A DNA stretch of 64,000 nucleotides from Acidobacteriota bacterium (GTDB taxonomy: Bacteria; Acidobacteriota; Vicinamibacteria; Vicinamibacterales; JAFNAJ01): the NCBI GenBank assembly GCA_023384575.1, contig JAHDVP010000001.1:231528-295527 (forward strand), written 5' to 3'. Below the pieces are notes generated by a model. The model was given only the letters and a program-made list of their open reading frames with translations, did not search any database and was not told where the DNA came from. Positions 1-64,000 of this stretch are shown here, in pieces (the first letter of the stretch is position 1; every line of letters begins with the position of its first letter). Made by a program: the position numbers and the translations under genes.

Positions 1-313
1 GGCCGCGACGCGAGGGGTCGGCGAGCGTCCGGCCCGGAATCCACTCGAGCACGAGGTACGGCACGCCCGAGGCCTCGTCGATGTCGTGCACCGTGACGAT
101 GTTCGGGTGGTTCAGCGCGGCGAGGGACCTCGCCTCGTGACGCAACCGATCGCGTTCACCGGCGACGCCCGACCCGAGCCGCGTGAGGAACTTGAGGGCC
201 ACTTCGCGACCGAGCTTCGTGTCGCGCGCGCGGTAGACGACGCCCATCCCGCCCTCGCCCACCTGTTCGAGGACTCGATACTGGCGAAACTCGGTGCCGA
301 CCTGCACGGGCAT
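1..313 (-). CDS. Serine/threonine protein kinase, N-terminal part (cut by window edge)
   Basis: Only the first ~104 residues are inside the window; the gene runs off the left edge. The translation starts MPVQVGTEFRQYRVLEQ and shows the Hanks-type kinase glycine-rich loop GEGGMGVVYRA, then VALKFL with the ATP-anchoring lysine, then the helix-C/beta-4 region (RSLAALNHPNIVTVHDI) and the hinge YLVLEWIPG. It is therefore a PknB-like bacterial Ser/Thr kinase. The catalytic loop and any sensor domain lie outside. The stop of the downstream-facing neighbour at 329 is 15 nt upstream of the start, so this is the last visible gene of a minus-strand run that begins at queE. Confidence 0.9.
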   Translation of the reverse strand, partial: MPVQVGTEFRQYRVLEQVGEGGMGVVYRARDTKLGREVALKFLTRLGSGVAGERDRLRHEARSLAALNHPNIVTVHDIDEASGVPYLVLEWIPGRTLADPSRRG

Positions 314-328
314 CGACGTCGGTGCCGG

Positions 329-598
329 CTAGGGAAACGCTTCGGTGAGGGCCGCCACGATCGCCGCCCCGCAGGCGGCACCTGCGAGTGCCCTCGCGAG
401 CGGTCGCGGCGGGTCGGCGCGTCGCAGGACGAAGTACGTGGCGGCGGCGAAGCTCACGAAGAACGAGAGGCCCGCCGCGACGGACGCCGGTAGTGGACCT
501 GTGAGAAGCCGGGCCAGGCTGGGGGTCAGCAGGCCAGCGACCACCCACGGCCACACGATGGGCGGGCGCGTGCGCCGAGCGTCCGGGGTCGTCTCCAT
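329..598 (-). CDS. Small hydrophobic membrane protein, unknown function
   Basis: An 89-residue protein with three likely hydrophobic segments (about residues 15-33, 38-58 and 68-86) separated by short basic loops, so probably an integral membrane protein. I recognise no family. It lies between an acetyltransferase gene and a protein kinase gene on the same strand. The ATG at 598 is used; an in-frame ATG at 616 would add six residues (MPETLA) and neither has a good Shine-Dalgarno sequence. Its reality rests on its position in a tight co-directional run and on the hydrophobic pattern. Confidence 0.55.
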   Translation of the reverse strand: METTPDARRTRPPIVWPWVVAGLLTPSLARLLTGPLPASVAAGLSFFVSFAAATYFVLRRADPPRPLARALAGAACGAAIVAALTEAFP

Positions 599-639
599 GG
601 CGAGGGTCTCAGGCATTCTGCGCCGTGGGGGCGCCTTGT

Positions 640-1110
640 TCAAGAGCCAGCGAGCGATTTCACGTACGCGTGCTGCGTCTTCTGCCTGACATAGCCAGAC
701 GCTTCGTAGAAGGGGTGCGATTCGGTTCTGGCCGCGTTGGAGCGGACGGTCATCACCGCGAGCCCCTGGGCGGCGGCCCAGGCCTCCGCCGCGGACACCA
801 GGACCCGTCCCACCCCGCCGCGCCGTGCGGACGCCCCGACGACGAGGCCGACGATCTCTGCCCGCTCGCCAGACTCGAGCAACAGGCGGCGCTCGGCCGC
901 GATCCAGCCCACGACCGCCCCTCCGCGCTGCGCGACGCCGATGAAATGCGACGCGCTCGCCGCGAGCGCCGAGAGCCGCGACGCGACCTCGCCTGCGGGG
1001 CAGGGGTAGCCGAGCTCGCCGCTCAGCCGCGCGATCTCGCTCGCGTCCTCCTGCGTCGCTGGACGAACGCTGACGCCGATGACCCGGCCAGTCGATGTCG
1101 CGCGCTCCAT
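640..1110 (-). CDS. GNAT-family N-acetyltransferase
   Basis: A 156-residue Gcn5-related acetyltransferase. It begins with the typical IGVSVRPATQEDASEIARL beta-1/alpha-1 start, has the central strand AEIVGLVVGASARRGGVGRVLV carrying the acetyl-CoA-binding R/Q-x-x-G-x-G/A-like loop (ARRGGVGRVL), and ends with the SHPFYEASGYVRQ motif common to this family. The substrate cannot be deduced. The start at 1110 is supported by GGGAGG seven bases upstream. The gene follows the AlaX-like gene by 32 bp in the same direction. Confidence 0.85.
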   Translation of the reverse strand: MERATSTGRVIGVSVRPATQEDASEIARLSGELGYPCPAGEVASRLSALAASASHFIGVAQRGGAVVGWIAAERRLLLESGERAEIVGLVVGASARRGGVGRVLVSAAEAWAAAQGLAVMTVRSNAARTESHPFYEASGYVRQKTQHAYVKSLAGS

Positions 1111-1142
1111 GGGCTGCCTCCCGGCGGTGCCGGACGCGAGCG

Positions 1143-2348
1143 TCACCCCTCGATCGCTTCCCCAATCCACGTCCGTGCCGCCGAGACCAGCACGTCGGAC
1201 GGGGCGTCGAGTCCGCCGCCCTGCGCCAGATCGGGACGGCCGCCGCCCCGGCCGCCGAAGATCGGGAAGAGGTGCTTCAGCAACGCCGACATGTCGGGGC
1301 CCGCGTTGTCGTCCGTCGACCGCGCCGCGACGACGAGCGCAGGTCGGGTCGCAGTGAAGAGGACGACGAGGCGAGCCGGGGCGCCAACGATCGCGGAAGC
1401 CAGCGACTTGAGCCCCGCCGCGTCGTACCCCTCGAGCGCCTCGACGACCACGTGCCACTGGCCCACGTCCGTCGCACGACGCGCGAGATCGGCGGCCTCG
1501 AACGCCGCAAGGCGCTCGGCGAGCTGCCGTGCGACCCGGCGCTGTTCCTTGTTCTCGACCATCAGGCGCTCGATGGCGGCCGGCAACTCCGGCTCGCCGA
1601 CCGACAGCACCCGGGCCGCCGCGTCGGCCGTGTCGCGCAGCGTCTCGAACGCCGACAGCGCACGACCCCCACACACGAAGGTCACGCGCGACCCGCCCTT
1701 GAACCGCTCCCACCCTCGGACCGCCACCACGCCCACCTCGCCCGTCCGCGACACGTGCGTGCCGCCACAGGCCGAAAGGTCGAAACGCTCGATGTCGATG
1801 AGCCGCAGCCGTCCTCCTCGCGCAGGCGGCTTCCTGAGCGGCAGCCTCGCCGCCTCCGCCTCGTCGACGAAGCGGATGGCCACGGGGCGGTCGTCCCAGA
1901 CCACGCAACTCGCCTCGACGGCGGCCGAGGCGACCTCGTCGTGCCCGACCTCGCGGTCGAGGTCGATGGTCGACAGGTCCGCACCGAGGTGAAAGCTCTC
2001 GGTCCGCGCCGAGTGCAGGCGCTCGAACGCCGCCGACAGCAGGTGCTGGCCCGTGTGCTGCTGCATGTGGTCGAAGCGCCGCGGCCAGTCGACGACACCC
2101 GCCACCCTCGCGCCGACATCGAGCGGGCCGTCGACGAGATGCCACACCTCGCCCGCGTCGTCATCGACGACATCGACGACCCGACAGCCGCCGAGCGTCC
2201 CGGTGTCGAACGGCTGCCCGCCCGAGGTCGGATAGAAGGCCGTCCTGTCGAGCGAGACGCGCGTCGTGCCGCCGGCCTGCTCGACACGCCGCACGACGGC
2301 CTCGAAGGATCGGCACCACGGCTCGGTGTAGTAGAGGCGGGTGGTCAT
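1143..2348 (-). CDS. AlaX-like alanyl-tRNA editing protein with DHHA1 domain
   Basis: A 401-residue homologue of the editing and C-terminal parts of alanyl-tRNA synthetase, lacking the catalytic synthetase core. It should hydrolyse mischarged Ser- or Gly-tRNA(Ala) in the cytoplasm. Visible: the N-terminal barrel start (DRTAFYPTSGGQPFDTG), the zinc motif HTGQHLLSAAF (HxxxH), the second zinc motif ACGGTHVSRTGEVG, then a helical linker and a DHHA1 domain ending in a glycine-rich GGRGGGRPDLAQGGG segment. This is the long AlaX type. The ATG at 2348 has no obvious ribosome site; the 41-bp gap to queC contains a short TTCTTGG tandem repeat. Confidence 0.9.
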   Translation of the reverse strand: MTTRLYYTEPWCRSFEAVVRRVEQAGGTTRVSLDRTAFYPTSGGQPFDTGTLGGCRVVDVVDDDAGEVWHLVDGPLDVGARVAGVVDWPRRFDHMQQHTGQHLLSAAFERLHSARTESFHLGADLSTIDLDREVGHDEVASAAVEASCVVWDDRPVAIRFVDEAEAARLPLRKPPARGGRLRLIDIERFDLSACGGTHVSRTGEVGVVAVRGWERFKGGSRVTFVCGGRALSAFETLRDTADAAARVLSVGEPELPAAIERLMVENKEQRRVARQLAERLAAFEAADLARRATDVGQWHVVVEALEGYDAAGLKSLASAIVGAPARLVVLFTATRPALVVAARSTDDNAGPDMSALLKHLFPIFGGRGGGRPDLAQGGGLDAPSDVLVSAARTWIGEAIEG

Positions 2349-2389
2349 GGGGGAGGGGTGTTCTTGGTTCTTGGTTCTGGGATGGTGAG

Positions 2390-3088
2390 TCAGGGGTGGT
2401 GGTGCGCGAGCAATGGATCGGGCACGCCGGCCTCGGCGAATCCTCGCGCGCGCAGCACGCAGCTGTCGCAGTGTCCGCACGGGCGCCCCCCGGCGAGCGG
2501 ATCGTAGCAGCTGTGCGTCAGCCCGTAGTCGAGGCCGAGGGCCACGCCGCACCGGATGATCTCGGCCTTCGACCAGTCGATGAGCGGCGTGTGCACGCGG
2601 AAGTCCGTACCGGTCACCCCAGCCCTCGTCGCGAGACGCGCCAGGTCCTCGAAGGCGGCGATGAACTCGGGCCGGCAGTCGGGATAGCCGGAGTAGTCGA
2701 GGGCATTGACGCCGATGAAGACGTCGTGCGCGTCGATGCTCTCGGCCCACGCCAGCGCGAGCGACAGGAAGATCGTGTTGCGCGCGGGCACGTACGTGAC
2801 GGGGATCTGGCCGGCGTCGATGGGGCGATCCTTGGGCACCGGCATGACCCCGGTCAGCGCCGAGCGGGCGATTTCGCCGAGGGGCAGGTCGAGTTCGACG
2901 TGCTTCGTGACGCCCAACGAGGCCGCGACGCGACGGGCCGCCTCGACCTCGCGCGCGTGCGTCTGGCCGTAGCGCACCGTCAGCGCGAACAGGTCGAACC
3001 CCCGGTCGGCCGCGATGGCCGCCGCCGTATAGGAGTCGAGCCCGCCGCTCAGCAAGACAATGGCCGAACGCCGCGAGATGGTCGACAT
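2390..3088 (-). CDS. queC: 7-cyano-7-deazaguanine synthase
   Basis: QueC (232 residues) converts 7-carboxy-7-deazaguanine to preQ0 with ATP and ammonia in queuosine biosynthesis. The N-terminal PP-loop SGGLDS (residues 14-19) binds ATP. The C-terminal zinc site is [17 protein letters not shown] (four cysteines). The motifs [16 protein letters not shown] and [17 protein letters not shown] are typical of the family. The start codon follows the queE stop by two bases, implying translational coupling. The C-terminus (LLAHHHP) is slightly histidine-rich. queD and queF are not in the window. Confidence 0.96.
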
Positions 3089-3090
3089 GC

Positions 3091-3732
3091 TCAGACGCCC
3101 CGCACCTCGGCACCCCAGATGTACTTGTGCAGCTGCACCTGGATCCGGACCGGGAGCTCGTCGGCCAGCACCCACTCGGCGAGCAGTTTCAGGTCGAGCC
3201 GCCCGTGCACGGGCGAGAAGAGCACGGCCGCGCACTTCCGGTCGAGCAGGTGCCGCCGCACGATCTCCCGAGCGAACTCGTAGTCGCCGCGATCCTGCAC
3301 GACGAACTTCACCTCGTCGTGCGGGGCGAGCAGATCGAGGTTGCGCCAGTGGTTGCGATGCGACTCGCCGCTTGCCGGGCACTTCACGTCGACCACCTTG
3401 ACGACCGCCGCGGGCACGCGCTCGATGCTGACGTGCCCGCCCGTCTCGAGCAGCACCGTCCGCCCGCCGGCGAGCAGGGCGTCCATCAGCGGGTACACGT
3501 CGGGCTGGAGCAGCGGCTCGCCGCCGGTGACCTCCACCAGCGGACACCCGTGCCGGCCGACCTCGTCGAGGACCTCGTCGAGGCCCATCTTCCGCCCTTC
3601 CGTGAACGAATACGGCGTGTCGCACCAGGTGCAGCGCAGGTCGCAGGCCGTAAGGCGAACGAAGACACAGGGGCGACCCGAATGGGTCGATTCTCCCTGG
3701 ATGGAGTAGAAAATCTCGTTGACCGTGAGCAT
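3091..3732 (-). CDS. queE: 7-carboxy-7-deazaguanine synthase (radical SAM)
   Basis: QueE (213 residues) is a small radical SAM enzyme that rearranges 6-carboxytetrahydropterin to 7-carboxy-7-deazaguanine, the step before QueC. The iron-sulfur site is C30-x3-C34-x2-C37 ([14 protein letters not shown]), followed by the SAM-binding VTGGEPLLQ. The N-terminus [12 protein letters not shown] is the family hallmark. It is the first gene of the minus-strand run queE-queC-alaX-GNAT. It is divergent from the selenoprotein candidate at 3802, with a 69-bp intergenic space that probably holds both promoters. Confidence 0.96.
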
Positions 3733-3801
3733 CCCGAACGCTCTATTCTACTAGCTCGCGAGCCGTGGTCCCGTGTGAGCCGAACCTTCACCCAGCCAGC
3801 C

Positions 3802-4149
3802 ATGCCCAAACCGACCTTCTACTGCAAACCGACGTGAACGACCTGCAAGAACGCCAGGAGTTACCTGGCTGAGCTCGGCATCGAGGTCGACGAGGTCGAC
3901 ATCAACCGGACGCCGCCGCCTCGCGACCTCCTCGAGCGTCATGTCGACGCCGGGCGCCTGAGAGACTTCCTGAGCGCGCGCAGTCCGGTGTTCAAGACGC
4001 GCCCGCTGCCGACGGGCAAGACCGAGGCCCTCGACCTGATGCTCGCGCAGCCGAACCTGATCAGGCGGCCGCTGCTCGTGGTGGGGAAGACGGCGATCTT
4101 CGGCTTCGATCGCGATCGGTACGAGGCGCTGAGGGGGCAGAGGCGCTGA
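3802..4149 (+). CDS. Probable selenoprotein, ArsC/Spx-like thiol reductase (in-frame TGA = Sec12)
   Basis: Reading from ATG 3802 gives MPKPTFYCKPT, then TGA at codon 12 (3835-3837), then TTCKNARSYLAELGIEV and 100 further residues to a TGA at 4147. The whole is 115 residues, normal for the ArsC/Spx/YffB family of glutaredoxin-fold reductases. The family's CxxC falls at TGA-T-T-C, so the TGA replaces the first redox cysteine and would give UxxC. Downstream family features are intact: QPNLIRRPLLVVGK and FGFDRDRYEAL. A perfect 6-bp hairpin with a 5-nt loop begins 15 nt after the TGA (separate entry). A plain nonsense mutation is the alternative, but the exact replacement of the catalytic cysteine and the intact downstream frame argue for selenocysteine. 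Its last codons lie in a GAGGCGCTGAG direct repeat. Whether it reduces arsenate is unknown. Confidence 0.8.
3853..3869 (+). promoter_or_regulatory. Candidate bacterial SECIS hairpin
   Basis: GCCAGG-AGTTA-CCTGGC forms a perfect 6-bp stem with a 5-nt loop inside the coding region. The loop starts 21 nt after the TGA at 3835-3837. Bacterial SECIS elements are known to have an apical loop about 16-37 nt after the UGA with a G among the first two loop bases; here the loop begins A-G. A longer-range pairing of CGACCT (3839-3844) with AGGTCG (3884-3889) could close a lower stem. It would recruit SelB to the UGA; no sel genes are in the window. Confidence 0.72.
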
Positions 4150-4166
4150 GAGGGCACACCGCAGAG

Positions 4167-5117
4167 GTGCAGGGGGCGCAAAGACGCGCCGAGATCCGGA
4201 TTGGCACGTCCGGCTGGAGCTACCCCTCCGGCCGCGGCAGCTGGAACGGCGTGTTCTACCCGTCACCGCGGCCGGCCGGCTTCGACGAGCTCGTCTACTA
4301 CGCGGAGCGGTTCGACACGGTCGAGGTCAACTCGACGTTCTACCGGGTCCCGTCGCCGGCCACCACGAGGCGCTGGGCCGAACGAACGCCCCCCCGCTTC
4401 GAGTTCGCGGTGAAGCTGTTCCAGCAGTTCACGCATCCGCGCATGTTCGCGGAGCGCTCAGGCGGAGAGGCCTCAATCGGCCCGGCCGACGTCGACGCGT
4501 TCCGTCGGGCCATCGACCCGCTCGCCGTGGCCGGCAAGCTCGGCCCCCTCCTCGCGCAGTTTCCGCCGAGCTTCGTCCGCGACGAGGCGGCGGTGGCGTA
4601 CCTCGGGTGGCTGCTCGAGACCTTCGGCGACCACGCGCTGGCCGTCGAACTGCGTCACCGCTCGTGGAGCGACGCGGCCGACGACACCCGCGCGCTGCTC
4701 GACGCCGCCGGTGCCACCTGGGTGCAGATCGACGAGCCGAAGTTCCGTTCCTCGATCAGACAGGACTTCAGGGCCACGCCCGGAGCACTCTTCTACGCGC
4801 GCCTGCACGGGCGAAACGCCGGGGAGTGGTGGGATCACGAGCGGACCGAGGACCGCTACGACTACCTGTATTCGAGCGAGGAGCTCGAGCCGTTCGCCGA
4901 GGCCGTGGCCGACGCCGCGCGGGTGGCACGCAAGATCTACCTGCTGCTCAACAACCACTTCGAGGCCAAGGCCGTGGCCAACGCGGCCATGCTGAAGCAC
5001 CGGCTCGGCCAGCCGGTGCCCGGCGCCTACCCGGAAGCGTTCCTCTCGCGCTTCCCTGCCCTCGCGGGCACGGTCACGACTTCGGCGCGGAGGCCTGGCC
5101 CGGGGTCGTTGTTCTAA
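4167..5117 (+). CDS. DUF72 (YecE-like) domain protein
   Basis: A 316-residue DUF72 protein with a TIM-barrel-like fold and no settled biochemical role. It opens with EIRIGTSGWSYPSGRGSWNG and VEVNSTFYRVPSP, the family's conserved N-terminal blocks, and has FEFAVKLFQQFTHPR and LAVELRHRSW in the middle. The GTG at 4167 is the first in-frame start; there is no good ribosome site. It lies 17 bp after the selenoprotein candidate and may be co-transcribed with it. Its 3' end overlaps the convergent cyclophilin gene by 44 bp. Confidence 0.9.
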   Translation: MQGAQRRAEIRIGTSGWSYPSGRGSWNGVFYPSPRPAGFDELVYYAERFDTVEVNSTFYRVPSPATTRRWAERTPPRFEFAVKLFQQFTHPRMFAERSGGEASIGPADVDAFRRAIDPLAVAGKLGPLLAQFPPSFVRDEAAVAYLGWLLETFGDHALAVELRHRSWSDAADDTRALLDAAGATWVQIDEPKFRSSIRQDFRATPGALFYARLHGRNAGEWWDHERTEDRYDYLYSSEELEPFAEAVADAARVARKIYLLLNNHFEAKAVANAAMLKHRLGQPVPGAYPEAFLSRFPALAGTVTTSARRPGPGSLF

Positions 5118-5676
5118 TCGACACGCGCCGGACGATGTCGGCTTCCTGGATCTTCTCGACGACGTCCATGCCGGAGATCACCTGGCCGAACACCGTGTAC
5201 CGGCCATCGAGACGCGCTGCGCGAGCGAAGGTGATGTAGATCTGGCTGTCGCCCCGCGTCACGTCGCCCGGGTGCGCGACGGCCACCGAGCCGCGCACGT
5301 GCAGACGCTTCTTCGAGAACTCGCCGACGCCGATCGGCTTGCCGCTGCCATCGTCGGGGCCGCGTCCCCACCAGTCTCGCTTGGTCATGTCGCGCGACTT
5401 CGGGTCGCCGAACTGGATGACGAAGCCCGGTTCCACCCGGTGCACGCGGTGCCCGTTGTAGAAGTTGCGTTTGACGAGGGCGAGGATGTGCGCCACCGTT
5501 TTCGGGGCCTCGTCGGGGTACGTCTCGAACTCGAAGGTGCCCTTCACGGTCTCGACCACCACGATGGGGCCGGCACCCGGCGAGGGGCCGGCCTGCGGGG
5601 CTTGCGCCGCGAGAGCGACGAGGCCGACGACCACCGAGACGAGCACGCCGCCGATGACCACCAGTCGTCGATTCAT
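5074..5676 (-). CDS. Exported peptidyl-prolyl cis-trans isomerase, cyclophilin type
   Basis: A 200-residue cyclophilin with an N-terminal signal sequence (MNRRLVVIGGVLVSVVVGLVALAAQAPQ), so it probably acts in the periplasm as a prolyl isomerase for folding exported proteins. Family motifs: VVVETVKGTFEFETYPDEAPKTV, FYNGHRVHRVEPGFVIQFGDP, SQIYITF and the DGRYTVFGQVISGMDVV block. The start overlaps the nth stop (ATGA), so the two are translationally coupled. The last 44 bp overlap the convergent DUF72 gene. Confidence 0.93.
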   Translation of the reverse strand: MNRRLVVIGGVLVSVVVGLVALAAQAPQAGPSPGAGPIVVVETVKGTFEFETYPDEAPKTVAHILALVKRNFYNGHRVHRVEPGFVIQFGDPKSRDMTKRDWWGRGPDDGSGKPIGVGEFSKKRLHVRGSVAVAHPGDVTRGDSQIYITFARAARLDGRYTVFGQVISGMDVVEKIQEADIVRRVSIRTTTPGQASAPKS

Positions 5677-6395
5677 GGTCGTTCTGCCTTTCCCTGCCTC
5701 GTCACGCCGAGCCGCGGGCACACGTCGGCCAGCGCACAAGCCCCGCAGAGCGGGTACACCGGCTTGCAGACCTGCTGGCCCCAGGTGACGAGATGGAGGT
5801 TGATGGCGGCCCACCACCGCCGGGCGGTGGCCGCGTAGAGCGCCCGCTCGGTCTTCTCGGGCGTCTTCGTCTTGACCCAGCCGAAGCGGTTCGCGATGCG
5901 GTGCACGTGCGTGTCGACGCAGATGTGGTCTGGACTCTCGTGCGCGACGATCAAGACCAGCGTCGCGGTCTTTCGTCCGACGCCCGGCAGCGTCAGCAGG
6001 CCGTCCATGGTCGCCGGCACGTGGCCGCCGAACCGCTCGACGATCTGGCGGCAGCACTCGCGCACGTGCCTGGCCTTCGTGCGGTAGAAGCTCACGGGAT
6101 AGATCAGCCGCGCGATGCGCGATGCCGGGAGCTTCGCGAGCGCGCCGGGCGTGTTCGCCACCGCGAAGAGGCGGAGCGAGGCCGCGTGGGTCACCGCGTC
6201 CTTGGTCTGGGCCGAGAGCATGGTCGCGATGAGCGTCTCGAAGGCGGTGCTGGCGTTCTCCTCCGAGAGCTTCTCGATGGCCGGCCGCTCCATGCGCTCG
6301 ATCTCGCGGCGCAGCCGCCGCATCACGACATCGACGGGGGCGGCCCGGGGGTGGGCGAGCGGTGACGGCTGGGCGATGGACGACGTCCGGGGCAT
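5673..6395 (-). CDS. nth: Endonuclease III (DNA glycosylase/AP lyase)
   Basis: Nth (240 residues from ATG 6395) removes oxidised pyrimidines from DNA. It shows the helix-hairpin-helix LPGVGRKTATLVL with the catalytic lysine, and the catalytic aspartate in CVDTHVHRIANRFG. The C-terminal [4Fe-4S] site is C-x6-C-x2-C-x5-C (CKPVYPLCGACALADVC). The open frame extends upstream to 6440, but those 15 residues look non-conserved. It is upstream of, and coupled to, the cyclophilin gene, an association with no obvious functional link. Confidence 0.95.
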   Translation of the reverse strand: MPRTSSIAQPSPLAHPRAAPVDVVMRRLRREIERMERPAIEKLSEENASTAFETLIATMLSAQTKDAVTHAASLRLFAVANTPGALAKLPASRIARLIYPVSFYRTKARHVRECCRQIVERFGGHVPATMDGLLTLPGVGRKTATLVLIVAHESPDHICVDTHVHRIANRFGWVKTKTPEKTERALYAATARRWWAAINLHLVTWGQQVCKPVYPLCGACALADVCPRLGVTRQGKAERP

Positions 6396-6462
6396 GAGCG
6401 CAGGCACGATCCTACACCCTCGGCCTGCACAACGAGTCACGGGCGTCGCTGGTGACGGCCTC

Positions 6463-6490
6463 CGCCGGGGCTGAAGCCCCGGCGCTACGA
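6463..6490 (+). repeat. Short palindromic repeat (GGGGCTGAAGCCCC family), copy 1
   Basis: CGCCGGGGCTGAAGCCCCGG followed by CGCTACGA. The core GGGGCT-GA-AGCCCC is a near-perfect hairpin. A partial copy (CCGGCGCTACGA) follows at about 6502. The same unit recurs at 32963, 36516, 36552, 48196 and 48687, always between or at the ends of genes. It lies between nth and the hydroxyacid dehydrogenase stop. Confidence 0.85.
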
Positions 6491-6507
6491 CAGCGGCAAC
6501 TCCGGCG

Positions 6508-7491
6508 CTACGAGAAACCCCGGGGTGTCACGGGCGTGAGCGGCGGCTGCCCCGCCAACACGGCCAGCACGTTGCGGGCCGCGAGGTCGGCCATGGCCGT
6601 CCGGGTCTCGTGCGTCGCGCTGCCAAGGTGCGGCACGAGCAGCACGTGCTCGAGGTCGAGCAGGCCCGCGTGCACCCTCGGCTCGTCCTCGAAGACGTCG
6701 AGGGCGGCGCCGCCCATGCGCCCGGCCCGCAGCACGTCGGCCAGCGCGGCCTCGTCGACCACGGGCCCGCGCGACGTGTTGACGAGGATCGCGCCAGGCC
6801 TCATGCGCCCGAGCGCCCGCCTGTCGATCAGGTGGCGCGTGGTGGGGCCGAGCGGCACGTGCACGGAGATGGCGTCGGAGGTGCTCAGCAGCTCGTCGAA
6901 CGTGAGCCCCTGCCAGCCGGGGCGCACGAGCGCACGGCGGCTCTCGTCGCGCTCGGGTCGCGCGACGAACGCCACACGCATGCCGAAGGCCTCGGCCCGC
7001 TGCCCGACGGCGGCGCCGATGCGGCCGAGCCCGACGATCCCGAGCTGGCGGCCGCGCAGCTCGGTGCCGAGCATGAAGTCGAGCGCCCAGCCTTGCCACG
7101 CCCCGCGCCGCACGAGCCGGTCGCCCTCGGTGATGCGGCGCGTCACGTCGAGCAGCATGGCGATGGCGAGGTCGGCGACCGCGTCGGTGAGCACGTCGGG
7201 CGTGTTCGTCACGACCACACCACGCTGCTCGGCCGCAGCCACGTCGATGTTGTCGTAGCCAACCGCGACGTTGGCGACGATCCTCAGGTCGGGCGCCGCG
7301 TCGAGCGTGGCCGCGTCCACGCGGTCGGTGATGACCGTGAGCACGCCCTGCTTCCCCACCAGCCTGGCCCGCAGCTCGTCGTTCGACCAGTCCTCGTTCG
7401 AGTCGCTGGCCTCGACGTCGCACTCGGCGCGCAGGCGGTCGATGACGGACGGAGGAACGCGGCGGGTGACGAGAACGCGGGCTCCGGGCAC
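6508..7491 (-). CDS. D-2-hydroxyacid dehydrogenase (glyoxylate/hydroxypyruvate reductase type)
   Basis: A 327-residue NAD(P)-dependent D-isomer-specific 2-hydroxyacid dehydrogenase. The Rossmann motif is LGIVGLGRIGAAV. The catalytic set is visible: arginine in VNTSRGPVVDE, glutamate in FEDEPR and histidine in VPHLGSATHETR. NVAVGYDNIDV is the typical substrate-loop region. Closest in style to GyaR/glyoxylate reductases, but the substrate is not certain. It starts with GTG at 7491. No evident operon partner; the sigma/anti-sigma pair upstream ends 68 bp away. Confidence 0.92.
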   Translation of the reverse strand: MPGARVLVTRRVPPSVIDRLRAECDVEASDSNEDWSNDELRARLVGKQGVLTVITDRVDAATLDAAPDLRIVANVAVGYDNIDVAAAEQRGVVVTNTPDVLTDAVADLAIAMLLDVTRRITEGDRLVRRGAWQGWALDFMLGTELRGRQLGIVGLGRIGAAVGQRAEAFGMRVAFVARPERDESRRALVRPGWQGLTFDELLSTSDAISVHVPLGPTTRHLIDRRALGRMRPGAILVNTSRGPVVDEAALADVLRAGRMGGAALDVFEDEPRVHAGLLDLEHVLLVPHLGSATHETRTAMADLAARNVLAVLAGQPPLTPVTPRGFS

Positions 7492-7559
7492 GAGTCGAAT
7501 CGTATCTCAGTCGGTCGCGGCGTCCCAGCACATCACGACGTCGCCGAGCGCAGACCCAG

Positions 7560-7799
7560 TCACCTGTCCCGCGCGGCGAGGATCGCCCGCACCAGGTCCT
7601 CTGGCACGTCGTCTGGCAGCGTCGCGTCCGGCTCCGAGAAGACGGCGCGCCCCAGTCGGACGGCCGCCCGGTACTGCGAGAGGTACTCCAGGCAGTTCTG
7701 GCATCGCGAGAGGTGCCGCTCAAACGGCTCGCTGCACGCGGGCTCGAGCTCCCCGGCGAGGTAATCCACGATGAACGAGGTGAATTCGCGACAGGTCAC
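7560..7799 (-). CDS. Anti-sigma factor, zinc-finger (zf-HC2) type
   Basis: A 79-residue protein beginning MTCREFTSFIVDYLAGEL and carrying the H-x3-C-x2-C zinc signature (HLSRCQNC, residues 29-36), as in ZAS-type anti-sigma factors. There is no transmembrane segment, so it is probably a cytoplasmic redox or metal-responsive anti-sigma. The GTG start overlaps the stop of the sigma gene by four bases (GTGA), with AGGAG upstream, which fits a cognate pair. Confidence 0.85.
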   Translation of the reverse strand: MTCREFTSFIVDYLAGELEPACSEPFERHLSRCQNCLEYLSQYRAAVRLGRAVFSEPDATLPDDVPEDLVRAILAARDR

Positions 7800-8410
7800 G
7801 AGTCGGGGCTCCTGAAATGCGCGTCGAGCAGCGTTCGCAGGGCCTGCCGTGCTCGATGCAGTCGGATCTTCACCGCGTTGGGGGTCACGCCGAGCAGGCC
7901 CGCCACTTCGTTGGTGGTCCGTTCCTCGATGTCCCTCAGCAGCAGCACGGTCCGGTACGCGTCGGGCAGGCGGTCGATCGCCGCTCTGACGAGTTCACGC
8001 GTCTCGGCCTGGAGGACGAGGCCGTCGGCAGGGACCACCCACGACCTGAACTGCTCGTCGTGGTGGCCGTCGTCGCGGAAGGCGGGGAGCAGGGCCTCGA
8101 TCGGGGTCTCCGGCCGGCGACGCCTCGTGCGGAGCCTCATCAGGGCGACGTTGACGACGATGCGATGCAGCCAGGTCGACACCCGGGCATCACCGCCGAA
8201 GCCGTCGATGGCTCGAAACGCCGACAGGAAGGCCTCCTGAACGGCGTCCCGAGCGTCCTCATCGCTGGCGAGCATCCGTCGTGCCACCGCGAGCAGCCGG
8301 CCGCCATAGGCGCGGACGATCTCCTCGAACGCGGTGGATTCGCGCGCCTGCAACCTTCTGACGAGGTCCGTCTCGTCGACGGCGGGACTGCCTGCGACGG
8401 AATCGGTCAT
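7796..8410 (-). CDS. ECF RNA polymerase sigma factor
   Basis: A 204-residue extracytoplasmic-function sigma-70 factor. Region 2 is present (AFEEIVRAYGGRLLAVARRML and DARDAVQEAFLSAFRAI), then DARVSTWLHRIVVNVALMRLR, a variable linker, and region 4 with DRLPDAYRTVLLLRDIEERT and the helix-turn-helix VAGLLGVTPNAVKIRLHRAR. The ATG at 8410 has GGAG about ten bases upstream. It is coupled to the zinc-finger anti-sigma gene. The divergent YHS-domain gene at 8585 is a possible target. Confidence 0.93.
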   Translation of the reverse strand: MTDSVAGSPAVDETDLVRRLQARESTAFEEIVRAYGGRLLAVARRMLASDEDARDAVQEAFLSAFRAIDGFGGDARVSTWLHRIVVNVALMRLRTRRRRPETPIEALLPAFRDDGHHDEQFRSWVVPADGLVLQAETRELVRAAIDRLPDAYRTVLLLRDIEERTTNEVAGLLGVTPNAVKIRLHRARQALRTLLDAHFRSPDS

Positions 8411-8584
8411 GTACGGCGACTCCAGTACGATGACTGCGTCACGACCACGGGCCCGGCCGCAGGCCCGTCTCGCCATCATGTTGCCTGAGATGCCGTGTCG
8501 ACCGCCAGGTTTCAACGCCGGGCCGGTCTGGCGAAACCTCTGGAGCGCGCCGGCATCCCAGGCAGCACGAAAGGGAGGACGTCC

Positions 8585-9034
8585 ATGACCATCCCCGCTT
8601 GCGCCACACGTGTCGGTCTCGTCGCGATTCTTACGGCTCTCGGCGTTACTGCCCCCGTGTTCGCCGAGAAAACGAATGTCTCTCGCGGACTCGCCCTTCA
8701 CGGTTACGACCCCGTGTCGTACTTCACTGAGGGAAAGGCCGTGAAGGGGCATCCGGACGTGACCGCGACCGACGGGACGGTCACGTACCGTTTCGCGAAC
8801 ATCGCGAATCGTGACATGTTCGCCAGGGACCCGTCGAAATACCGTCCGCAGTACGGAGGTTTCTGTGCCTACGGGGTCTCGCAGGGCTACACGGTCGACG
8901 TCGACCCGGAGGCATTCGCGGTCGTCGACGGGAAGCTGTACCTGAACTACTCCAAGCGCGTGCAGCGCACCTGGGACCAGGACCGCGCGGGGTACATCGA
9001 CAGGGCCGATGCCGCGTGGCCGCGCCTTCGGTAG
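8585..9034 (+). CDS. Exported YHS-domain protein
   Basis: A 149-residue protein with a signal peptide (to about VFA-EK, residue 24). The body has the YHS-type sequence GLALHGYDPVSYFTEGKAVKG ... YRFANIANRDMFARDPSKYRPQYGGFCAYGVSQG. This matches the family of periplasmic YHS proteins annotated as possible metal-binding or tellurium/copper-related. GGGAGG lies eight bases before the ATG. It is divergent from the ECF sigma gene 174 bp away and may be in that sigma's regulon (inference). Confidence 0.88.
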   Translation: MTIPACATRVGLVAILTALGVTAPVFAEKTNVSRGLALHGYDPVSYFTEGKAVKGHPDVTATDGTVTYRFANIANRDMFARDPSKYRPQYGGFCAYGVSQGYTVDVDPEAFAVVDGKLYLNYSKRVQRTWDQDRAGYIDRADAAWPRLR

Positions 9035-9066
9035 ATCCGCAGCGTGTCTTCGGCCAGCATCCGCGA

Positions 9067-9648
9067 CTACTCGAGGCTGAAAGCAATCCGTGCCGACTGC
9101 AGACCGTAGGCGCGCTCGACGAGATCGTCCTGGCTCGAGAAGAGGTGCGGGGCGTCGAGCCCGGTGAGGACGACGAGCCGCCGCTCGGCGTCGGCATGCG
9201 GCTCGAGGCTGCCGTCGGCGAGGATGTGCCCGATCTCCGACACTCGCCCGCGCAGGTGGCGGCACACCAGGATCGCCCGGTGGCAGTCGAGCGGATCGCG
9301 TTCCGCGCACATCATGGCGACGGCGTGGGTGCTCGTGCCGGTGACCACGCGTGCCAGGCCGGCGCGAAACGCCGGCGTGCGCGCGAGCCGGGCGAAGTCG
9401 ACCCGCCCGTCGACGTAGCAGGCCTCGTCCGACGGCCTGGCGCCGAGCTCCTGACCGAGGAACACGTAGTCGATCCCTTGACGGGCGAGCTGCGCCCGGA
9501 GCGCCTCGCGACTGTACTGCGGGACGTGCCGGCTGTAGGGCGCCGACCGCACGTCGGCCACCGCCGTCGCGTCGTGCTGGCGCAGCAGGGCGATGAATCG
9601 CTCGACGGGGTGGTTGGCATGACCGATGGTGAGAAGGCGATGGGCCAT
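9067..9648 (-). CDS. DUF488 domain protein
   Basis: A 193-residue protein of the DUF488 family. Characteristic blocks are LLTIGHANHPVERFIALL, VADVRSAPYSRHVPQYSREAL, GIDYVFLGQELGARP and MMCAERDPLDCHRAILVCRHL. The biochemical function of the family is unsettled. The ATG at 9648 is preceded by a 221-bp region, empty of recognisable genes, up to the start of the glycosyltransferase gene at 9870. Confidence 0.9.
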   Translation of the reverse strand: MAHRLLTIGHANHPVERFIALLRQHDATAVADVRSAPYSRHVPQYSREALRAQLARQGIDYVFLGQELGARPSDEACYVDGRVDFARLARTPAFRAGLARVVTGTSTHAVAMMCAERDPLDCHRAILVCRHLRGRVSEIGHILADGSLEPHADAERRLVVLTGLDAPHLFSSQDDLVERAYGLQSARIAFSLE

Positions 9649-9869
9649 CGTGTGCGGGGCGGGTCGAGCGATCCTACACCGGGCGGCGGCACTTGGCGCT
9701 CACCGGTCGTGCCTGGACTCATCACAAGTCTGCGCCAGCGCGCGTCGAACGAGCGCCGGTCGGGTTGACCCGGGCGGGTCACGCGCCGTAGCGGCCCGGG
9801 GCGGCCGCGGGTCGGCTATCATGCGGCGACCCGATCCGCATGGTCCGCTCGAGTGCCGAGGTGCCGCCC

Positions 9870-11351
9870 ATGAACGCTGCCCTGCCCCGCGTCGCCTGGG
9901 TCCCGCTGCTCGGGATCGTGGCCGCGAAAGTCGTCGTCCATGGCGCGTTCATCGGCGATTACGGGTTCCACCGCGACGAGCTGTACTACCTGATGTGCGG
10001 GCGCGCGCTCGACTGGGGGTACGTGGACCACCCGCCGCTCGTACCATTCCTGGCTCGAGGCATCGAGGCGCTCGCGGGCCCGTCGCTCGTCGCGCTGCGC
10101 CTGGCCAGCGTCAGCCTTGGCGCGCTCATCGTCTTCGTCGCCGGCCTGATCGCCCGCGAGATGGGCGGACGCGCCTGGGCGCAGGGCCTTGCGGCACTCA
10201 CCGTGGCCGCGTCGCCGGTCTTCCTGCTCACGAATCACCTGTTCCAGACGGTGACGCCGGATCAGGTCGTCTGGGTCGTGTGTTCGTGGCTGGTGCTTCG
10301 CATCCTGCGGACGGGGCGCGAGCGCCTGTGGTTGCTCGTCGGCCTGATCTGCGGGATCGGGCTGCTGGCAAAATACACCGTCGCGCTCTTCGGCCTCGGT
10401 CTCGTCGCCGGGCTCGCCGCGACCCCGTGGCGCCGGTCGTTCCGCTCGCCGTGGCTCTGGGCTGGAGGGGCCGTGGCGGTGGCGCTCGTCCTGCCGAACC
10501 TTCTCTGGCAACTGCACCACGGATGGCCCTCGGCCGAGTTCATCGTCAGCCGGGGTGCGCGGACCGCGGCCGAACTGACCCCGCTGACGTTCCTGGCCAT
10601 TCAGCTGGCGTTCATCGGGGGCATCTCGATGCCGGTGTTCGTGGCTGGCGTCGCGCGGGTCTTCGGACCGGACGCGGGCGCCGCACGCGTGCTCGGCTGG
10701 CTCTGGCTCGTCGTCACCGTGCTGCTCACGGCGATCGTCGCCAAACCGTACTACCCGGCGCCGACGTATCCCGTGGTGCTCGCCGCCGGGGCCCTCTGGC
10801 TGGAGGCCCGCGGAACGACGAGAGGCTGGCGGCGGCTTCGCGTGGCGATCCCGCTCGCGCTCGTCCTCGGCCAGGTGCCGCTCGTCTGGATGGTGCTGCC
10901 GCTCGTGCCGCGCGAGACGTTCGCGCGCCACCAGGACGCGTGGCCGCACAAGGAGTATCGGGAGATGGTCGGCTGGGAGGAACTCGCCGCCCAGGTCGCT
11001 GCGGTCTATCACGCGCTGCCAGCCGACGAGCGGGGCCGCGCCGGCCTCATGACCGACTCGTACGGTGAAGCCGCCGCGCTCGACCTGTTCGGCCCGGCAC
11101 ACGGCCTACCCAGAGCGACGAGCGCCCACAACAATTACTACTACTGGGGCCCGCCCGAGGCCGACGTCGTTGTCGTCGTCGCGTGGTCGCGCGACCGGCT
11201 GGCCGAGGTCTTCGACCAGGTCGACGAGGTGCGACGTGTCACCAACGCACTCGGGATCGTCAACGAGAGCGCGCAACAGCGGATCTTCGTGTGCCGGCGC
11301 CCCTTGCGTCCATGGACCGAGATCTGGGAGGTCCTGAGGTCTTTCGTCTGA
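9870..11351 (+). CDS. GT39-family (PMT/ArnT-like) membrane glycosyltransferase
   Basis: A 493-residue integral membrane protein with about ten hydrophobic segments. The N-terminal loop GDYGFHRDELYYLMCGRALDWGYVDHPPLVPFLARG carries the D/E-rich first periplasmic loop and the YVDHPP motif of dolichyl-phosphate-mannose-protein mannosyltransferase/ArnT-like enzymes, which move sugars from polyprenyl-phosphate carriers. GAGGTG precedes the ATG at 9870; an in-frame ATG at 9840 is less likely. The C-terminal soluble part contains HNNYYYWGPP, typical of this bacterial subgroup. The acceptor is unknown. Confidence 0.87.
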   Translation: MNAALPRVAWVPLLGIVAAKVVVHGAFIGDYGFHRDELYYLMCGRALDWGYVDHPPLVPFLARGIEALAGPSLVALRLASVSLGALIVFVAGLIAREMGGRAWAQGLAALTVAASPVFLLTNHLFQTVTPDQVVWVVCSWLVLRILRTGRERLWLLVGLICGIGLLAKYTVALFGLGLVAGLAATPWRRSFRSPWLWAGGAVAVALVLPNLLWQLHHGWPSAEFIVSRGARTAAELTPLTFLAIQLAFIGGISMPVFVAGVARVFGPDAGAARVLGWLWLVVTVLLTAIVAKPYYPAPTYPVVLAAGALWLEARGTTRGWRRLRVAIPLALVLGQVPLVWMVLPLVPRETFARHQDAWPHKEYREMVGWEELAAQVAAVYHALPADERGRAGLMTDSYGEAAALDLFGPAHGLPRATSAHNNYYYWGPPEADVVVVVAWSRDRLAEVFDQVDEVRRVTNALGIVNESAQQRIFVCRRPLRPWTEIWEVLRSFV

Positions 11352-11553
11352 ATTCACCCTGATCGGACAATCTGGCTGGCGGCTACAGGCTGCTGGCCTG
11401 GTCTTCGTCGCACCCCTGGCCCCCGCCAGGGCGGACCGAGGCCGCCCAGAAGCTGTGCTCTCGAGCCTGCCCTCCCCGTTCAAGTCCTGACCGGTGATGC
11501 CGATTCCGTGGGGGAACGGGTTTCTGACTCGGCCCCCTGGAGGTGGCAATCCC

Positions 11554-12003
11554 GTGAGTTCCGGCGGCTCCTCCCAAGGTCGCGCGCGACACGAGACCGC
11601 CCCGCCGCCGGGCCCGGGTACTGGTGCGTCGGGCAACCCCACGTGGGAGCCGGTCGAGTTGCGGCTCTCGACCGCGGCACGCCGTGGCGACTGCGGAACG
11701 GTCCTCAGCCAGCGGCCGCTGCGAGCCGGCCAGGTCGTGTCGTGCGTCTTCGACGACGGGATGCGCCAGACCTGTCGCGGCACGGTCGATTCCTGCGTGG
11801 TGCAGAGCATCGGCCCTCAGGGCCTGACCTACGAAATCGGCGTCGTGTTCGAGGACGGCGACGTGATGGGCAGCAGTGCCCCGGCACGCGAGGCGAGCGC
11901 GCTCCCGAGCGAGGCGGCCGCCCCGGACGCCGAGGCGGGCTGGCCCGACGACCTCCCCGATTTCGAGGTGCTGTTCGACGAAATCGAGGACGCCGATGAC
12001 TGA
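11554..12003 (+). CDS. Small PilZ-like protein at head of chemosensory operon
   Basis: A 149-residue protein (GTG at 11554, with GGAGG ten bases upstream; the frame is open from 11494). The middle part, WEPVELRL ... CRGTVDSCVV ... YEIGVVFEDGD, resembles the second half of a PilZ domain, but the c-di-GMP-binding RxxxR motif is not evident, so it may not bind nucleotide. The acidic tail ends DFEVLFDEIEDADD. It overlaps the next gene by eight bases and is probably the first gene of the Pil-Chp-like operon. Confidence 0.6.
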   Translation: MSSGGSSQGRARHETAPPPGPGTGASGNPTWEPVELRLSTAARRGDCGTVLSQRPLRAGQVVSCVFDDGMRQTCRGTVDSCVVQSIGPQGLTYEIGVVFEDGDVMGSSAPAREASALPSEAAAPDAEAGWPDDLPDFEVLFDEIEDADD

Positions 12004-13486
12004 ACCCGGCGCGTCCGAGCGGAACCTCCATCCATCGCTCGCCGAAGGCATCGCCGCCGTGAAGTCCGGCGACCTCGTCAGGGCTCGTGCCCAACTTCGG
12101 GCCGCCGCGGCGTACGACCCGCTCGACGTGCGCCCGCTACTGTGGATGGCGCGTGCGGCCGAGACGCCGGAGCGGGCGCTCGAGTACCTGCGCCGGGCGG
12201 TGGTGACCGCGCCCACAGACCCGGGCGCACGCGCGGCGCTCGCAGGACTTCTGCTGCGAGAGGGTGTGGGCGCGGCCAAGGCAAAGGCGCGGCCACGGGC
12301 GCACCTGCTGTTCGAGGAGCTCTCGGCCCTGACTCCAGAGGACGAGCGCGCCTGGCTGTGGCGCGCGTCGGTGGCGACGACGAGCGCCGAGGCCATCTCG
12401 TGCCTCACCAAGGTGTTGACCATCGTCCCCGACCACGAGCAGGCTCGGGCCGCTCTCGAGCGCCTGCGCGGGCGGGTGAACGGCACAGCGCGAAGCCGCA
12501 CGGAGGCCGAGCCGGTGGCGGCGCCCAAGCCGGCCGAACCGCCCGCCGCGGCCGCGCACGACCCGGCCAATCCGCAGGCGGCGCCTTCGCCTCCTGAGAC
12601 CGCGCGGTCGATCGGGCCCGTGAGCCCGTTGGCCATCGTGCCCGGCAAGGAAGAGAGCACTCGGTCGGTCCAGCCGTCCGACGGTGCACGGTCCGCACCT
12701 GGGCCCTCGCCGCCACGGCCTGCGAATCGTCCCGCACCTGCGGTGACCGTACGGCTGCGGGAGGTGACTCTCGCGTCGCCACCCGAGTCAGTCGCCGAGA
12801 CTGCTCAGGAGCCGTCGCCCACCGTCAAACCGTTCGGCAACATCCTGAACCTGTCGCAGCTGGCGCCGCCGCGCGCGCCTCTGGCGCCCACACCCGCTCG
12901 CCCGGTCGGTACGGCTCCTGGCGCCGACGCTCCCGGTGGTCGTGCCGGAATCTCTCCGCCGCCAGCCGGTCCGCGAGTGGAGGCCGTGCCACGGCCGGCC
13001 GCCATCCAACCCGCACCCACGCTCGAGGCTGTGGCCCCGGCGCCTCGCGCCGCGCCCGCGGCGCGGTCGCCCGGAGCGCCCGTCGTGCCGGTGGCCCCTG
13101 AGGCCGACCCGGCGCTTGGTCTCGTGCTGGTCGTCGACGACAGCCCCACGGTGGTCCGCGTGGTGAGCTTCGAGTTGCGGAAGCACCGGCTGGAGGTGAT
13201 GGCCGCCAGCAACGGCCCCGAAGCGCTGGCGCTGCTGAAGACGCACGTGCCCGACCTGGTGTTGCTCGACATCAACATGCCGAACATGGACGGCTACCAG
13301 GTGTGCCGCGCCATTCGAGCCGATGACCGCACCCGGCGCATTCCCGTCGTCATGTTGTCGGGAAAGGACGGCTTCTTCGACAAGGTTCGCGGCCGCATGG
13401 CTGGTGCGGTGGACTACATCACCAAGCCGTTCGAGCCGGCTCTGCTCGTGGAGATGATTGCCAGGTATTTCCCGGTGCGTCTGTGA
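11996..13486 (+). CDS. TPR and response-regulator receiver protein
   Basis: A 496-residue protein. The N-terminal ~170 residues are TPR-like helical repeats (GDLVRARAQLRAAAAYDPLDVRPLLWMARAAE; ALEYLRRAVVTAPTDPGARAALAGLLL). A long Pro/Ala-rich, probably disordered linker follows (about residues 170-370). The C-terminus is a CheY-like receiver: VLVVDDSPTVVRVVSFEL, phosphoacceptor in LVLLDINMPNMDGYQV, lysine in DYITKPFEP. It occupies the PilG position in a Pil-Chp-like cluster. The start overlaps the preceding gene; GAGGA precedes it. Confidence 0.88.
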   Translation: MTEPGASERNLHPSLAEGIAAVKSGDLVRARAQLRAAAAYDPLDVRPLLWMARAAETPERALEYLRRAVVTAPTDPGARAALAGLLLREGVGAAKAKARPRAHLLFEELSALTPEDERAWLWRASVATTSAEAISCLTKVLTIVPDHEQARAALERLRGRVNGTARSRTEAEPVAAPKPAEPPAAAAHDPANPQAAPSPPETARSIGPVSPLAIVPGKEESTRSVQPSDGARSAPGPSPPRPANRPAPAVTVRLREVTLASPPESVAETAQEPSPTVKPFGNILNLSQLAPPRAPLAPTPARPVGTAPGADAPGGRAGISPPPAGPRVEAVPRPAAIQPAPTLEAVAPAPRAAPAARSPGAPVVPVAPEADPALGLVLVVDDSPTVVRVVSFELRKHRLEVMAASNGPEALALLKTHVPDLVLLDINMPNMDGYQVCRAIRADDRTRRIPVVMLSGKDGFFDKVRGRMAGAVDYITKPFEPALLVEMIARYFPVRL

Positions 13487-13538
13487 GGCGGCCTGCCGGG
13501 CCGTTCGGTGCCTCACCCGACCGTGCGAGGACGGAACG

Positions 13539-13904
13539 ATGCCGAAAGAGACCATTCTGATCGTGGACGACAGCCCCACCGAGCTGCGCGGCATGACCAG
13601 GCTGCTCGAGCAGCACGGGTACGAGGTCGTGACGGCCGTCGATGGCGACGAGGCCGTCGCGAAGGCCACGAGCGCGAAGCCGCAGCTGATCCTGCTCGAC
13701 ATCATCCTGCCGAAGACCAACGGCTTCCAGGTGTGCCGGCGGCTGAAGACCACGCCCGCCACACGCGGCCTCAAGGTGATTCTCGTGAGCAGCAAGGCGC
13801 AGGAGAGCGACCGGTTCTGGGGCCTGCGGCAGGGCGCCGACGACTACGTGGCGAAGCCGTTCACGCCGGAACAACTGCTGCACGCGGTGGCACGGCAGCT
13901 CTGA
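13539..13904 (+). CDS. CheY/PilH-like response regulator
   Basis: A 121-residue single-domain receiver. ILIVDDSPTELRGMTRLL carries the acidic pair, LILLDIILPKTNGFQVCRRLK the phosphoacceptor aspartate, and ADDYVAKPFTPEQLL the conserved lysine. GAGGA lies seven bases before the ATG. With no output domain it should diffuse and act on a motor or effector, as PilH or PilG does in type IV pilus control. It lies between the TPR-receiver and CheW genes. Confidence 0.93.
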   Translation: MPKETILIVDDSPTELRGMTRLLEQHGYEVVTAVDGDEAVAKATSAKPQLILLDIILPKTNGFQVCRRLKTTPATRGLKVILVSSKAQESDRFWGLRQGADDYVAKPFTPEQLLHAVARQL

Positions 13905-13917
13905 CGGGGCGGGGCCG

Positions 13918-14598
13918 ATGACGAGCGACGACCGCGACCCGCTTCACGAACCGCTCGACGGGGTCGACGCGTTCCTCGAGGAGGATCTCGCCGCGCTCGT
14001 CGATGGCCTGGCCACGACGTGGGAAGCGCCCGATGGCCGCGACGCGCTCGCCCTCGAACCGTCGGCGTCGCCGGAGGGGGCTCTCGAGACAGAGCGGCCG
14101 CCGGGCGATCCGATGGTGACGGCGCGCTACCTCGTGTGCTCGATCGCGGGCCGGCGGTGCGCGCTGCCCCTGGCGAACGTCTCGGAGGTGGGCCGCGTGC
14201 CTGCGACCGTGCCGCTGCCCTTCGTGCCCGGCTGGATTGCGGGAGTCATCAACCTGCGCGGACACATCGTCTCGCTCGTCGACCTCGCAGTGCTTCTCTC
14301 GGGACGCCCCTCGGAGGCGCCCGCGCGCATGGTCGTGATCGGAACGAGGGAGGGCGACATCTTCGCGGCGTCGCTCGTCGACGCGGTACACGGCATCCGC
14401 GAGGTGGACGTCACGACCATCGCTCCACCCGACGAGGCCACGGCTGCCGTCTTCGGCGGGTACGTGTCGGGGATCTGGCATGACGTCGACGAAGCAGGTG
14501 AGCCGGATCGGGTTGGCACCGCCGCACGCCCGGTACCGATTCTCGATGTCGAGCAGCTCGTGGGGTCCGAGCGCGTCCAGGTGAGGGAACTGGCGTGA
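13918..14598 (+). CDS. CheW-like adaptor protein (PilI position)
   Basis: A 226-residue protein: an acidic N-terminal extension of about 75 residues, then a CheW domain (MVTARYLVCSIAGRRCALPLANVSEVGRV, FVPGWIAGVINLRGHIVSLVDLAVLL). CheW couples receptors to the CheA kinase. The extension makes it longer than the usual ~160 residues. The domain contains an insertion near VSGIWHDVDEAGEPDRVG. It sits 13 bp after the receiver gene and 58 bp before the MCP gene. Confidence 0.9.
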   Translation: MTSDDRDPLHEPLDGVDAFLEEDLAALVDGLATTWEAPDGRDALALEPSASPEGALETERPPGDPMVTARYLVCSIAGRRCALPLANVSEVGRVPATVPLPFVPGWIAGVINLRGHIVSLVDLAVLLSGRPSEAPARMVVIGTREGDIFAASLVDAVHGIREVDVTTIAPPDEATAAVFGGYVSGIWHDVDEAGEPDRVGTAARPVPILDVEQLVGSERVQVRELA

Positions 14599-14656
14599 CC
14601 GCGGCCGACGGACCAGTTGGGTCGGGCCGAGCCGGTGCTGAAGGGTGGGAGGACGT

Positions 14657-16855
14657 ATGGTTCCGAAGCTGAGAATCTGGCACAAGCTGGCGTTGATGAT
14701 GGTGCCCCTGGCTGCCGTCGCCGCGTTGCTGGGCACGGTGGTCATTCGCAACGACCAGGCCCAGGTGCGCGCGACCCGGCTCGAGCGGAGCGGCGTGGAA
14801 TTCCTCGCCGCGACGGCGGACGTGCTCGGGCCGCTGCAGTCGCACGGCGTGCTGGCCGTGCGCGCCATTGCGGGTGACCTGAGCGCCACGGCGGAGCTCG
14901 AAGCGGCGGCCTCGGCCGTCGACGCGGGTTTTCTCCAGCTGGTGCGCGTTGAGGCCGGCTTCGGCGAGCGCACCGACCTCGCGAGCCGCATCGATGCACT
15001 GCGCATCGCCTGGGAGGTGCTTCGCGACGGGGCCCGCATGACCACGACCGTCGACTGCGAATCGCAGCACCGCTCGCTGGCCCTCGCGCTCGTCGGGCTG
15101 CAGCAGCAGGTGGCCGATCGCACCCGCCTGCGGCACGAGACGCTCGAGGAGGCGCAGCGGCTGACGGTGGTGCTCTCGCTCTGGGCACCGCGCACCATGG
15201 TGAACCTCGCGGCGCTCCGCACGCGCGCAACAGCCGTCGTGCTCCAGGGCGGCGCGCAGCCGGAGGATCAGCTCGCGATCGGCAACTACTTCGAGGCGAT
15301 CGCCGAGCTGCAGCGCGAGGTGGACGACCAGCTGGCGGCCGCCTTCGAGGCCAATCCGCAGGTGCGGACCGCGCTCGAGGGCGTCTACGCCCGCGCCCAC
15401 GACGCCGTGACGACGTATCGAGGTTTCGCCGAAGAGCACCTCCGCGCGGCACGGACCACGCTCTCGCTCGCCGACCACGCACCGATGGCCAACCGGCCCG
15501 TCGACGAGTACCTCGATCTCAACAGGGCTGGTGTCTCGACGCTCGGGCACCTCGTCGCCTGGCGCGCCAGGAACGCCGAGTGGCGGCGGAACCTTGCCGT
15601 CGCCGGTTTCGCTCTCTCACTCCTGCTCGCCGTGGCACTGGCCTGGTGGGTCTCGGCCGACGTCCGTCGGCAGATCGCCAGCATCCGCCAGGCGGTATCG
15701 AGCGTGGAGTCCGGCGTGCTCGACGCGCGGGCCGACGTGCTGACGCACGACGAGCTCGGCGGCCTGGCGGCGTCGATCAACGCGATGTTCGACAACACGC
15801 TCACGCTCATCCAGTCGCGCGACCAGCGCGATCGCATCCAGGCGTCGGTGATGAAGCTCCTCGAAGAGGTCAGCGGCGTCGCCGAGGGCGACCTCACGCG
15901 CGAGGCCGAGGTCACGGCCGATGTGACGGGGACGATTGCCGACTCCTTCAACTACATGATCGGCGAGCTTCGCGCCATCGTCCGCGACGTGCAGCACACG
16001 TCGCACTTCGTCAACGAGGCGGCGTCGAGCATTCACTCGAACGTCTCTCGGCTCGCGACGTCGAGCGAGTTGCAGACCCGCCAGATTGCCGAGACGGCGA
16101 GCGCCGTCGCCGACATGGCCAGTTCCATCCAGCGCGTGTCGCGGCACGCAGCCACGTCGGCCGAGGTGGCCGAACAGGCGCGTTCGACCGCACGCCAAGG
16201 CACCGTCGTCGTGGACCGTACCCGACACGGCATGGGGGTGATCCGCGATCACGTCCAGGAGACGTCGAAGCGCATCAAGCGCCTGGGTGAGAACGCCCAG
16301 GAAGTGGGCGGTATCGTGCAGCTGATTGGCGACATCGCCGACCGCACGAGCATCCTCGCGCTGAACGCCTCGATTCAGGCGGCCGCGGCTGGCGAAGCCG
16401 GCCGTGGGTTCGCCGTCGTGGCGAGCGAGGTCGAACGACTCGCCGAACGCGCCGCCGATGCCACCAAGCGCATCGCCGCCCTCATCAAGACGACTCAGAC
16501 GGAAACCGCCGGCGCATTGGCGGCGATGGAGGACACGACGCGCGAGGTGGTCTCCGGGTCGGCGCTGGCTAGCGAGGCGGCCGACGCGCTCGACCGCATC
16601 GAGAGCGTCTCGACGGAGCTCGCCGAGCACATCGTGTCGATCTCCAGCGCGGCGCGCACGCAGGCTGACGGGTCGGAAGTGGTGGCGCGCGCCATGCAGT
16701 CGATCTCGGCCATCGCGCAGCAGACGGCGCCGGCCGCCCGCTCGGCGACACAGGCGGTGGCCGAGCTGGTCCAGCGCACCGACAATCTGCGCGAATCGCT
16801 CCGGCGCTTCAAGGTGCCGGCCTCCTCCGTGGCCGATGCGCAGGACGCGGCATGA
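14657..16855 (+). CDS. Methyl-accepting chemotaxis protein (PilJ-like)
   Basis: A 732-residue receptor. TM1 is at about residues 11-28 and TM2 at about 312-331, enclosing a ~280-residue helical periplasmic sensor. A HAMP-like region (QIASIRQAVSSVESGVLDARADVLTHDELGGLA) follows, then the coiled-coil signalling domain. The kinase-contact tip reads ILALNASIQAAAAGEAGRGF, close to the canonical MCP tip. GGGAGG precedes the ATG. It ends in the ATGA start of the CheA gene. The ligand or stimulus is unknown; PilJ-type receptors respond to surface contact or pilus state. Confidence 0.93.
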   Translation: MVPKLRIWHKLALMMVPLAAVAALLGTVVIRNDQAQVRATRLERSGVEFLAATADVLGPLQSHGVLAVRAIAGDLSATAELEAAASAVDAGFLQLVRVEAGFGERTDLASRIDALRIAWEVLRDGARMTTTVDCESQHRSLALALVGLQQQVADRTRLRHETLEEAQRLTVVLSLWAPRTMVNLAALRTRATAVVLQGGAQPEDQLAIGNYFEAIAELQREVDDQLAAAFEANPQVRTALEGVYARAHDAVTTYRGFAEEHLRAARTTLSLADHAPMANRPVDEYLDLNRAGVSTLGHLVAWRARNAEWRRNLAVAGFALSLLLAVALAWWVSADVRRQIASIRQAVSSVESGVLDARADVLTHDELGGLAASINAMFDNTLTLIQSRDQRDRIQASVMKLLEEVSGVAEGDLTREAEVTADVTGTIADSFNYMIGELRAIVRDVQHTSHFVNEAASSIHSNVSRLATSSELQTRQIAETASAVADMASSIQRVSRHAATSAEVAEQARSTARQGTVVVDRTRHGMGVIRDHVQETSKRIKRLGENAQEVGGIVQLIGDIADRTSILALNASIQAAAAGEAGRGFAVVASEVERLAERAADATKRIAALIKTTQTETAGALAAMEDTTREVVSGSALASEAADALDRIESVSTELAEHIVSISSAARTQADGSEVVARAMQSISAIAQQTAPAARSATQAVAELVQRTDNLRESLRRFKVPASSVADAQDAA

Positions 16856-19752
16856 TGACGCCTTTTCCGGCCGCCGAGGCGCGAACGACACTCGAGGAGC
16901 TCGCCTCCGCGCTCGAAGCGTCGGGCGCGCCCACCGACGAAACGGTGGGGCTCGATGACGTGGCGGCCCGGCTCTGCGCGGTCGCGGACCTCGCGAGCAG
17001 CGCCGGCCTCGCTCGGCTGAGCGACACCGCTCGCTGTGCCGCCGAAGCCGTGGCCTGCCTCCTCGAGGTCGGGGCGGGGCCGGCGTCCGCGGGCTTCAGC
17101 CGCATCGCCGAGGTGACGCGACAGATGCTCGCCTTTTTGTCGCAGATCGAGCACACCGAAGCCGGAGGCGACGTCGACCTGAAGACCTGGACCGACCGGC
17201 TCGTCGATGCGGCCGACGCCGCCCGCGCCGTCGCGGCTGAAGCACGCGAGGCCGCTGCCGTCCCCGCCGCGCCACCTCCGGCCGTCGCCAGTCTCCGCGA
17301 CGACGTCGACCCGGACCCACCGCCCGGTGTGCCCCCCGAGCTGGCCGAGATCTTCGGCATCGAAGCCCACGACCACCTCGAGGTCATCGCCACGGCGGTG
17401 GCGAGCGTCGCCGCAGGTGGCGAGCCGCGCCAGGGCCTCCTGGCGCTGCGGCGCAGCGTGCACACCCTGAAGGGCGCGGCCGGCATGGTAGGGTTCCGCG
17501 CGGTGAGCCGCCTCGCCCACCGCATGGAAGACCTGCTCGATGGCCTCTGCGAGGGCGAGACGGCCCTGTCGCCCGACACCCTCCATCTGCTCGTCCACAC
17601 CGGCGACCTGCTGCAGGATCTCATCGACGGTGTGGGGAACCGCGAGGCCCGGCGCTCCGCGATCGTCCGGCTGCACGAGGAGTACGACCGGGTCCTCGGC
17701 TCGCCGACGGCCGCCGCACCACCGGTTCGCGCCGGCGTGCCATCGGGTCGCGCCAGCGCGCCACCCGACACGCACGCGGAGGCCAACGCGACCGGGCGCG
17801 CGATACGCCAGCAACGCGTGGACCAGACCCCGGTGCGACCGCCGACCGCGCCGGGGATGGCGGCCGTACCCGACGCCGAGCGGACGCGCCGCCCGCTTCG
17901 CGTGTCGCTCGATCGCCTCGACGGGCTCGTCCGCGAGGTGGGCGAACTGCTCGTCAGTCGATCGGGCATCGAGCAGCGGCTTCGTGGGCTCTCGGCCCAG
18001 GCTGGGGAGATGGCGCTCGCCGTCGAGCGCCTCCACCGCATCGCGACACGCCTTGAAACCGAGTACGAGGTGATGACGCTCGGCGGCAACCTGGACCGTC
18101 GGTTCGGCCGCCACGGTGGTGACCACTCGCGCCCGGTCTCCGCGCACGACTTCGACGAGCTCGAGCTCGATCGCTACACCGACTTCCACCTGATCACACG
18201 CGAGCTCATCGAGACTTCGACCGACCTCAGCACCATCGGCCGCCACGTGACCGACGCGGTCGCCGAACTCGACGGACGGTTCGACGGCCTCGGGCAGATC
18301 GCGGCAACGCTGCAGGACGACCTGATGGCGGTCCGTCTGGTCCCGCTCGCCACGATCGCGGGACGCCTCGAGCGGACCGTTCGCCGCGCCGCCGAGCAGC
18401 AGGGCAAGCGCGTGGACTTCGTCCTGAAGGGGGGGGAGCACACGATCGACACGGGGGTCATCGACCAGATCGTCGACGCGCTGCTCCATCTGCTTCGCAA
18501 CGCCGTCGATCACGGCATCGAGCCACCGGACGTGCGCGAGGCGAAGGGACGTCCGCCGCAGGGCCGCGTCACGGTGGCCGCGTCACGCCACGGCAGCCAG
18601 ATCGTCATCCGCGTCGAGGACGATGGTACGGGGATCGATTACGCGCGCCTCCGCGAGCGCGCGATTGAAGGCGGCTTCATGTCGGCCGCCGCCGCGGCGT
18701 CGAACCAGGCGCTCGAAGCCCTGATGTTCCTGCCCGGCTTCTCGACGAGGACGAGGGTGAGCGAGATCTCCGGGCGCGGCATCGGACTCGATGTCGTTCA
18801 GACCAGCGTCAGGGCACTCGATGGCCGGGTCGGCGTGGAGTCGGCGGCGGGCGGCGGCACCATCTTCACCCTGCGGCTGCCACTGACGCTCGCCATCGTC
18901 CGCTCGCTGCTCGTGCGGGTGGACGAGCGGCTCTACGCCATCCCCCAGGCGTCGATCCGCGAAGTCCGCCGGATGGCGCGCCACGACGTCGACGCGCGCG
19001 ACTGCGTCGAGATCGGCGACGGCTCGTGCCGGCGGGTCTTCCTGGCCGACGTGCTCGGCCTGCCTCGCCACCCCCTGGCCGTGGCGGAGGGGGTGCCCGG
19101 CGGGTCGGCCGAAGCGGTCACGGTCCTCGCGATCGACGTGGATGGGGAGCCGGTGGCGCTCGTGGTGGATGGCTTCACCGACATGCGCGACCTGGTCGTC
19201 AAGCCGTTGCCGGCGCACGTGCGCCGCGTCGGCGGGATCGCCGGCGCCTCAGTGCTCGGCGACGGCCGCGTGGTGCTCATCCTCAACCCGGAGGACCTGC
19301 TGCGCCGGCCCGTGGCGGCACCTGCCGTGACGGTCACACCGGTCTCCGAGGCTGGCCGCCGCGTCGTCACCGTGCTCATCGTCGACGACTCGGTGAGTGT
19401 CCGGCGCGTCCTGGCTGGCGTCGTCGAAGGAGCGGGCTGGCGGTCGATCCAGGCGCGCGACGGTCTCGAGGCACTCGAGTACTTGCAGCGAGTGGACGAG
19501 CCGCCCGACCTCATCCTCCTCGACATCGAGATGCCCCGTCTCGATGGCTTCGAGCTGACGCAGGTGCTGCGCAGCCAGGACGCGTATCGCGACGTGCCGA
19601 TCGTGGTCATCTCGTCGCGGGCGAACGAGAAGCACCGCGAGCGGGCGGCTGCGCTTGGGGCGACCGAGTACCTCGTCAAGCCGTTCCTCGAGGACACTCT
19701 CCTGGCCGTGATGCGGCGTCTCACGATGGGCCGCGAGGGCGCCGCCGCCTGA
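16852..19752 (+). CDS. CheA-type hybrid histidine kinase with receiver (ChpA-like)
   Basis: A 966-residue CheA homologue. A helical N-terminal region is followed by an Hpt domain with the phosphorylated histidine in SVHTLKGAAGMVGF (about residue 204), then a dimerisation region with an unusual insertion (residues ~400-450, GDHSRPVSAHDFDELELD). The kinase domain has LLRNAVDHGIEPPDVR and VEDDGTGIDYARL. A CheW-like domain follows (LRLPLTLAIVRSLLVRVDERLYAIP). The C-terminal receiver has LLDIEMPRLDGFEL near residue 890. There is a single Hpt, unlike the many in Pseudomonas ChpA. It closes the Pil-Chp-like operon. Confidence 0.94.
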   Translation: MMTPFPAAEARTTLEELASALEASGAPTDETVGLDDVAARLCAVADLASSAGLARLSDTARCAAEAVACLLEVGAGPASAGFSRIAEVTRQMLAFLSQIEHTEAGGDVDLKTWTDRLVDAADAARAVAAEAREAAAVPAAPPPAVASLRDDVDPDPPPGVPPELAEIFGIEAHDHLEVIATAVASVAAGGEPRQGLLALRRSVHTLKGAAGMVGFRAVSRLAHRMEDLLDGLCEGETALSPDTLHLLVHTGDLLQDLIDGVGNREARRSAIVRLHEEYDRVLGSPTAAAPPVRAGVPSGRASAPPDTHAEANATGRAIRQQRVDQTPVRPPTAPGMAAVPDAERTRRPLRVSLDRLDGLVREVGELLVSRSGIEQRLRGLSAQAGEMALAVERLHRIATRLETEYEVMTLGGNLDRRFGRHGGDHSRPVSAHDFDELELDRYTDFHLITRELIETSTDLSTIGRHVTDAVAELDGRFDGLGQIAATLQDDLMAVRLVPLATIAGRLERTVRRAAEQQGKRVDFVLKGGEHTIDTGVIDQIVDALLHLLRNAVDHGIEPPDVREAKGRPPQGRVTVAASRHGSQIVIRVEDDGTGIDYARLRERAIEGGFMSAAAAASNQALEALMFLPGFSTRTRVSEISGRGIGLDVVQTSVRALDGRVGVESAAGGGTIFTLRLPLTLAIVRSLLVRVDERLYAIPQASIREVRRMARHDVDARDCVEIGDGSCRRVFLADVLGLPRHPLAVAEGVPGGSAEAVTVLAIDVDGEPVALVVDGFTDMRDLVVKPLPAHVRRVGGIAGASVLGDGRVVLILNPEDLLRRPVAAPAVTVTPVSEAGRRVVTVLIVDDSVSVRRVLAGVVEGAGWRSIQARDGLEALEYLQRVDEPPDLILLDIEMPRLDGFELTQVLRSQDAYRDVPIVVISSRANEKHRERAAALGATEYLVKPFLEDTLLAVMRRLTMGREGAAA

Positions 19753-19848
19753 CCTGGGAGCAGACGAGGTCGTCAGTGACGAACGGGCGACCCGGCCGAA
19801 GACCGGGCCGCCCCGGGTCTCCGGCGCGTCGAGATTCGGAATGCCGCA

Positions 19849-20106
19849 TCAGCCGATACCCAGGCGCGCCCTGAGTCGGCGGCCGACACCGGCGTCGATC
19901 GGCCCCGCTGCCGCGACGTCCCGACACAGGACCGCCAGGAGATCGGAGTACTGCTGGCCGAAGCGCTCGCAAAGATCGCAGCCTCGCAGGTGGTCGTGGA
20001 TGCGGGCCACCATGGCTGGCGCGAGGTCCCCGTCGGCGTAGTCGCCGAGCGCGGCGAGGACCTCCGAGCAGCGCAGCCCGCCCACGTCACGTTCACCCGT
20101 CAGCAT
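19849..20106 (-). CDS. Anti-sigma factor, zinc-finger (zf-HC2) type
   Basis: An 85-residue protein with the signature H-x3-C-x2-C in IHDHLRGCDLCERFGQQYSDLL, as in zinc-binding anti-sigma factors; there is no membrane segment. The ATG at 20106 has GGGAG upstream and overlaps the end of the ECF sigma gene by 14 bases, so it is almost certainly the sigma factor's partner. It ends near a G+C-rich hairpin region between it and the convergent cheA gene. Confidence 0.82.
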   Translation of the reverse strand: MLTGERDVGGLRCSEVLAALGDYADGDLAPAMVARIHDHLRGCDLCERFGQQYSDLLAVLCRDVAAAGPIDAGVGRRLRARLGIG

Positions 20107-20683
20107 CGTGGTCTCCCTTCCGCACGGACGCGGCAAGCCGAAGCCTGGCCCGGTGGAGGCGACTCTTCATCGCGGCGACACCCAGGCCGAGCAGGGCCGC
20201 GACCTCTTCGCCGGAATAGCCCTCGAGATCGCGAAGGGTGAGAATCTCCCGGTCGTCGGGCGCGAGGGACTCCAGCGCGGCCATGAGCCTGGCCCGGCGC
20301 TCGGCGGCCATCAGCGCCTGCTCGGGATCGGGCTGGCCCCAGCCGGCCAGGCGACCGAGGTCCTCGAGGGGCACCGGCTCGAGCGGTTCCCGGTCCCGGC
20401 GGGCCCTGGCGCGGAAGGCGGCGTGACGGGCGATCGTGAACAGCCAGGTGCGCACGCTCGACTCGCCGCGGAAACTCCCCGCCGACTGCAGAGCGGCCAG
20501 GAAGGTCTGCTGCAGGAGGTCCTCGGCCGCCTGGTGGTCGGCGGCCAGGGCCCTCGCGTAGCGAAAGATGCGCGCCTCGTGGCGCGTCACGAGCTGCGCG
20601 AAGGCCTCGCGGTCACCTGAAGCGGTGCACCCGAGCAACGCCTCGTCGCTCAGCGCGCCGAGCTCGAACGACGGGTCGGGCAC
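20093..20683 (-). CDS. ECF RNA polymerase sigma factor
   Basis: A 196-residue ECF sigma factor. Region 2: FAQLVTRHEARIFRYARALAADHQAAEDLLQQTFLAAL and SVRTWLFTIARHAAFRARAR. Region 4: SLAPDDREILTLRDLEGYSGEEVAALLGLGVAAMKSRLHRARLRL. I start it at GTG 20683, about 15 residues before ALSDEALLGC. This overlaps the end of the upstream DUF2892 gene by 34 bases; a downstream start is possible. It is coupled to the zinc-finger anti-sigma gene. Confidence 0.9.
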   Translation of the reverse strand: MPDPSFELGALSDEALLGCTASGDREAFAQLVTRHEARIFRYARALAADHQAAEDLLQQTFLAALQSAGSFRGESSVRTWLFTIARHAAFRARARRDREPLEPVPLEDLGRLAGWGQPDPEQALMAAERRARLMAALESLAPDDREILTLRDLEGYSGEEVAALLGLGVAAMKSRLHRARLRLAASVRKGDHDADG

Positions 20684-20868
20684 GTGGAGATCCCGAACAA
20701 CGAGTAGACGGGGCAGTTGCCGATGGCGCCGGTCAGCAGCGGCACCACCCCAAGGTACCCCCAGGCCGTCTGCGGTCCGATCTGAGTGATGGCCAACAGG
20801 CCGAGGCCCACCACGACGCGAACCGCACGTTCGATGGGATGTTCGTTGACGCCAAACACAGTCGCCAT
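20650..20868 (-). CDS. DUF2892 (YgaP-like transmembrane) protein
   Basis: A 72-residue inner-membrane protein: MATVFGVNEHPIERAVRVVVGLGLLAIT, then a second hydrophobic segment (GYLGVVPLLTGAIGNCPVYSLFGISTC). The N-terminal N-x-x-E-R motif and the GxxGxCPxYxxxGxxTC ending are the DUF2892 signature, related to the membrane part of YgaP sulfurtransferase. The two conserved cysteines are present. GGGAG precedes the ATG. It overlaps the ECF sigma gene downstream and may share its regulon. Confidence 0.88.
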   Translation of the reverse strand: MATVFGVNEHPIERAVRVVVGLGLLAITQIGPQTAWGYLGVVPLLTGAIGNCPVYSLFGISTCPTRRSSSAR

Positions 20869-20974
20869 CCTCGGTCTCCCGAGCCGGCACAGGTCGCGGG
20901 CCCCACGCCCGGTCGCGCCGTGCTCCAGCTTCATAGAGTCCGGACAAGGAAAAAGGATTCCGCCGAATCCGGCC

Positions 20975-23344
20975 TCAGCCGGCGTCGGTCGACGAATCGG
21001 TGGCAGCGCGACCGGCCGAGTCGAGCACCTCGCGCACCTTCCTGGCCAGGTAGGCGGTGGAGATGGGCTTCTGGAGGAAATGGCTGCCCTCGGGGAGCAC
21101 GCCGTGCTGGTCGATGATGTCGGCCGTGTAGCCCGACATGTACAGCGTCAGGATCTCGGGACGACGGCTCGAGACGAGGCCCTGCAGCGCCCGCCCGCTC
21201 ATGTCGGGCAGGACCACGTCGGTCACGAGCAGGGCGATTGTCCCCTCGTGCGCATCGCACCATCGCAGCGCCTGGTCCGGGGTGGCCGACGGCAGCACGG
21301 TGTAGCCGAGTCGCTTGAGCAGCGTCGTCAGCAGGTCGAGCAGGGGAATGCTGTCCTCGACGAGCAGGATCGTCTCGCTCCCGCTGATGTCGCCGGAATC
21401 GACCTGCGCGGCAGTCCACCGCGGGTGGCCGGACGAGCGCGGCAGGTACAGCCGGAACGTGGTCCCGCGACCGGCCTCACTGTAGACGTTGATGAAGCCG
21501 GCATGCTGGCGAACGATGCCGTACACCGTCGGCAGGCCGAGCCCCGTACCGACGCCGGCCGGCTTGGTCGTGAAGAAGGGCTCGAAGATCCGGGCCTGGA
21601 TCTCAGGTGGCATGCCCACGCCAGAATCGCTGACGGCCAGCATGACGTGATCGCCGGGCGTGGCCTCCACGTGGAGCGCCGCGTACGCGTCGTCGACGAA
21701 CACGTTGTCGGTCTCGATGACGATACGACCGGTGCCGGCAATGGCGTCACGGGCGTTGACGACGAGGTTCGCCAGCACTTGATCGACCTGACCCGGGTCG
21801 ATGCGAATCGGCCACAGGTCCGGGGCAAGCGTCACCCGCAGGTCGATGCTCTCCCCGACCAGCCGCTCCAGCATCTTCCGGCTGCCCGCCACCCGCTCGT
21901 TGAGATCGAGCACCACGGGCTCGATCACCTGGCGACGTGCGAAGGCGAGCAATTGGCTGACGAGCGCCGCCGACCGCTCGGCCGCCTTCTTGATCTCCGC
22001 AAGATCGTCGTGGAGCTCCCCGGACCCGACGCGTTCCTGCGCGAGCTCGGCAAAGCCGATCACGATGCTCAGCATGTTGTTGAAGTCGTGGGCCACACCG
22101 CCGGCCAGGCGTCCGAGGGCCTCGAGCTTCTGCGACTGCCGCAGCTGGTCCTCGAGCGCGAGCTGCTCGGTGATGTCTTCCTTGACGGCGACGTAGTGCG
22201 TGATCGCACCGGACGCGTCTCGAATCGCCGAGACGGCCGCTCTCTCGATGAACCGCGTGCCGTCCTTTCTCTGATTGTGAAACAGCCCGCGCCACTCGCC
22301 GCCGGTCGTAATGGCGTTCCACAGGTCGGAATAGGTCTCGGGTGGGGTCTCGCCCGAGCTCAGGAGTCTCGGGTTCTGCCCCTTGACCTCCTCCAGCGAG
22401 TAGCCGGTGACCCGCGTGAAGTTCGGATTCACGTACTCGATGGCCCCTGTCGCGTCGGTGATCACGATCGAGACCGGGCTCTGCTCGATCGCCTGCGACA
22501 GGCTGCGCAGTGTCGCCTCGTCCCGGCGCCGCTGCGTGATGTCGGTGGCCAGCACGGCCTTGGCCGGCCTCCCCTGGAACCGCAGCATGTGAGAGGTGAT
22601 CTCGACGTCGATCACCTCACCGCGCTTGGTGACGTGCCGCCACACCCCGGAGCGCTCGAGCCCCTCTGGCCCTCGGGCGACGCTCTCGCGCAGCCTCGGC
22701 AGGTCCTCTTCGGGCCGGATGTCGGCGATCGTCATCGCGAGGAACTCTGCCCGGCTGTAGCCGTAGTGCGCGACGGCCATGTCGTTGACGGCGAGGAATT
22801 GGAGGCTCTCGAGGTCGTACACCCACATCGGCTGTGGATTCGCCTCGAAGAGGGCGCGGTACCGGGACTCGTTCTCCGCGAGCCGGTCCATGGCCTCTTT
22901 CAGCGCGTCCATCGCATGCCGGGTCTCGCTGACATCGGTCCAGGTGCCCACGATGGCGGCGCGATTCCGTCGGCCTGGCATCCGGCGGCGTTCGTCACGA
23001 ATCCAGACGTAGCTACCGTCGCGTCGCCTGAAGCGGTACTCGTCGACCAACTCCTCCTCGGCAGCGAGCCGCCGCTGCGCGGCCTCGAGTCGCGTGACGT
23101 CGTCGGGATGGAGATGCGCGAACCACCAGCCTGGCCGCAGAGCCTCCTCGACCGAGAAGCCCGTCAGGGCGGTGATGTTCTCGCTGACGTAGGTCGCCCT
23201 GACACTACCTTGCTCGAGTTCGAGCGCATACAGCACGACCCCGCTGCGGGCGATCAACTCGCCGAGAAGCTTCGCCGACGGTGAGAGCCGTTGACTGCCA
23301 TGTGCGGGCCGTCCACCGGCATCGTCTCGGCGTCGTTGGGGCAT
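20975..23344 (-). CDS. PAS-domain hybrid sensor histidine kinase with C-terminal receiver
   Basis: A 789-residue cytoplasmic sensor kinase with no membrane segment. It has three PAS domains (about residues 25-140, 160-270 and 280-400; e.g. ITALTGFSVEEAL, YGYSRAEFL, FTRVTGYSLEEVKG) with PAC motifs. The HisKA histidine is in GGVAHDFNNMLSIVIGF (about residue 418). The HATPase shows LANLVVNARDAI, SDSGVGMPPE and GTGLGLPTVYGIV. The C-terminal receiver has LLVTDVVLPDMSG and FLQKPIS. The GGVAHDFNN box is typical of soluble PAS kinases in soil bacteria. The signal is unknown. Confidence 0.93.
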   Translation of the reverse strand: MPQRRRDDAGGRPAHGSQRLSPSAKLLGELIARSGVVLYALELEQGSVRATYVSENITALTGFSVEEALRPGWWFAHLHPDDVTRLEAAQRRLAAEEELVDEYRFRRRDGSYVWIRDERRRMPGRRNRAAIVGTWTDVSETRHAMDALKEAMDRLAENESRYRALFEANPQPMWVYDLESLQFLAVNDMAVAHYGYSRAEFLAMTIADIRPEEDLPRLRESVARGPEGLERSGVWRHVTKRGEVIDVEITSHMLRFQGRPAKAVLATDITQRRRDEATLRSLSQAIEQSPVSIVITDATGAIEYVNPNFTRVTGYSLEEVKGQNPRLLSSGETPPETYSDLWNAITTGGEWRGLFHNQRKDGTRFIERAAVSAIRDASGAITHYVAVKEDITEQLALEDQLRQSQKLEALGRLAGGVAHDFNNMLSIVIGFAELAQERVGSGELHDDLAEIKKAAERSAALVSQLLAFARRQVIEPVVLDLNERVAGSRKMLERLVGESIDLRVTLAPDLWPIRIDPGQVDQVLANLVVNARDAIAGTGRIVIETDNVFVDDAYAALHVEATPGDHVMLAVSDSGVGMPPEIQARIFEPFFTTKPAGVGTGLGLPTVYGIVRQHAGFINVYSEAGRGTTFRLYLPRSSGHPRWTAAQVDSGDISGSETILLVEDSIPLLDLLTTLLKRLGYTVLPSATPDQALRWCDAHEGTIALLVTDVVLPDMSGRALQGLVSSRRPEILTLYMSGYTADIIDQHGVLPEGSHFLQKPISTAYLARKVREVLDSAGRAATDSSTDAG

Positions 23345-23562
23345 GAACCTCCGTCGCGGGCGCGACTGACAGCACTCCCGTTCCGCGCACCGCGAAGGAC
23401 TTGAGCGGCTGGTGACCGGACCCCGGGGTCGAGGCCCAAAGGGACGAAGGGCCTATGATGGCACGATCCTCCCGCATTGTCAGGGTCAGCCGTAGAATCC
23501 GCGGCCTGCGGTGGCCGAACCGCGCGGAGTCGGGACCTGGACCTGCGGCCGGAGCCCGTAGG
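23345..23562. other. Intergenic region, nothing recognised
   Basis: 218 bp between the start of the PAS kinase gene and the last gene of the microcompartment locus, both on the minus strand. I see no RNA gene or conserved repeat. It presumably carries the kinase promoter and the end of the BMC transcript. Confidence 0.5.
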
Positions 23563-23829
23563 TCAGTGACCGACCGACTGACAGAAGCCGCAACGGTTGC
23601 AGCCGACGGCGGGCTCGATCAGGCAGGGGCTGCCTTCGTCGGGTGCCACGAGCGCGAGGGTGAGGTGGCTCGGGTGGGTGAGCCACGCGGGCCGCGCGAC
23701 ACCCGACGGCGTCGATCCGGCGGGCACGAGCGGTCTGGGCGCGGCATGGGGCAGAGCCACGCGGGGAGCTTGCCCGAGGCGCCGGGCAAGTGCCGACCTG
23801 ACGACGGCGCGGACCTGGTCTTCGTTCAT
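23563..23829 (-). CDS. Candidate BMC cargo: N-terminal encapsulation-like helix plus four-cysteine tail
   Basis: An 88-residue protein in the BMC locus. The first 19 residues (MNEDQVRAVVRSALARRLG) form an amphipathic helix with V/V/L/L spacing like known encapsulation peptides such as that of PduP. A Pro/Ala-rich linker follows (residues 20-48), then a short C-terminal module with cysteines 69, 77, 80 and 83 and a terminal histidine (GCNRCGFCQSVGH). The cysteine spacing could hold a metal or Fe-S centre. I do not recognise a named family and assign no reaction. It overlaps the upstream BMC pentamer gene by ATGA. Confidence 0.7.
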   Translation of the reverse strand: MNEDQVRAVVRSALARRLGQAPRVALPHAAPRPLVPAGSTPSGVARPAWLTHPSHLTLALVAPDEGSPCLIEPAVGCNRCGFCQSVGH

Positions 23830-24143
23830 GCCTCGGCCCTGGCTTGGCGCCGGTCTCGCGCCGGCCGAACGGTGGGGGCCTCGTCGATGGCATCGACGAT
23901 GCCGACAATCGCGGCGTCGACTGCGGCACCGGGCTGCCCGATGGCGGCGCCTGCCGATTTCCCTTCGAGTACGACCAGCACGCGTTCACCCACCCCGGCG
24001 CCAACGCCGTCGACGGCGAGCAGCGCCGGGCCGAGCTCCGCCCCGTCCGGCGCGACGGGCTGCACGAGCAGCAACTTCTTCGCCTCGAGCTCCGCGCTCT
24101 TCTTCGTCGACACGAGCGGGCCGACGACCCGGGCAATCTGCAT
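23826..24143 (-). CDS. BMC shell vertex protein (EutN/CcmL family), copy 3
   Basis: A 105-residue BMC-P protein from ATG 24143 (GAGGAG upstream). It starts MQIARVVGPLVSTKKSAELEAKKLLLVQPV and contains DGVGAGVGERVLVVLEG and AAVDAAIVGIVDAID, the EutN/CcmL pentamer blocks. Pentamers cap the vertices of the icosahedral shell. It has a charged C-terminal tail of about 15 residues (APTVRPARDRRQARAEA) absent from the other two copies. It is the third of three tandem BMC-P genes. Confidence 0.93.
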   Translation of the reverse strand: MQIARVVGPLVSTKKSAELEAKKLLLVQPVAPDGAELGPALLAVDGVGAGVGERVLVVLEGKSAGAAIGQPGAAVDAAIVGIVDAIDEAPTVRPARDRRQARAEA

Positions 24144-24179
24144 CACGCTCCTCGCAGAAGAACGACGCGCCGCCACACC

Positions 24180-24446
24180 TCACTCGACGTGCCAGTGATC
24201 GACGATGCCGACGATCGTGGCGTCGGTCGGCGTGACGCCGGGCCCGAACGGAAAGGCCGCCTCACTGCCGCGCACGTAGAACACGCGCTCGCCGACGCCG
24301 GCGCCCGCGGCGTCGGTGGCCACGAGCGGCTTACCGACGGCGCCGCCCGAGGCGGTCAGCGGCTGGACCAGCAGCAGGGTCCGATCGTCGAGGCCGGCGT
24401 TCTTGAGCGAACACACCACCGTACCGACGACGAGGGCCACCTGCAC
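24180..24446 (-). CDS. BMC shell vertex protein (EutN/CcmL family), copy 2
   Basis: An 88-residue BMC-P protein: MQVALVVGTVVCSLKNAGLDDRTLLLVQPL, then DAAGAGVGERVFYVRGSEAAFPFG and DATIVGIVDHWHVE. It starts with GTG at 24446, two bases after the stop of copy 1. The length is near the minimal pentamer. The divergence between the three copies suggests different vertex positions or partners rather than a recent duplication. Confidence 0.93.
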   Translation of the reverse strand: MQVALVVGTVVCSLKNAGLDDRTLLLVQPLTASGGAVGKPLVATDAAGAGVGERVFYVRGSEAAFPFGPGVTPTDATIVGIVDHWHVE

Positions 24447-24448
24447 GT

Positions 24449-24724
24449 TCAGTCCCTGGCGGCCAGGCTGACGGTGTCGACGATGCCGACGATGGCGGCA
24501 TCGACCGGCCGGTCCTTCAGGCCGGTGGCCATGCGGGCCGAGCTGCCGCTGACGACGAGTACCGTCTCGCCGACTCCGGCCTCCACGGTGTCGACGGCGA
24601 CGAGATAGCCGCCGTCGATTTCACCGCCCGGGTCGACGGGTCGCACGAGGAGCAGCTTGTGCCCCTCGAGCTTCTCGTCCTTGCGCGTGGCGACGACCGT
24701 CCCGACGACCCTGGTCAGGAGCAT
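24449..24724 (-). CDS. BMC shell vertex protein (EutN/CcmL family), copy 1
   Basis: A 91-residue BMC-P protein: MLLTRVVGTVVATRKDEKLEGHKLLLVRPV, DTVEAGVGETVLVVSGSSARMATG and AAIVGIVDTVSL. It begins immediately after the BMC-H stop codon (TAG-ATG), so it is translationally linked to the hexamer gene. EutN/CcmL-type proteins form shell pentamers. Confidence 0.93.
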   Translation of the reverse strand: MLLTRVVGTVVATRKDEKLEGHKLLLVRPVDPGGEIDGGYLVAVDTVEAGVGETVLVVSGSSARMATGLKDRPVDAAIVGIVDTVSLAARD

Positions 24725-25012
24725 CTAGCCCTTCGCCGACTTGCCGATCGGCAGCACGTCCTCGAGGTCGCGGTGCGGCCGCGGGATGACGTGGACCGAC
24801 ACGAGCTCGCCGACGCGCCGCGCGGCCGCGGCTCCGGCGTCGGTGGCGGCCTTCACGGCCGCGACATCGCCGCGGACGATGGCCGTGACGTAGCCGGCGC
24901 CAATCTTCTCCCAGCCGACGAGGGTGACCTTCGCGGCCTTCACCATGGCATCGGCTGCCTCGATCATCGCGACGAGGCCCTTGGTCTCGACCATGCCCAA
25001 CGCTTCACCCAT
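24725..25012 (-). CDS. BMC-H shell hexamer protein (Pfam BMC domain)
   Basis: A 95-residue single BMC-domain protein: [60 protein letters not shown] ending in VISIP-like [17 protein letters not shown]. These hexamers tile the facets of bacterial microcompartments. ATG 25012 is chosen because GGAGG lies six bases upstream; the frame is open to a GTG at 25033. It is the only facet protein in the locus, so the shell here would be built of one hexamer and three pentamer types unless other shell genes lie elsewhere. Confidence 0.95.
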
Positions 25013-25117
25013 GAGGTCCTCCACATCCAGCACTCACCGGGACCGACCTCGCCGGGCAGTCCCGCACCGCACGACCAGCGCCCCTCCGGGGAGCCGGGCC
25101 CAACACGCCATCATAGC

Positions 25118-26062
25118 CTAACGCAGCGACCGTACGGCCTCTTCGACGAGCGACGCCAGTTGCCGGTATGTTAGTCGAAACTCGACGTCGCCCGACGGGT
25201 CGACGTGTGGGGAGGGCCATCCGACCGGTCCTGCACGCCGCGCGTCGATCGGCTCTCCGGAGCCCGGAGGAGGCAGAGCGCCAGGTCCTGCCAGAACGCC
25301 GGCCGGGGGCGCGTCGACCAGCCGAACGCCAGCGGCGGCCGGGGCCTGCACGGCCTGGCACGTGGCCTCACCCGACACCGCCGCCGTCCCGGCGTCGTCG
25401 ATGCAGATCGGCGCGGGCGACGCGATGCCGTAGTTGCCGCGCAGTGCCTGCAGGCGCAGCACCTCGTCGCGAGAGAGCACCCGCTCGCGGCCGAGCAGCC
25501 TCGCCACCAGGCTGATCCGCGCGAAGTGCTCGATGGTCTCCATCTTGAAGTACGCCGAGAACAGGTCGCTGCCGGCCGCGAGCGCGCCGTGGTTGGCGAG
25601 CAGCAGGCCGTCGTGGGCCTTGATGTACTTCTGCACCGCCGCCGGCAGCTCGGCCGTCGAGGGGGTGCCGTAGTCGGCGATGGGAATGCTGCCGAGCGTC
25701 GTGATCACCTCGGCGAGCACCGCGCGGTCGAGCGGGATGCCCGCCACCGCGAACCCGGTGGCGAGCGGCGGGTGCGCGTGTACGACCGCGCCGACATCGG
25801 GGCGGGCATCGTACACGGCCAGGTGCATCAGCAGCTCCGACGACGCCTCGCGGTCGCCTGCGAGCTTCCGCCCGGAACGGTCGGTGACGACCATCATGTC
25901 GGGCGTCATGAAGCCCTTCGACACCCCCTTCGGCGTGGCCATCAGCCGGCCGTCGTCGAGGCGCACGCTGATGTTGCCGTCGTTCGACGCGACGTACCCG
26001 CGCGCGTACAGCCGCCGGCCGACTTCACCGATGTCGGCGCGCGCCTGCTCGTCGCGCGTCAC
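25118..26062 (-). CDS. Class II aldolase (fuculose/rhamnulose-phosphate type) with C-terminal encapsulation-like helix
   Basis: A 314-residue protein. Residues ~1-215 are a class II aldolase/adducin domain: ASNDGNISVRL (phosphate pocket), SSELLMHLAVY (acid/base glutamate), HAHPPLATGFA (zinc histidines) and ANHGALAAG with the third zinc histidine. It should cleave a deoxysugar phosphate to DHAP plus lactaldehyde, or a similar aldol. A Pro/Gly/Ala linker (~residues 245-290) leads to the final 20 residues, FRLTYRQLASLVEEAVRSLR, an amphipathic helix like BMC encapsulation peptides. GTG start at 26062 overlaps the YHS gene stop (GTGA). It lies 105 bp before the BMC-H gene. The aldolase substrate is inferred from family and context. 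Confidence 0.9.
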   Translation of the reverse strand: MTRDEQARADIGEVGRRLYARGYVASNDGNISVRLDDGRLMATPKGVSKGFMTPDMMVVTDRSGRKLAGDREASSELLMHLAVYDARPDVGAVVHAHPPLATGFAVAGIPLDRAVLAEVITTLGSIPIADYGTPSTAELPAAVQKYIKAHDGLLLANHGALAAGSDLFSAYFKMETIEHFARISLVARLLGRERVLSRDEVLRLQALRGNYGIASPAPICIDDAGTAAVSGEATCQAVQAPAAAGVRLVDAPPAGVLAGPGALPPPGSGEPIDARRAGPVGWPSPHVDPSGDVEFRLTYRQLASLVEEAVRSLR

Positions 26063-26349
26063 GCGGTCTCCCGACCCGCCGTGCGGCGCAACCACTGCTC
26101 GCGGCAGTCTTCGGAGCAGAAATACTGCGTCTCGCCGGCGGCGTGGCTGGTGAGCGCCTTCGCTTTCACCACGTAGGTGCCACACACCGGATCGCGAACG
26201 AGCGGGACGGCACGCGACGCCACGTTGGCCGTGGACCGCGGGCGGCCGGCCGGCGCACCGCTCAGCCCCTGGATGATGCCCGCGATGAACCGCCACAACA
26301 GGCGGATCACGATGAGCAGCAGGATCAGCCTGAGGATCCAGCCCAGCAC
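26059..26349 (-). CDS. Membrane-anchored YHS-domain protein
   Basis: A 96-residue protein: an N-terminal membrane segment (LGWILRLILLLIVIRLLWRFIAGII) and a C-terminal YHS-like treble-clef (LVRDPVCGTYVVKAKAL ... TQYFCSEDCREQWL) with cysteines likely to bind a metal. GTG start with GGGAG eight bases upstream. The stop overlaps the aldolase start by four bases, so it is co-translated with the BMC locus, but the same kind of small YHS protein also occurs outside BMC loci. Confidence 0.85.
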   Translation of the reverse strand: MLGWILRLILLLIVIRLLWRFIAGIIQGLSGAPAGRPRSTANVASRAVPLVRDPVCGTYVVKAKALTSHAAGETQYFCSEDCREQWLRRTAGRETA

Positions 26350-26363
26350 CGTGTTGCTCCCGG

Positions 26364-27005
26364 CTAGACGCCGCCGGTCGTCGTCGGCGCTCCGCCGAGA
26401 CCGGGGTGCGCGGTGCGCATGCTGTCGAGCGCCTGCTTCGCGGCGCGCCCTTCGGGCGAGTCGGGCGCCAGCGCGATCACGCGTTCCCAGGCCTCGGCCG
26501 CGCCCTCGAGATCCTGCTTGCCGAAGGCACGCACGATGCCCATGTTCAGGAGCGTCTTCGTGTGCTTCGGGTCGACCTCGAGCGACCGCGCGAACTGCGC
26601 GAGCGCCCGGTCGGCCTGATTGGTGTAGTAGTAGCTGACGCCGAGGTCGGTGCTGGCGTTCACGTTGCCCGAATCGATCCGCAGCGCTTCCTCGTAGTAG
26701 CGGATGGCTTCGGCGAACCGCTCGGCGTCGAAGTACATGTTCGCCAGCTCGACGCGGACGGCCGCGTCGTCGGGACGCTGGTCGGCTGATGCCGCGAGCT
26801 GGCGCGCCCGCGACTCATCGAGCACGGTGGCCGTCGCGGTGCCCTGCGACGTCGCCGGCGCGGTGGTGGTCGCCGGTGTCGCCGGCTGCTGGGCGACCTG
26901 CCGTGGCAGGCTCGGACCGGACGCCTGCTGCGTGCCGATCACCCACCCGAGGATCAGGCCGAAGAACATGCCGGACACGGCAAAGACGATGGACTCTTTC
27001 TTCAT
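26364..27005 (-). CDS. Membrane-anchored TPR protein
   Basis: A 213-residue protein with an N-terminal anchor (VFAVSGMFFGLILGWVIGTQ), an Ala/Thr/Pro-rich linker to about residue 60, then three tetratricopeptide repeats (AAVRVELANMYFDAERFAEAIRYYEEALRID; NASTDLGVSYYYTNQADRALAQFARSLEVD; KTLLNMGIVRAFGKQDLEGAAEAWERVIALAPD). It resembles CcmH/NrfG-type TPR proteins in layout, but there is no cytochrome c maturation gene nearby. It probably mediates protein interactions on the outer face of the inner membrane. Confidence 0.85.
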   Translation of the reverse strand: MKKESIVFAVSGMFFGLILGWVIGTQQASGPSLPRQVAQQPATPATTTAPATSQGTATATVLDESRARQLAASADQRPDDAAVRVELANMYFDAERFAEAIRYYEEALRIDSGNVNASTDLGVSYYYTNQADRALAQFARSLEVDPKHTKTLLNMGIVRAFGKQDLEGAAEAWERVIALAPDSPEGRAAKQALDSMRTAHPGLGGAPTTTGGV

Positions 27006-27081
27006 GGGCTGAAGCTACCGGCGACGGGTCATGACTCGGGAACACACGACGACGGGCGCGTGTGCCGCGCCCAGAATCGGA

Positions 27082-27810
27082 TCATAACAGCGTCCGAGAG
27101 AACCAATCCACAAGCGTGTCGGCGAAGTCCGGACGCCGGACGAGCATGATCGCGCCGTGGCCCGCGTGGTCGAGCGACACGACCTCGCGCGCGCCGGGGC
27201 CGACCGATGCCAGCGTGCGCACCGAGCGCGTCGCGTAGGCGTCGTCGGTGCTCGCCACGAGGATCGCCGGACGCGGGCCGTACCGCTTCATGGCTGCCTC
27301 GATGCGCAGGCCGCGGTAGTCGAGACTGGGCGAAAGAAGGGCGAGGGAACGTACGCCCTCCCGCCCAGCGGCCACGGTGAGGGCGAGGTTGGCGCCGAGC
27401 GACGCGCCGGCCACGCCGAGCCGGCCGGCCGACAGGTCGGGACGCCGTTCGAGGTACTCCAGCGCGGCCGACACGTCGCGGGTGTACTCGGCCGGGTCGC
27501 CCGCCCGGACACCACCCGACTCGCCGTGTCCCCGCAAGTCGACCGCCAGGGCAGCCAGGCCCCGCAAAGCGAGCCGCTCGCCGACCCTGTCCCAGTCGTG
27601 GCGGTCGCGAGTGAGCATGTGGACGAGCACCACCGCCCCGCGTGACTCGCCCTGCGGCTCGTACAACGTCGCGTCGAGGCTGACGCCGTCGTCGCTCGTG
27701 AACGACACGCGGACGCCGCCCCACCCCTGCGGGATAGCCGCAGCGGCGAAGAGGACCAGCGGGCACAACACGCCGGCCACGACGCGCCGGACGGCGGCGG
27801 CGTCAGGCAC
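27082..27810 (-). CDS. Alpha/beta hydrolase (serine esterase-like)
   Basis: A 242-residue alpha/beta-hydrolase with an N-terminal hydrophobic segment (VVAGVLCPLVLFAAAAIPQG), so probably exported. It has the oxyanion region VVLVHMLTRDRHDWD, the DLRGHGESGG block, the nucleophile elbow GVAGASLGANLAL (Ser in G-A-S-L-G), an acidic residue in ILVASTDDAYATR and the catalytic histidine in LDHAGHGAIML. GTG 27810 overlaps the pdxJ stop. Substrate unknown. Confidence 0.87.
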   Translation of the reverse strand: MPDAAAVRRVVAGVLCPLVLFAAAAIPQGWGGVRVSFTSDDGVSLDATLYEPQGESRGAVVLVHMLTRDRHDWDRVGERLALRGLAALAVDLRGHGESGGVRAGDPAEYTRDVSAALEYLERRPDLSAGRLGVAGASLGANLALTVAAGREGVRSLALLSPSLDYRGLRIEAAMKRYGPRPAILVASTDDAYATRSVRTLASVGPGAREVVSLDHAGHGAIMLVRRPDFADTLVDWFSRTLL

Positions 27811-28567
27811 GTGCCGCGTCCTGCTCCCCGGCGCCGCGGAGCAGGGCCAGGTACTCCCGGACGACGGTCTCGAGGCCGACGAAGACCGCACGGCTGATGA
27901 TGGCGTGGCCGATCGAGACCTCGGCCAGGTGCGGGAGATGACGGAATCGGACGAGGTTGTCGAGGTCGAGGTCGTGACCGGCGTTCACGCCGAGCCCGAG
28001 ATCATGGGCCAGCTCGGCACACCGGGCAAACCGGGCGAAGCTCATCTCGGCCTCGGCCGGGCCTCGCGCGAACGCCCGGGCGTAGGGCTCCGTGTACAGC
28101 TCGATCCGGTCGGCCCCGTGGTCGGCGGCCCAGCGAACGGCGTCTTCCTCGGCCGCGACGAACAGGCTCACCCGTACGCCCGCCCGCCTCAGGACGGCGA
28201 CCGCCTGGCGCAGAGGCTCGCCAGAGTTGTGCGGCCCCCACCCGGCCTGGCTCGTGATCTCACCCGGGGTGACCGGCACGAGCGTGCACTGGTCTGGCCG
28301 AACCTCGAGCACGAGGGCCATGAGGTCTGGCCTGGGGTCGCCCTCGATGTTGAACTCGACGGGCCCGCCCGGTGGATCGAGCGCGCGCGCGATGTCGTAG
28401 ACGTCGCCCGGACGGATGTGCCGCTGGTCCTCGCGCGGGTGCACGGTCACGCCCGGCGCTCCCGCGCGAACGACGGCCTCGACGGCGTCCATCACCCGGG
28501 GCAGCTCGCCCCCGCGCGCGTTGCGCAGCGTGGCGACCTTGTTGACGTTGACGCTCAGCTTCGTCAT
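27803..28567 (-). CDS. pdxJ: Pyridoxine 5'-phosphate synthase
   Basis: PdxJ (254 residues) condenses 1-deoxyxylulose 5-phosphate with 3-amino-2-oxopropyl phosphate to pyridoxine 5'-phosphate. Diagnostic blocks: LSVNVNKVATLRNARGG, AGAPGVTVHPREDQRHIRPGDV, FNIEGDP, CTLVPVTPGEITSQAGW, ELYTEPYA, GLGVNAGHDLDLDNL and EVSIGHAIISRAVFVGL. It follows glmM by ten bases and is likely in the cdaA-cdaR-glmM operon. Confidence 0.96.
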   Translation of the reverse strand: MTKLSVNVNKVATLRNARGGELPRVMDAVEAVVRAGAPGVTVHPREDQRHIRPGDVYDIARALDPPGGPVEFNIEGDPRPDLMALVLEVRPDQCTLVPVTPGEITSQAGWGPHNSGEPLRQAVAVLRRAGVRVSLFVAAEEDAVRWAADHGADRIELYTEPYARAFARGPAEAEMSFARFARCAELAHDLGLGVNAGHDLDLDNLVRFRHLPHLAEVSIGHAIISRAVFVGLETVVREYLALLRGAGEQDAARA

Positions 28568-28577
28568 GGCTGCCGGC

Positions 28578-29918
28578 TCACGCGAGTTCACGCCGGACGA
28601 CCGAGACGATGTCCTCGGCCCACTGTTGAATCTCGCCCTGGTCGCGCCCCTCGAGCATGATCCGCAGCAGCGGCTCGGTGCCGGAATATCGAACGAGCAA
28701 TCGCCCATCGCCGGCGAGGCGCCGTTCGACCTCGGCCATCACGTCGGCGATGGCTGGCACCTCGTGAAGGGGGCGCCGCTCCTTCACGCGGACGTTGACC
28801 AGGACCTGCGGGTAAGTCACGAGCTCGTCGGCGAGGTCGGCCAGCTCGCGCCCGGACTCGGCCATGACCCGCAGCACGGACAGGGCGGTGACCAGCCCGT
28901 CGCCCGTGAACAGGAAGTCGGAGAAGATCACGTGGCCCGACTGCTCGCCGCCGAGCGAGAGACCCCGCTCGATGAGCTGCTCCATGACGTACTTGTCACC
29001 CACCTGCGTGCGCAGCAGCTCGATGCCCGCCTCGCGCAGCGCGATCTCGAGGCCGATGTTGCTCATCACCGTCGCGACCACGGTATCGCCCTTCAGCTCG
29101 CCATGCCGTTTCAGGTGCTTCGCGCACATCAGCATGATGGCGTCGCCGTCGACGAGACGGCCGGTGTGATCGACGAGCAGGCACCGGTCGCCGTCACCGT
29201 CGAAGGCGATGCCGAGGCGATGGCCCCCGTCGACGACCGCCGCGCGCAGCCGATCCGGGTGGGTCGACCCGCACCCGAGGTTGATGTTCCGGCCGTCGGG
29301 CTCGCAGAAGAAGGGAGTGACGTCGAATCCCAGCTCGCGGAAGAGGCGCGGCGCGACCGTGGACGTCGCCCCGTTCGCGCAGTCGATGACGAGGCGCGAC
29401 CGCCGCAACGCCGTGAGGTCGGGCAGTGCGGTCCGCGCGTGGGCGATGTACATCGCGGTGAAGTCGCGGACCTCGACCGGCGGCCCCGTCTCGGTCCCCA
29501 CCTGCCACGACGCGTCGGCGATCACGGCCTCGATGTGATCCTCGAGATGCTCGTCGAACTTCTCGCCGTCACCGGAGAACACCTTGATGCCGTTGTCCTC
29601 GAACGGATTGTGCGAGGCGGAGATCACGACGCCGGCGTCGAAGTCCATCGACTTCGTCAGGTAGGCCACCATCGGCGTCGGCACGACACCGGCCGAGGTG
29701 ACGCGGGCGCCAGCAGCGCGGGCGCCGTGGGCGAGTGCCTGCTCGATCCATGGGCCCGACTCGCGGGTATCCCGGCCGACGAGCAGGCGATGGGTCGTGC
29801 CCCCAAAGGGCAGGGCCTTGACGAGCGCGGCCCCGAGTCGCGCGATGGTTTCCTCGTCGAGCGGGTACTGCCCCGCGCGACCGCGGACGCCATCGGTTCC
29901 GAAGAGTCGATTCGACAT
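28578..29918 (-). CDS. glmM: Phosphoglucosamine mutase
   Basis: GlmM (446 residues) interconverts glucosamine-6-phosphate and glucosamine-1-phosphate for peptidoglycan precursors. It starts RLFGTDGVRGRAGQYPL, has the phosphoserine loop VVISASHNPFEDNGIK (around residue 100), the metal site AFDGDGDRCLLVD, the sugar loop GGEQSGHVIFSDFLFTGDG and the phosphate-binding RYSGTEPLLRIMLEG. The position directly after cdaA and cdaR is the widespread arrangement in which CdaA, CdaR and GlmM interact. Confidence 0.97.
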   Translation of the reverse strand: MSNRLFGTDGVRGRAGQYPLDEETIARLGAALVKALPFGGTTHRLLVGRDTRESGPWIEQALAHGARAAGARVTSAGVVPTPMVAYLTKSMDFDAGVVISASHNPFEDNGIKVFSGDGEKFDEHLEDHIEAVIADASWQVGTETGPPVEVRDFTAMYIAHARTALPDLTALRRSRLVIDCANGATSTVAPRLFRELGFDVTPFFCEPDGRNINLGCGSTHPDRLRAAVVDGGHRLGIAFDGDGDRCLLVDHTGRLVDGDAIMLMCAKHLKRHGELKGDTVVATVMSNIGLEIALREAGIELLRTQVGDKYVMEQLIERGLSLGGEQSGHVIFSDFLFTGDGLVTALSVLRVMAESGRELADLADELVTYPQVLVNVRVKERRPLHEVPAIADVMAEVERRLAGDGRLLVRYSGTEPLLRIMLEGRDQGEIQQWAEDIVSVVRRELA

Positions 29919-29948
29919 GATGTCCTAGCGGCAACTCAGGCGCCGTGT

Positions 29949-30869
29949 TCACGATTCCGGTACGAGACGCACCTGCACCGACGCCGGCTCCGTCCGGACG
30001 AAGCCGAACTCCTGGCCGCCTTCGCCGCGCACGTCGAGGGTGTACCGGCCTCGCCCCAGGCTCGAGAGGTCGACCCAGACGTCGATGTCTTCGCGCACGA
30101 TCGACGCGACGCGGTCGCGCGACCCCCTGACGACGACCGTCACCGTCGACGGCGTGACGAGGGCGCGCAGGTCGTCCTCGATGTTGCGGACGCCCACCGG
30201 CACGCTGCCGATCGAACGCTCGACGGGCGCCGGCTCGATTTCCACCGTGACGAGCACCGCGCGCAGCTCGGTCAGGCGCAGGGCGCCGTCGTTGACGCCG
30301 ACCGTCACCCGGTCGCGCACGGTGGTCCGGGCGCCGGCGAGCGACACGGGCTCGGTCGTCGCCGTCGTCAGCTTGGCGAGTCGGCTCTCCGGACCGACGA
30401 CCTCGACCGACGGCGGATCGACCCGGATGCTGCCCGCGACGAATCCCTCGGCAGGTTCGCCCTCGAGGGCGGGGAGCACGGGCACGACTCGGCGGCCGGT
30501 GGGCTCGAGGTCGATGGCGACGGTGGGCGGGGCCACCTGCGTCACCTCGATCCCGAACGGCACCCGCACCTCTCCGGTCAGGAGGTGGAAGATACGCGAT
30601 CCGGGGCGCGCGCCCTGCAGGTTCAGCACCGCGACGACGTCGCCGGGCTGCAGCCGGCCCAGGGCGCTCGAGGCGCCACGGACCCGGACGTCGACCATGC
30701 CGGGCGGATCGCCGACGATCTCGAGTGCCTCCGGAATGCTCTGATATTCCAGGGGTACACGCAAGCTGCGCTCGACGACCTGGTCGCGCGCCACGACGAA
30801 CCACAGGAGCGCGGCGAGACCGACCGACAGGGCCTTCAGCCCGAGATGACGGAACGGATGGTAGACCAT
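29949..30869 (-). CDS. cdaR: CdaR-like YbbR-domain regulator of c-di-AMP synthesis
   Basis: A 306-residue protein with one N-terminal transmembrane helix (LGLKALSVGLAALLWFVVA) and extracytoplasmic beta-rich YbbR repeats (about residues 35-120, 120-205 and 210-300). The start codon overlaps the cdaA stop (TGATG). In Firmicutes, CdaR binds and modulates the diadenylate cyclase CdaA; the same role is inferred here from the domain and gene order. Confidence 0.92.
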   Translation of the reverse strand: MVYHPFRHLGLKALSVGLAALLWFVVARDQVVERSLRVPLEYQSIPEALEIVGDPPGMVDVRVRGASSALGRLQPGDVVAVLNLQGARPGSRIFHLLTGEVRVPFGIEVTQVAPPTVAIDLEPTGRRVVPVLPALEGEPAEGFVAGSIRVDPPSVEVVGPESRLAKLTTATTEPVSLAGARTTVRDRVTVGVNDGALRLTELRAVLVTVEIEPAPVERSIGSVPVGVRNIEDDLRALVTPSTVTVVVRGSRDRVASIVREDIDVWVDLSSLGRGRYTLDVRGEGGQEFGFVRTEPASVQVRLVPES

Positions 30870-31684
30870 CAGAGCCGCCCTCCCACGCGGTCTCGGGCGG
30901 GCGGCACCACCCGGCGCTCACGTAGCAGCGCACGAAGCCGACTCCGCAGCGGCTCGGGTCCGAGGGCTCGTTCGATGCGGCCCTCGAGCGCCAGCGAGAT
31001 CTTGCCAGTCTCCTCCGACACGATGACCGCAAGCGCGTCGTTCTCCTCGGTGAGGCCGATGGCGGCCCGGTGCCGCGTGCCCAGTTCGCGGCTGAGCAGG
31101 GGGTTCACGGTCAGGGGCAGGAAGCACGACGCGGCGGCCACACGATCCTCCTGAACGATGACCGCGCCGTCGTGCAGCGGCGACGTGCGCTGGAAGATGC
31201 TCACCAGCAGGTCGTGGGTCAGGGTCGCGTCGATGGGCACGCCGCTCTCGATGTAGTTCCTGAGGCCGATCGCCCGTTCGATGGCGATGATGGCACCGGT
31301 GCGGCGGTCGGCGAGCGTCGTCGCGGCCACGACGATCTCCTCGACGCTGTCGTCGATTGAATCGCCTTTCGAGAACTGCCTGAAGATCCGGGCGCGCCCG
31401 AAGTGCGCGAGCGCTCGTCTGATGTCGTTCTGGAAGAGCACGATGGCCGCGAACACGACGTAGCCGATGATGTTGCGAATGAGCCAGTTGACCGTCGGCA
31501 GCGGCGCAACCTGCGACACGAAGTACAGGAGGACGATGAAGCTCACGCCGATGGCCATCTGCGCCGCGCGGGTGCCACGGATGAGCTTGAGGCCCTCGTA
31601 GATCGCGATCGCCACGATGAGAATGTCGACGACATCCCACCATTCGACGGGCACGCGGCGGGCGTAGGCAGCGAACTGGTCCAT
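30869..31684 (-). CDS. cdaA: Diadenylate cyclase (c-di-AMP synthase)
   Basis: CdaA (271 residues) makes cyclic di-AMP from two ATP. Three N-terminal membrane helices (VDILIVAIAIYEGLKLI, AIGVSFIVLLYFVSQVA, NIIGYVVFAAIVLFQ) precede the DAC domain. The domain carries SPLHDGAVIV (DGA motif, about residue 170) and LGTRHRAAIGLTE (RHR motif, about residue 201), both required for catalysis. The C-terminal end is basic. ATG 31684 is used; an in-frame upstream extension is not conserved. Confidence 0.96.
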   Translation of the reverse strand: MDQFAAYARRVPVEWWDVVDILIVAIAIYEGLKLIRGTRAAQMAIGVSFIVLLYFVSQVAPLPTVNWLIRNIIGYVVFAAIVLFQNDIRRALAHFGRARIFRQFSKGDSIDDSVEEIVVAATTLADRRTGAIIAIERAIGLRNYIESGVPIDATLTHDLLVSIFQRTSPLHDGAVIVQEDRVAAASCFLPLTVNPLLSRELGTRHRAAIGLTEENDALAVIVSEETGKISLALEGRIERALGPEPLRSRLRALLRERRVVPPARDRVGGRL

Positions 31685-32082
31685 GAGTCTGAGCCGGCGG
31701 AGCGGCTGCACACCTGGACGACCGCCCCCTCCCCCCGGATGGTGGAGATTCTATCCGATCGGATCGAGAGCGCGGAGGAGGCAGAGGGCGCCGAGAAAGG
31801 CAAACGCAGAGACGCAGAGACGCGGAGACTTGCGAGAAATGCGCCAACGGAGGGAGCCAGCGCGGCCCGGCGGCCGGCCGCGGAGCGGCCGGGTGCGCGG
31901 GACGTGGGGCGCGCGGGAGGGAGCCGGGGGGGAAATGGGCGCCGGCTCCCTCCCGCGCGCCCCACGCCCCGCGCCTCGCGACTTCGTCGCGCCCGCCGGG
32001 CACTTCTCCGAGCGCCTCAGCGTCTTGGCGTCTCAGCGACCTCTGCGATAGTTCGCGATCGCCGACCCGCAGGCGCCGGCGG
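31685..32082. other. Gene-free region with nested inverted repeats
   Basis: 398 bp between cdaA and folP (both minus strand). It holds GACGCAGAGACGC-type units at 31804-31830, oppositely oriented GCGTCTCAGCG-type units at 32010-32048, and between them a long hairpin at 31895-31974 (separate entry). No convincing coding region. The layout suggests a non-autonomous mobile or BIME-like element inserted upstream of cdaA. Confidence 0.7.
31895..31974. repeat. Long near-perfect hairpin, 33-bp arms
   Basis: The arms 31895-31927 and 31942-31974 are reverse complements over 33 bases with one mismatch (which would be a G-U pair on one strand), separated by a 14-bp loop containing GGAAATGGGC. It is very G+C-rich, with no following T-run, so it is not a typical terminator. 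It is flanked by the GACGCAGAGACGC units of the same element. Confidence 0.9.
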
Positions 32083-32958
32083 TCAGACCCGGTGGGTGCG
32101 GCTGGCGAGCAGCAGGTCGGTCACGCGCACCACCTGCACCATCTCGGGGACGCGGTGCACGCGCACGACGTGCGCGCCGAGTACGATGGCCACGGCCACG
32201 GCCGCCGCCGTGGCCCAGTCGCGGTCGCCGGCGGCCGTCTCGCCAATCGCGGCCTGCAGGAACGACTTGCGGGAGGCCCCAACCAGCCAGGGCCGGTCGA
32301 GCGCCACCAACGTCTCGGCGTCGAGCCCGGCAAGCGCCTCGACACTGTGCTCGGCCCGCTTCGCAAACCCGAGCCCGGGGTCGAGGATGATGGCCTCGCG
32401 GGCGATTCCGGCCGCCAGGGCCCGGTCGAGGCTCGCGCGCAGTTCCGCTGCCACCTCGCCGCAGACATCGTGGTAGACGGCCTGCGCGTACATGTCGGCC
32501 GGGCGGCCGCGCGTGTGCATCAACACCAGCCCGGCTCCTGTCGCGGCGACGACCGCGGCGAGTCCCGGTTCGTAGGCGAGCCCGCTGATGTCGTTGACGA
32601 GGGCCGCCCCGGCGTCGAGGGCCGCACGGGCGACCTCGGCCTTGGAGGTGTCGACCGAGATGGGCACGGGGATGCGCGGCGCGAGCGCCTCGACGACCGG
32701 CACGACGCGGCGGCGCTCCTCGGTCGCGTGGACGAGGGTCGCCCCGGGCCGGGTCGACTCGCCACCGATATCGATGAGGTCGGCGCCCGCCTCGACCATG
32801 CGCAGGGCCTCGTCGACGGCCCGCTGCGGGTCGATGAACAGGCCGCCGTCAGAGAACGAATCGGGGGTGACGTTGAGCACGCCCATGACGAGCGTGCGCC
32901 CCCCGAGCGCGAGCGTGCGCCCGCGCGGTAGCGGGACCGTGTAATGGCGGCGGGGCAT
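32083..32958 (-). CDS. folP: Dihydropteroate synthase
   Basis: FolP (291 residues) condenses p-aminobenzoate with dihydropterin pyrophosphate in folate synthesis and is the sulfonamide target. Motifs: VMGVLNVTPDSFSDGG, LIDIGGESTRPGA, VPISVDTSKAEVARAAL, LVNDISGL, VLMHTRG, ILDPGLGFAK, PWLVGASRKSF and the C-terminal VRVHRV. ATG at 32958. It follows ftsH by 26 bp, which contain a palindromic repeat copy. Confidence 0.96.
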   Translation of the reverse strand: MPRRHYTVPLPRGRTLALGGRTLVMGVLNVTPDSFSDGGLFIDPQRAVDEALRMVEAGADLIDIGGESTRPGATLVHATEERRRVVPVVEALAPRIPVPISVDTSKAEVARAALDAGAALVNDISGLAYEPGLAAVVAATGAGLVLMHTRGRPADMYAQAVYHDVCGEVAAELRASLDRALAAGIAREAIILDPGLGFAKRAEHSVEALAGLDAETLVALDRPWLVGASRKSFLQAAIGETAAGDRDWATAAAVAVAIVLGAHVVRVHRVPEMVQVVRVTDLLLASRTHRV

Positions 32959-32962
32959 CGGT

Positions 32963-32984
32963 CGCCGGGGCTGAAGCCCCGGCC
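32963..32984 (+). repeat. Short palindromic repeat (GGGGCTGAAGCCCC family), copy 2
   Basis: CGCCGGGGCTGAAGCCCCGG plus two bases occupies nearly the whole gap between the ftsH stop and the folP start. It may act as an intercistronic RNA hairpin in an ftsH-folP transcript. Confidence 0.85.
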
Positions 32985-34897
<1,913 letters not shown>

Positions 34898-34901
<4 letters not shown>

Positions 34902-36325
34902 CCTGAGCCTCCTAAACGGCTAGCCTTCAAGAGTAACACGCCTGTCGTAGCTGGCGTGATGCGAAACGCGTGCCCAATCCGCTGGCCGACCACCCACACG
35001 ATTCGGCCGTCGGCCGAGACGACCAGCGGAACGCTATCACGTTCATCATGCGGCACTTTCCGGTCGACGAAGAAGTCGGCCAACGTCTTCGAGCCGGGGG
35101 CGCCGCAGGGCCGCCATCGGTCTCCCCGGCGGCGGTACCGCACCCGCAACGCCACACCCGCGGCCGTCGCATCGACCACGGCGGTCAGGGGGCCGTCTCC
35201 GCCCGTCCGATCCGCTGGGACTGGTGCCAGCCAGGCCTCGACCCGCCACCCGGTCGCCGGATCGGTCACTCTACCTGGTATAGACAGCAGTTCCTCGAAT
35301 TGGTTCACGGCAGGCGCGCGGCGCCGCGAGGACACCCGGGCCCCGGACGGTGCCACCTCGATGGCCAACACCTCCCGGTCTCTCCACGCGAGGGCCCCGC
35401 CAACGGCGAGCGGATGGCCTGGCGCGGACGCCGCCAGGCGCCACAACGCCTCGACTTGGCGCCGGCCGGGCGTCCGCCCCGACACACGCGCCAGCACCCG
35501 GTGGAGCACGCGGCGGCCGAGGGCACGCGGCCACGCGTTCAACCCGGCCAGGGGCACCCGCAGACCACCCTCCGTTAAGACGACGGAACCGCCGATGACG
35601 GTTTCGCTGACGAGCGCCAGCAGCGCCTCTTCGTCGCGCGCCACCTGCGCGTTCCGGGCCAGGGTGGCCACGACGCGGGGCGACCAGGCCCGTTCGAGCA
35701 TGGGCACGACCTCGTGGCGGACGCGGTTGCGCGGAACGGTCACGTCCGCGTTGGTCGCGTCGGTGCGCCAGGCCTCGCCGCGCGCCTCCAGATACCGCTG
35801 CAGCGTGCTCCGGCGTACGCCGAGCAGGGGCCGCACCAGCCGGCCGGCCACCGGGTGGATGCCGCCGAGGCCACGCCGGCCCGCTCCCCGGAGAGCCCGC
35901 AGCAGGAAGGTCTCGGCCTGGTCGTCCATCGTGTGGCCGGTCGCGAGACGCGTCGCACCGAGAGCGCCGAGGGCCCTCGCGTAGAACGCCGTCCGGGCGT
36001 CGTGGCCGGCCCGCTCGACCGACTGCCGGCGGCGTGCAGCCTCGACACGGACGTCCACCCGTTCGACGTGGATGGGCAGGCCAAGGCGCCCGGCGAGCGC
36101 ACGCGCGAACGCCTCGTCGGCATCCGCATCCACGCCCCGCAGGCCGTGGTGCAGGTGCGCGAGGCCGACGACCTGGATGTCGAGCGAGGAGGCGACTTCG
36201 CGGAGCAGGAAGAGCAGGGCGACCGAATCGGAACCGCCCGACAGCGCTACGGCGAGGCGGTCGCCCGGCGAGAGCAGCGACGAATCGCGGAGCGAGCGCA
36301 GGAGCCGCGCGGCAAGGGCAGTCAT
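34898..36325 (-). CDS. tilS: tRNA(Ile)-lysidine synthase
   Basis: TilS (475 residues) converts C34 of the CAU-anticodon tRNA(Ile) to lysidine. The N-terminal PP-loop is [15 protein letters not shown] (SGGSDS at 29-34), followed by [44 protein letters not shown] and the [17 protein letters not shown] block; TilS and TilS_C-like domains follow. A tRNA gene with anticodon CAT lies 36 bp upstream on the same strand, though that tRNA looks more like elongator Met than Ile2. Confidence 0.94.
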
Positions 36326-36361
36326 GAGGCGGAACGGGCCGGGCGGCGACGAAGGGAACGG

Positions 36362-36438
36362 TGGTGCCGGAGGGCGGACTCGAACCGCCGACCTAGCGCT
36401 TATGAGACGCTCGCTCTAACCGGCTGAGCTACTCCGGC
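36362..36438 (-). tRNA. tRNA with CAT anticodon (probably elongator Met)
   Basis: The minus strand folds into a full cloverleaf of 77 nt. The acceptor stem is GCCGGAG/CTCCGGC. The D-arm is GCTC...GAGC with loop AGCCGGTTA. The anticodon stem is AGCGT/GCGCT around CTCATAA, giving anticodon CAT. The T-arm is GGCGG-TTCGAGT-CCGCC. The CCA end is encoded. It could be tRNA-Met or the lysidine-modified tRNA-Ile2; a general comparison favours Met. It is just upstream of tilS. Confidence 0.95.
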
Positions 36439-36515
36439 GTTCCCAGGACGTTCGGCGAGCCACTCGGAGACGAACCGGCGTGGCTTGCCGAACACGTGAT
36501 TCTAGCACCTCCCCC

Positions 36516-36581
36516 CGCCGGGGCTGAAGCCCCTGCGCTACGGGAGAGGGTCCGTAGCGCGAGGGGCTTCAGCCCCTCGCG
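36516..36581. repeat. Inverted pair of palindromic repeats forming a long hairpin (copies 3 and 4)
   Basis: One repeat unit (36516-36543: CGCCGGGGCTGAAGCCCC then TGCGCTACGG) is followed after about 8 bases by a second in reverse orientation (36552-36581: CCGTAGCGCGAGGGGCTTCA then GCCCC). The two units can pair with each other or fold separately. The stop codon of the glycosyltransferase gene lies inside the first unit, and the second unit encodes part of that protein's C-terminus. Confidence 0.88.
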
Positions 36582-37332
36582 ACCCGCCAGGCGGGAACCT
36601 GGCCGAGCGGACGACTCCCATCCGGGCGAGGCGGAAGGTCACGGCCGTCGCCACGCACCCGAGCCCGTACCGGACGCTCCGGCCAAAGCCAATCGACGAG
36701 GCCTCGGGAAAGTACCTCGTGGGACAGCTCACTTCGGCCACGGTCTCGCCGAGCCAGAGGATCTGCGCCAGCACCTGGTTGTCGAACACGAAGTCGTCGG
36801 AGTTCGCCTCGAACGGAACGCGCTCGAGCAGCTCGCGCGAGAACGCCCGGTAGCCCGTGTGATACTCGGAGAGCTTCGCGCCCATCAGCACGTTCGAGAA
36901 CAGCGTCAGCGCCCGGTTCGCCACGTACTTCCACCACGGCATGCCGTTTCTCACGGCATCCCCCCCGAGAATGCGCGACCCGAGCACGCACTTGTAGAGA
37001 TCGTTGCCAATCATCGACACCATGGCCGGAATGAGCCGCGGCGTGTACTGGTAGTCCGGGTGGACCATGACGACGATGTCGGCGCCCTCGGCGAGCGCGG
37101 CACGGTAGCAGGTCTTCTGGTTGGCGCCGTACCCCCGGTTCTGCGGATGCACGATCACCTTCACCCGGTCGAGCGACTGCGCGATCGCCACCGTCTCGTC
37201 CCGGCTCGCATCGTCGACGAGGATGACGAGGTCGACGACCCCCTGGCTCACGACCTCGCGGTAGGTCGTTTCGATGGTCCTCGCCGCGTTGTAGGCGGGC
37301 ATCACGACGACGACCTTCCTGCCGTGGTACAT
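36538..37332 (-). CDS. Family 2 glycosyltransferase (polyprenyl-phosphate sugar transferase type)
   Basis: A 264-residue GT2/GT-A enzyme: VVVVMPAYNAARTIETTYREV, ILVDDASRDETVAIAQSL, VHPQNRGYGANQKTCYRAAL, IVVMVHPDYQYTPRLIPAM (metal-binding D-x-D-like HPDYQ) and CVLGSRILGGDAVRNG. This type usually makes polyprenyl-phosphate-linked sugars or modifies cell-surface glycans. The last ~15 residues (GGSRGAEAPRATDPLP) are encoded by the palindromic repeat pair, so the native C-terminus has probably been replaced by repeat insertion. It is divergent from the membrane glycosyltransferase-like gene at 37415. Confidence 0.92.
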   Translation of the reverse strand: MYHGRKVVVVMPAYNAARTIETTYREVVSQGVVDLVILVDDASRDETVAIAQSLDRVKVIVHPQNRGYGANQKTCYRAALAEGADIVVMVHPDYQYTPRLIPAMVSMIGNDLYKCVLGSRILGGDAVRNGMPWWKYVANRALTLFSNVLMGAKLSEYHTGYRAFSRELLERVPFEANSDDFVFDNQVLAQILWLGETVAEVSCPTRYFPEASSIGFGRSVRYGLGCVATAVTFRLARMGVVRSARFPPGGSRGAEAPRATDPLP

Positions 37333-37414
37333 GCGGTAGCCTATATACGCTTTGGGCGACCCAAGGGCCAGCAGAAAGAAGATCCGCGCCCGTGGCGCAC
37401 GTACAGGAGAGGCC

Positions 37415-39373
37415 TTGCGGGCGTCCGCCGCGTCGGTGTCCCGGGAGCGGCGGCGGGTCGACTGGCCGGTCATGGGCACGGCGCTCGCCGTGCTCCTGCT
37501 CCTCGCCTTCGTGGGCGACGACCGCCACGTCGGGCTGATTGCCGACGGCCGCCAGATGATTCGCACGGCCGTGGCAATGGCCGAGACCGGCGAGATCGGC
37601 CAGGCGCGCGGTCGCGACTTCACGATCGATCGTCGTGCCGAAGGCGACGCGGTCTCGCGCTTCGGCATGGCCACGAGCCTGCTGCAGGTGCCGGCCGCGT
37701 GGCTCGCGCCGTACGTCGAGCGCGTGCGTGGGCCCGGCAGCTCGCAAGCGCTCTTCCTCCTGGTACCGTGGCTAGGTGTCGGCCTCGCGGCGGCGTCCGC
37801 AGGCGCACTGGCGAGGCGACTTGGCGCTTCCGACGCCCAGGTCATCGCAGCCGTCCTGCTCGCGTCGGTGGCCTCGCCGTTTGGGTCGTACGCGCTGCTC
37901 GAGTTTTCGGAGCCCGTGCAGGCCGCGGTGTTGACGCTGGCGCTATTCTGGGCGCTCGTCGCTGCGCAAGCGCCGCGCGAACGTCCGGCGGTGGAGGTCG
38001 CTGCAGGCTTCGCGGCCGGCTGTGCGGTGCTCACGAAGAGCAGCCTGATCCTCGCGGCCCCGTTCGCCCTGCTCCCCCTGCTCGACGTCGGCGCGTCACG
38101 CCGCAGCGCCCGGGCACTCGTTCGGGCGGGCGCGGGCGCGGCCGTGCCGCTGGCGCTCTGGGCCGCGTTCGAGCTCCTGCGCTTCGGCGAGCTCTTCGGC
38201 GGCTACCCGGACGATCGCTTCACACATCCGTGGTTCGACGGGCTGTGGCGGCTGGTCGTCGGTCCAAATCGCGGCCTCCTGCTCTTCTGGCCGGCGATGC
38301 TGCTCGCGGTGTGGGCCGGCACCCGTTGGCGGGGGGCGTGGGTGTCGACGCCAGACGCTCGCGCGTGGCTCGGCGCCACGGCCGCGTTCGCCGTCCAGCT
38401 CGCCGTGGCGGCCGGCTACTGGGGCTGGCATGGCATGGAGGGCTGGGGGCCACGCCTCTTCATCGCCGCCGTCCCGCTGCTCGCGCCGTTTGCCGCGACG
38501 GCGCTCGCGCCGGGCCGTCACTGGACGCTCGGCGGCGTCGTGGTGGCGTCGTTCGCCATCAACCTGCCGCCACTCCTGCAGCACCCGACGCCGGTGGCCA
38601 CCTACGTGACGAACCTCGCGTGGCCGGAGGTGCCAGACGAGGAGGCGGGGCGATATCCCTTCTACGCGAGCGCGCTCTCGACGTCGGGCCGACCGACGGT
38701 CGTGCCGTTTGCCATGCTCGAGCGCGAGCCGGCCGCGAACCCGTGGCGGCTGTATCTCTGGTTCTGGCGGTCGACGCGCGTCGACGACACCTCCTTGCCC
38801 GCACGGCTCGCGATGCCACCGTGGGCGGGTGCGCGACCCGATCTGGTGCCCGAGGGTCCGTGGCCGGTCCAGGCTGCCCGGCAGGTGGCGCCGCCGCCAC
38901 GTGTGGGCGTCCTTGGCCGGAGCCTGATCGGCACGGGCGGGCCGTACGCCACGGTGTATCTCGACGCGTTACTCGACCAAGTCGTACGAGCCAATCAGCT
39001 GGGGCGCGTGGATCGCGCGCTCGAACTGTCGGTGAAGCGGTTGGCCCTTCGCACCGACGGCGAAGCGGCCGCGTGGCGCCTCGAGAGCCTGAGGCGTGCG
39101 GGCCGCGGCACCGAGGCCGAAGCGCTCCTGCGCGCGCTGCCGGAGACGGCGCGGCGTCACCCCTCGATCAACGTGGTGCTGGCACTGTTCGATCGGGATG
39201 GAGGCGAGGAGCGTCGGGCGCGGGCGTTGCTCGCCTCGGTGGCCGAGCGCTTTCCGGACACCCCAGTGGGAGCAACCCTCGAGTTGCCGCCTGCGCGCTG
39301 GCCGGCGACGCTCGACGAGATGATCCGCGCGCCGCGGCGCGATGCCGTGGTGGCCGGGCCGCGGCCGCGGTGA
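37415..39373 (+). CDS. Polytopic membrane protein, glycosyltransferase-like, with C-terminal TPR-like tail
   Basis: A 652-residue protein with about ten hydrophobic segments through residue ~400, then a soluble C-terminal part with helical repeats (ANQLGRVDRALELSVKRLAL; AAAWRLESLRRAGRGTEAEALLRALPE). The layout resembles GT-C-type enzymes, but I see no diagnostic motif beyond GQARGRDFTIDRRAEGD near the first periplasmic loop. TTG 37415 is chosen because AGGAG lies six bases upstream; an earlier TTG at 37352 is also in frame. It is divergent from a GT2 gene, suggesting a surface-glycan role (inference). Confidence 0.75.
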   Translation: MRASAASVSRERRRVDWPVMGTALAVLLLLAFVGDDRHVGLIADGRQMIRTAVAMAETGEIGQARGRDFTIDRRAEGDAVSRFGMATSLLQVPAAWLAPYVERVRGPGSSQALFLLVPWLGVGLAAASAGALARRLGASDAQVIAAVLLASVASPFGSYALLEFSEPVQAAVLTLALFWALVAAQAPRERPAVEVAAGFAAGCAVLTKSSLILAAPFALLPLLDVGASRRSARALVRAGAGAAVPLALWAAFELLRFGELFGGYPDDRFTHPWFDGLWRLVVGPNRGLLLFWPAMLLAVWAGTRWRGAWVSTPDARAWLGATAAFAVQLAVAAGYWGWHGMEGWGPRLFIAAVPLLAPFAATALAPGRHWTLGGVVVASFAINLPPLLQHPTPVATYVTNLAWPEVPDEEAGRYPFYASALSTSGRPTVVPFAMLEREPAANPWRLYLWFWRSTRVDDTSLPARLAMPPWAGARPDLVPEGPWPVQAARQVAPPPRVGVLGRSLIGTGGPYATVYLDALLDQVVRANQLGRVDRALELSVKRLALRTDGEAAAWRLESLRRAGRGTEAEALLRALPETARRHPSINVVLALFDRDGGEERRARALLASVAERFPDTPVGATLELPPARWPATLDEMIRAPRRDAVVAGPRPR

Positions 39374-39397
39374 TCGGGCTCGGGGCACTTCCAGGAA

Positions 39398-39438
39398 CAC
39401 CTTGAAAATCCACCATTGAGTGGAGGATTTTCAAGGTG
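39398..39438. repeat. Strong hairpin (18-bp arms), possible bidirectional terminator or insertion scar
   Basis: The arms 39398-39415 and 39421-39438 are complementary at 17 of 18 bases around TTGAG. The core is AACACCTTGAAAATCC, and it ends the open frame of a hicA-like remnant. It is A+T-richer than its surroundings. It sits between the convergent membrane-protein gene and hicB, a good place for a two-way terminator, but there is no T-run. Confidence 0.75.
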
Positions 39439-39470
39439 GCGTGTGGCTTCAGCACGGGCAAGTGGCCCAC
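39421..39470 (-). pseudogene. HicA toxin remnant (N-terminal fragment)
   Basis: Immediately after the hicB stop (sharing one base), a GTG-started frame reads VGHLPVLKPHATLKIL, which matches the usual HicA opening (L-P-x-L-K-P-x-x-V-x-x-L) and then runs into the hairpin at 39398-39438 with no further HicA sequence. Only ~16 codons remain, lacking the catalytic histidine region. HicA is an mRNA interferase; this copy cannot be functional. Confidence 0.55.
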
Positions 39471-39679
39471 TACGCAACCCTGATGGTGTGCAGGCCGACG
39501 AACTCCGACTCGATCCGAGGTTCGCCGTCCTCGAGCAGTATGTTGACCACTTCCTCGAGGTTCTGTCGAAGTTCGTCGAGGCTCTCGCCCTGACTGTGCG
39601 CGCCCGGCCAGCCAGGCACGTAGCCGACGAAGTACCCGGTCTCGGGATCCCGCTCGATGACGACATTGAACGTGCGCAT
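39470..39679 (-). CDS. hicB: HicB-family antitoxin (orphan)
   Basis: A 69-residue HicB-like protein: FNVVIERDPETGYFVGYVPGWPGAHSQGESLDELRQNLEEVVNILLED. The partially degraded RNase-H-like fold and G-A-H-S-Q-G-E-S-L-D-E motif are typical. It is a short form without an obvious C-terminal DNA-binding domain. Its toxin partner appears truncated just downstream, so it is an orphan antitoxin here. Confidence 0.85.
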   Translation of the reverse strand: MRTFNVVIERDPETGYFVGYVPGWPGAHSQGESLDELRQNLEEVVNILLEDGEPRIESEFVGLHTIRVA

Positions 39680-39785
39680 CTGACCTCGAGGAAGGATACG
39701 TGCCGGTGAGACTGGCGTCCAGTGTCCACTCGTGGCGCCGTGCTGAGAGGCGTGCTGACGCTTCGCGCCACCGGGATCATCCCAC

Positions 39786-39820
39786 TCAAAAGAGAGGGAG
39801 GGCCGTGGCGGCCCTCCCTC
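39786..39820 (-). terminator. Rho-independent terminator of the TonB receptor gene
   Basis: A perfect 12-bp stem (GAGGGAGGGCCG at 39794-39805 with its complement at 39809-39820) around a 3-nt loop. Read on the minus strand it is followed by TCTCTTTTGAG. It begins about 47 bp beyond the receptor stop at 39867, the expected place for a terminator of that gene. Confidence 0.8.
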
Positions 39821-39866
39821 GAGTCGAACCCGGACCGGCCTGGGGCCGGTCAGTCACGATCGCGGA

Positions 39867-42866
39867 TCAGAAGGTGAACTTCACGACGAAGCGCACCTCG
39901 CGCGGGTTCTGATACTGGTTCGGCTGGTTGAACTTCACGTCGTTCAGGTTCGGCCGATCCCTGAGGATCGTCTCGTAGTCCCAGCCGCCAGCGAAGAACT
40001 GGGCGGTCGTCACGGGCAGCGACCCCACCATTCGCTGGTTGTAGTGCCGCGTCACCGTGTCCTGGTCGAACAGGTTCAGCACGTACATGCCGAGCTGCAG
40101 GTTGAAGTTCGCCAACCTGAAGTTCTGGAACACCGAGAGGTCGGTCTGGCTCAGGACGGGGGTGCGTCCAAGGTTGCCACGTCCGTAGGGGAAGAAGCCC
40201 ACGGCCGCCGCCACGAATCCCTCTTCCGAGATCGGGATGCCGCTGCCGATGTACTGGTTCACGGCCACCGTCGTGTCGGTGTTGAACCGGTACATGCCCT
40301 GACCCTTGAAGACGTGCGGCCGGTCGGTGCCGAGCCGGCCGTACACCAGCTCGCCGTTGCGGTCGAACGAGTTCTCGATGTGGTCGAAGAAGCGATTCAC
40401 GTTCGGCGAGGTGCGCCCGTTCTCGTCGGAGCTCGCAAGACCCGAGTAGTTGCCGTACAGCCGGCTGATCGTGTAGCTCCCGTAGAGCGACCAGTTGTCG
40501 GCGAACCGCTTGTTGAACGTCAGCTCGAGGCCCTGGTACTCGCGCTTGGCCTTCGGGAAGTCCTTGATGCCCGGCTCGCCGGCCAGCGTGAGCGTGATGC
40601 CCTCGCCGGGGTTGGCGATGTAGTAGACCTCGCCAATGCCGGGCACCAGGATGCCGACGTCCTCGATGGTCCGGATGAGGTCCTTGTAGACGTAGCGGGC
40701 GCCGACGACGACGCGCGGCGACAGCTCGTGCGTGAGGCCGATCTGGAACTCCTGCTCCTGCATCGGCTTCAGGTCAGGCTCCACCGTCTCGTCGAGCGCT
40801 TCGGCCGAGTTGAAGCGGCGGTCGAGCGCCTCGATGAACGCACCCGCCGGGCAGTTCGGCCGCTCAGAGATGGTGTTGGTGCCCGTCTTGCAGCTCGCCG
40901 TCGAGTTCGACGGCCAGTTGGGCGAGTCCCACGTGTAGAAGTAGTCGACCCACTTGTCGCCGCCGAACGACCCGCGCGGCATTTCGTACTTCATCACGTC
41001 GAAGTAGTAGCCCCACGAGCCGTACATCTTCCATCGCTGGTCGCCCAGGAGGTCGTACGTGAAGCCCAGGCGCGGCGCCAGCTTGTCGCCGTAGTTGAAC
41101 TCGATCGGGTTCTTCACGCCCGCATCACCGAAGTTCGGCACGCGCTCGTGCTCGGCCCGGACGCCCAGGTTCAGCGTCAGGCGCGGGGTCACCTTCCAGG
41201 TGTCCTGGATGAAGAGCGCCTCGTTGCGGCTCTCCACGCTGCCGAGCGTCGAGATGTTCAGCAGGCGGAAGTACCCGTAGGTGCCCTGCACGGCCGCACC
41301 CGACGAGGTGGTGTACGACCGGCCGGCGTAGTACAGGATGCGGTCGGCGTTGTAGCCGCGCTGCACGTCGTTGTAGATCTTCTCGGTCTGGTAGCCGAAC
41401 TTCAGCTGGTGCTCGCCGCCGCCGTTGAAGAACCACGTGGCGTCGGCGCCGATGTAGTCGCGCTTGTACTCGTCGAACGCCGTCGCGTCGGTCACGAGGA
41501 CGTCGGACAGGAAGCCCGACGGCACGCTGTACTGCGGTGGCAGCAGCGCGAGGCCCGCCGGCGTGCTGGCCGTCGACACGTTGTGGATCAGGCCCGGGAA
41601 GTCGACGCCGGTGCTCTCGATGTCCGTGCGATACCGGCCGAACCGGCCCGACACGACCAGCTTGGGCGTCGGAATGTAGTCGACCGACCCCGAGAAGGCG
41701 CTGCGCTCGCGTTTCGTGCCACGCAGGTAGCTGTCGAGTGACGTGAGCGATGTCCGGCCGGTGTTGACTGGCAGCGTCTTCTTCGTCTCCTCGGGCGAGA
41801 AGCTCGCCCCTACCTTGTAGAGCAGCTTCGACCCGGCGTTGCCCGACACGTTGAACGTCCCGTAGTCGACCCGGTAGTCCTGCGGGAAGGTATTGGTGGT
41901 GCCGTTCTGGAAGTTCACGGTGCGCTTGGTCTCGCGGATGCCCGGCTGGTACGACCCGAAGAACCACAACCGGCCCTTCACGATCGGCCCGCTGAAGAAG
42001 AAGCCCGGATCGATGCGCGTCTCGTCTTCCTTCGGCGGCGTGATGTACTCGAAGGTGTTCGCCGTCAGGCTATCGACCAGCACCGGCCGCTCCGCGCCCC
42101 CCCAGCTCCGCTTCTGGAAGTCGGCGAGCACGCCGCCGTGCCACTCGTTCGACCCGCTCTTGGTGATGGCGTTGATGACGCCGCCCGTCGACCCGCCGAA
42201 CTCCGCGGCGTACCCGGCCGACTTCACCTGAATCTCTTCGAAGAACTCGGCGCGCATCGGCACCGCGTTCGTGCCCACCTGCGGGCTCGTCGTGTCGATG
42301 CCGTCGATGACGAACCGGTTCTCCGAGCCCGACGCGCCGTCAATCGAGATGCCACCCGCCTGCGATTCGTTCTGCGCGCCGGCCGCCTGCGCCACGACGT
42401 CCGTGAAGTCGCGGCCACGCGGGATGAAGTCGATCCGCTCGCGCGAGATGTTCGTGGACGTCGCCGACGAGGTGAGGTCGACGGCGAGCGACTGCGCGCT
42501 CACCTCCACGGCCTCGGCAATGCCCGCCACCGCCAGCGCGAACTCCACCCGCGAGGTCATGCCGACGGTGAGGTCGACGAAGCTCTCGCCCGTCACGAAC
42601 CCGTCGAGCACCGCCGTCAGCGTGTAGCGCCCCGATGGAAGGCGCGGGAACCTGAACTCGCCGCGGTCGTCCGAGACGGTCACGACGTTGCCCACCGGAC
42701 CCGTGGCCTGAACGGTCACGCCCGGCAGCACGCCGCCGCCCGAGTCACGCACGACGCCCTGAATGGCGCCGGTCGTCTCCTGCGCCATGAGCGCAGGCGT
42801 ACAAAAGAAAAGGGTGAACGCCATGAGCGCCCACCCCGCGTGCCAGAGCGAGAAACGCCTTCTCAT
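39867..42866 (-). CDS. TonB-dependent outer-membrane receptor with carboxypeptidase-regulatory N-terminal domain
   Basis: A 999-residue outer-membrane protein. Signal peptide to about MAQ (residue 29), then a carboxypeptidase-regulatory-like beta-sandwich (GAIQGVVRDSGGGVLPGVTVQATG ... YTLTAVLDGF), a plug domain (SISIDGASG-like ISIDGASGSENRFVIDGIDTTSP, STGGVINAITKSGSNEWHGGV) and a 22-strand-type barrel ending in VRFVVKFTF with a terminal aromatic. It is the large "TonB-dependent receptor" type abundant in Acidobacteriota. ATG 42866 is chosen for its GGAGG spacing. The substrate is unknown. A strong terminator follows. Confidence 0.93.
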   Translation of the reverse strand: MRRRFSLWHAGWALMAFTLFFCTPALMAQETTGAIQGVVRDSGGGVLPGVTVQATGPVGNVVTVSDDRGEFRFPRLPSGRYTLTAVLDGFVTGESFVDLTVGMTSRVEFALAVAGIAEAVEVSAQSLAVDLTSSATSTNISRERIDFIPRGRDFTDVVAQAAGAQNESQAGGISIDGASGSENRFVIDGIDTTSPQVGTNAVPMRAEFFEEIQVKSAGYAAEFGGSTGGVINAITKSGSNEWHGGVLADFQKRSWGGAERPVLVDSLTANTFEYITPPKEDETRIDPGFFFSGPIVKGRLWFFGSYQPGIRETKRTVNFQNGTTNTFPQDYRVDYGTFNVSGNAGSKLLYKVGASFSPEETKKTLPVNTGRTSLTSLDSYLRGTKRERSAFSGSVDYIPTPKLVVSGRFGRYRTDIESTGVDFPGLIHNVSTASTPAGLALLPPQYSVPSGFLSDVLVTDATAFDEYKRDYIGADATWFFNGGGEHQLKFGYQTEKIYNDVQRGYNADRILYYAGRSYTTSSGAAVQGTYGYFRLLNISTLGSVESRNEALFIQDTWKVTPRLTLNLGVRAEHERVPNFGDAGVKNPIEFNYGDKLAPRLGFTYDLLGDQRWKMYGSWGYYFDVMKYEMPRGSFGGDKWVDYFYTWDSPNWPSNSTASCKTGTNTISERPNCPAGAFIEALDRRFNSAEALDETVEPDLKPMQEQEFQIGLTHELSPRVVVGARYVYKDLIRTIEDVGILVPGIGEVYYIANPGEGITLTLAGEPGIKDFPKAKREYQGLELTFNKRFADNWSLYGSYTISRLYGNYSGLASSDENGRTSPNVNRFFDHIENSFDRNGELVYGRLGTDRPHVFKGQGMYRFNTDTTVAVNQYIGSGIPISEEGFVAAAVGFFPYGRGNLGRTPVLSQTDLSVFQNFRLANFNLQLGMYVLNLFDQDTVTRHYNQRMVGSLPVTTAQFFAGGWDYETILRDRPNLNDVKFNQPNQYQNPREVRFVVKFTF

Positions 42867-43134
42867 ACCCACCTCCTCCGATCAGCCGCGCGCCCGCAAC
42901 CGAGGGGCACCTCCAACTCGGCCCAGGCTAAACCAGCAACCGACCAAGCTGAGGGAGCAACCATCGTGCCGATTCTTCCAGAAGGAATCTAGACATGCTA
43001 ACAATTTGCAGCAAAAAGGTTTATCTGCTTCGGTCTCCAGCTGAACAATCCTCGCCAGATCCAAACAGTTGGTCGCTCGATCCAATCTGTTGATTTCACG
43101 TCCTTCAACCGGTTGGTCCCCTCAGCCACCGTCG
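42867..43134. other. Promoter-containing region upstream of the TonB receptor
   Basis: 268 bp between the start of the receptor gene and the stop of the S9 peptidase gene, both on the minus strand. It includes a comparatively A+T-rich stretch (42985-43060: ACATGCTAACAATTTGCAGC and AAAAAGGTTTATCTGC) that probably holds the receptor promoter, but I cannot assign -35/-10 boxes with confidence. No gene seen. Confidence 0.5.
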
Positions 43135-45168
43135 CTATCGCCCGGCGGTCGACAGGTCATCCCCCGTCGCCTGGCTGCCCTTCAGGAACCGGTCGTACCA
43201 CGCCAGGTACCGCTCGTACCGGTCCTTCTGGAAACTCGGACGCCGGATGCCATGGCTCTCGCCCGGATAGACGATGAGCTCGGTGGGCACGCCAAGGCGC
43301 CTGAGCGCCTGGTAGAGCTGTTCGGAGTTGAGCAGCGGCACGTTCCAGTCTTCCTGCCCACACAGGACGAGCGTCGGCGTCGTCACGTTGGCCACCTTGA
43401 AGAACGGCGACAGGCGCAGCCACGTGTCGGTCGTCTCCCACGGCAACCCCAGTTCGGCCTCCCAGTGCCGCTGGTAGTGGTCGGTGCCGTAGTTGGCCGT
43501 GTAGTTCACCTCGCTCGCCCCGGAAATCGCCGCCTTGAACCGCCCGGTCTTCGTGATGACGTAGTTCGTGAGGATGCCGCCGTAGCTCCACCCGCCGACT
43601 CCCAACCGGTCGGCGTCGGCTACGCCCTGCTTCACCAGGTGGTCGACGACCCCCATCACGTCCTCGAAGTCCCGGTGGCCCCAGTCGGCCCAGAGCACCT
43701 TGCTGAACGCCTCGCCGTAACCCGACGAGCCGCGCGGGTTCGCGCCGACGACGGCATACCCGTGCGCGGCCAGCATCTGCCATTCGAGGTCGAAGCCGGT
43801 CGAGTACTGCGCGACGGGGCCCCCGTGGATGCGCAGCAGCGTGGGCAGTCCCCTGGCCTGCTCCTGCCCGGGCGGCCGCGTCAGGAACGCGTCGATCATC
43901 GTCCCGTCGGCGCTCGCGGCCTTGAAGCGCTCGACCCGCGAGAGCTGGATCCCGCGCAGGAAGTCGTCGTTGGTTCGGGTGACGCGCGTCAAATCGCCGC
44001 CATCGAGACGGAAGACCTCCGACGGGTAGGCCGGCTGCGACTCGAGCACCACGACCCGCCCGGCCGCCTGGTCGTACGCCTGCACCTCGCGCTCGCCCGC
44101 CACGACCCGCTCGACGGCCCCCCCGTCAACCGGCACCCGGGCAAGGTGCTGGTTGCCGCCATCCTCGACGAGGAAGAGCACGTGCGCGCCATCGGCCGAG
44201 AACTGCGGTGACGACACGTTGCGGTCGAGCGTCGCGGCGAGCAGCCGCGGCTCTCCTCCCGTGACGGGCACCACCGCGACGCGGTTGGTCGCGTACCAGA
44301 TGTCCTTCGGGTCGCCGCCCTGGACGTACGCCACCCACCGTCCGTCCGGACTGAACGAAGGCGACGAATCACCTCCCGGCCACGCGGTGAGCGCGCGGGG
44401 CGTCGCGCCCGCCTTCGCCTCGACGATGAAGAGGTCGGTGTTGAAGTTGGCGTCGGGGTTCTCGGTGCGGTTGCTCACGAAGACGAGATGCGTCCCGTCG
44501 GGCGACCACACCGGCGACCGGCAGTCGTACGGCCCGATCGTGACCTGCTCGGTCGTCTTCGTCGCGATGTCGAACACGTGGAGCTGGTCGTACCGCTCGT
44601 TGAGGTAGCCAGCCCCGTCCTGCTTGAACTGCAGCCGGCGGATGACGATTGGCTTCGGCTTCCGCTCGGTGCGCCCGGCGGCCTTCTCGGCATCGGCTTC
44701 GTCCGGGTCGGGATCGGTCACGACGAGCGCGAGGCGCGTGCTGTCGGGCGACCACGCAAACGACGACACGCCCTGCTTGACATCGGTCAGGCGCACCGCC
44801 TCGCCGCCGCGCCGGTCGAGCAGCCACACCTGCGTGCGATCGCCGTCGCGCGCCGTCAGGAAGGCGAGGTACCGCCCGTCCGGGCTCCACCGTGGAGACG
44901 ACTCGCGCTTGGGGCTCGACGTCAGGCGGATGGGCGCGGCCGCCGCATCGGAGAGCGACGCCATGTAGAGGTCGGTGTCGGACGAGTCCTCTTCCTTCGT
45001 GAGCCACGAGACGGTGTAGGCCACCCACTCGCCGTCCGGGCTGACCCGGGGGTCGCGTACCGTCTTCACCTCGAAGATGTCGTCGACGCGAAGGGGTCGC
45101 CGCTCCTGGGCGGCGGCGGGGGCGGCGAGGACCGCGAGGACGAGCAGACCGATGAGACGTCTGAACAT
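43135..45168 (-). CDS. Exported S9-family prolyl oligopeptidase/acylaminoacyl peptidase
   Basis: A 677-residue secreted peptidase. Signal peptide ([17 protein letters not shown]), an N-terminal seven-bladed beta-propeller with WD40-like PD40 repeats ([53 protein letters not shown]), and a C-terminal alpha/beta-hydrolase domain. The catalytic triad is Ser in [12 protein letters not shown], Asp in [12 protein letters not shown] and His in [18 protein letters not shown] precedes the ATG. Likely a peptide scavenger in the periplasm. Confidence 0.95.
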
Positions 45169-45466
45169 GATGCCTGTCCCTCCCACACTGCGCCCGCAGC
45201 CCCGGAGAGCTCCCTCGTGCCAGCCGATCTCGCTGGTCGCGGCATCGCCCGGGGCGCGAGCGTTGGCCTCTGCCCCTCGGAGGGGCGGCCCTGAACGGCA
45301 CGCCCGCGTGCCGTCCGCATCCTACCACCGGGGGTCGGCACCGTGGTGTCCCCCCTACCCGCTCATCGCCCTTCGCTTCGACAGCGGCCCTGCGGGCGAA
45401 CCCCAGACACCTGTCCTGGGCGCCGACTCGTCCGGACGCGCGATCCTGCCGATTATCTCGATCGCG
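45169..45466. other. Divergent intergenic region, no gene recognised
   Basis: 298 bp between the S9 peptidase start (minus) and the hybrid kinase start (plus). Presumably carries both promoters. I find no repeat, RNA gene or convincing small reading frame. Confidence 0.5.
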
Positions 45467-48178
45467 ATGGCTGTCCGACCAGCTCGTCTGGCGACGGGTG
45501 CGTGGCGCGCGCCGGCGCTGACCCTGGGTGTGTCGCTTGCGCTCACCCTGGTCGCGTGGCACGCGGTCCACCGTGAGGTGCGCCGAGCCGAGTCGAGCCG
45601 CTTCGAGCGGCTCGCCGAGCGTGTGCTGTCGGCCATGCAGGCACGGTTCGGATCGGCAGTGCAGGCGGTGCACAGCGCCCGCGCGCTCCTGAGCGCGAGC
45701 GACCACGTGACGCGCAGGGAGTGGGCCGACTACGTCGGCTCGACGCGGCCCTATTTCAACGATGGGGTCGTCGGCCTCGGGTACGTCGAGCGGATCCGCC
45801 GCGAGGACATCGAGGCCACTGAGGCTCGCGTGCGCGCCGAGGGCGCCGAGGACTTCACGATCGAACGGGTCGGCGAGAACCCGGTGCTCTACGTGGTCAC
45901 CCGGATCGAGCCTGCCGAGAAGAACGCCGGGGCCCTCGGGCTGGACGTCGGCTCGGGCATCACCCGCCGCTCCGCGGCCGACGCCGCGATGCGCACCGGG
46001 CAGGCCGTGCTGTCTCGCCGGATTGGCGTGCTCGACGCTGGCGCCGAGCGACCGGGGTTCCTCCTGTTCCTGCCCGTCTATCGGCCGGGCGCCCCGACCG
46101 CCACGGACGACGAGCGCATCGCGGCTTTGCTCGGGTGGGTGTATGCGTCGCTGCGGATCGACGAGCTGGCGCGGGGCCTCGAGGCGGTCGCGGAGAGCCA
46201 GGTCGACTTCTTCATCGTCGAAGACGGGCAGGCCGCCGAAGCGCCGCCACTGTACGACACCTTCGGCGCGCGGGCATCGGCCCGCGCGGCCAGCGGGTGG
46301 CACACCAGCGGAACCCTGGATCTGTACGGCCGGCGTTGGACGTTCGAGTTCCGCTCGCGCCCCGAGTTCGACGAGTTCGGTCAGCGGGCGCTGCCCGCGG
46401 CCGTGCTCGTCGGCGGCGCGGTGGTCTCGGCGCTCGCGAGCCTGCTCGCGCTCGTCCTGCTCAACGCGCGCCGGAGGGCCGAGGCGCTTGCCGAGGAGAT
46501 GACGGCCCAGCTGACGCGGACCAACCGTGAGCTCGAACGGGCCATCATCCAGGCCACCCGGTCGGCCATCGAGGCCACGCACGCCAGCCAGGCGAAGAGC
46601 CAGTTCCTCGCGATGATGAGTCACGAGATCCGCACGCCGATGAACGGCGTGATCGGCATGACGAACCTGCTGCTCGAGACGCCGCTCGACCGCACGCAGC
46701 GGGAGTTCGCCGAGACCATCCAGTCGAGCGGCGAGGCCCTGTTGACGATCATCGACGACATCCTGGACTTCTCGAAGGTCGAAGCCGGCCGCCTCGATCT
46801 CGACGCCGCGGAGTTCGGGCTCCGCGCGTGCATCGAGGGTGCCGTCGACGTCGTGGCGCACCGCGCGTCGGAGAAGGGGCTCGACCTGGTGTGCGACCTC
46901 GCGGACGACACGCCCGATCGCGTGCGGGGCGATGCGCATCGTCTTCGCCAGGTGCTGGTGAACCTGCTCGGCAACGCGGTGAAGTTCACCGAAGCCGGCG
47001 AGGTCGCCCTGTCGGTTCGCGTGACGACCCGGCACGGGGACGCGTGCGAGATCGAGTGCGCCGTGCGTGACACGGGCATCGGGATCCCCGCCGGGGCGCG
47101 CGACCGGCTGTTCGACTCGTTCAGCCAGGTCGACGCATCGACCACGCGCAAGTACGGTGGTACGGGTCTCGGGCTCGCCATCAGCAAGCGCCTCGTCGAG
47201 ATGATGGGCGGCCGCCTGTGGTTCGAGAGCGAGGTCGGACAGGGCTCGACCTTCACGTTCACGGCGCGGTTGGACGGCGCCGGGGGCGCCACGGCGGTCG
47301 ACCGCCCCGGCGCATCGCCGCTACTCGTCCACCGGCGCGTGCTGGTGGTGGACGACAGCGCCACGAGCCGGCAGATGATTCTGAGTGCGCTGCGGACCTC
47401 GGGGATCATTGGGGAGGCCACCGACAGGGGAGCGTCGGCCGTCGCCCTCGTGCGCTCGGGTGTGCGCTACGATGCGGTCCTCGTCGACTGGCGGCTGCCC
47501 GATGGCGAGACGAGCGAGATCGCCCGGGCGCTCTGCGCCCTCGAGGCCGGCCGGCACCTTCCGCGGGTCCTGATCGCCCCGGTGGGCCGCGCTGGGGACG
47601 AAGGCCTCTTCGACGCGGTCGTGAGCCGGCCCGTGAAGCCGGCGTCGCTCTGCGACACGCTCGAGCGCGTCATGGCAGCGGGCGGCGCGCCCCGCTCCAG
47701 CGCCACCCTCGACCTCGTGCGATCGGCGCCCGACCAGGCGAGCGCCGCGTCCGACGGCGAGCGGGCCCAGGCGCGCATCCTGCTCGCCGAAGACCACCCG
47801 ATCAACCAGCGCGTCGCCTTGCAGATGCTGCGAGGCCTCGGCCACGACGTCGACGTCGTCGCGGACGGGGCCGAAGCCCTCGCCGCGGTCGGCCGGACCA
47901 CCTACGACATCGTCCTGCTGGACGTGCAGATGCCGGAGGTGGACGGGTTGGAGGTGGCGCGGCAGCTGGTGAGACGTCAGCCGCTGGCGGTCGACCGGCC
48001 CTGGCTGATCGCCCTCACGGCCAACGCGATGAGCGGCGACCGGGACCAGTGCCTGCGCGCCGGCATGGACGACTTCCTCGCCAAGCCGGTGAAGTTCGCC
48101 GACCTCGCCGCCGCGATCGCTCGGGGCCGGCAGGAGGTGGCCCTCAGGCGCCTGTCGGCCATCGACGAGCCGGCCTGA
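45467..48178 (+). CDS. CHASE-domain hybrid histidine kinase with two receiver domains
   Basis: A 903-residue membrane sensor. TM1 (~residues 14-28), a CHASE extracytoplasmic domain (~75-240; [36 protein letters not shown]), TM2 (~305-330), a coiled coil, HisKA with [14 protein letters not shown] (His ~386), HATPase ([42 protein letters not shown]). Receiver 1 (~630-740) has [11 protein letters not shown]; receiver 2 (~775-895) has [16 protein letters not shown] and [14 protein letters not shown] domains sense small molecules such as cytokinin-like ligands in known cases. ATG 45467 lacks a good ribosome site. Confidence 0.92.
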
Positions 48179-48195
48179 GGGGGTCTGGGTGGGTT

Positions 48196-48220
48196 GTAGC
48201 GCCGGAGCTTCAGCCCCGGC
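48196..48220 (-). repeat. Short palindromic repeat (GGGGCTGAAGCCCC family), copy 5
   Basis: GTAGCGCCGGAGCTTCAGCC followed by CCGGC: the reverse orientation of the family, with one mismatch in the stem (GGAGCT). It lies between the hybrid kinase stop and the ridA stop. Confidence 0.75.
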
Positions 48221-48277
48221 AGAGGCCTGCAGCCTGTCGCCTGTGGCCCTCAGCCTGTCGGCCCCCGTGCCCCGGCG

Positions 48278-48676
48278 TCACGGCACGTACGCAATGGCGT
48301 CGATCTCGACGCGCAGCCCTTCGCCGGGTAGCCCCGACACCTGCACCGTCGTCCGTGCCGGGCGGTGGCCGCCGAACATCACCTCGTAGACGGCGTTCAT
48401 CTTGGGGAACTCGGCCATGTCGACGAGGAACACGCCACAGCGGATGACGTGCTGCAGGCTGGACCCTGCCGCCTCGAGGATGGCGGCGACGTTCTTCAGC
48501 GCCTGCTCGGTCTGCACGTCGACCGTGTCGCCGGCGAGCCGACCGGTCGTGGGATCGGTCGCGCCCTGGCCCGAAACGAACACGAGCCGCTCGAAGCCGA
48601 TGCCCGGCGAGTAGGGGCCGACGGGCGCAGGCAGGTTCGCGGCGTGCACGGGACGAAGATCGGATCGTGTGGTCAT
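48278..48676 (-). CDS. ridA: RidA-family enamine/imine deaminase
   Basis: A 132-residue RidA/YjgF/UK114 protein. It hydrolyses reactive enamines/imines formed by PLP enzymes. Blocks: LPAPVGPYSPGIGFERLVFVSGQGATDP, ALKNVAAILEAAGSSLQHVIRCGVFLVDMAEFPKMNAVYE and the C-terminal ARTTVQVSGLPGEGLRVEIDAIAYVP, in which the arginine corresponds to the catalytic Arg105 of E. coli RidA. GGAGGAATCACC precedes the ATG. Confidence 0.94.
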   Translation of the reverse strand: MTTRSDLRPVHAANLPAPVGPYSPGIGFERLVFVSGQGATDPTTGRLAGDTVDVQTEQALKNVAAILEAAGSSLQHVIRCGVFLVDMAEFPKMNAVYEVMFGGHRPARTTVQVSGLPGEGLRVEIDAIAYVP

Positions 48677-48686
48677 GGTGATTCCT

Positions 48687-48766
48687 CCGCCGGGGCTGAC
48701 CATCTTCGCCAAGGCTACGGTGGTCCGCCGGAGCGTTCCGCGAAGGCGGAAGCCCCGGCGCTACGA
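48687..48766. repeat. Palindromic repeat (copy 6) split by another short element
   Basis: The left half CCGCCGGGGCTGA (48687-48699) and the right half AGCCCCGGCGCTACGA (48751-48766) together make one complete repeat. About 50 bp separate them, starting with CATCTTCGCCAAGGCTACGG and ending with CCGCGAAGGCGG, which has inverted CTTCGCC/GGCGAAG-like ends. This looks like one short element inserted in another. It lies between ridA and aceB, upstream of both ribosome sites. Confidence 0.75.
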
Positions 48767-48786
48767 CAAGATCCACCGCCGCTTCA

Positions 48787-50391
<1,605 letters not shown>

Positions 50392-50586
50392 GGCAGGTTC
50401 TCCCGGATGACGCCGAGCCCTGGGATCACGAGGGGCGGATGCCGCACTGCGGCACGACCCAGCCTATTCCCGCCGTCCGACCACGTCAAGTCGATCGGGC
50501 CAGCGATCGGGCCAACGCGTTCGGCGCGCGGCACGCCGTCCTCGAGGCGGATCGGCCACACCGATGCCGGTTTACCATACCGGGCG

Positions 50587-51408
50587 ATGCCCGACGACAC
50601 GACACGCCGCCTCGACCCCGTCGCGAGCGCCCTTTCAGGGGTCCGACGCCAGGACGGCCGGTTCACCTTCACGGTCAGCGACGACTGGCTTCAAGGACGC
50701 ACGACCTTCGGCGCGTTGCTCGCCGCGTTCGGCCTGAGGGCCATCCGCGACCTCATCGGCAGCGACCGGCCCCTTCGGTCGGTACAGGTGGTGTTCGCCG
50801 GCCCGGTCGGCAGGGGAATGGTGTCGGCCGACGCCAGGCTCGTCCGCGAGGGCCGGTCGGTGACGCTCGCGCACGCCTCGGTCGGCCAGGGCGAGGCGCC
50901 GGGGTGTTTCGTGACCGCGACGTGCGGGGCGCCGCGCAGGTCGGACCTCCCTCGTCTGGCCGCCGCCCGGCCGATCTCGCTGCCGTCTCCGGATCGGGCA
51001 CCGGAGGTGCCCTTCGTGCCCGGCGTCACGCCCAGTTGCGTGCAACACTTCGAGCTGCGCTGGGCCCTCGGCGACACGCCACTCTCGGGCGGACGCGCCG
51101 AAGAGATTGGCGTCTACGTCCGGCTGAAACACGGTGAGGCCGACGTCGAGACGCTGGCGCTGATGGTGGCCGACGTGTTGCCCTCGCCGGCGCAGAGCGC
51201 GGTGAGGGCACCGGTCGTGTCGAGCTCGGTGTCGTGGTACGTGCAGTGTCTGCCGCTTCCACGTGGCGTGGCGACCGGCGGGTGGTGGCTCAATCACACG
51301 GTGCTGACGGCGCTCGCCGATGGCTACGCGCACCAGACGTCGGCGGTCTGGACGCCGTCGGGCGAGCTGGCAGTCGTCGCGCACCAGATGATGACCGTGT
51401 ACGCGTAG
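50587..51408 (+). CDS. TesB-like acyl-CoA thioesterase
   Basis: A 273-residue double-hotdog protein: FTFTVSDDWLQGRTTFGALLAAFGLRAIRD with RSVQVVFAGPVGRGMVSADARLVREGRSVTLAHASV in the first fold, and WYVQCLPL ... GGWWLNHTVLTALADGYAHQTSAVWTPSGELAVVAHQMMTVYA in the second. The layout matches the acyl-CoA thioesterase (4HBT_3/TesB) superfamily. Start at ATG 50587 (no strong SD). 195 bp separate it from the divergent aceB gene. Confidence 0.88.
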   Translation: MPDDTTRRLDPVASALSGVRRQDGRFTFTVSDDWLQGRTTFGALLAAFGLRAIRDLIGSDRPLRSVQVVFAGPVGRGMVSADARLVREGRSVTLAHASVGQGEAPGCFVTATCGAPRRSDLPRLAAARPISLPSPDRAPEVPFVPGVTPSCVQHFELRWALGDTPLSGGRAEEIGVYVRLKHGEADVETLALMVADVLPSPAQSAVRAPVVSSSVSWYVQCLPLPRGVATGGWWLNHTVLTALADGYAHQTSAVWTPSGELAVVAHQMMTVYA

Positions 51409-51534
51409 CATGGGCGTTCCCGCTGGAACGTCCCCCTTCGGCCGGACGCCGCCAGCGGGCGGGGTGGCTGCGGCCACGGACTGGCTACTCGACAGGCGCC
51501 GTGGCCGAGGCGCGAGGAACAGGAGAGTGCATCG

Positions 51535-52788
51535 ATGCAGGGACGACGTCTCGGATGGACCGTCGCGGCGACGCTGATGTCGGTGGCGCTCGCCTCGTCA
51601 CAGAGCGCGGAGCCATCGCTCGAAGCGAGGGCCCGGGCCATCCACGAGCGTGTGATCACGCTCGACACGCACGTCGACATCAACGTGCGGAACTTCACCG
51701 CGGAGCGCAACTACACCGCGCGGCTCGACACGCAGGTCAATCTCCCGAAGATGGAAGAGGGCGGCCTCGATGCCGCGTTCTTCATCGTGTACGTCGGCCA
51801 GGGACGGCTGACGCCCGAGGGGTACGACAGGGCGTACGCGCGCGCGGTCGAGAGCTTCGACGCCATCCATCGCCTGACCCGGGAAATCGCGCCGACGCGC
51901 ATCGGCCTGGCGCTCACACCCGATGACGTGCGGTCGATTGCGGCCGCCGGGCGCAAGGTGGCGCTCATCGGCGTCGAGAACGCGTATCCGATCGGCACCG
52001 ACCTCTCGCGGATCGAGGAGTTCCACGACCGCGGCGCGCGCTACATGTCGCTCGCCCACAACGGTCACAGCCAGTTCGCCGATTCGAACACCGGCGAAGC
52101 CGACGGTTGGCTGCACCACGGGCTGAGCGACCTCGGCCGGCAGGCCATCGCCGAGATGAACCGGCTCGGCATGATGATCGACCTGTCGCACCCCTCCAAG
52201 CAGGCCAACCTCCAGGCCATCGCGCTGTCGAAGGCCCCCGTCATCGCGTCGCACTCGTCGGCGCGGCGCCTCGCCGACCACAGCCGCAACATGGACGACG
52301 AGGAGTTGATGGCGCTCAGGAAGAACGGCGGCGTGATCCAGGCGGTGGCCTTCGACAGCTACGTGAAGATCAAGCCGCCAGATTCACCGGAGCGGGCTGC
52401 GGCCCTCGCCGAGCTTCGGGCCGGCATGCCCCCCGGCGGACCGGGCGAGATGACCGACGAGGCGCGCGCGGCGTTTCGCGCACGCCTGGCCGAGATCAAC
52501 CGCCGGTTCCCGCCTGGCCCGCGGGCGACGCTCTCCGACTTCGTCGACCACATCGACTATCTCGTGAAGGCCATCGGCATCGACCACGTCGGCATCTCGT
52601 CGGACTTCGATGGCGGCGGTGGCGTCGACGGCTGGAACGGCGCCGACGAGACCTTCAACGTGACGCTCGAGCTCGTGCGGCGCGGTTACAGCGAGGAACA
52701 GATCGAGAAGTTGTGGGGCGGCAACCTGCTGCGTGTGATGGGTGAGGTGCAGCGCGTGGGGCGGGAGATCCAGGCCGGCACGCGCTGA
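51535..52788 (+). CDS. Exported M19 membrane dipeptidase (renal dipeptidase family)
   Basis: A 417-residue zinc dipeptidase with a signal peptide (RLGWTVAATLMSVALASSQS). Zinc ligands: TLDTHVDINVR (D-x-H replaced by H-x-D in this family: H at ~49, D at ~51), GVENAYPIGTD (Glu bridging), IDLSHPS and ASHSSAR (histidines), and DHVGISSDFDGGGG (Asp). Hydrolyses dipeptides, including D-amino-acid dipeptides, in the periplasm. AGGAG precedes the ATG. Confidence 0.94.
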   Translation: MQGRRLGWTVAATLMSVALASSQSAEPSLEARARAIHERVITLDTHVDINVRNFTAERNYTARLDTQVNLPKMEEGGLDAAFFIVYVGQGRLTPEGYDRAYARAVESFDAIHRLTREIAPTRIGLALTPDDVRSIAAAGRKVALIGVENAYPIGTDLSRIEEFHDRGARYMSLAHNGHSQFADSNTGEADGWLHHGLSDLGRQAIAEMNRLGMMIDLSHPSKQANLQAIALSKAPVIASHSSARRLADHSRNMDDEELMALRKNGGVIQAVAFDSYVKIKPPDSPERAAALAELRAGMPPGGPGEMTDEARAAFRARLAEINRRFPPGPRATLSDFVDHIDYLVKAIGIDHVGISSDFDGGGGVDGWNGADETFNVTLELVRRGYSEEQIEKLWGGNLLRVMGEVQRVGREIQAGTR

Positions 52789-52896
52789 GGGATGGACGGG
52801 AGGGGTCTGACTGGTGTTGAGGAGGCGAAGCCCTGTAGAGACGACCGACACGGCACGCCTGACCGCCCGAGAAGGCTCAGGGACCAGTCTTGTCGG

Positions 52897-54513
52897 TCAT
52901 GCGTGCAGCGCGAGCAACTGTACGTCCGGGTTCTCGCGACTGGTGTAGTTGAGGTCCCACTCCGACTCGAAGAGCAGCACCGGCCGCTCGCGTCGGTCGA
53001 CGGCCTCGAGCACGCCGCCCGGCGGGAGCTTCAGCCGTCGAAGCTCGCCTTCGCGCACGACCCACCTGGCAGCGCTGTACTGGAGCGGAACGGCCGCGCA
53101 GGTCACGCCGTACTCGGCCGAGAGGCGCGCCGTGATCACGTCGAACTGCAGCGCGCCCACCACGCCGAGGATGGGCTCGCGGCGCCCGCCCAGCGCGAAG
53201 ACGACCTGCATCAGCCCCTCTTCCTCGAGCTGGCGTACGCCTTCGTCGAACTGTTTGTGGCGCGTGCCGTCGAGGCGGAGCGTGGCGAAGTGCTCGGCGG
53301 CGAAGCGGGGCACGGGCGGATAGCGCACCGGCACGCCGTTGTGCAGCGTGTCGCCGATGGCGAACTTGCCGGGGTTCACGAGGCCGACGACGTCGCCCGC
53401 ATAGGCGACGTCGACCGTCTCTCGATCGCGGCCGAAGAAGCGGTGCGGCCGCGAGAGCCGCACGATCTCGCCGGTGCGCGCGTTGACGACAGGCATGTCC
53501 TTCGAGAGCTCGCCGGAGCAGACGCGCAGGAACGCGATGCGGTCGCGGTGGCGCGGGTTCATGTTCGCCTGGATCTTGAAGATGAACCCGCTGAAGAAGG
53601 GCGCGGCAGGATCGACCGGGCCGGCCTCGCTCGAGCGCGGCCGCGGGCTCGGTGCAAGTTCGACGAGCGCGCGCAGGAACGGCTCGAGACCGAAGTTCAT
53701 GAGCGCGCTGCCGAAGTAGACCGGCGTGACTTGCGCCGCACGATAGGCCTCGACGTCGAAGGTGGCCCCCGCGCCGGCGAGCACCTCGACGACGTCGAGC
53801 AGATCGCGGTGGGCCCGCTCGCCGATTTCGCCGGCGAGGGCGGGATCGTCGGCGCCGGCCACCGTGACCGGCGCCCGCGTGGCCCCGCCGACCACCCGGT
53901 CGTACAGCGTGAGCTCGTGCGCCCGCATGTCGTAGACCCCGGCGAACCGATCGCCGGTGCCTACCGGCCAGTTCATCGGCGCGGCGCCGATGCCGAGCAC
54001 CTGCTCGATCTCGTCGATGAGCTCGAGCGGGTCGCGGCACGGGCGATCGAGCTTGTTGACGAAGGTGAGAATGGGCAGATCCCTCGTCCGGCACACCTCG
54101 AAGAGCTTGCGCGTCTGCGGCTCGATGCCCTTGGCGGCGTCGATGACCATGACGACGCTGTCGACCGCGAAGAGCGTGCGATAGGTATCCTCGCTGAAGT
54201 CGCGGTGGCCCGGCGTGTCGAGCAGCGTCAGGCGGCGCCCGTCGATCTCGAACTCGAGCGCGGTCGAGCTGATCGAGATGCCGCGCTCGCGTTCCATCTC
54301 CATCCAGTCGGATGTGGCGTTCCGCTGGCTCTTCCGTCCGCGCACCGCCCCGGCGAGCTCGATGGCGCCGGCATAGAGCAGCAGTTTCTCGGTGAGCGTG
54401 GTCTTGCCCGCGTCAGGGTGCGAAATGATGGCGAAGGTGCGCCGCCGCGCGACCTCGCGGGCGAGCGGGGTCTGGGGCGAGTGGAACGTCTTCTCGGCGG
54501 TCTCTGAGGTCAT
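52897..54513 (-). CDS. prfC: Peptide chain release factor 3
   Basis: RF3 (538 residues) is a GTPase that recycles RF1/RF2 from the ribosome. G1 FAIISHPDAGKTTLTEKLLL, G2 RERGISISS, G3 LLDTPGHRDFSEDTYRT, G4 TFVNKLDRPCRDPLE, then RF3-specific domains (ALMNFGLEPFLRALV; FFSGFIFKIQANMNPRHRDRIAFLRVCSG; QFDVITARLSAEYGV). The frame extends upstream to 54648 but the conserved start is M at 54513. Confidence 0.97.
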   Translation of the reverse strand: MTSETAEKTFHSPQTPLAREVARRRTFAIISHPDAGKTTLTEKLLLYAGAIELAGAVRGRKSQRNATSDWMEMERERGISISSTALEFEIDGRRLTLLDTPGHRDFSEDTYRTLFAVDSVVMVIDAAKGIEPQTRKLFEVCRTRDLPILTFVNKLDRPCRDPLELIDEIEQVLGIGAAPMNWPVGTGDRFAGVYDMRAHELTLYDRVVGGATRAPVTVAGADDPALAGEIGERAHRDLLDVVEVLAGAGATFDVEAYRAAQVTPVYFGSALMNFGLEPFLRALVELAPSPRPRSSEAGPVDPAAPFFSGFIFKIQANMNPRHRDRIAFLRVCSGELSKDMPVVNARTGEIVRLSRPHRFFGRDRETVDVAYAGDVVGLVNPGKFAIGDTLHNGVPVRYPPVPRFAAEHFATLRLDGTRHKQFDEGVRQLEEEGLMQVVFALGGRREPILGVVGALQFDVITARLSAEYGVTCAAVPLQYSAARWVVREGELRRLKLPPGGVLEAVDRRERPVLLFESEWDLNYTSRENPDVQLLALHA

Positions 54514-54583
54514 AGACAAAGAGTCGAGTGTACGGGCGCTCGCGGCGGAGGTCAAATCTGCTGGGAACAGGCAACATCCCCTG

Positions 54584-54612
54584 TTGACGTCCCGCAGGCG
54601 CGGCCTTATCCT
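54584..54612 (+). promoter_or_regulatory. Sigma-70-type promoter of the arsR-arsD-arsA-acr3 operon
   Basis: TTGACG (54584-54589) and TATCCT (54607-54612) are 17 bp apart. Transcription would start near 54619, inside the adjacent dyad. The close match to consensus is unusual in this high-G+C sequence. Confidence 0.8.
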
Positions 54613-54617
54613 ATCGT

Positions 54618-54637
54618 CAATCGTCGATGAACGATTG
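54618..54637 (+). promoter_or_regulatory. ArsR operator candidate (perfect 7-bp dyad)
   Basis: CAATCGT-CGATGA-ACGATTG: perfect 7-bp inverted arms with a 6-bp spacer, three bases before the arsR start codon and just downstream of the -10 box. The position and size fit an ArsR/SmtB operator that blocks transcription until arsenite binds. Confidence 0.75.
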
Positions 54638-54640
54638 GAC

Positions 54641-55006
54641 ATGCCCAAGACGCTTCAGCTCGACACGACCTCTGACACTGACCTCTGCTGCCCCACCGAC
54701 GAAGTGGTCCTGGTCGATCAGGCACCGCTCGACTCGCCCGAATCGGACGTCGAGCTCGCGATGCTGGCGAAGGCCCTGAGCCATCCGACACGCGTGCGCA
54801 TCGTCCGCATGCTGGCACGGCGGGAAGCGCGCATGTGCAGCCAGATCGTCGACGAGTTCCCCGCCGCGCAGTCCACCGTGTCCGAGCACCTGCGTGTGCT
54901 GAAGGCGGCCGGGCTCATCGTTGGCCGCGAAGACGGCCCTCGCATCGGCTACTGCATCGCCCCGCCCGCGCTTCGCCGGCTGAAGGCGCTCGTGGGGGCG
55001 CTGTGA
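54641..55006 (+). CDS. arsR: ArsR-family arsenite-responsive repressor
   Basis: A 121-residue winged-helix repressor: LAKALSHPTRVRIVRMLARREARMCSQIVDEFPAAQSTVSEHLRVLKAAGLIVG. Cysteines at 16-17 (DLCCPTDE) and in the helix RMCSQIV could form a three-thiol As(III) site. It is the first gene of the ars operon and directly follows its promoter and operator. Confidence 0.93.
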   Translation: MPKTLQLDTTSDTDLCCPTDEVVLVDQAPLDSPESDVELAMLAKALSHPTRVRIVRMLARREARMCSQIVDEFPAAQSTVSEHLRVLKAAGLIVGREDGPRIGYCIAPPALRRLKALVGAL

Positions 55007-55060
55007 TCCGCCTCTTGGCCTCGATTCCGCTCGCGCTCAGCGAGTGAAGGGACTCCGATC

Positions 55061-55447
55061 GTGCCGCTCCTCCAGGTGTTCGATCCCCCGATGTGCTGTT
55101 CGACCGGCGTCTGCGGGCCGGTCGTCGACCCGGAACTGACACGGTTCGCCGCCGATCTCGAGTGGGCCGCCGGGCAGGGCGTCATCGTCGAACGCTTCAA
55201 CCTCGCGCAGCAGCCGGAGGCGTTCGTGGGCAATGCCAAGGTGCGGTCGCTGCTGGAACAGGAGGGCGACGCCTGTCTGCCGATCTTGCTCGTCGGCGAC
55301 GAGGTCGTGAGCCGAGGTGTCTACCCTTCACGCGCCGACCTCGCTCGGGTGGTGGGCGTGCCCGAAGAGGAGGGCCGCCCACAGAGCCGGCGACTGACGC
55401 TGACGCCGACCGGTGGCGGCTGCGCGCCAGGCTCGGGGTGCTGCTGA
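55061..55447 (+). CDS. arsD: ArsD arsenic metallochaperone
   Basis: A 128-residue ArsD. The As(III)-transfer cysteines are at residues 12, 13 and 18 (PMCCSTGVCGP), identical in position to E. coli ArsD; a further CysPair tail (GGCAPGSGCC) ends the protein. LPILLVGDEVVSRGVYPS is the usual thioredoxin-like core. It hands arsenite to ArsA. GTG start. The TGATG overlap with arsA indicates coupling. Confidence 0.96.
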   Translation: MPLLQVFDPPMCCSTGVCGPVVDPELTRFAADLEWAAGQGVIVERFNLAQQPEAFVGNAKVRSLLEQEGDACLPILLVGDEVVSRGVYPSRADLARVVGVPEEEGRPQSRRLTLTPTGGGCAPGSGCC

Positions 55448-57255
55448 TGCGACTCGAGTTCGAGCCGACCCGTCACGTGTTCTTCACCGGGAAGGGTGGC
55501 GTGGGCAAGACGTCACTCGCCTGCGCCACCGCGGTGGCCCTGGCCGACTCAGGCCACAGCGTGCTGCTCGTGTCGACCGACCCGGCGTCGAACCTCGACG
55601 AGGTCCTCGGGATCGCGCTGACCTCGAGTCCTGCCGCGGTGCCCGGCCTCGACACGCTGCATGCCCTCAACATCGATCCCGAGGCCGCGGCCCGTGCCTA
55701 CCGCGACCGTGTGGTCGGCCCCTACCGCGGCGTGCTGCCTCCCGCCGTGGTGACGCGGATGGAAGAAGAACTGTCGGGGGCCTGCACCACCGAGATCGCG
55801 GCCTTCGACGAGTTCACCCGGCTGCTGGCCGACGCTTCGGCGACGGCCGGCTTCGACCACGTCGTCTTCGATACGGCGCCGACGGGCCACACGCTCCGCC
55901 TGCTCAGCCTGCCGGCGGCCTGGGACACGTTCCTCGCGACCAACACGTCAGGCACATCGTGCCTGGGCCCTGTGGCAGGCCTTCAAGCGCAGCACGAGCT
56001 GTATCGTGCCACGCTGGCGACGCTTGGTGACGGGGCCCGTACGACGTTCGTGCTCGTGACCCGTCCGGACGTCGCGGCCATCGGCGAGGCCGATCGCACA
56101 CGGGGCGAGCTGTCTGCGCTCGGCATCTCCAACCTGCACCTGGCCGTGAACGGCATTTTCGAGAACGGGGCCCTCGACGATCGGGTCGCCGCGGCGTTCG
56201 CTGAGCGCGGCCGGGCCGCCCTCGCGACCATGAGCGACGGGCTGGCGTCGCTCCCGCGCAGCGAGGTACCGCTTCGCGCGACACCGCCTCTCGGTCTCCG
56301 CGGTCTGAGAGTCTTGCTCGACGACGACGGGGCGGACGCCGAGTGGTCTTCCGGCTCGGCGCCTCCCCTGTCTGGCGCACGGGTCGGCCGGTCGGTCGTC
56401 GCGCTGCGGGGTCTCATCGATTCCATCGAATCGGCCGGTCGCGGCGTCGTGCTCACGATGGGAAAAGGCGGGGTGGGCAAGACGACGGTCGCGGCGGCGG
56501 TGGCGCTCGAACTGGCGCGGCGCGGCCACCGCGTGCAGCTCACGACAACCGATCCGGCGGCGCACGTTCACGGGGTTGTTGGCGACAACGACTCGACCCT
56601 GCGCCTGTCGCGCATCGATCCCGTGAGCGAGACGGCGGCCTACGCTAGCGAGGTGCTCGCTGGCGCTGGGCGGCTCGACGAGCGCGCGCGGGCGCTGCTC
56701 GAGGAGGATCTCCGCTCGCCATGCACCGAAGAGGTGGCCGTCTTCCGCGCGTTCGCGCGCGTCGTCGCTGACGGCGAACGGGAGTTCGTCGTCGTCGACA
56801 CCGCGCCAACGGGCCACACGCTCCTGCTGCTCGACGCGGCGGAGGCGTACCATCGCCAGGTCGAGCGGACGCGGGGCGAACTGCCCGACAGCATCCGGCG
56901 ACTGCTTCCCCGTCTCCGCGATCCCGCCTTCGCCCGCGTGGTGCTCGTGGCCGTGCCGGAGGCGACGCCAGTGCACGAAGCGTTGGTGCTTCAAGACGAT
57001 CTGCGGCGGGCCGGCATCGAGCCATTCGCCTGGGTGCTGAATCAGGCCCTCACGCGCGTGCCGACCCGGCACCCCGTGCTCAGGGCGCGCGGGGCCCGGG
57101 AGGGCCCGTACGTCGACGAGGTCGTCACCCACTTCGATGGCCCCGTCGCGGTCGTACCCTGGGTCGCCACCCCGCCCGTCGGCACAGATGGGCTCGTCGA
57201 TCTGCTTCACTCATCGGCCACCTTGGCCGAGGCCACGCCAACGACCGTTTCCTGA
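55447..57255 (+). CDS. arsA: ArsA arsenite-stimulated ATPase
   Basis: A 602-residue two-domain ArsA. Two P-loops, FFTGKGGVGKTSLACATAV (N-terminal) and LTMGKGGVGKTTVAAAVAL (about residue 340), and two DTAPTGHTL signatures. The metalloid-site cysteines are present: SGACTTEI (~113), GTSCLGP (~171) and RSPCTEEV (~425). It energises arsenite efflux with the permease; here the permease is Acr3 rather than ArsB, an association known in several phyla. Confidence 0.96.
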   Translation: MRLEFEPTRHVFFTGKGGVGKTSLACATAVALADSGHSVLLVSTDPASNLDEVLGIALTSSPAAVPGLDTLHALNIDPEAAARAYRDRVVGPYRGVLPPAVVTRMEEELSGACTTEIAAFDEFTRLLADASATAGFDHVVFDTAPTGHTLRLLSLPAAWDTFLATNTSGTSCLGPVAGLQAQHELYRATLATLGDGARTTFVLVTRPDVAAIGEADRTRGELSALGISNLHLAVNGIFENGALDDRVAAAFAERGRAALATMSDGLASLPRSEVPLRATPPLGLRGLRVLLDDDGADAEWSSGSAPPLSGARVGRSVVALRGLIDSIESAGRGVVLTMGKGGVGKTTVAAAVALELARRGHRVQLTTTDPAAHVHGVVGDNDSTLRLSRIDPVSETAAYASEVLAGAGRLDERARALLEEDLRSPCTEEVAVFRAFARVVADGEREFVVVDTAPTGHTLLLLDAAEAYHRQVERTRGELPDSIRRLLPRLRDPAFARVVLVAVPEATPVHEALVLQDDLRRAGIEPFAWVLNQALTRVPTRHPVLRARGAREGPYVDEVVTHFDGPVAVVPWVATPPVGTDGLVDLLHSSATLAEATPTTVS

Positions 57256-57264
57256 CCCCGCGCC

Positions 57265-58383
57265 ATGTCGACCGAGTCTTCGTTCAATACGACCGCGCCT
57301 TCCTCGCCCGGTTCGGCGCCCGCGCCGCGCAAGCAGCTCGCGTTCTTCGAGCGGTACCTGAGCCTGTGGGTCGGCCTCTGCATGCTCGTCGGCATCCTCG
57401 TGGGCCGATCGCTGCCAGGGAGCATTGCGGCCCTGCGCGAATGGGAGTTCGGCGACGGCAGCCAGATCAACGTCCCGATTGCCGTGCTCATCTGGCTGAT
57501 GATCATCCCGATGATGATGAAGGTCGATTTCGGCGCCATCCGCAACGTCGGTCGGCGCCCGCGGGGCCTCTTCGTTACGCTCTTCGTGAACTGGCTCGTC
57601 AAACCGTTCTCGATGGCACTCATCGCGTGGGTCTTCTTCCGCCACGTGTTCGGCGCCTGGATTCCCTCCGACGACGCAGACCAGTACATCGCGGGGCTCA
57701 TCATCCTGGCGGCGGCGCCGTGCACGGCGATGGTGTTCGTCTGGAGCTACCTGTCGGACGGCGACCCGGCCTACACGCTGGTGCAGGTCTCGGTCAACGA
57801 CCTCCTGATGCTCTTCCTCTTCGCGCCCATCGTCCGGTTCCTGGTGGCGGGCGCGGCGTCGCTGCACGTCCCGTTCATGGTGCTCCTGTACTCGGTCGTC
57901 GTGTTCATCGTGATTCCCCTCACGGTCGGCGTGCTGCTGCGCCACTGGTTCATCCGCCGTCACGGCGCCGCCTGGTTCGAGCAGGAGCTGCTGCCCCGGC
58001 TCGCGCCGATGAGCATGACGGCGCTGCTCCTCACGCTCGTGCTGATCTTCGCGTTCCAGGCCGACAACATCCTGGGGAAGACGCTGCACGTTGCGCTCAT
58101 CGCCGTGCCGATCCTGATCCAGGTGTACTTCAACTCATCGCTCACCTACGGGTTGATGCGGCTCCTCCGGGTCGAGTACGCCGTCGCGGCGCCAGGCGCG
58201 TTGATTGGCGCGAGCAACTTCTTCGAGCTCGCGGTGGCCACGGCCATCGTCCTCTTCGGGCCGGAGTCGGGTGCGGCACTCGCGACCGTCGTGGGGGTGC
58301 TCATCGAGGTGCCGGTGATGCTCTCGGTCTGCTCGGTGTGCAACCGCACGCGCCACTGGTTCCCCCAGGCCAGGGAGGCGTGA
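57265..58383 (+). CDS. acr3: Acr3-type arsenite efflux permease
   Basis: A 372-residue membrane transporter with about ten transmembrane helices. Diagnostic: IPIAVLIWLMIIPMMMKVDF-like core, the conserved cysteine in LAAAPCTAMVFVWSYLSDGDPAYTL (~153), and APGALIGASNFFELAVATAI. It exports arsenite. It follows arsA by nine bases. Confidence 0.96.
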   Translation: MSTESSFNTTAPSSPGSAPAPRKQLAFFERYLSLWVGLCMLVGILVGRSLPGSIAALREWEFGDGSQINVPIAVLIWLMIIPMMMKVDFGAIRNVGRRPRGLFVTLFVNWLVKPFSMALIAWVFFRHVFGAWIPSDDADQYIAGLIILAAAPCTAMVFVWSYLSDGDPAYTLVQVSVNDLLMLFLFAPIVRFLVAGAASLHVPFMVLLYSVVVFIVIPLTVGVLLRHWFIRRHGAAWFEQELLPRLAPMSMTALLLTLVLIFAFQADNILGKTLHVALIAVPILIQVYFNSSLTYGLMRLLRVEYAVAAPGALIGASNFFELAVATAIVLFGPESGAALATVVGVLIEVPVMLSVCSVCNRTRHWFPQAREA

Positions 58384-58442
58384 TCCAAGAGTCGGGACGG
58401 GATGGCAGGTTCTGGCTCGACTGGCCCCCTGAGTAAGCGACG

Positions 58443-59311
58443 ATGCTGTCGAACATCCTGGTAGCGACAGACGGGTCCGAGGCGTCGGATCGGATGGTGG
58501 AGTGCCTCACGGGCCTGGGCCGGGTCGGCACCGAACGGGTGCTGCTGACGCACGTCTTCAACGTGCGTGACGTGGGAGGCCTGTACGAGACCCTGCGCGT
58601 TGACATGACACCGCGCCTCGACGCCCAGCAGCGCGTGCTCGAGCGCGCCGGGCTCAGGGTCGCCGCCGAGGCCCATCTGGGCGTTTCGTTCGTCGAGATC
58701 AACGCGGCCGCCGACCGGTTCGACGCCTCGCTCGTGGTCGTCGGCTCGCTCGGCGCGTCGATGCTGCGCGAGGCGCTGCTCGGGTCGACGGCACACAAGA
58801 TCCTGGAGCACGCCCGGCGGCCCGTGCTGCTCGTGCGACTCGAGATCACCAACGGCGGGGACGAAGGCCGACGTTGCCGGGTGGCGTGCAGCGACAGGTT
58901 CGGTCACATCCTGTTTCCTACCGACTTCTCGGATACGGCCGAGCGGGCCTTCGCCTATCTCGAGCACGTCGTCGGCGCCACCGGCAGTGCGGTGACGCTG
59001 CTGCACGTCCAGGACCGGGCGAAGATCGAACGCCACCTCCACGACAGGCTCCAGGAGTTCAACGAGATCGATCAGGCCCGCCTCGATCGGATGAAGGAGC
59101 ACCTCGAGAGGATCCTGGAGCCGCCGCCCTCGAGCAACGCAGCGTGGAACTGCAGGCCAGGGTCCAGGAGCACCCGGCATCGCCCCGTCAGCAGGCCGCG
59201 GCACTCGCGCTCATCGAGATGCTGCGTGAGGTCAATCAGCTCGTCAGTGCCTCGCTTGGCGTCGATTTCGCGGCGACCGCCGCTCCGCGACAGGGAGGCT
59301 GCTGCGGGTGA
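58443..59311 (+). pseudogene. Universal stress protein (UspA family), disrupted in its second domain
   Basis: Residues 1-140 are a complete Usp domain (NILVATDGSEASDRMVE; ASLVVVGSLGASMLREALLGSTAHKILEHARRPVLLV). A second domain starts normally (GHILFPTDFSDTAERAFAYLEHVV...GSAVTLLHVQ) but stops resembling Usp at about RMKEHLERIL (59120). From there a coherent sequence in another frame, ALEQRSVELQARVQEHPASP to GVDFAATAAPRQGGCCG, continues to a stop at 59311 that overlaps the next gene by GTGA. The original frame stays open to 59609 but looks non-coding. Either a deletion fused two genes, or indels interrupt one. The CCG-ended tail is not recognised. Confidence 0.6.
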
Positions 59312-60033
59312 CCCGCGGTCCTCGGCTTCTGGCGGTGTTCGCCCACCCGGACGGACGAGACGTTCCTCGCGGGCGGCACGCTCGCCCTCCATGCCGCGGC
59401 TGGCTGGGAGGTGGTGCTCGTGTGCGCCACGCGGGGTGAGGCCGGCCGCCGCGACGTGTACGCGGATCGCACGGTCGAGGAGTTCGGGTCGGTTCGGGAG
59501 GCTGAACTGCGCGAGGCCGCGCGTGCATTGGGTGTCGCCGACGTTGTCGTGCTTGGCTACCCGGAAGGTGGCGTGCGCGCATGGGAGTCTCTCGCTCGGG
59601 AGGCGTTGACGGGTCTCCTGCGTACGGGGGCGTTTGACGTCATCATGACCTTCGGCCCAGACGGTATCTCAGGGCACGCCGACCACGTTGCCGTGAGCGA
59701 CGTCGTGACGGACGTCGTACGAGAGGTGTTCGGCGGTGCGGGGAGGGACGTGCACCACGGTCCGCATCTCTACTACGTGCTCCGCTTGGCGGCGGTCCCC
59801 CCTGCTGCGCTCGGACGGACCTGTCGGCTGCCGCGCCGCGGATCACAACCCTCGTCGAAGTGGCATCCGTTGCCGATCGCAAGCTTCGAGCGATCCATGC
59901 GTATCGCAGCCAGGTCCACCCGTGGGCGGGCGGGCAGACACCTGACGCGCACATCGGGGCACCGGAGTGTTTCCATCGGGTCGAACCGTCCTGGACGCAC
60001 GCGGGAACAGTGACGGTCACGCGGCTTCGGTGA
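59308..60033 (+). pseudogene. LmbE-family N-acetylglucosaminyl deacetylase with two compensating frameshifts
   Basis: The frame starts GTG-ACC at 59308 (RGPRLLAVFAHPD), then an extra base near 59350-59356 (GGACGGACGAG) breaks the AHPDDE zinc motif. From there DETFLAGGTLALHAAAGWEVVLVCATRGEAGRR ... ISGHADHVAVSDVV runs in the second frame to about 59800, near a run of six C. A shift back gives RITTLVEVASVADRKLRAIHAYRSQVHPWAGG ... ending at 60033. Corrected, it is a normal LmbE/PIG-L metallo-deacetylase. Sequencing or assembly error is as likely as true decay. Confidence 0.7.
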
Positions 60034-60070
60034 GGATGGAGCCGACAGGGGATCCGGGGAGGCTCGCGGC

Positions 60071-60283
60071 ATGACGTACGAATACCAGTGCGATGCGTGC
60101 GGCAGCGCGTTCGAGGTGAGGGCCACGATCGCGGAAAAGGCGCGTGGGCTGCGGCCGGTGTGTCCGCGGTGCGGCAGCGAGGCGGTGACGCAGGTCCACA
60201 CCGCGGTGAACGTGCTCACCCGTTCGGGTGGTGGGAGTGGTCCCTCCTGCTGCGGGCCGCGTTCGGGCGGCCGCTGCGTGTGA
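60071..60283 (+). CDS. FmdB-like zinc-ribbon protein
   Basis: A 70-residue protein: MTYEYQCDACGSAFEVRATIAEKA followed by VCPRCGSEAVTQVHT, giving the CxxC...CxxC zinc ribbon of the FmdB family. The C-terminal tail (GPSCCGPRSGGRCV) adds three cysteines, an ArsD-like feature that might suit metalloid contact (inference). GGGAGG precedes the ATG. Confidence 0.85.
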   Translation: MTYEYQCDACGSAFEVRATIAEKARGLRPVCPRCGSEAVTQVHTAVNVLTRSGGGSGPSCCGPRSGGRCV

Positions 60284-60351
60284 ACGCCGCACCGCACTTC
60301 GGGTCCTGCTGAGCCGGCCCGGCCCCGTTCTATTCGATTCCCATTTCGTGC

Positions 60352-60397
60352 TTGACAGGGGTGCGCTCGCGTCTTATATTTCGGAATATGACGAAAT
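60352..60397 (+). promoter_or_regulatory. Strong promoter with ArsR-type operator
   Basis: TTGACA (60352-60357) and TATATT (60375-60380) are exactly 17 bp apart. A dyad ATTTCG-N8-CGAAAT (60378-60397) begins inside the -10 box. The same dyad occurs at 61751-61772 at the start of the second arsR. The 246-bp gap 60284-60529 contains no other gene. It should drive the genes from 60530. Confidence 0.85.
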
Positions 60398-60529
60398 GAC
60401 GTAGCGAAGGCGGCCGACCACCGGAGCCCGCTGCGTCAGGCCCACGACCGGGTTCGTGGCCCAGGCAACCGCGGTGGCCCTGGGCGCCCGGCCGACAACC
60501 CGCCTCGAAGGCATTCCCGGAGGCAACCC

Positions 60530-60925
60530 ATGTCGGCTCACGAAGGTCCCACTAGCAAGGCGCTCCTCTTCTGCACGTGCAGCGGCGCCTGCCCCAGCAT
60601 GGCCAAGATCGACTTCTGGACGCTGGCCGAGCGCATCCGCCTCGAGCTCGGCGACAAGGTCGACTTCATGGCCCTCCACCCGCGACTCTGCGAGGAGGAC
60701 GGCGAGCGTCTGATGACCCGCATCCTCACGCCCACGGTGCAGTTCATCACGCCCGCCTGCGCCGAGAAGCGGCAGGAGAAGCTCCTCCGCGACGGCTTCG
60801 CGAAGGCCGGCGTGCCGATGGATCCCGACCACTGGGTGCCAGTCAGCATGGCCCAGGAAGACACCGACGCCGTGTTCGAGAAGGTCAAGGCGACGCTCGA
60901 GTCGCTCGAGCCCGCGGCCAAGTAG
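60530..60925 (+). CDS. HdrA-N-terminal-like cysteine protein
   Basis: A 131-residue cytoplasmic protein. It begins ALLFCTCSGACPSMAKIDFW, has LHPRLCEEDGERLM and FITPACAEKRQEKLL; cysteines at 15, 17, 21, 54 and 77. This pattern (CxCxGx...C, LCxxxG, then A-C-x-E/P-x) follows the N-terminal domain of heterodisulfide reductase subunit A, without the flavin domain. It may bind an Fe-S cluster or transfer sulfur or electrons together with the ferredoxin encoded ten bases downstream. Function is not established. Confidence 0.65.
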   Translation: MSAHEGPTSKALLFCTCSGACPSMAKIDFWTLAERIRLELGDKVDFMALHPRLCEEDGERLMTRILTPTVQFITPACAEKRQEKLLRDGFAKAGVPMDPDHWVPVSMAQEDTDAVFEKVKATLESLEPAAK

Positions 60926-60935
60926 GGGGTGACCC

Positions 60936-61256
60936 ATGGCCGGTCGTGCGTACCTCGGCATTCCCCGGTCGATGATTCCGTGGGCGCCCCGCATCGACGA
61001 GGACGCGTGCATCGGGTGCGGCGAGTGCCTCGAGACCTGCGCGAACGGCGTCTTCGTGCTCGACGAGGTCGAAGAGAAGATGCGCGTGGCGGCGCCAGAC
61101 AACTGCGTGGTGCTGTGCGACAAGTGCGCCGCGCTCTGCGCGACCGACGCCATCACGTTTCCGGACAAGGGCGAGACGCGGGCGCTCCTGCAACGACTCG
61201 TCCGTGAGACCCGGACCCGGGTGGCCGAAGCCACCCAGGCCGAGGCGGGAGGCTAG
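60936..61256 (+). CDS. 4Fe-4S ferredoxin-like protein
   Basis: A 106-residue protein with two cysteine clusters: CIGCGECLETC and CVVLCDKCAALC. The first is a classic CxxCxxCxxxC; the second is CxxxCxxCxxxC, so it probably holds two [4Fe-4S] clusters. The N-terminal RSMIPWAPRIDEDA is typical of small NapF/PsaC-like electron carriers. The linked HdrA-like gene suggests they pass electrons to each other. Confidence 0.85.
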   Translation: MAGRAYLGIPRSMIPWAPRIDEDACIGCGECLETCANGVFVLDEVEEKMRVAAPDNCVVLCDKCAALCATDAITFPDKGETRALLQRLVRETRTRVAEATQAEAGG

Positions 61257-61258
61257 CC

Positions 61259-61708
61259 ATGGCCGCCACCACCGAAGCACGCCGTGTTCTCGAGACGGCC
61301 ACGACCATCGCCGTCGTCGGCGCCTCCCCGGACCCCGGCCGATACGGGCACGAAGTGCAGGCCGCGCTCGAAGCCGCCGGTTGCGCCGTGCGCCTCGTCA
61401 ACCCGAAATACACCGTCATCGGCGACAGGCCTTGTCATCCGTCGCTCCGGGACATCCGCGAGCGGATCGACCTTGCGGTGCTCGTGCTCTCCCCCGCCAA
61501 CGCCGTGCGTGCGCTGGACGACGTGGTCCGCTCGGGTGTGCCCACGGTGTGGTTGCCGCCTGGCACGGCCACCGACGAGCTATCAGCCGCCGCCCGCTCG
61601 CGTGGGCTCGACGTGGTGGAGGAGGTGTGCCCGGTCGCGCTCTTGCGCGGCAGCCGGCACGTTTCCGGCACGCGGGCGCCGGCGGTGCCGGGTTCCCGGC
61701 ACGCCTGA
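61259..61708 (+). CDS. CoA-binding (YccU-like) protein
   Basis: A 149-residue Rossmann-fold protein: TIAVVGASPDPGRYGHEVQAALEAAGCAVRLVNPKYTVIGDRPCHPSLRDI ... IDLAVLVLSP ... VPTVWLPPG. It is the CoA-binding domain type seen in YccU and in the N-terminal part of acyl-CoA synthetases. GGGAGG precedes the ATG. In this setting it may bind a CoA thiol or persulfide, which is speculation. Confidence 0.85.
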   Translation: MAATTEARRVLETATTIAVVGASPDPGRYGHEVQAALEAAGCAVRLVNPKYTVIGDRPCHPSLRDIRERIDLAVLVLSPANAVRALDDVVRSGVPTVWLPPGTATDELSAAARSRGLDVVEEVCPVALLRGSRHVSGTRAPAVPGSRHA

Positions 61709-61750
61709 ATCAGGTCACTGACGTTTTCCGAGGGACCTCGCGCTGGCATA

Positions 61751-61772
61751 CATTTCGCAACTTCCCGAAATG
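61751..61772 (+). promoter_or_regulatory. Second copy of the ArsR-type dyad, at the arsR start
   Basis: CATTTCG-CAACTTCC-CGAAATG: a perfect 7-bp inverted pair with the same 8-bp spacing as the dyad at 60377-60398. It overlaps the ATG of the downstream regulator (61770), the usual place for auto-repression by an ArsR protein. Confidence 0.85.
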
Positions 61773-62216
61773 ACAATGAGTGACGCCCCAATCCGCACGC
61801 TCGTGCAGGTCGCCAAGGCCATCGGCCACCCGGCGCGCCTTCGCATTCTCGCCATGCTCAGGCGGGGGCCGCTCTCCGTCTGCCAGATCACGTCCGTGCT
61901 GGCCTCGGTGCCGTCGACCGTGTCGGGCCACCTGCTCGAGCTGCGGCGCGCAGGCCTCGTCGCCGAGGATCGGCAGGGCAAGTTCGTCTTCTACGAGTTG
62001 ACCAGCAACGACGCCACCCGGCCCCTCCTCGACGCCCTGTTCGCCCGGCTCGCCACCGACCACGACGTGGCGGGCGATGCCGCGCTGGCAGAGGCGCTGC
62101 TGGCCGTATCGCCCGCGGGCGCGTGCGACCTGCCGAAGGCCGCCAGCCCCACGAACGCGCCACGCGAGGAGGACCGCCTCGCCGCCGCCGCACCCGCAGG
62201 AGCCCCCCGACCATGA
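61770..62216 (+). CDS. ArsR-family transcriptional regulator
   Basis: A 148-residue winged-helix protein: VQVAKAIGHPARLRILAMLRRGPLSVCQITSVLASVPSTVSGHLLELRRAGLVAEDRQGKFVFYEL. A cysteine in the recognition region (LSVCQIT) and another in the tail (AGACDLP) could sense a metalloid or thiol. The tail after ~110 residues is Ala/Pro-rich. It overlaps the permease start (ATGA). The dyad over its own start suggests autoregulation. ATG 61776 is an alternative start. Confidence 0.9.
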   Translation: MTMSDAPIRTLVQVAKAIGHPARLRILAMLRRGPLSVCQITSVLASVPSTVSGHLLELRRAGLVAEDRQGKFVFYELTSNDATRPLLDALFARLATDHDVAGDAALAEALLAVSPAGACDLPKAASPTNAPREEDRLAAAAPAGAPRP

Positions 62217-63511
62217 ACTGGAAGCACGAGTGGAAATGGGCAGCGGCCCTGCTGGGCGGCTTCCTGGCCGTCTTCCACCTCCCGGTGGGCAGCGCGCGCT
62301 TCGACGGCGCGGTGCTCGAAGCGTTTCATCTGGTGAAGTGGTACGCGCGTGAGCACGTCCTGCTCTGCCTCGTCCCCGCACTCTTCATCGCCGGCGCGAT
62401 TGCCGTCTTCGTCAGTCAGGGCGCCGTGATGAAGTACCTCGGAGCCTCGGCGAACAAAGTCCTCGCCTACGCCGTGGCGTCGGTCTCGGGCACCGTGCTC
62501 GCCGTCTGCTCGTGCACGGTGCTGCCGCTCTTCGCCGGCATCTACAAGCGCGGCGCGGGCCTCGGCCCGGCCGCGGCGTTCCTCTACGCCGGACCGGCCA
62601 TCAACGTGCTCGCCATCATCCTCACGGCGCGTATCCTCGGTCTCGAGATGGGCATCGCCCGCGCGGTCGGCGCCGTCGTCTTCAGCGTCGTCATCGGTCT
62701 GCTCATGCACACGATCTTCCTGAAGGAGGAACGTGAGCGCGCCGGCGCCCACTTGAGCCTTCCCTCGGACGCCGTCGAGCGCACGCTGCCGCAGACGACC
62801 CTCTACTTCGGATCGATGCTGGCCATTCTCGTCTTCGCGAATTGGGGCGCCCCGCAGACCGATGGCGGCTTCTGGCACACCGTGCACGACGTGAAGTGGT
62901 GGCTGACGGCCGCGGCAGGCCTCGCATTCGCGGCGATGCTCGTCGCCTGGTTCCGGCTGGACTGGCGGGGCGTCGGCCTGGCGGTGCTTGCGACCGTCGC
63001 CGTGGCCCGGGTCATGCCGGATCAGCCCCTGATCACCTTCACCGTCGCCGCGCTCGGGTTGTCGGTCGTTACGGCCGCCGACAAGGGCGAGGGGCGCGAG
63101 TGGTTCTCGGCAACGTGGGAGTTCGCCAGGCAGATCCTGCCCCTGCTGCTCTTCGGCGTGCTGGTGGCTGGCCTGCTGCTCGGGCGGCCCGATCACGAAG
63201 GACTCATTCCATCCGAATGGGTGAGCCGCGCGGTCGGTGGCAACTCCCTCGGGGCGAACCTATTCGCCTCGGTAGCCGGCGCGTTCATGTACTTCGCGAC
63301 GCTCACCGAAGTGCCCATCCTGCAGGGGCTGATGGGGGCCGGCATGGGCAAGGGGCCAGCGCTGGCGCTGCTGCTCTCGGGGCCGGCCCTCTCGCTCCCG
63401 TCGATGCTCGTCCTGAAGAGCGTGATGGGGCTGAAGAAGACACTGGTTTTCATCGCTCTCGTCGTCGTCATGGCCACCACGAGTGGCCTCGTCTATGGCA
63501 CATGGTTCTGA
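62213..63511 (+). CDS. ArsP/DUF318-type permease
   Basis: A 432-residue membrane protein with about eight to ten helices. Diagnostic: VSGTVLAVCSCTVLPLFAGIYKRGAGLGPAAAFLYAGPAINVLAIIL, and a second homologous half (ATLTEVPILQGLMGAGMGKGPALALLLSGPALSLPSML). This is the permease family (DUF318/ArsP) that includes organoarsenical exporters; the CSC-T motif is conserved. Linked to arsR and a small thioredoxin, a common arrangement. Substrate uncertain. Confidence 0.92.
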   Translation: MNWKHEWKWAAALLGGFLAVFHLPVGSARFDGAVLEAFHLVKWYAREHVLLCLVPALFIAGAIAVFVSQGAVMKYLGASANKVLAYAVASVSGTVLAVCSCTVLPLFAGIYKRGAGLGPAAAFLYAGPAINVLAIILTARILGLEMGIARAVGAVVFSVVIGLLMHTIFLKEERERAGAHLSLPSDAVERTLPQTTLYFGSMLAILVFANWGAPQTDGGFWHTVHDVKWWLTAAAGLAFAAMLVAWFRLDWRGVGLAVLATVAVARVMPDQPLITFTVAALGLSVVTAADKGEGREWFSATWEFARQILPLLLFGVLVAGLLLGRPDHEGLIPSEWVSRAVGGNSLGANLFASVAGAFMYFATLTEVPILQGLMGAGMGKGPALALLLSGPALSLPSMLVLKSVMGLKKTLVFIALVVVMATTSGLVYGTWF

Positions 63512-63565
63512 ACACCAGCCTGCGGGCGGCAACTGGCGGTCCGCGGCTCTCCAGGAGGAACGCAC

Positions 63566-63799
63566 ATGAAGACCCTGCAGATTCTCGGCCCCGGCTGCGC
63601 GAAGTGCCACATGCTCGCCAACCACACCGAAGAGGCGGCACAGGCCCTGGGCCTCGACTACACGATCGAGAAGGTCACCGACATCGGCGACATCATCGCG
63701 TTCGGCGTCATGGCCACGCCGGCGCTCGTCGTCGACGGCGAGGTCAAGGTGTCGGGCCGCGTGCCGACCGCCGACTCGATCAAGGCATTGCTGGTGTAG
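63566..63799 (+). CDS. Small thioredoxin-like (MTH895-type) redox protein
   Basis: A 77-residue thioredoxin-fold protein: LQILGPGCAKCHMLANHTEEAAQ with the redox pair CAKC (residues 11-14), and GVMATPALVVDGEVKVSGRVPT with the cis-proline. This family commonly sits beside DUF318/ArsP permeases. AGGAGG precedes the ATG. It may deliver electrons to the permease or a partner. Confidence 0.93.
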   Translation: MKTLQILGPGCAKCHMLANHTEEAAQALGLDYTIEKVTDIGDIIAFGVMATPALVVDGEVKVSGRVPTADSIKALLV

Positions 63800-63826
63800 C
63801 CACGCGCTTCAGACAGGAAAGTCGAG

Positions 63827-64000
63827 GTGGTCGTGGGCAAGGGTCACAAGCATCACAAGCCGACCCGGCAATCGAAGGCAGCCTCGGAGCGGTCCGCCGG
63901 TGGCACGCAGTGGTCGGCCGGCTCCAAGGTGCTCATCGTGCTGGTCCTCGTTTTCGCCGTGGCGCTCGTCGTGGCTGGAAGACCGGCCCGCGACCAGGCG
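63827..64000 (+). CDS. Small membrane-anchored protein (incomplete at window end)
   Basis: A GTG-started frame reads VVVGKGHKHHKPTRQSKAAS, then KVLIVLVLVFAVALVVAG, a transmembrane helix, and runs off the right edge. The start has AGGAAA upstream; another GTG lies at 63833. The N-terminus is basic and histidine-rich (KGHKHHK), so it may touch a metal. No family recognised. Confidence 0.5.
   Translation, partial: MVVGKGHKHHKPTRQSKAASERSAGGTQWSAGSKVLIVLVLVFAVALVVAGRPARDQA

Follow-up and report, generated by a model that had tools for sequence, protein, structure and literature searches.

The gene at positions 3802 to 4149 (plus strand) of the window, that is, the whole stretch of 64,000 nucleotides analyzed here, very probably specifies a genuine selenoprotein, an ArsC/Spx-like product of the thioredoxin fold whose UGA codon 12 would be decoded by means of a hairpin. 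Comparison with homologous sequences indicates that selenocysteine (Sec) is almost certainly encoded at this in-frame TGA.

An in-frame TGA within an arsC-like gene

The frame at 3802-4149 comprises 115 residues, ends with a TGA stop at 4147-4149, and is interrupted only by the TGA at 3835-3837, its 12th codon. Its translation reads MPKPTFYCKPT-U-TTCKNARSYL... up to RRPLLVVGKTAIFGFDRDRYEALRGQRR, and the TGA, the U of U-T-T-C, stands in KPT-U-TTC where the family has its first catalytic cysteine. The window protein matched the ArsC family (PF03960) from residue 7 to residue 109, thus across the TGA, with 3.8e-12 and 46.8 bits against a gathering cut-off of 24; together with the homologues and the AlphaFold model described below, this supports the assignment of the gene and agrees with the first-pass annotation, which had placed the only interruption of the frame at the first redox cysteine. 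Since the sole in-frame start listed 3' of the TGA is a GTG at 3988, giving 53 amino acids, a standard gene caller would either overlook the gene altogether or, as had been anticipated, cut off its N-terminus.

A homologue match was obtained in 58 of the 149 genomes of the same order. Within the order, codon 12 was TGA in 42 sequences including the window and TGC in one nested close relative, G110 (57% identity), and the distant homologues that were read carried TGC. The other 41 sequences of the TGA clade were 48 to 69% identical to the window protein. Because the family includes Cys forms with TGC and with TGT, the gene might have encoded an ordinary ArsC-like protein of the Cys type, with the TGA introduced in sequencing or assembly; the same codon is, however, TGA in 41 other genomes, which excludes an error, and we rejected this reading as having a negligible probability. 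In G110, which is nested in the Sec clade, Cys has naturally replaced Sec, and the DUF72 neighbor is kept.

A scan of GTDB genomes gave 79 homologues with a readable position 12, namely, 30 with TGA, 30 with TGC, 19 with TGT, and none with another codon, a tally in which distant Sec forms are undercounted because one search pattern required Cys. A phylum-wide search added nine Sec forms at 34 to 49% identity, and the more distant members of the phylum likewise had only TGA, TGC, or TGT. Homologues thus carry nothing but Sec or Cys codons at this position, which is the pairing that the first-pass annotation had proposed to look for, and an in-frame UGA at the position of a redox cysteine with Cys homologues is what is expected of a bacterial selenoprotein. 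Scanning genome contigs with the window protein alone returned no match, while the alignment retrieved 226 relatives, the named close ones being Acidobacteria, including one Vicinamibacteraceae. In the protein alignment, both flanks of the TGA were conserved across the order, and the invariant positions of the clade included KP, U/C-TTC, R19, S58, R60, S61, P62, R89, and P90.

Conservation of the hairpin downstream of the TGA

The perfect hairpin GCCAGG-AGTTA-CCTGGC that had been noticed after the TGA maps to positions 3853 to 3869 (plus strand), with a core stem formed by 3854-3858 and 3864-3868 and a loop 21 nt past the end of the TGA. Taken on its own, the window sequence was only mildly unusual, an equal stem arising in 3.4% of synonymous codon shuffles, and its single-sequence fold gave a weak signal (z-score of -1.66), so that the case for a selenocysteine insertion element (SECIS) is carried by comparative tests. 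The aligned DNA of the clade was free of gaps 3' of the TGA, and a stem of at least 6 pairs was found in 36 of 41 clade sequences, against 3.2 expected from synonymous shuffles. Codon choice within the hairpin was nearly fixed: alanine was encoded by GCC in 42/42 sequences (62/200 elsewhere in the same genes), arginine by the rare AGA or AGG in 42/42 (33/359, or 9%, elsewhere), and leucine by CTG in 41/42. The inner stem pair was A-T in 28 and G-C in 14 of the 42 sequences, with no mismatch, and its state changed at least three times on the protein tree; the swaps were synonymous at the arginine codon and mostly so at the Phe/Tyr codon. Neither the covariation score nor the number of paired cells of the clade was reached in any of 500 shuffles. 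Variation of both partners is confined to the inner one of the five stem pairs, so that the evidence consists of this pair and the codon bias. Overall, these data indicate that the hairpin following the TGA is selected as RNA, as expected for a SECIS lying just past a UGA.

Stems were also longer in Sec than in Cys homologues (52 versus 56 sequences; Mann-Whitney P of 4e-14, uncorrected for kinship), Cys homologues having mostly short stems of the kind that arise by chance. G110, the nested Cys form, has CGG GCG at the corresponding codons and has lost the hairpin. Divergent Sec homologues mostly had different stems at nearly the same place, the majority closed by a GGTC loop, for example, AGCAAAA-GGTC-TTTTGCT and GCAAGGC-GGTC-GCCTTGC, and one distant Sec form (L162) had no good stem after its TGA. 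The GGTC loop, present in six divergent acidobacteriotal sequences (L153, L155, and L158 to L161), is that of the Escherichia coli fdhF SECIS, which was read as a control and likewise lies shortly past its UGA, whereas the loop in the window clade is mostly AGTTA or AGTTT and the stem sequence is unrelated to that of fdhF. The element recognized by SelB may thus have drifted between hairpin classes. An Rfam search for SECIS elements gave no match in our sequences, but the model RF00031 matched in 0 of 14 control genomes as well, so that this negative carries no weight.

The conservation of both protein and RNA also bears on whether the gene could be a decaying pseudogene or whether the TGA could be a true stop, separating a short leader peptide from a truncated protein. 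The GTG at 3988 would indeed allow a 53-amino-acid product, but this only downstream start removes the catalytic motif, both sides of the TGA are conserved across the order, and the codons of the hairpin are under selection. On the strength of the flanking conservation and the selected codons, we rejected decay and truncation as very improbable and retained the selenoprotein.

Selenocysteine machinery

The genome to which the window belongs (5.9 Mb in 112 contigs, estimated to be 100% complete) contained selA (529 bits), selB (314 bits, above the cut-off), a tRNA-Sec above the cut-off with the anticodon tca, and two selD matches above the cut-off. The selB match ends at model position 342 near the end of a contig, and a C-terminal piece lies on another contig. 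The better of the two selD matches has a TGA within its active-site motif, CAGUAGK, suggesting that the selenophosphate synthetase of this genome is a selenoprotein as well; this copy (contig C14, 89153-90079, minus strand; L068 in genome G000) has a strong hairpin after the TGA. The second selD-like match (contig C50, 30820-31734; L069) lies within an open frame of 773 amino acids, which is perhaps a fusion protein. The complete set expected in a selenoprotein-producing bacterium (selA, selB, selC [tRNA-Sec], and selD) is thus present, with selB in pieces at contig ends, in line with what the first-pass annotation had made its proposal depend on.

Among the genomes bearing the TGA form, only G044 and G133 lacked a true selA match, and both are fragmented assemblies of many contigs. 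Genome G110, which encodes the Cys form, has retained selA and tRNA-Sec despite the loss of the hairpin. Many genomes of the order have selA and lack the arsC-like gene, indicating that this gene is not the sole use of selenocysteine in the order.

Structure and predicted function

The AlphaFold model of the window protein was confident (pLDDT of 90.6), and its nearest folds were Spx, the top match, YffB, and other ArsC-related structures. Proteins of the Spx and YffB type (PDB 3ihq, 1rw1, and 3gkx) share the fold, the length, and the position of the first cysteine with the window protein but have Cys rather than Sec and are only 25 to 30% identical to it.

Cys12, Arg60, Arg94, and Arg107 are the residues that we take to define the glutaredoxin-linked arsenate reductase of the E. 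coli type (ArsC). Of these, the window protein has equivalents in the alignment only for Arg94 and the Cys12 position; it has none for Arg107 and a serine opposite Arg60, though an arginine stands two columns further on. A Sec-dependent arsenate reductase would fit the match to the ArsC family, the conserved Arg94, and the presence of E. coli-type ArsC among both the sequence and the fold neighbors. The incomplete set of arginines nevertheless speaks against it, as do the score of 30 bits against the cut-off of 106 for the NCBIfam arsC equivalog and a neighborhood made of DUF72 and queC/queE rather than ars genes, and we consider arsenate reduction improbable. A redox-sensing regulator that binds RNA polymerase in the manner of Spx also seems unlikely. 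Of the NCBIfam models, TIGR01617 (Spx/MgsR) matched the window protein best, and it also matched 20/20 clade members below 1e-3 (2.5e-26 at best), in keeping with the top fold match, but the window protein scored 64.7 bits against a curated cut-off of 75.05, and the fold is common to other ArsC-related proteins such as YffB.

Because Arg94 alone among the E. coli ArsC arginines clearly aligns, a general thiol/selenol oxidoreductase is likelier than an arsenate reductase. Among the functional readings of the selenoprotein, a UxxC thiol/selenol oxidoreductase is the likeliest and appears reasonably probable, a role read from the family to which the protein belongs. The first-pass annotation had spoken of a Sec-dependent arsenate/thiol reductase; the selenoprotein is thus supported, while the arsenate part is poorly supported.

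Gene neighborhood

Directly downstream of the arsC-like gene, at 4167-5117 on the plus strand, lies a gene encoding a DUF72 protein (PF01904, E value of 9.4e-60), its probable operon partner. On the other side, queE (3091-3732) and queC (2393-3088, identified from its translation and from homologues beside queE) lie on the minus strand, so that DUF72 and the divergent queE are placed as the first-pass annotation had described. This synteny is conserved: among 32 loci including that of the window, most had divergent queC and queE on one side and a codirectional DUF72 gene on the other, and in some the DUF72 gene overlapped the arsC-like gene. The Cys form G110 keeps the same queC-queE/arsC-DUF72 arrangement. 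No DUF72, queE, or queC gene adjoined any of the distant homologues examined, and conservation within the order together with absence beside distant homologues suggests an order-specific operon. The arsC-like and DUF72 genes are probably cotranscribed, and their adjacency and overlap suggest a functional link.

Discussion

The comparative evidence argues strongly for a mechanism in which SelB carrying Sec-tRNA(UCA) would be recruited by the hairpin 16 to 32 nt downstream of the UGA and would decode codon 12 as selenocysteine during translation, yielding what is predicted to be a single-domain, thioredoxin-fold, ArsC/Spx-like protein. By analogy with the family, the selenolate of Sec-12 would attack an oxidized substrate, a disulfide or similar, Cys-15 would resolve the resulting intermediate by forming a selenenylsulfide, which would in turn be reduced by a thiol system of the cell. 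The DUF72 protein, probably produced from the same transcript, may act in the same process.

ArsC-like selenoproteins have been described before. A survey of the Sargasso Sea reported arsenate reductase selenoproteins with a UxxS motif (PMC1088965), and ArsC-like selenoproteins were also found in a bacterial survey (PMC1794560). The Global Ocean Sampling (GOS) survey listed ArsC 1, with UxxS, and "Arsenate reductase 2" (cd03032), with UxxC and 42 selenoprotein sequences (PMC2398784), and recent lists include NF041106 (ArsC_rel_Se_1), an arsenate reductase-like UxxC selenoprotein (PMC13188914, PMC9312934). The window protein shares Sec at the catalytic cysteine of ArsC with the Sargasso Sea sequences but has UxxC where they have UxxS. 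It shares the ArsC family and UxxC with the GOS "Arsenate reductase 2," a group compared with our clade by description only and consisting, unlike the clade, mostly of marine metagenome sequences. As for NF041106, this too is a bacterial ArsC-like family with Sec in UxxC, but the window protein scored 26 bits against a curated cut-off of 85 and hence falls outside that subfamily. UxxC ArsC-like selenoproteins being already catalogued and the window protein staying below the NF041106 cut-off, the protein is of a known kind to which a clade is newly added. A search of a limited literature collection for selenoproteins of Vicinamibacter and Acidobacteriota returned no paper on this clade, which is possibly an unnamed subfamily of ArsC-like selenoproteins. 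The broader proposal of a distinct, so far unnamed acidobacteriotal UxxC ArsC-like subfamily functionally paired with the DUF72 protein of the same operon can be made only tentatively.

Taken together, these data give strong support to a clade of selenoproteins found in several families within a single acidobacterial order. Routine gene prediction would truncate or miss its members, and they lie beyond the reach of the selenoprotein model that NCBIfam provides for relatives of ArsC. Within the clade, G110 offers a clean natural experiment, in which Cys has taken the place of Sec and the hairpin has gone while selA and tRNA-Sec have been kept. Finally, the conserved arsC-DUF72 pairing provides a testable lead on DUF72, a family without known function, and a functional pairing of the two proteins, if true, would be the first link of DUF72 to selenium-dependent redox chemistry.
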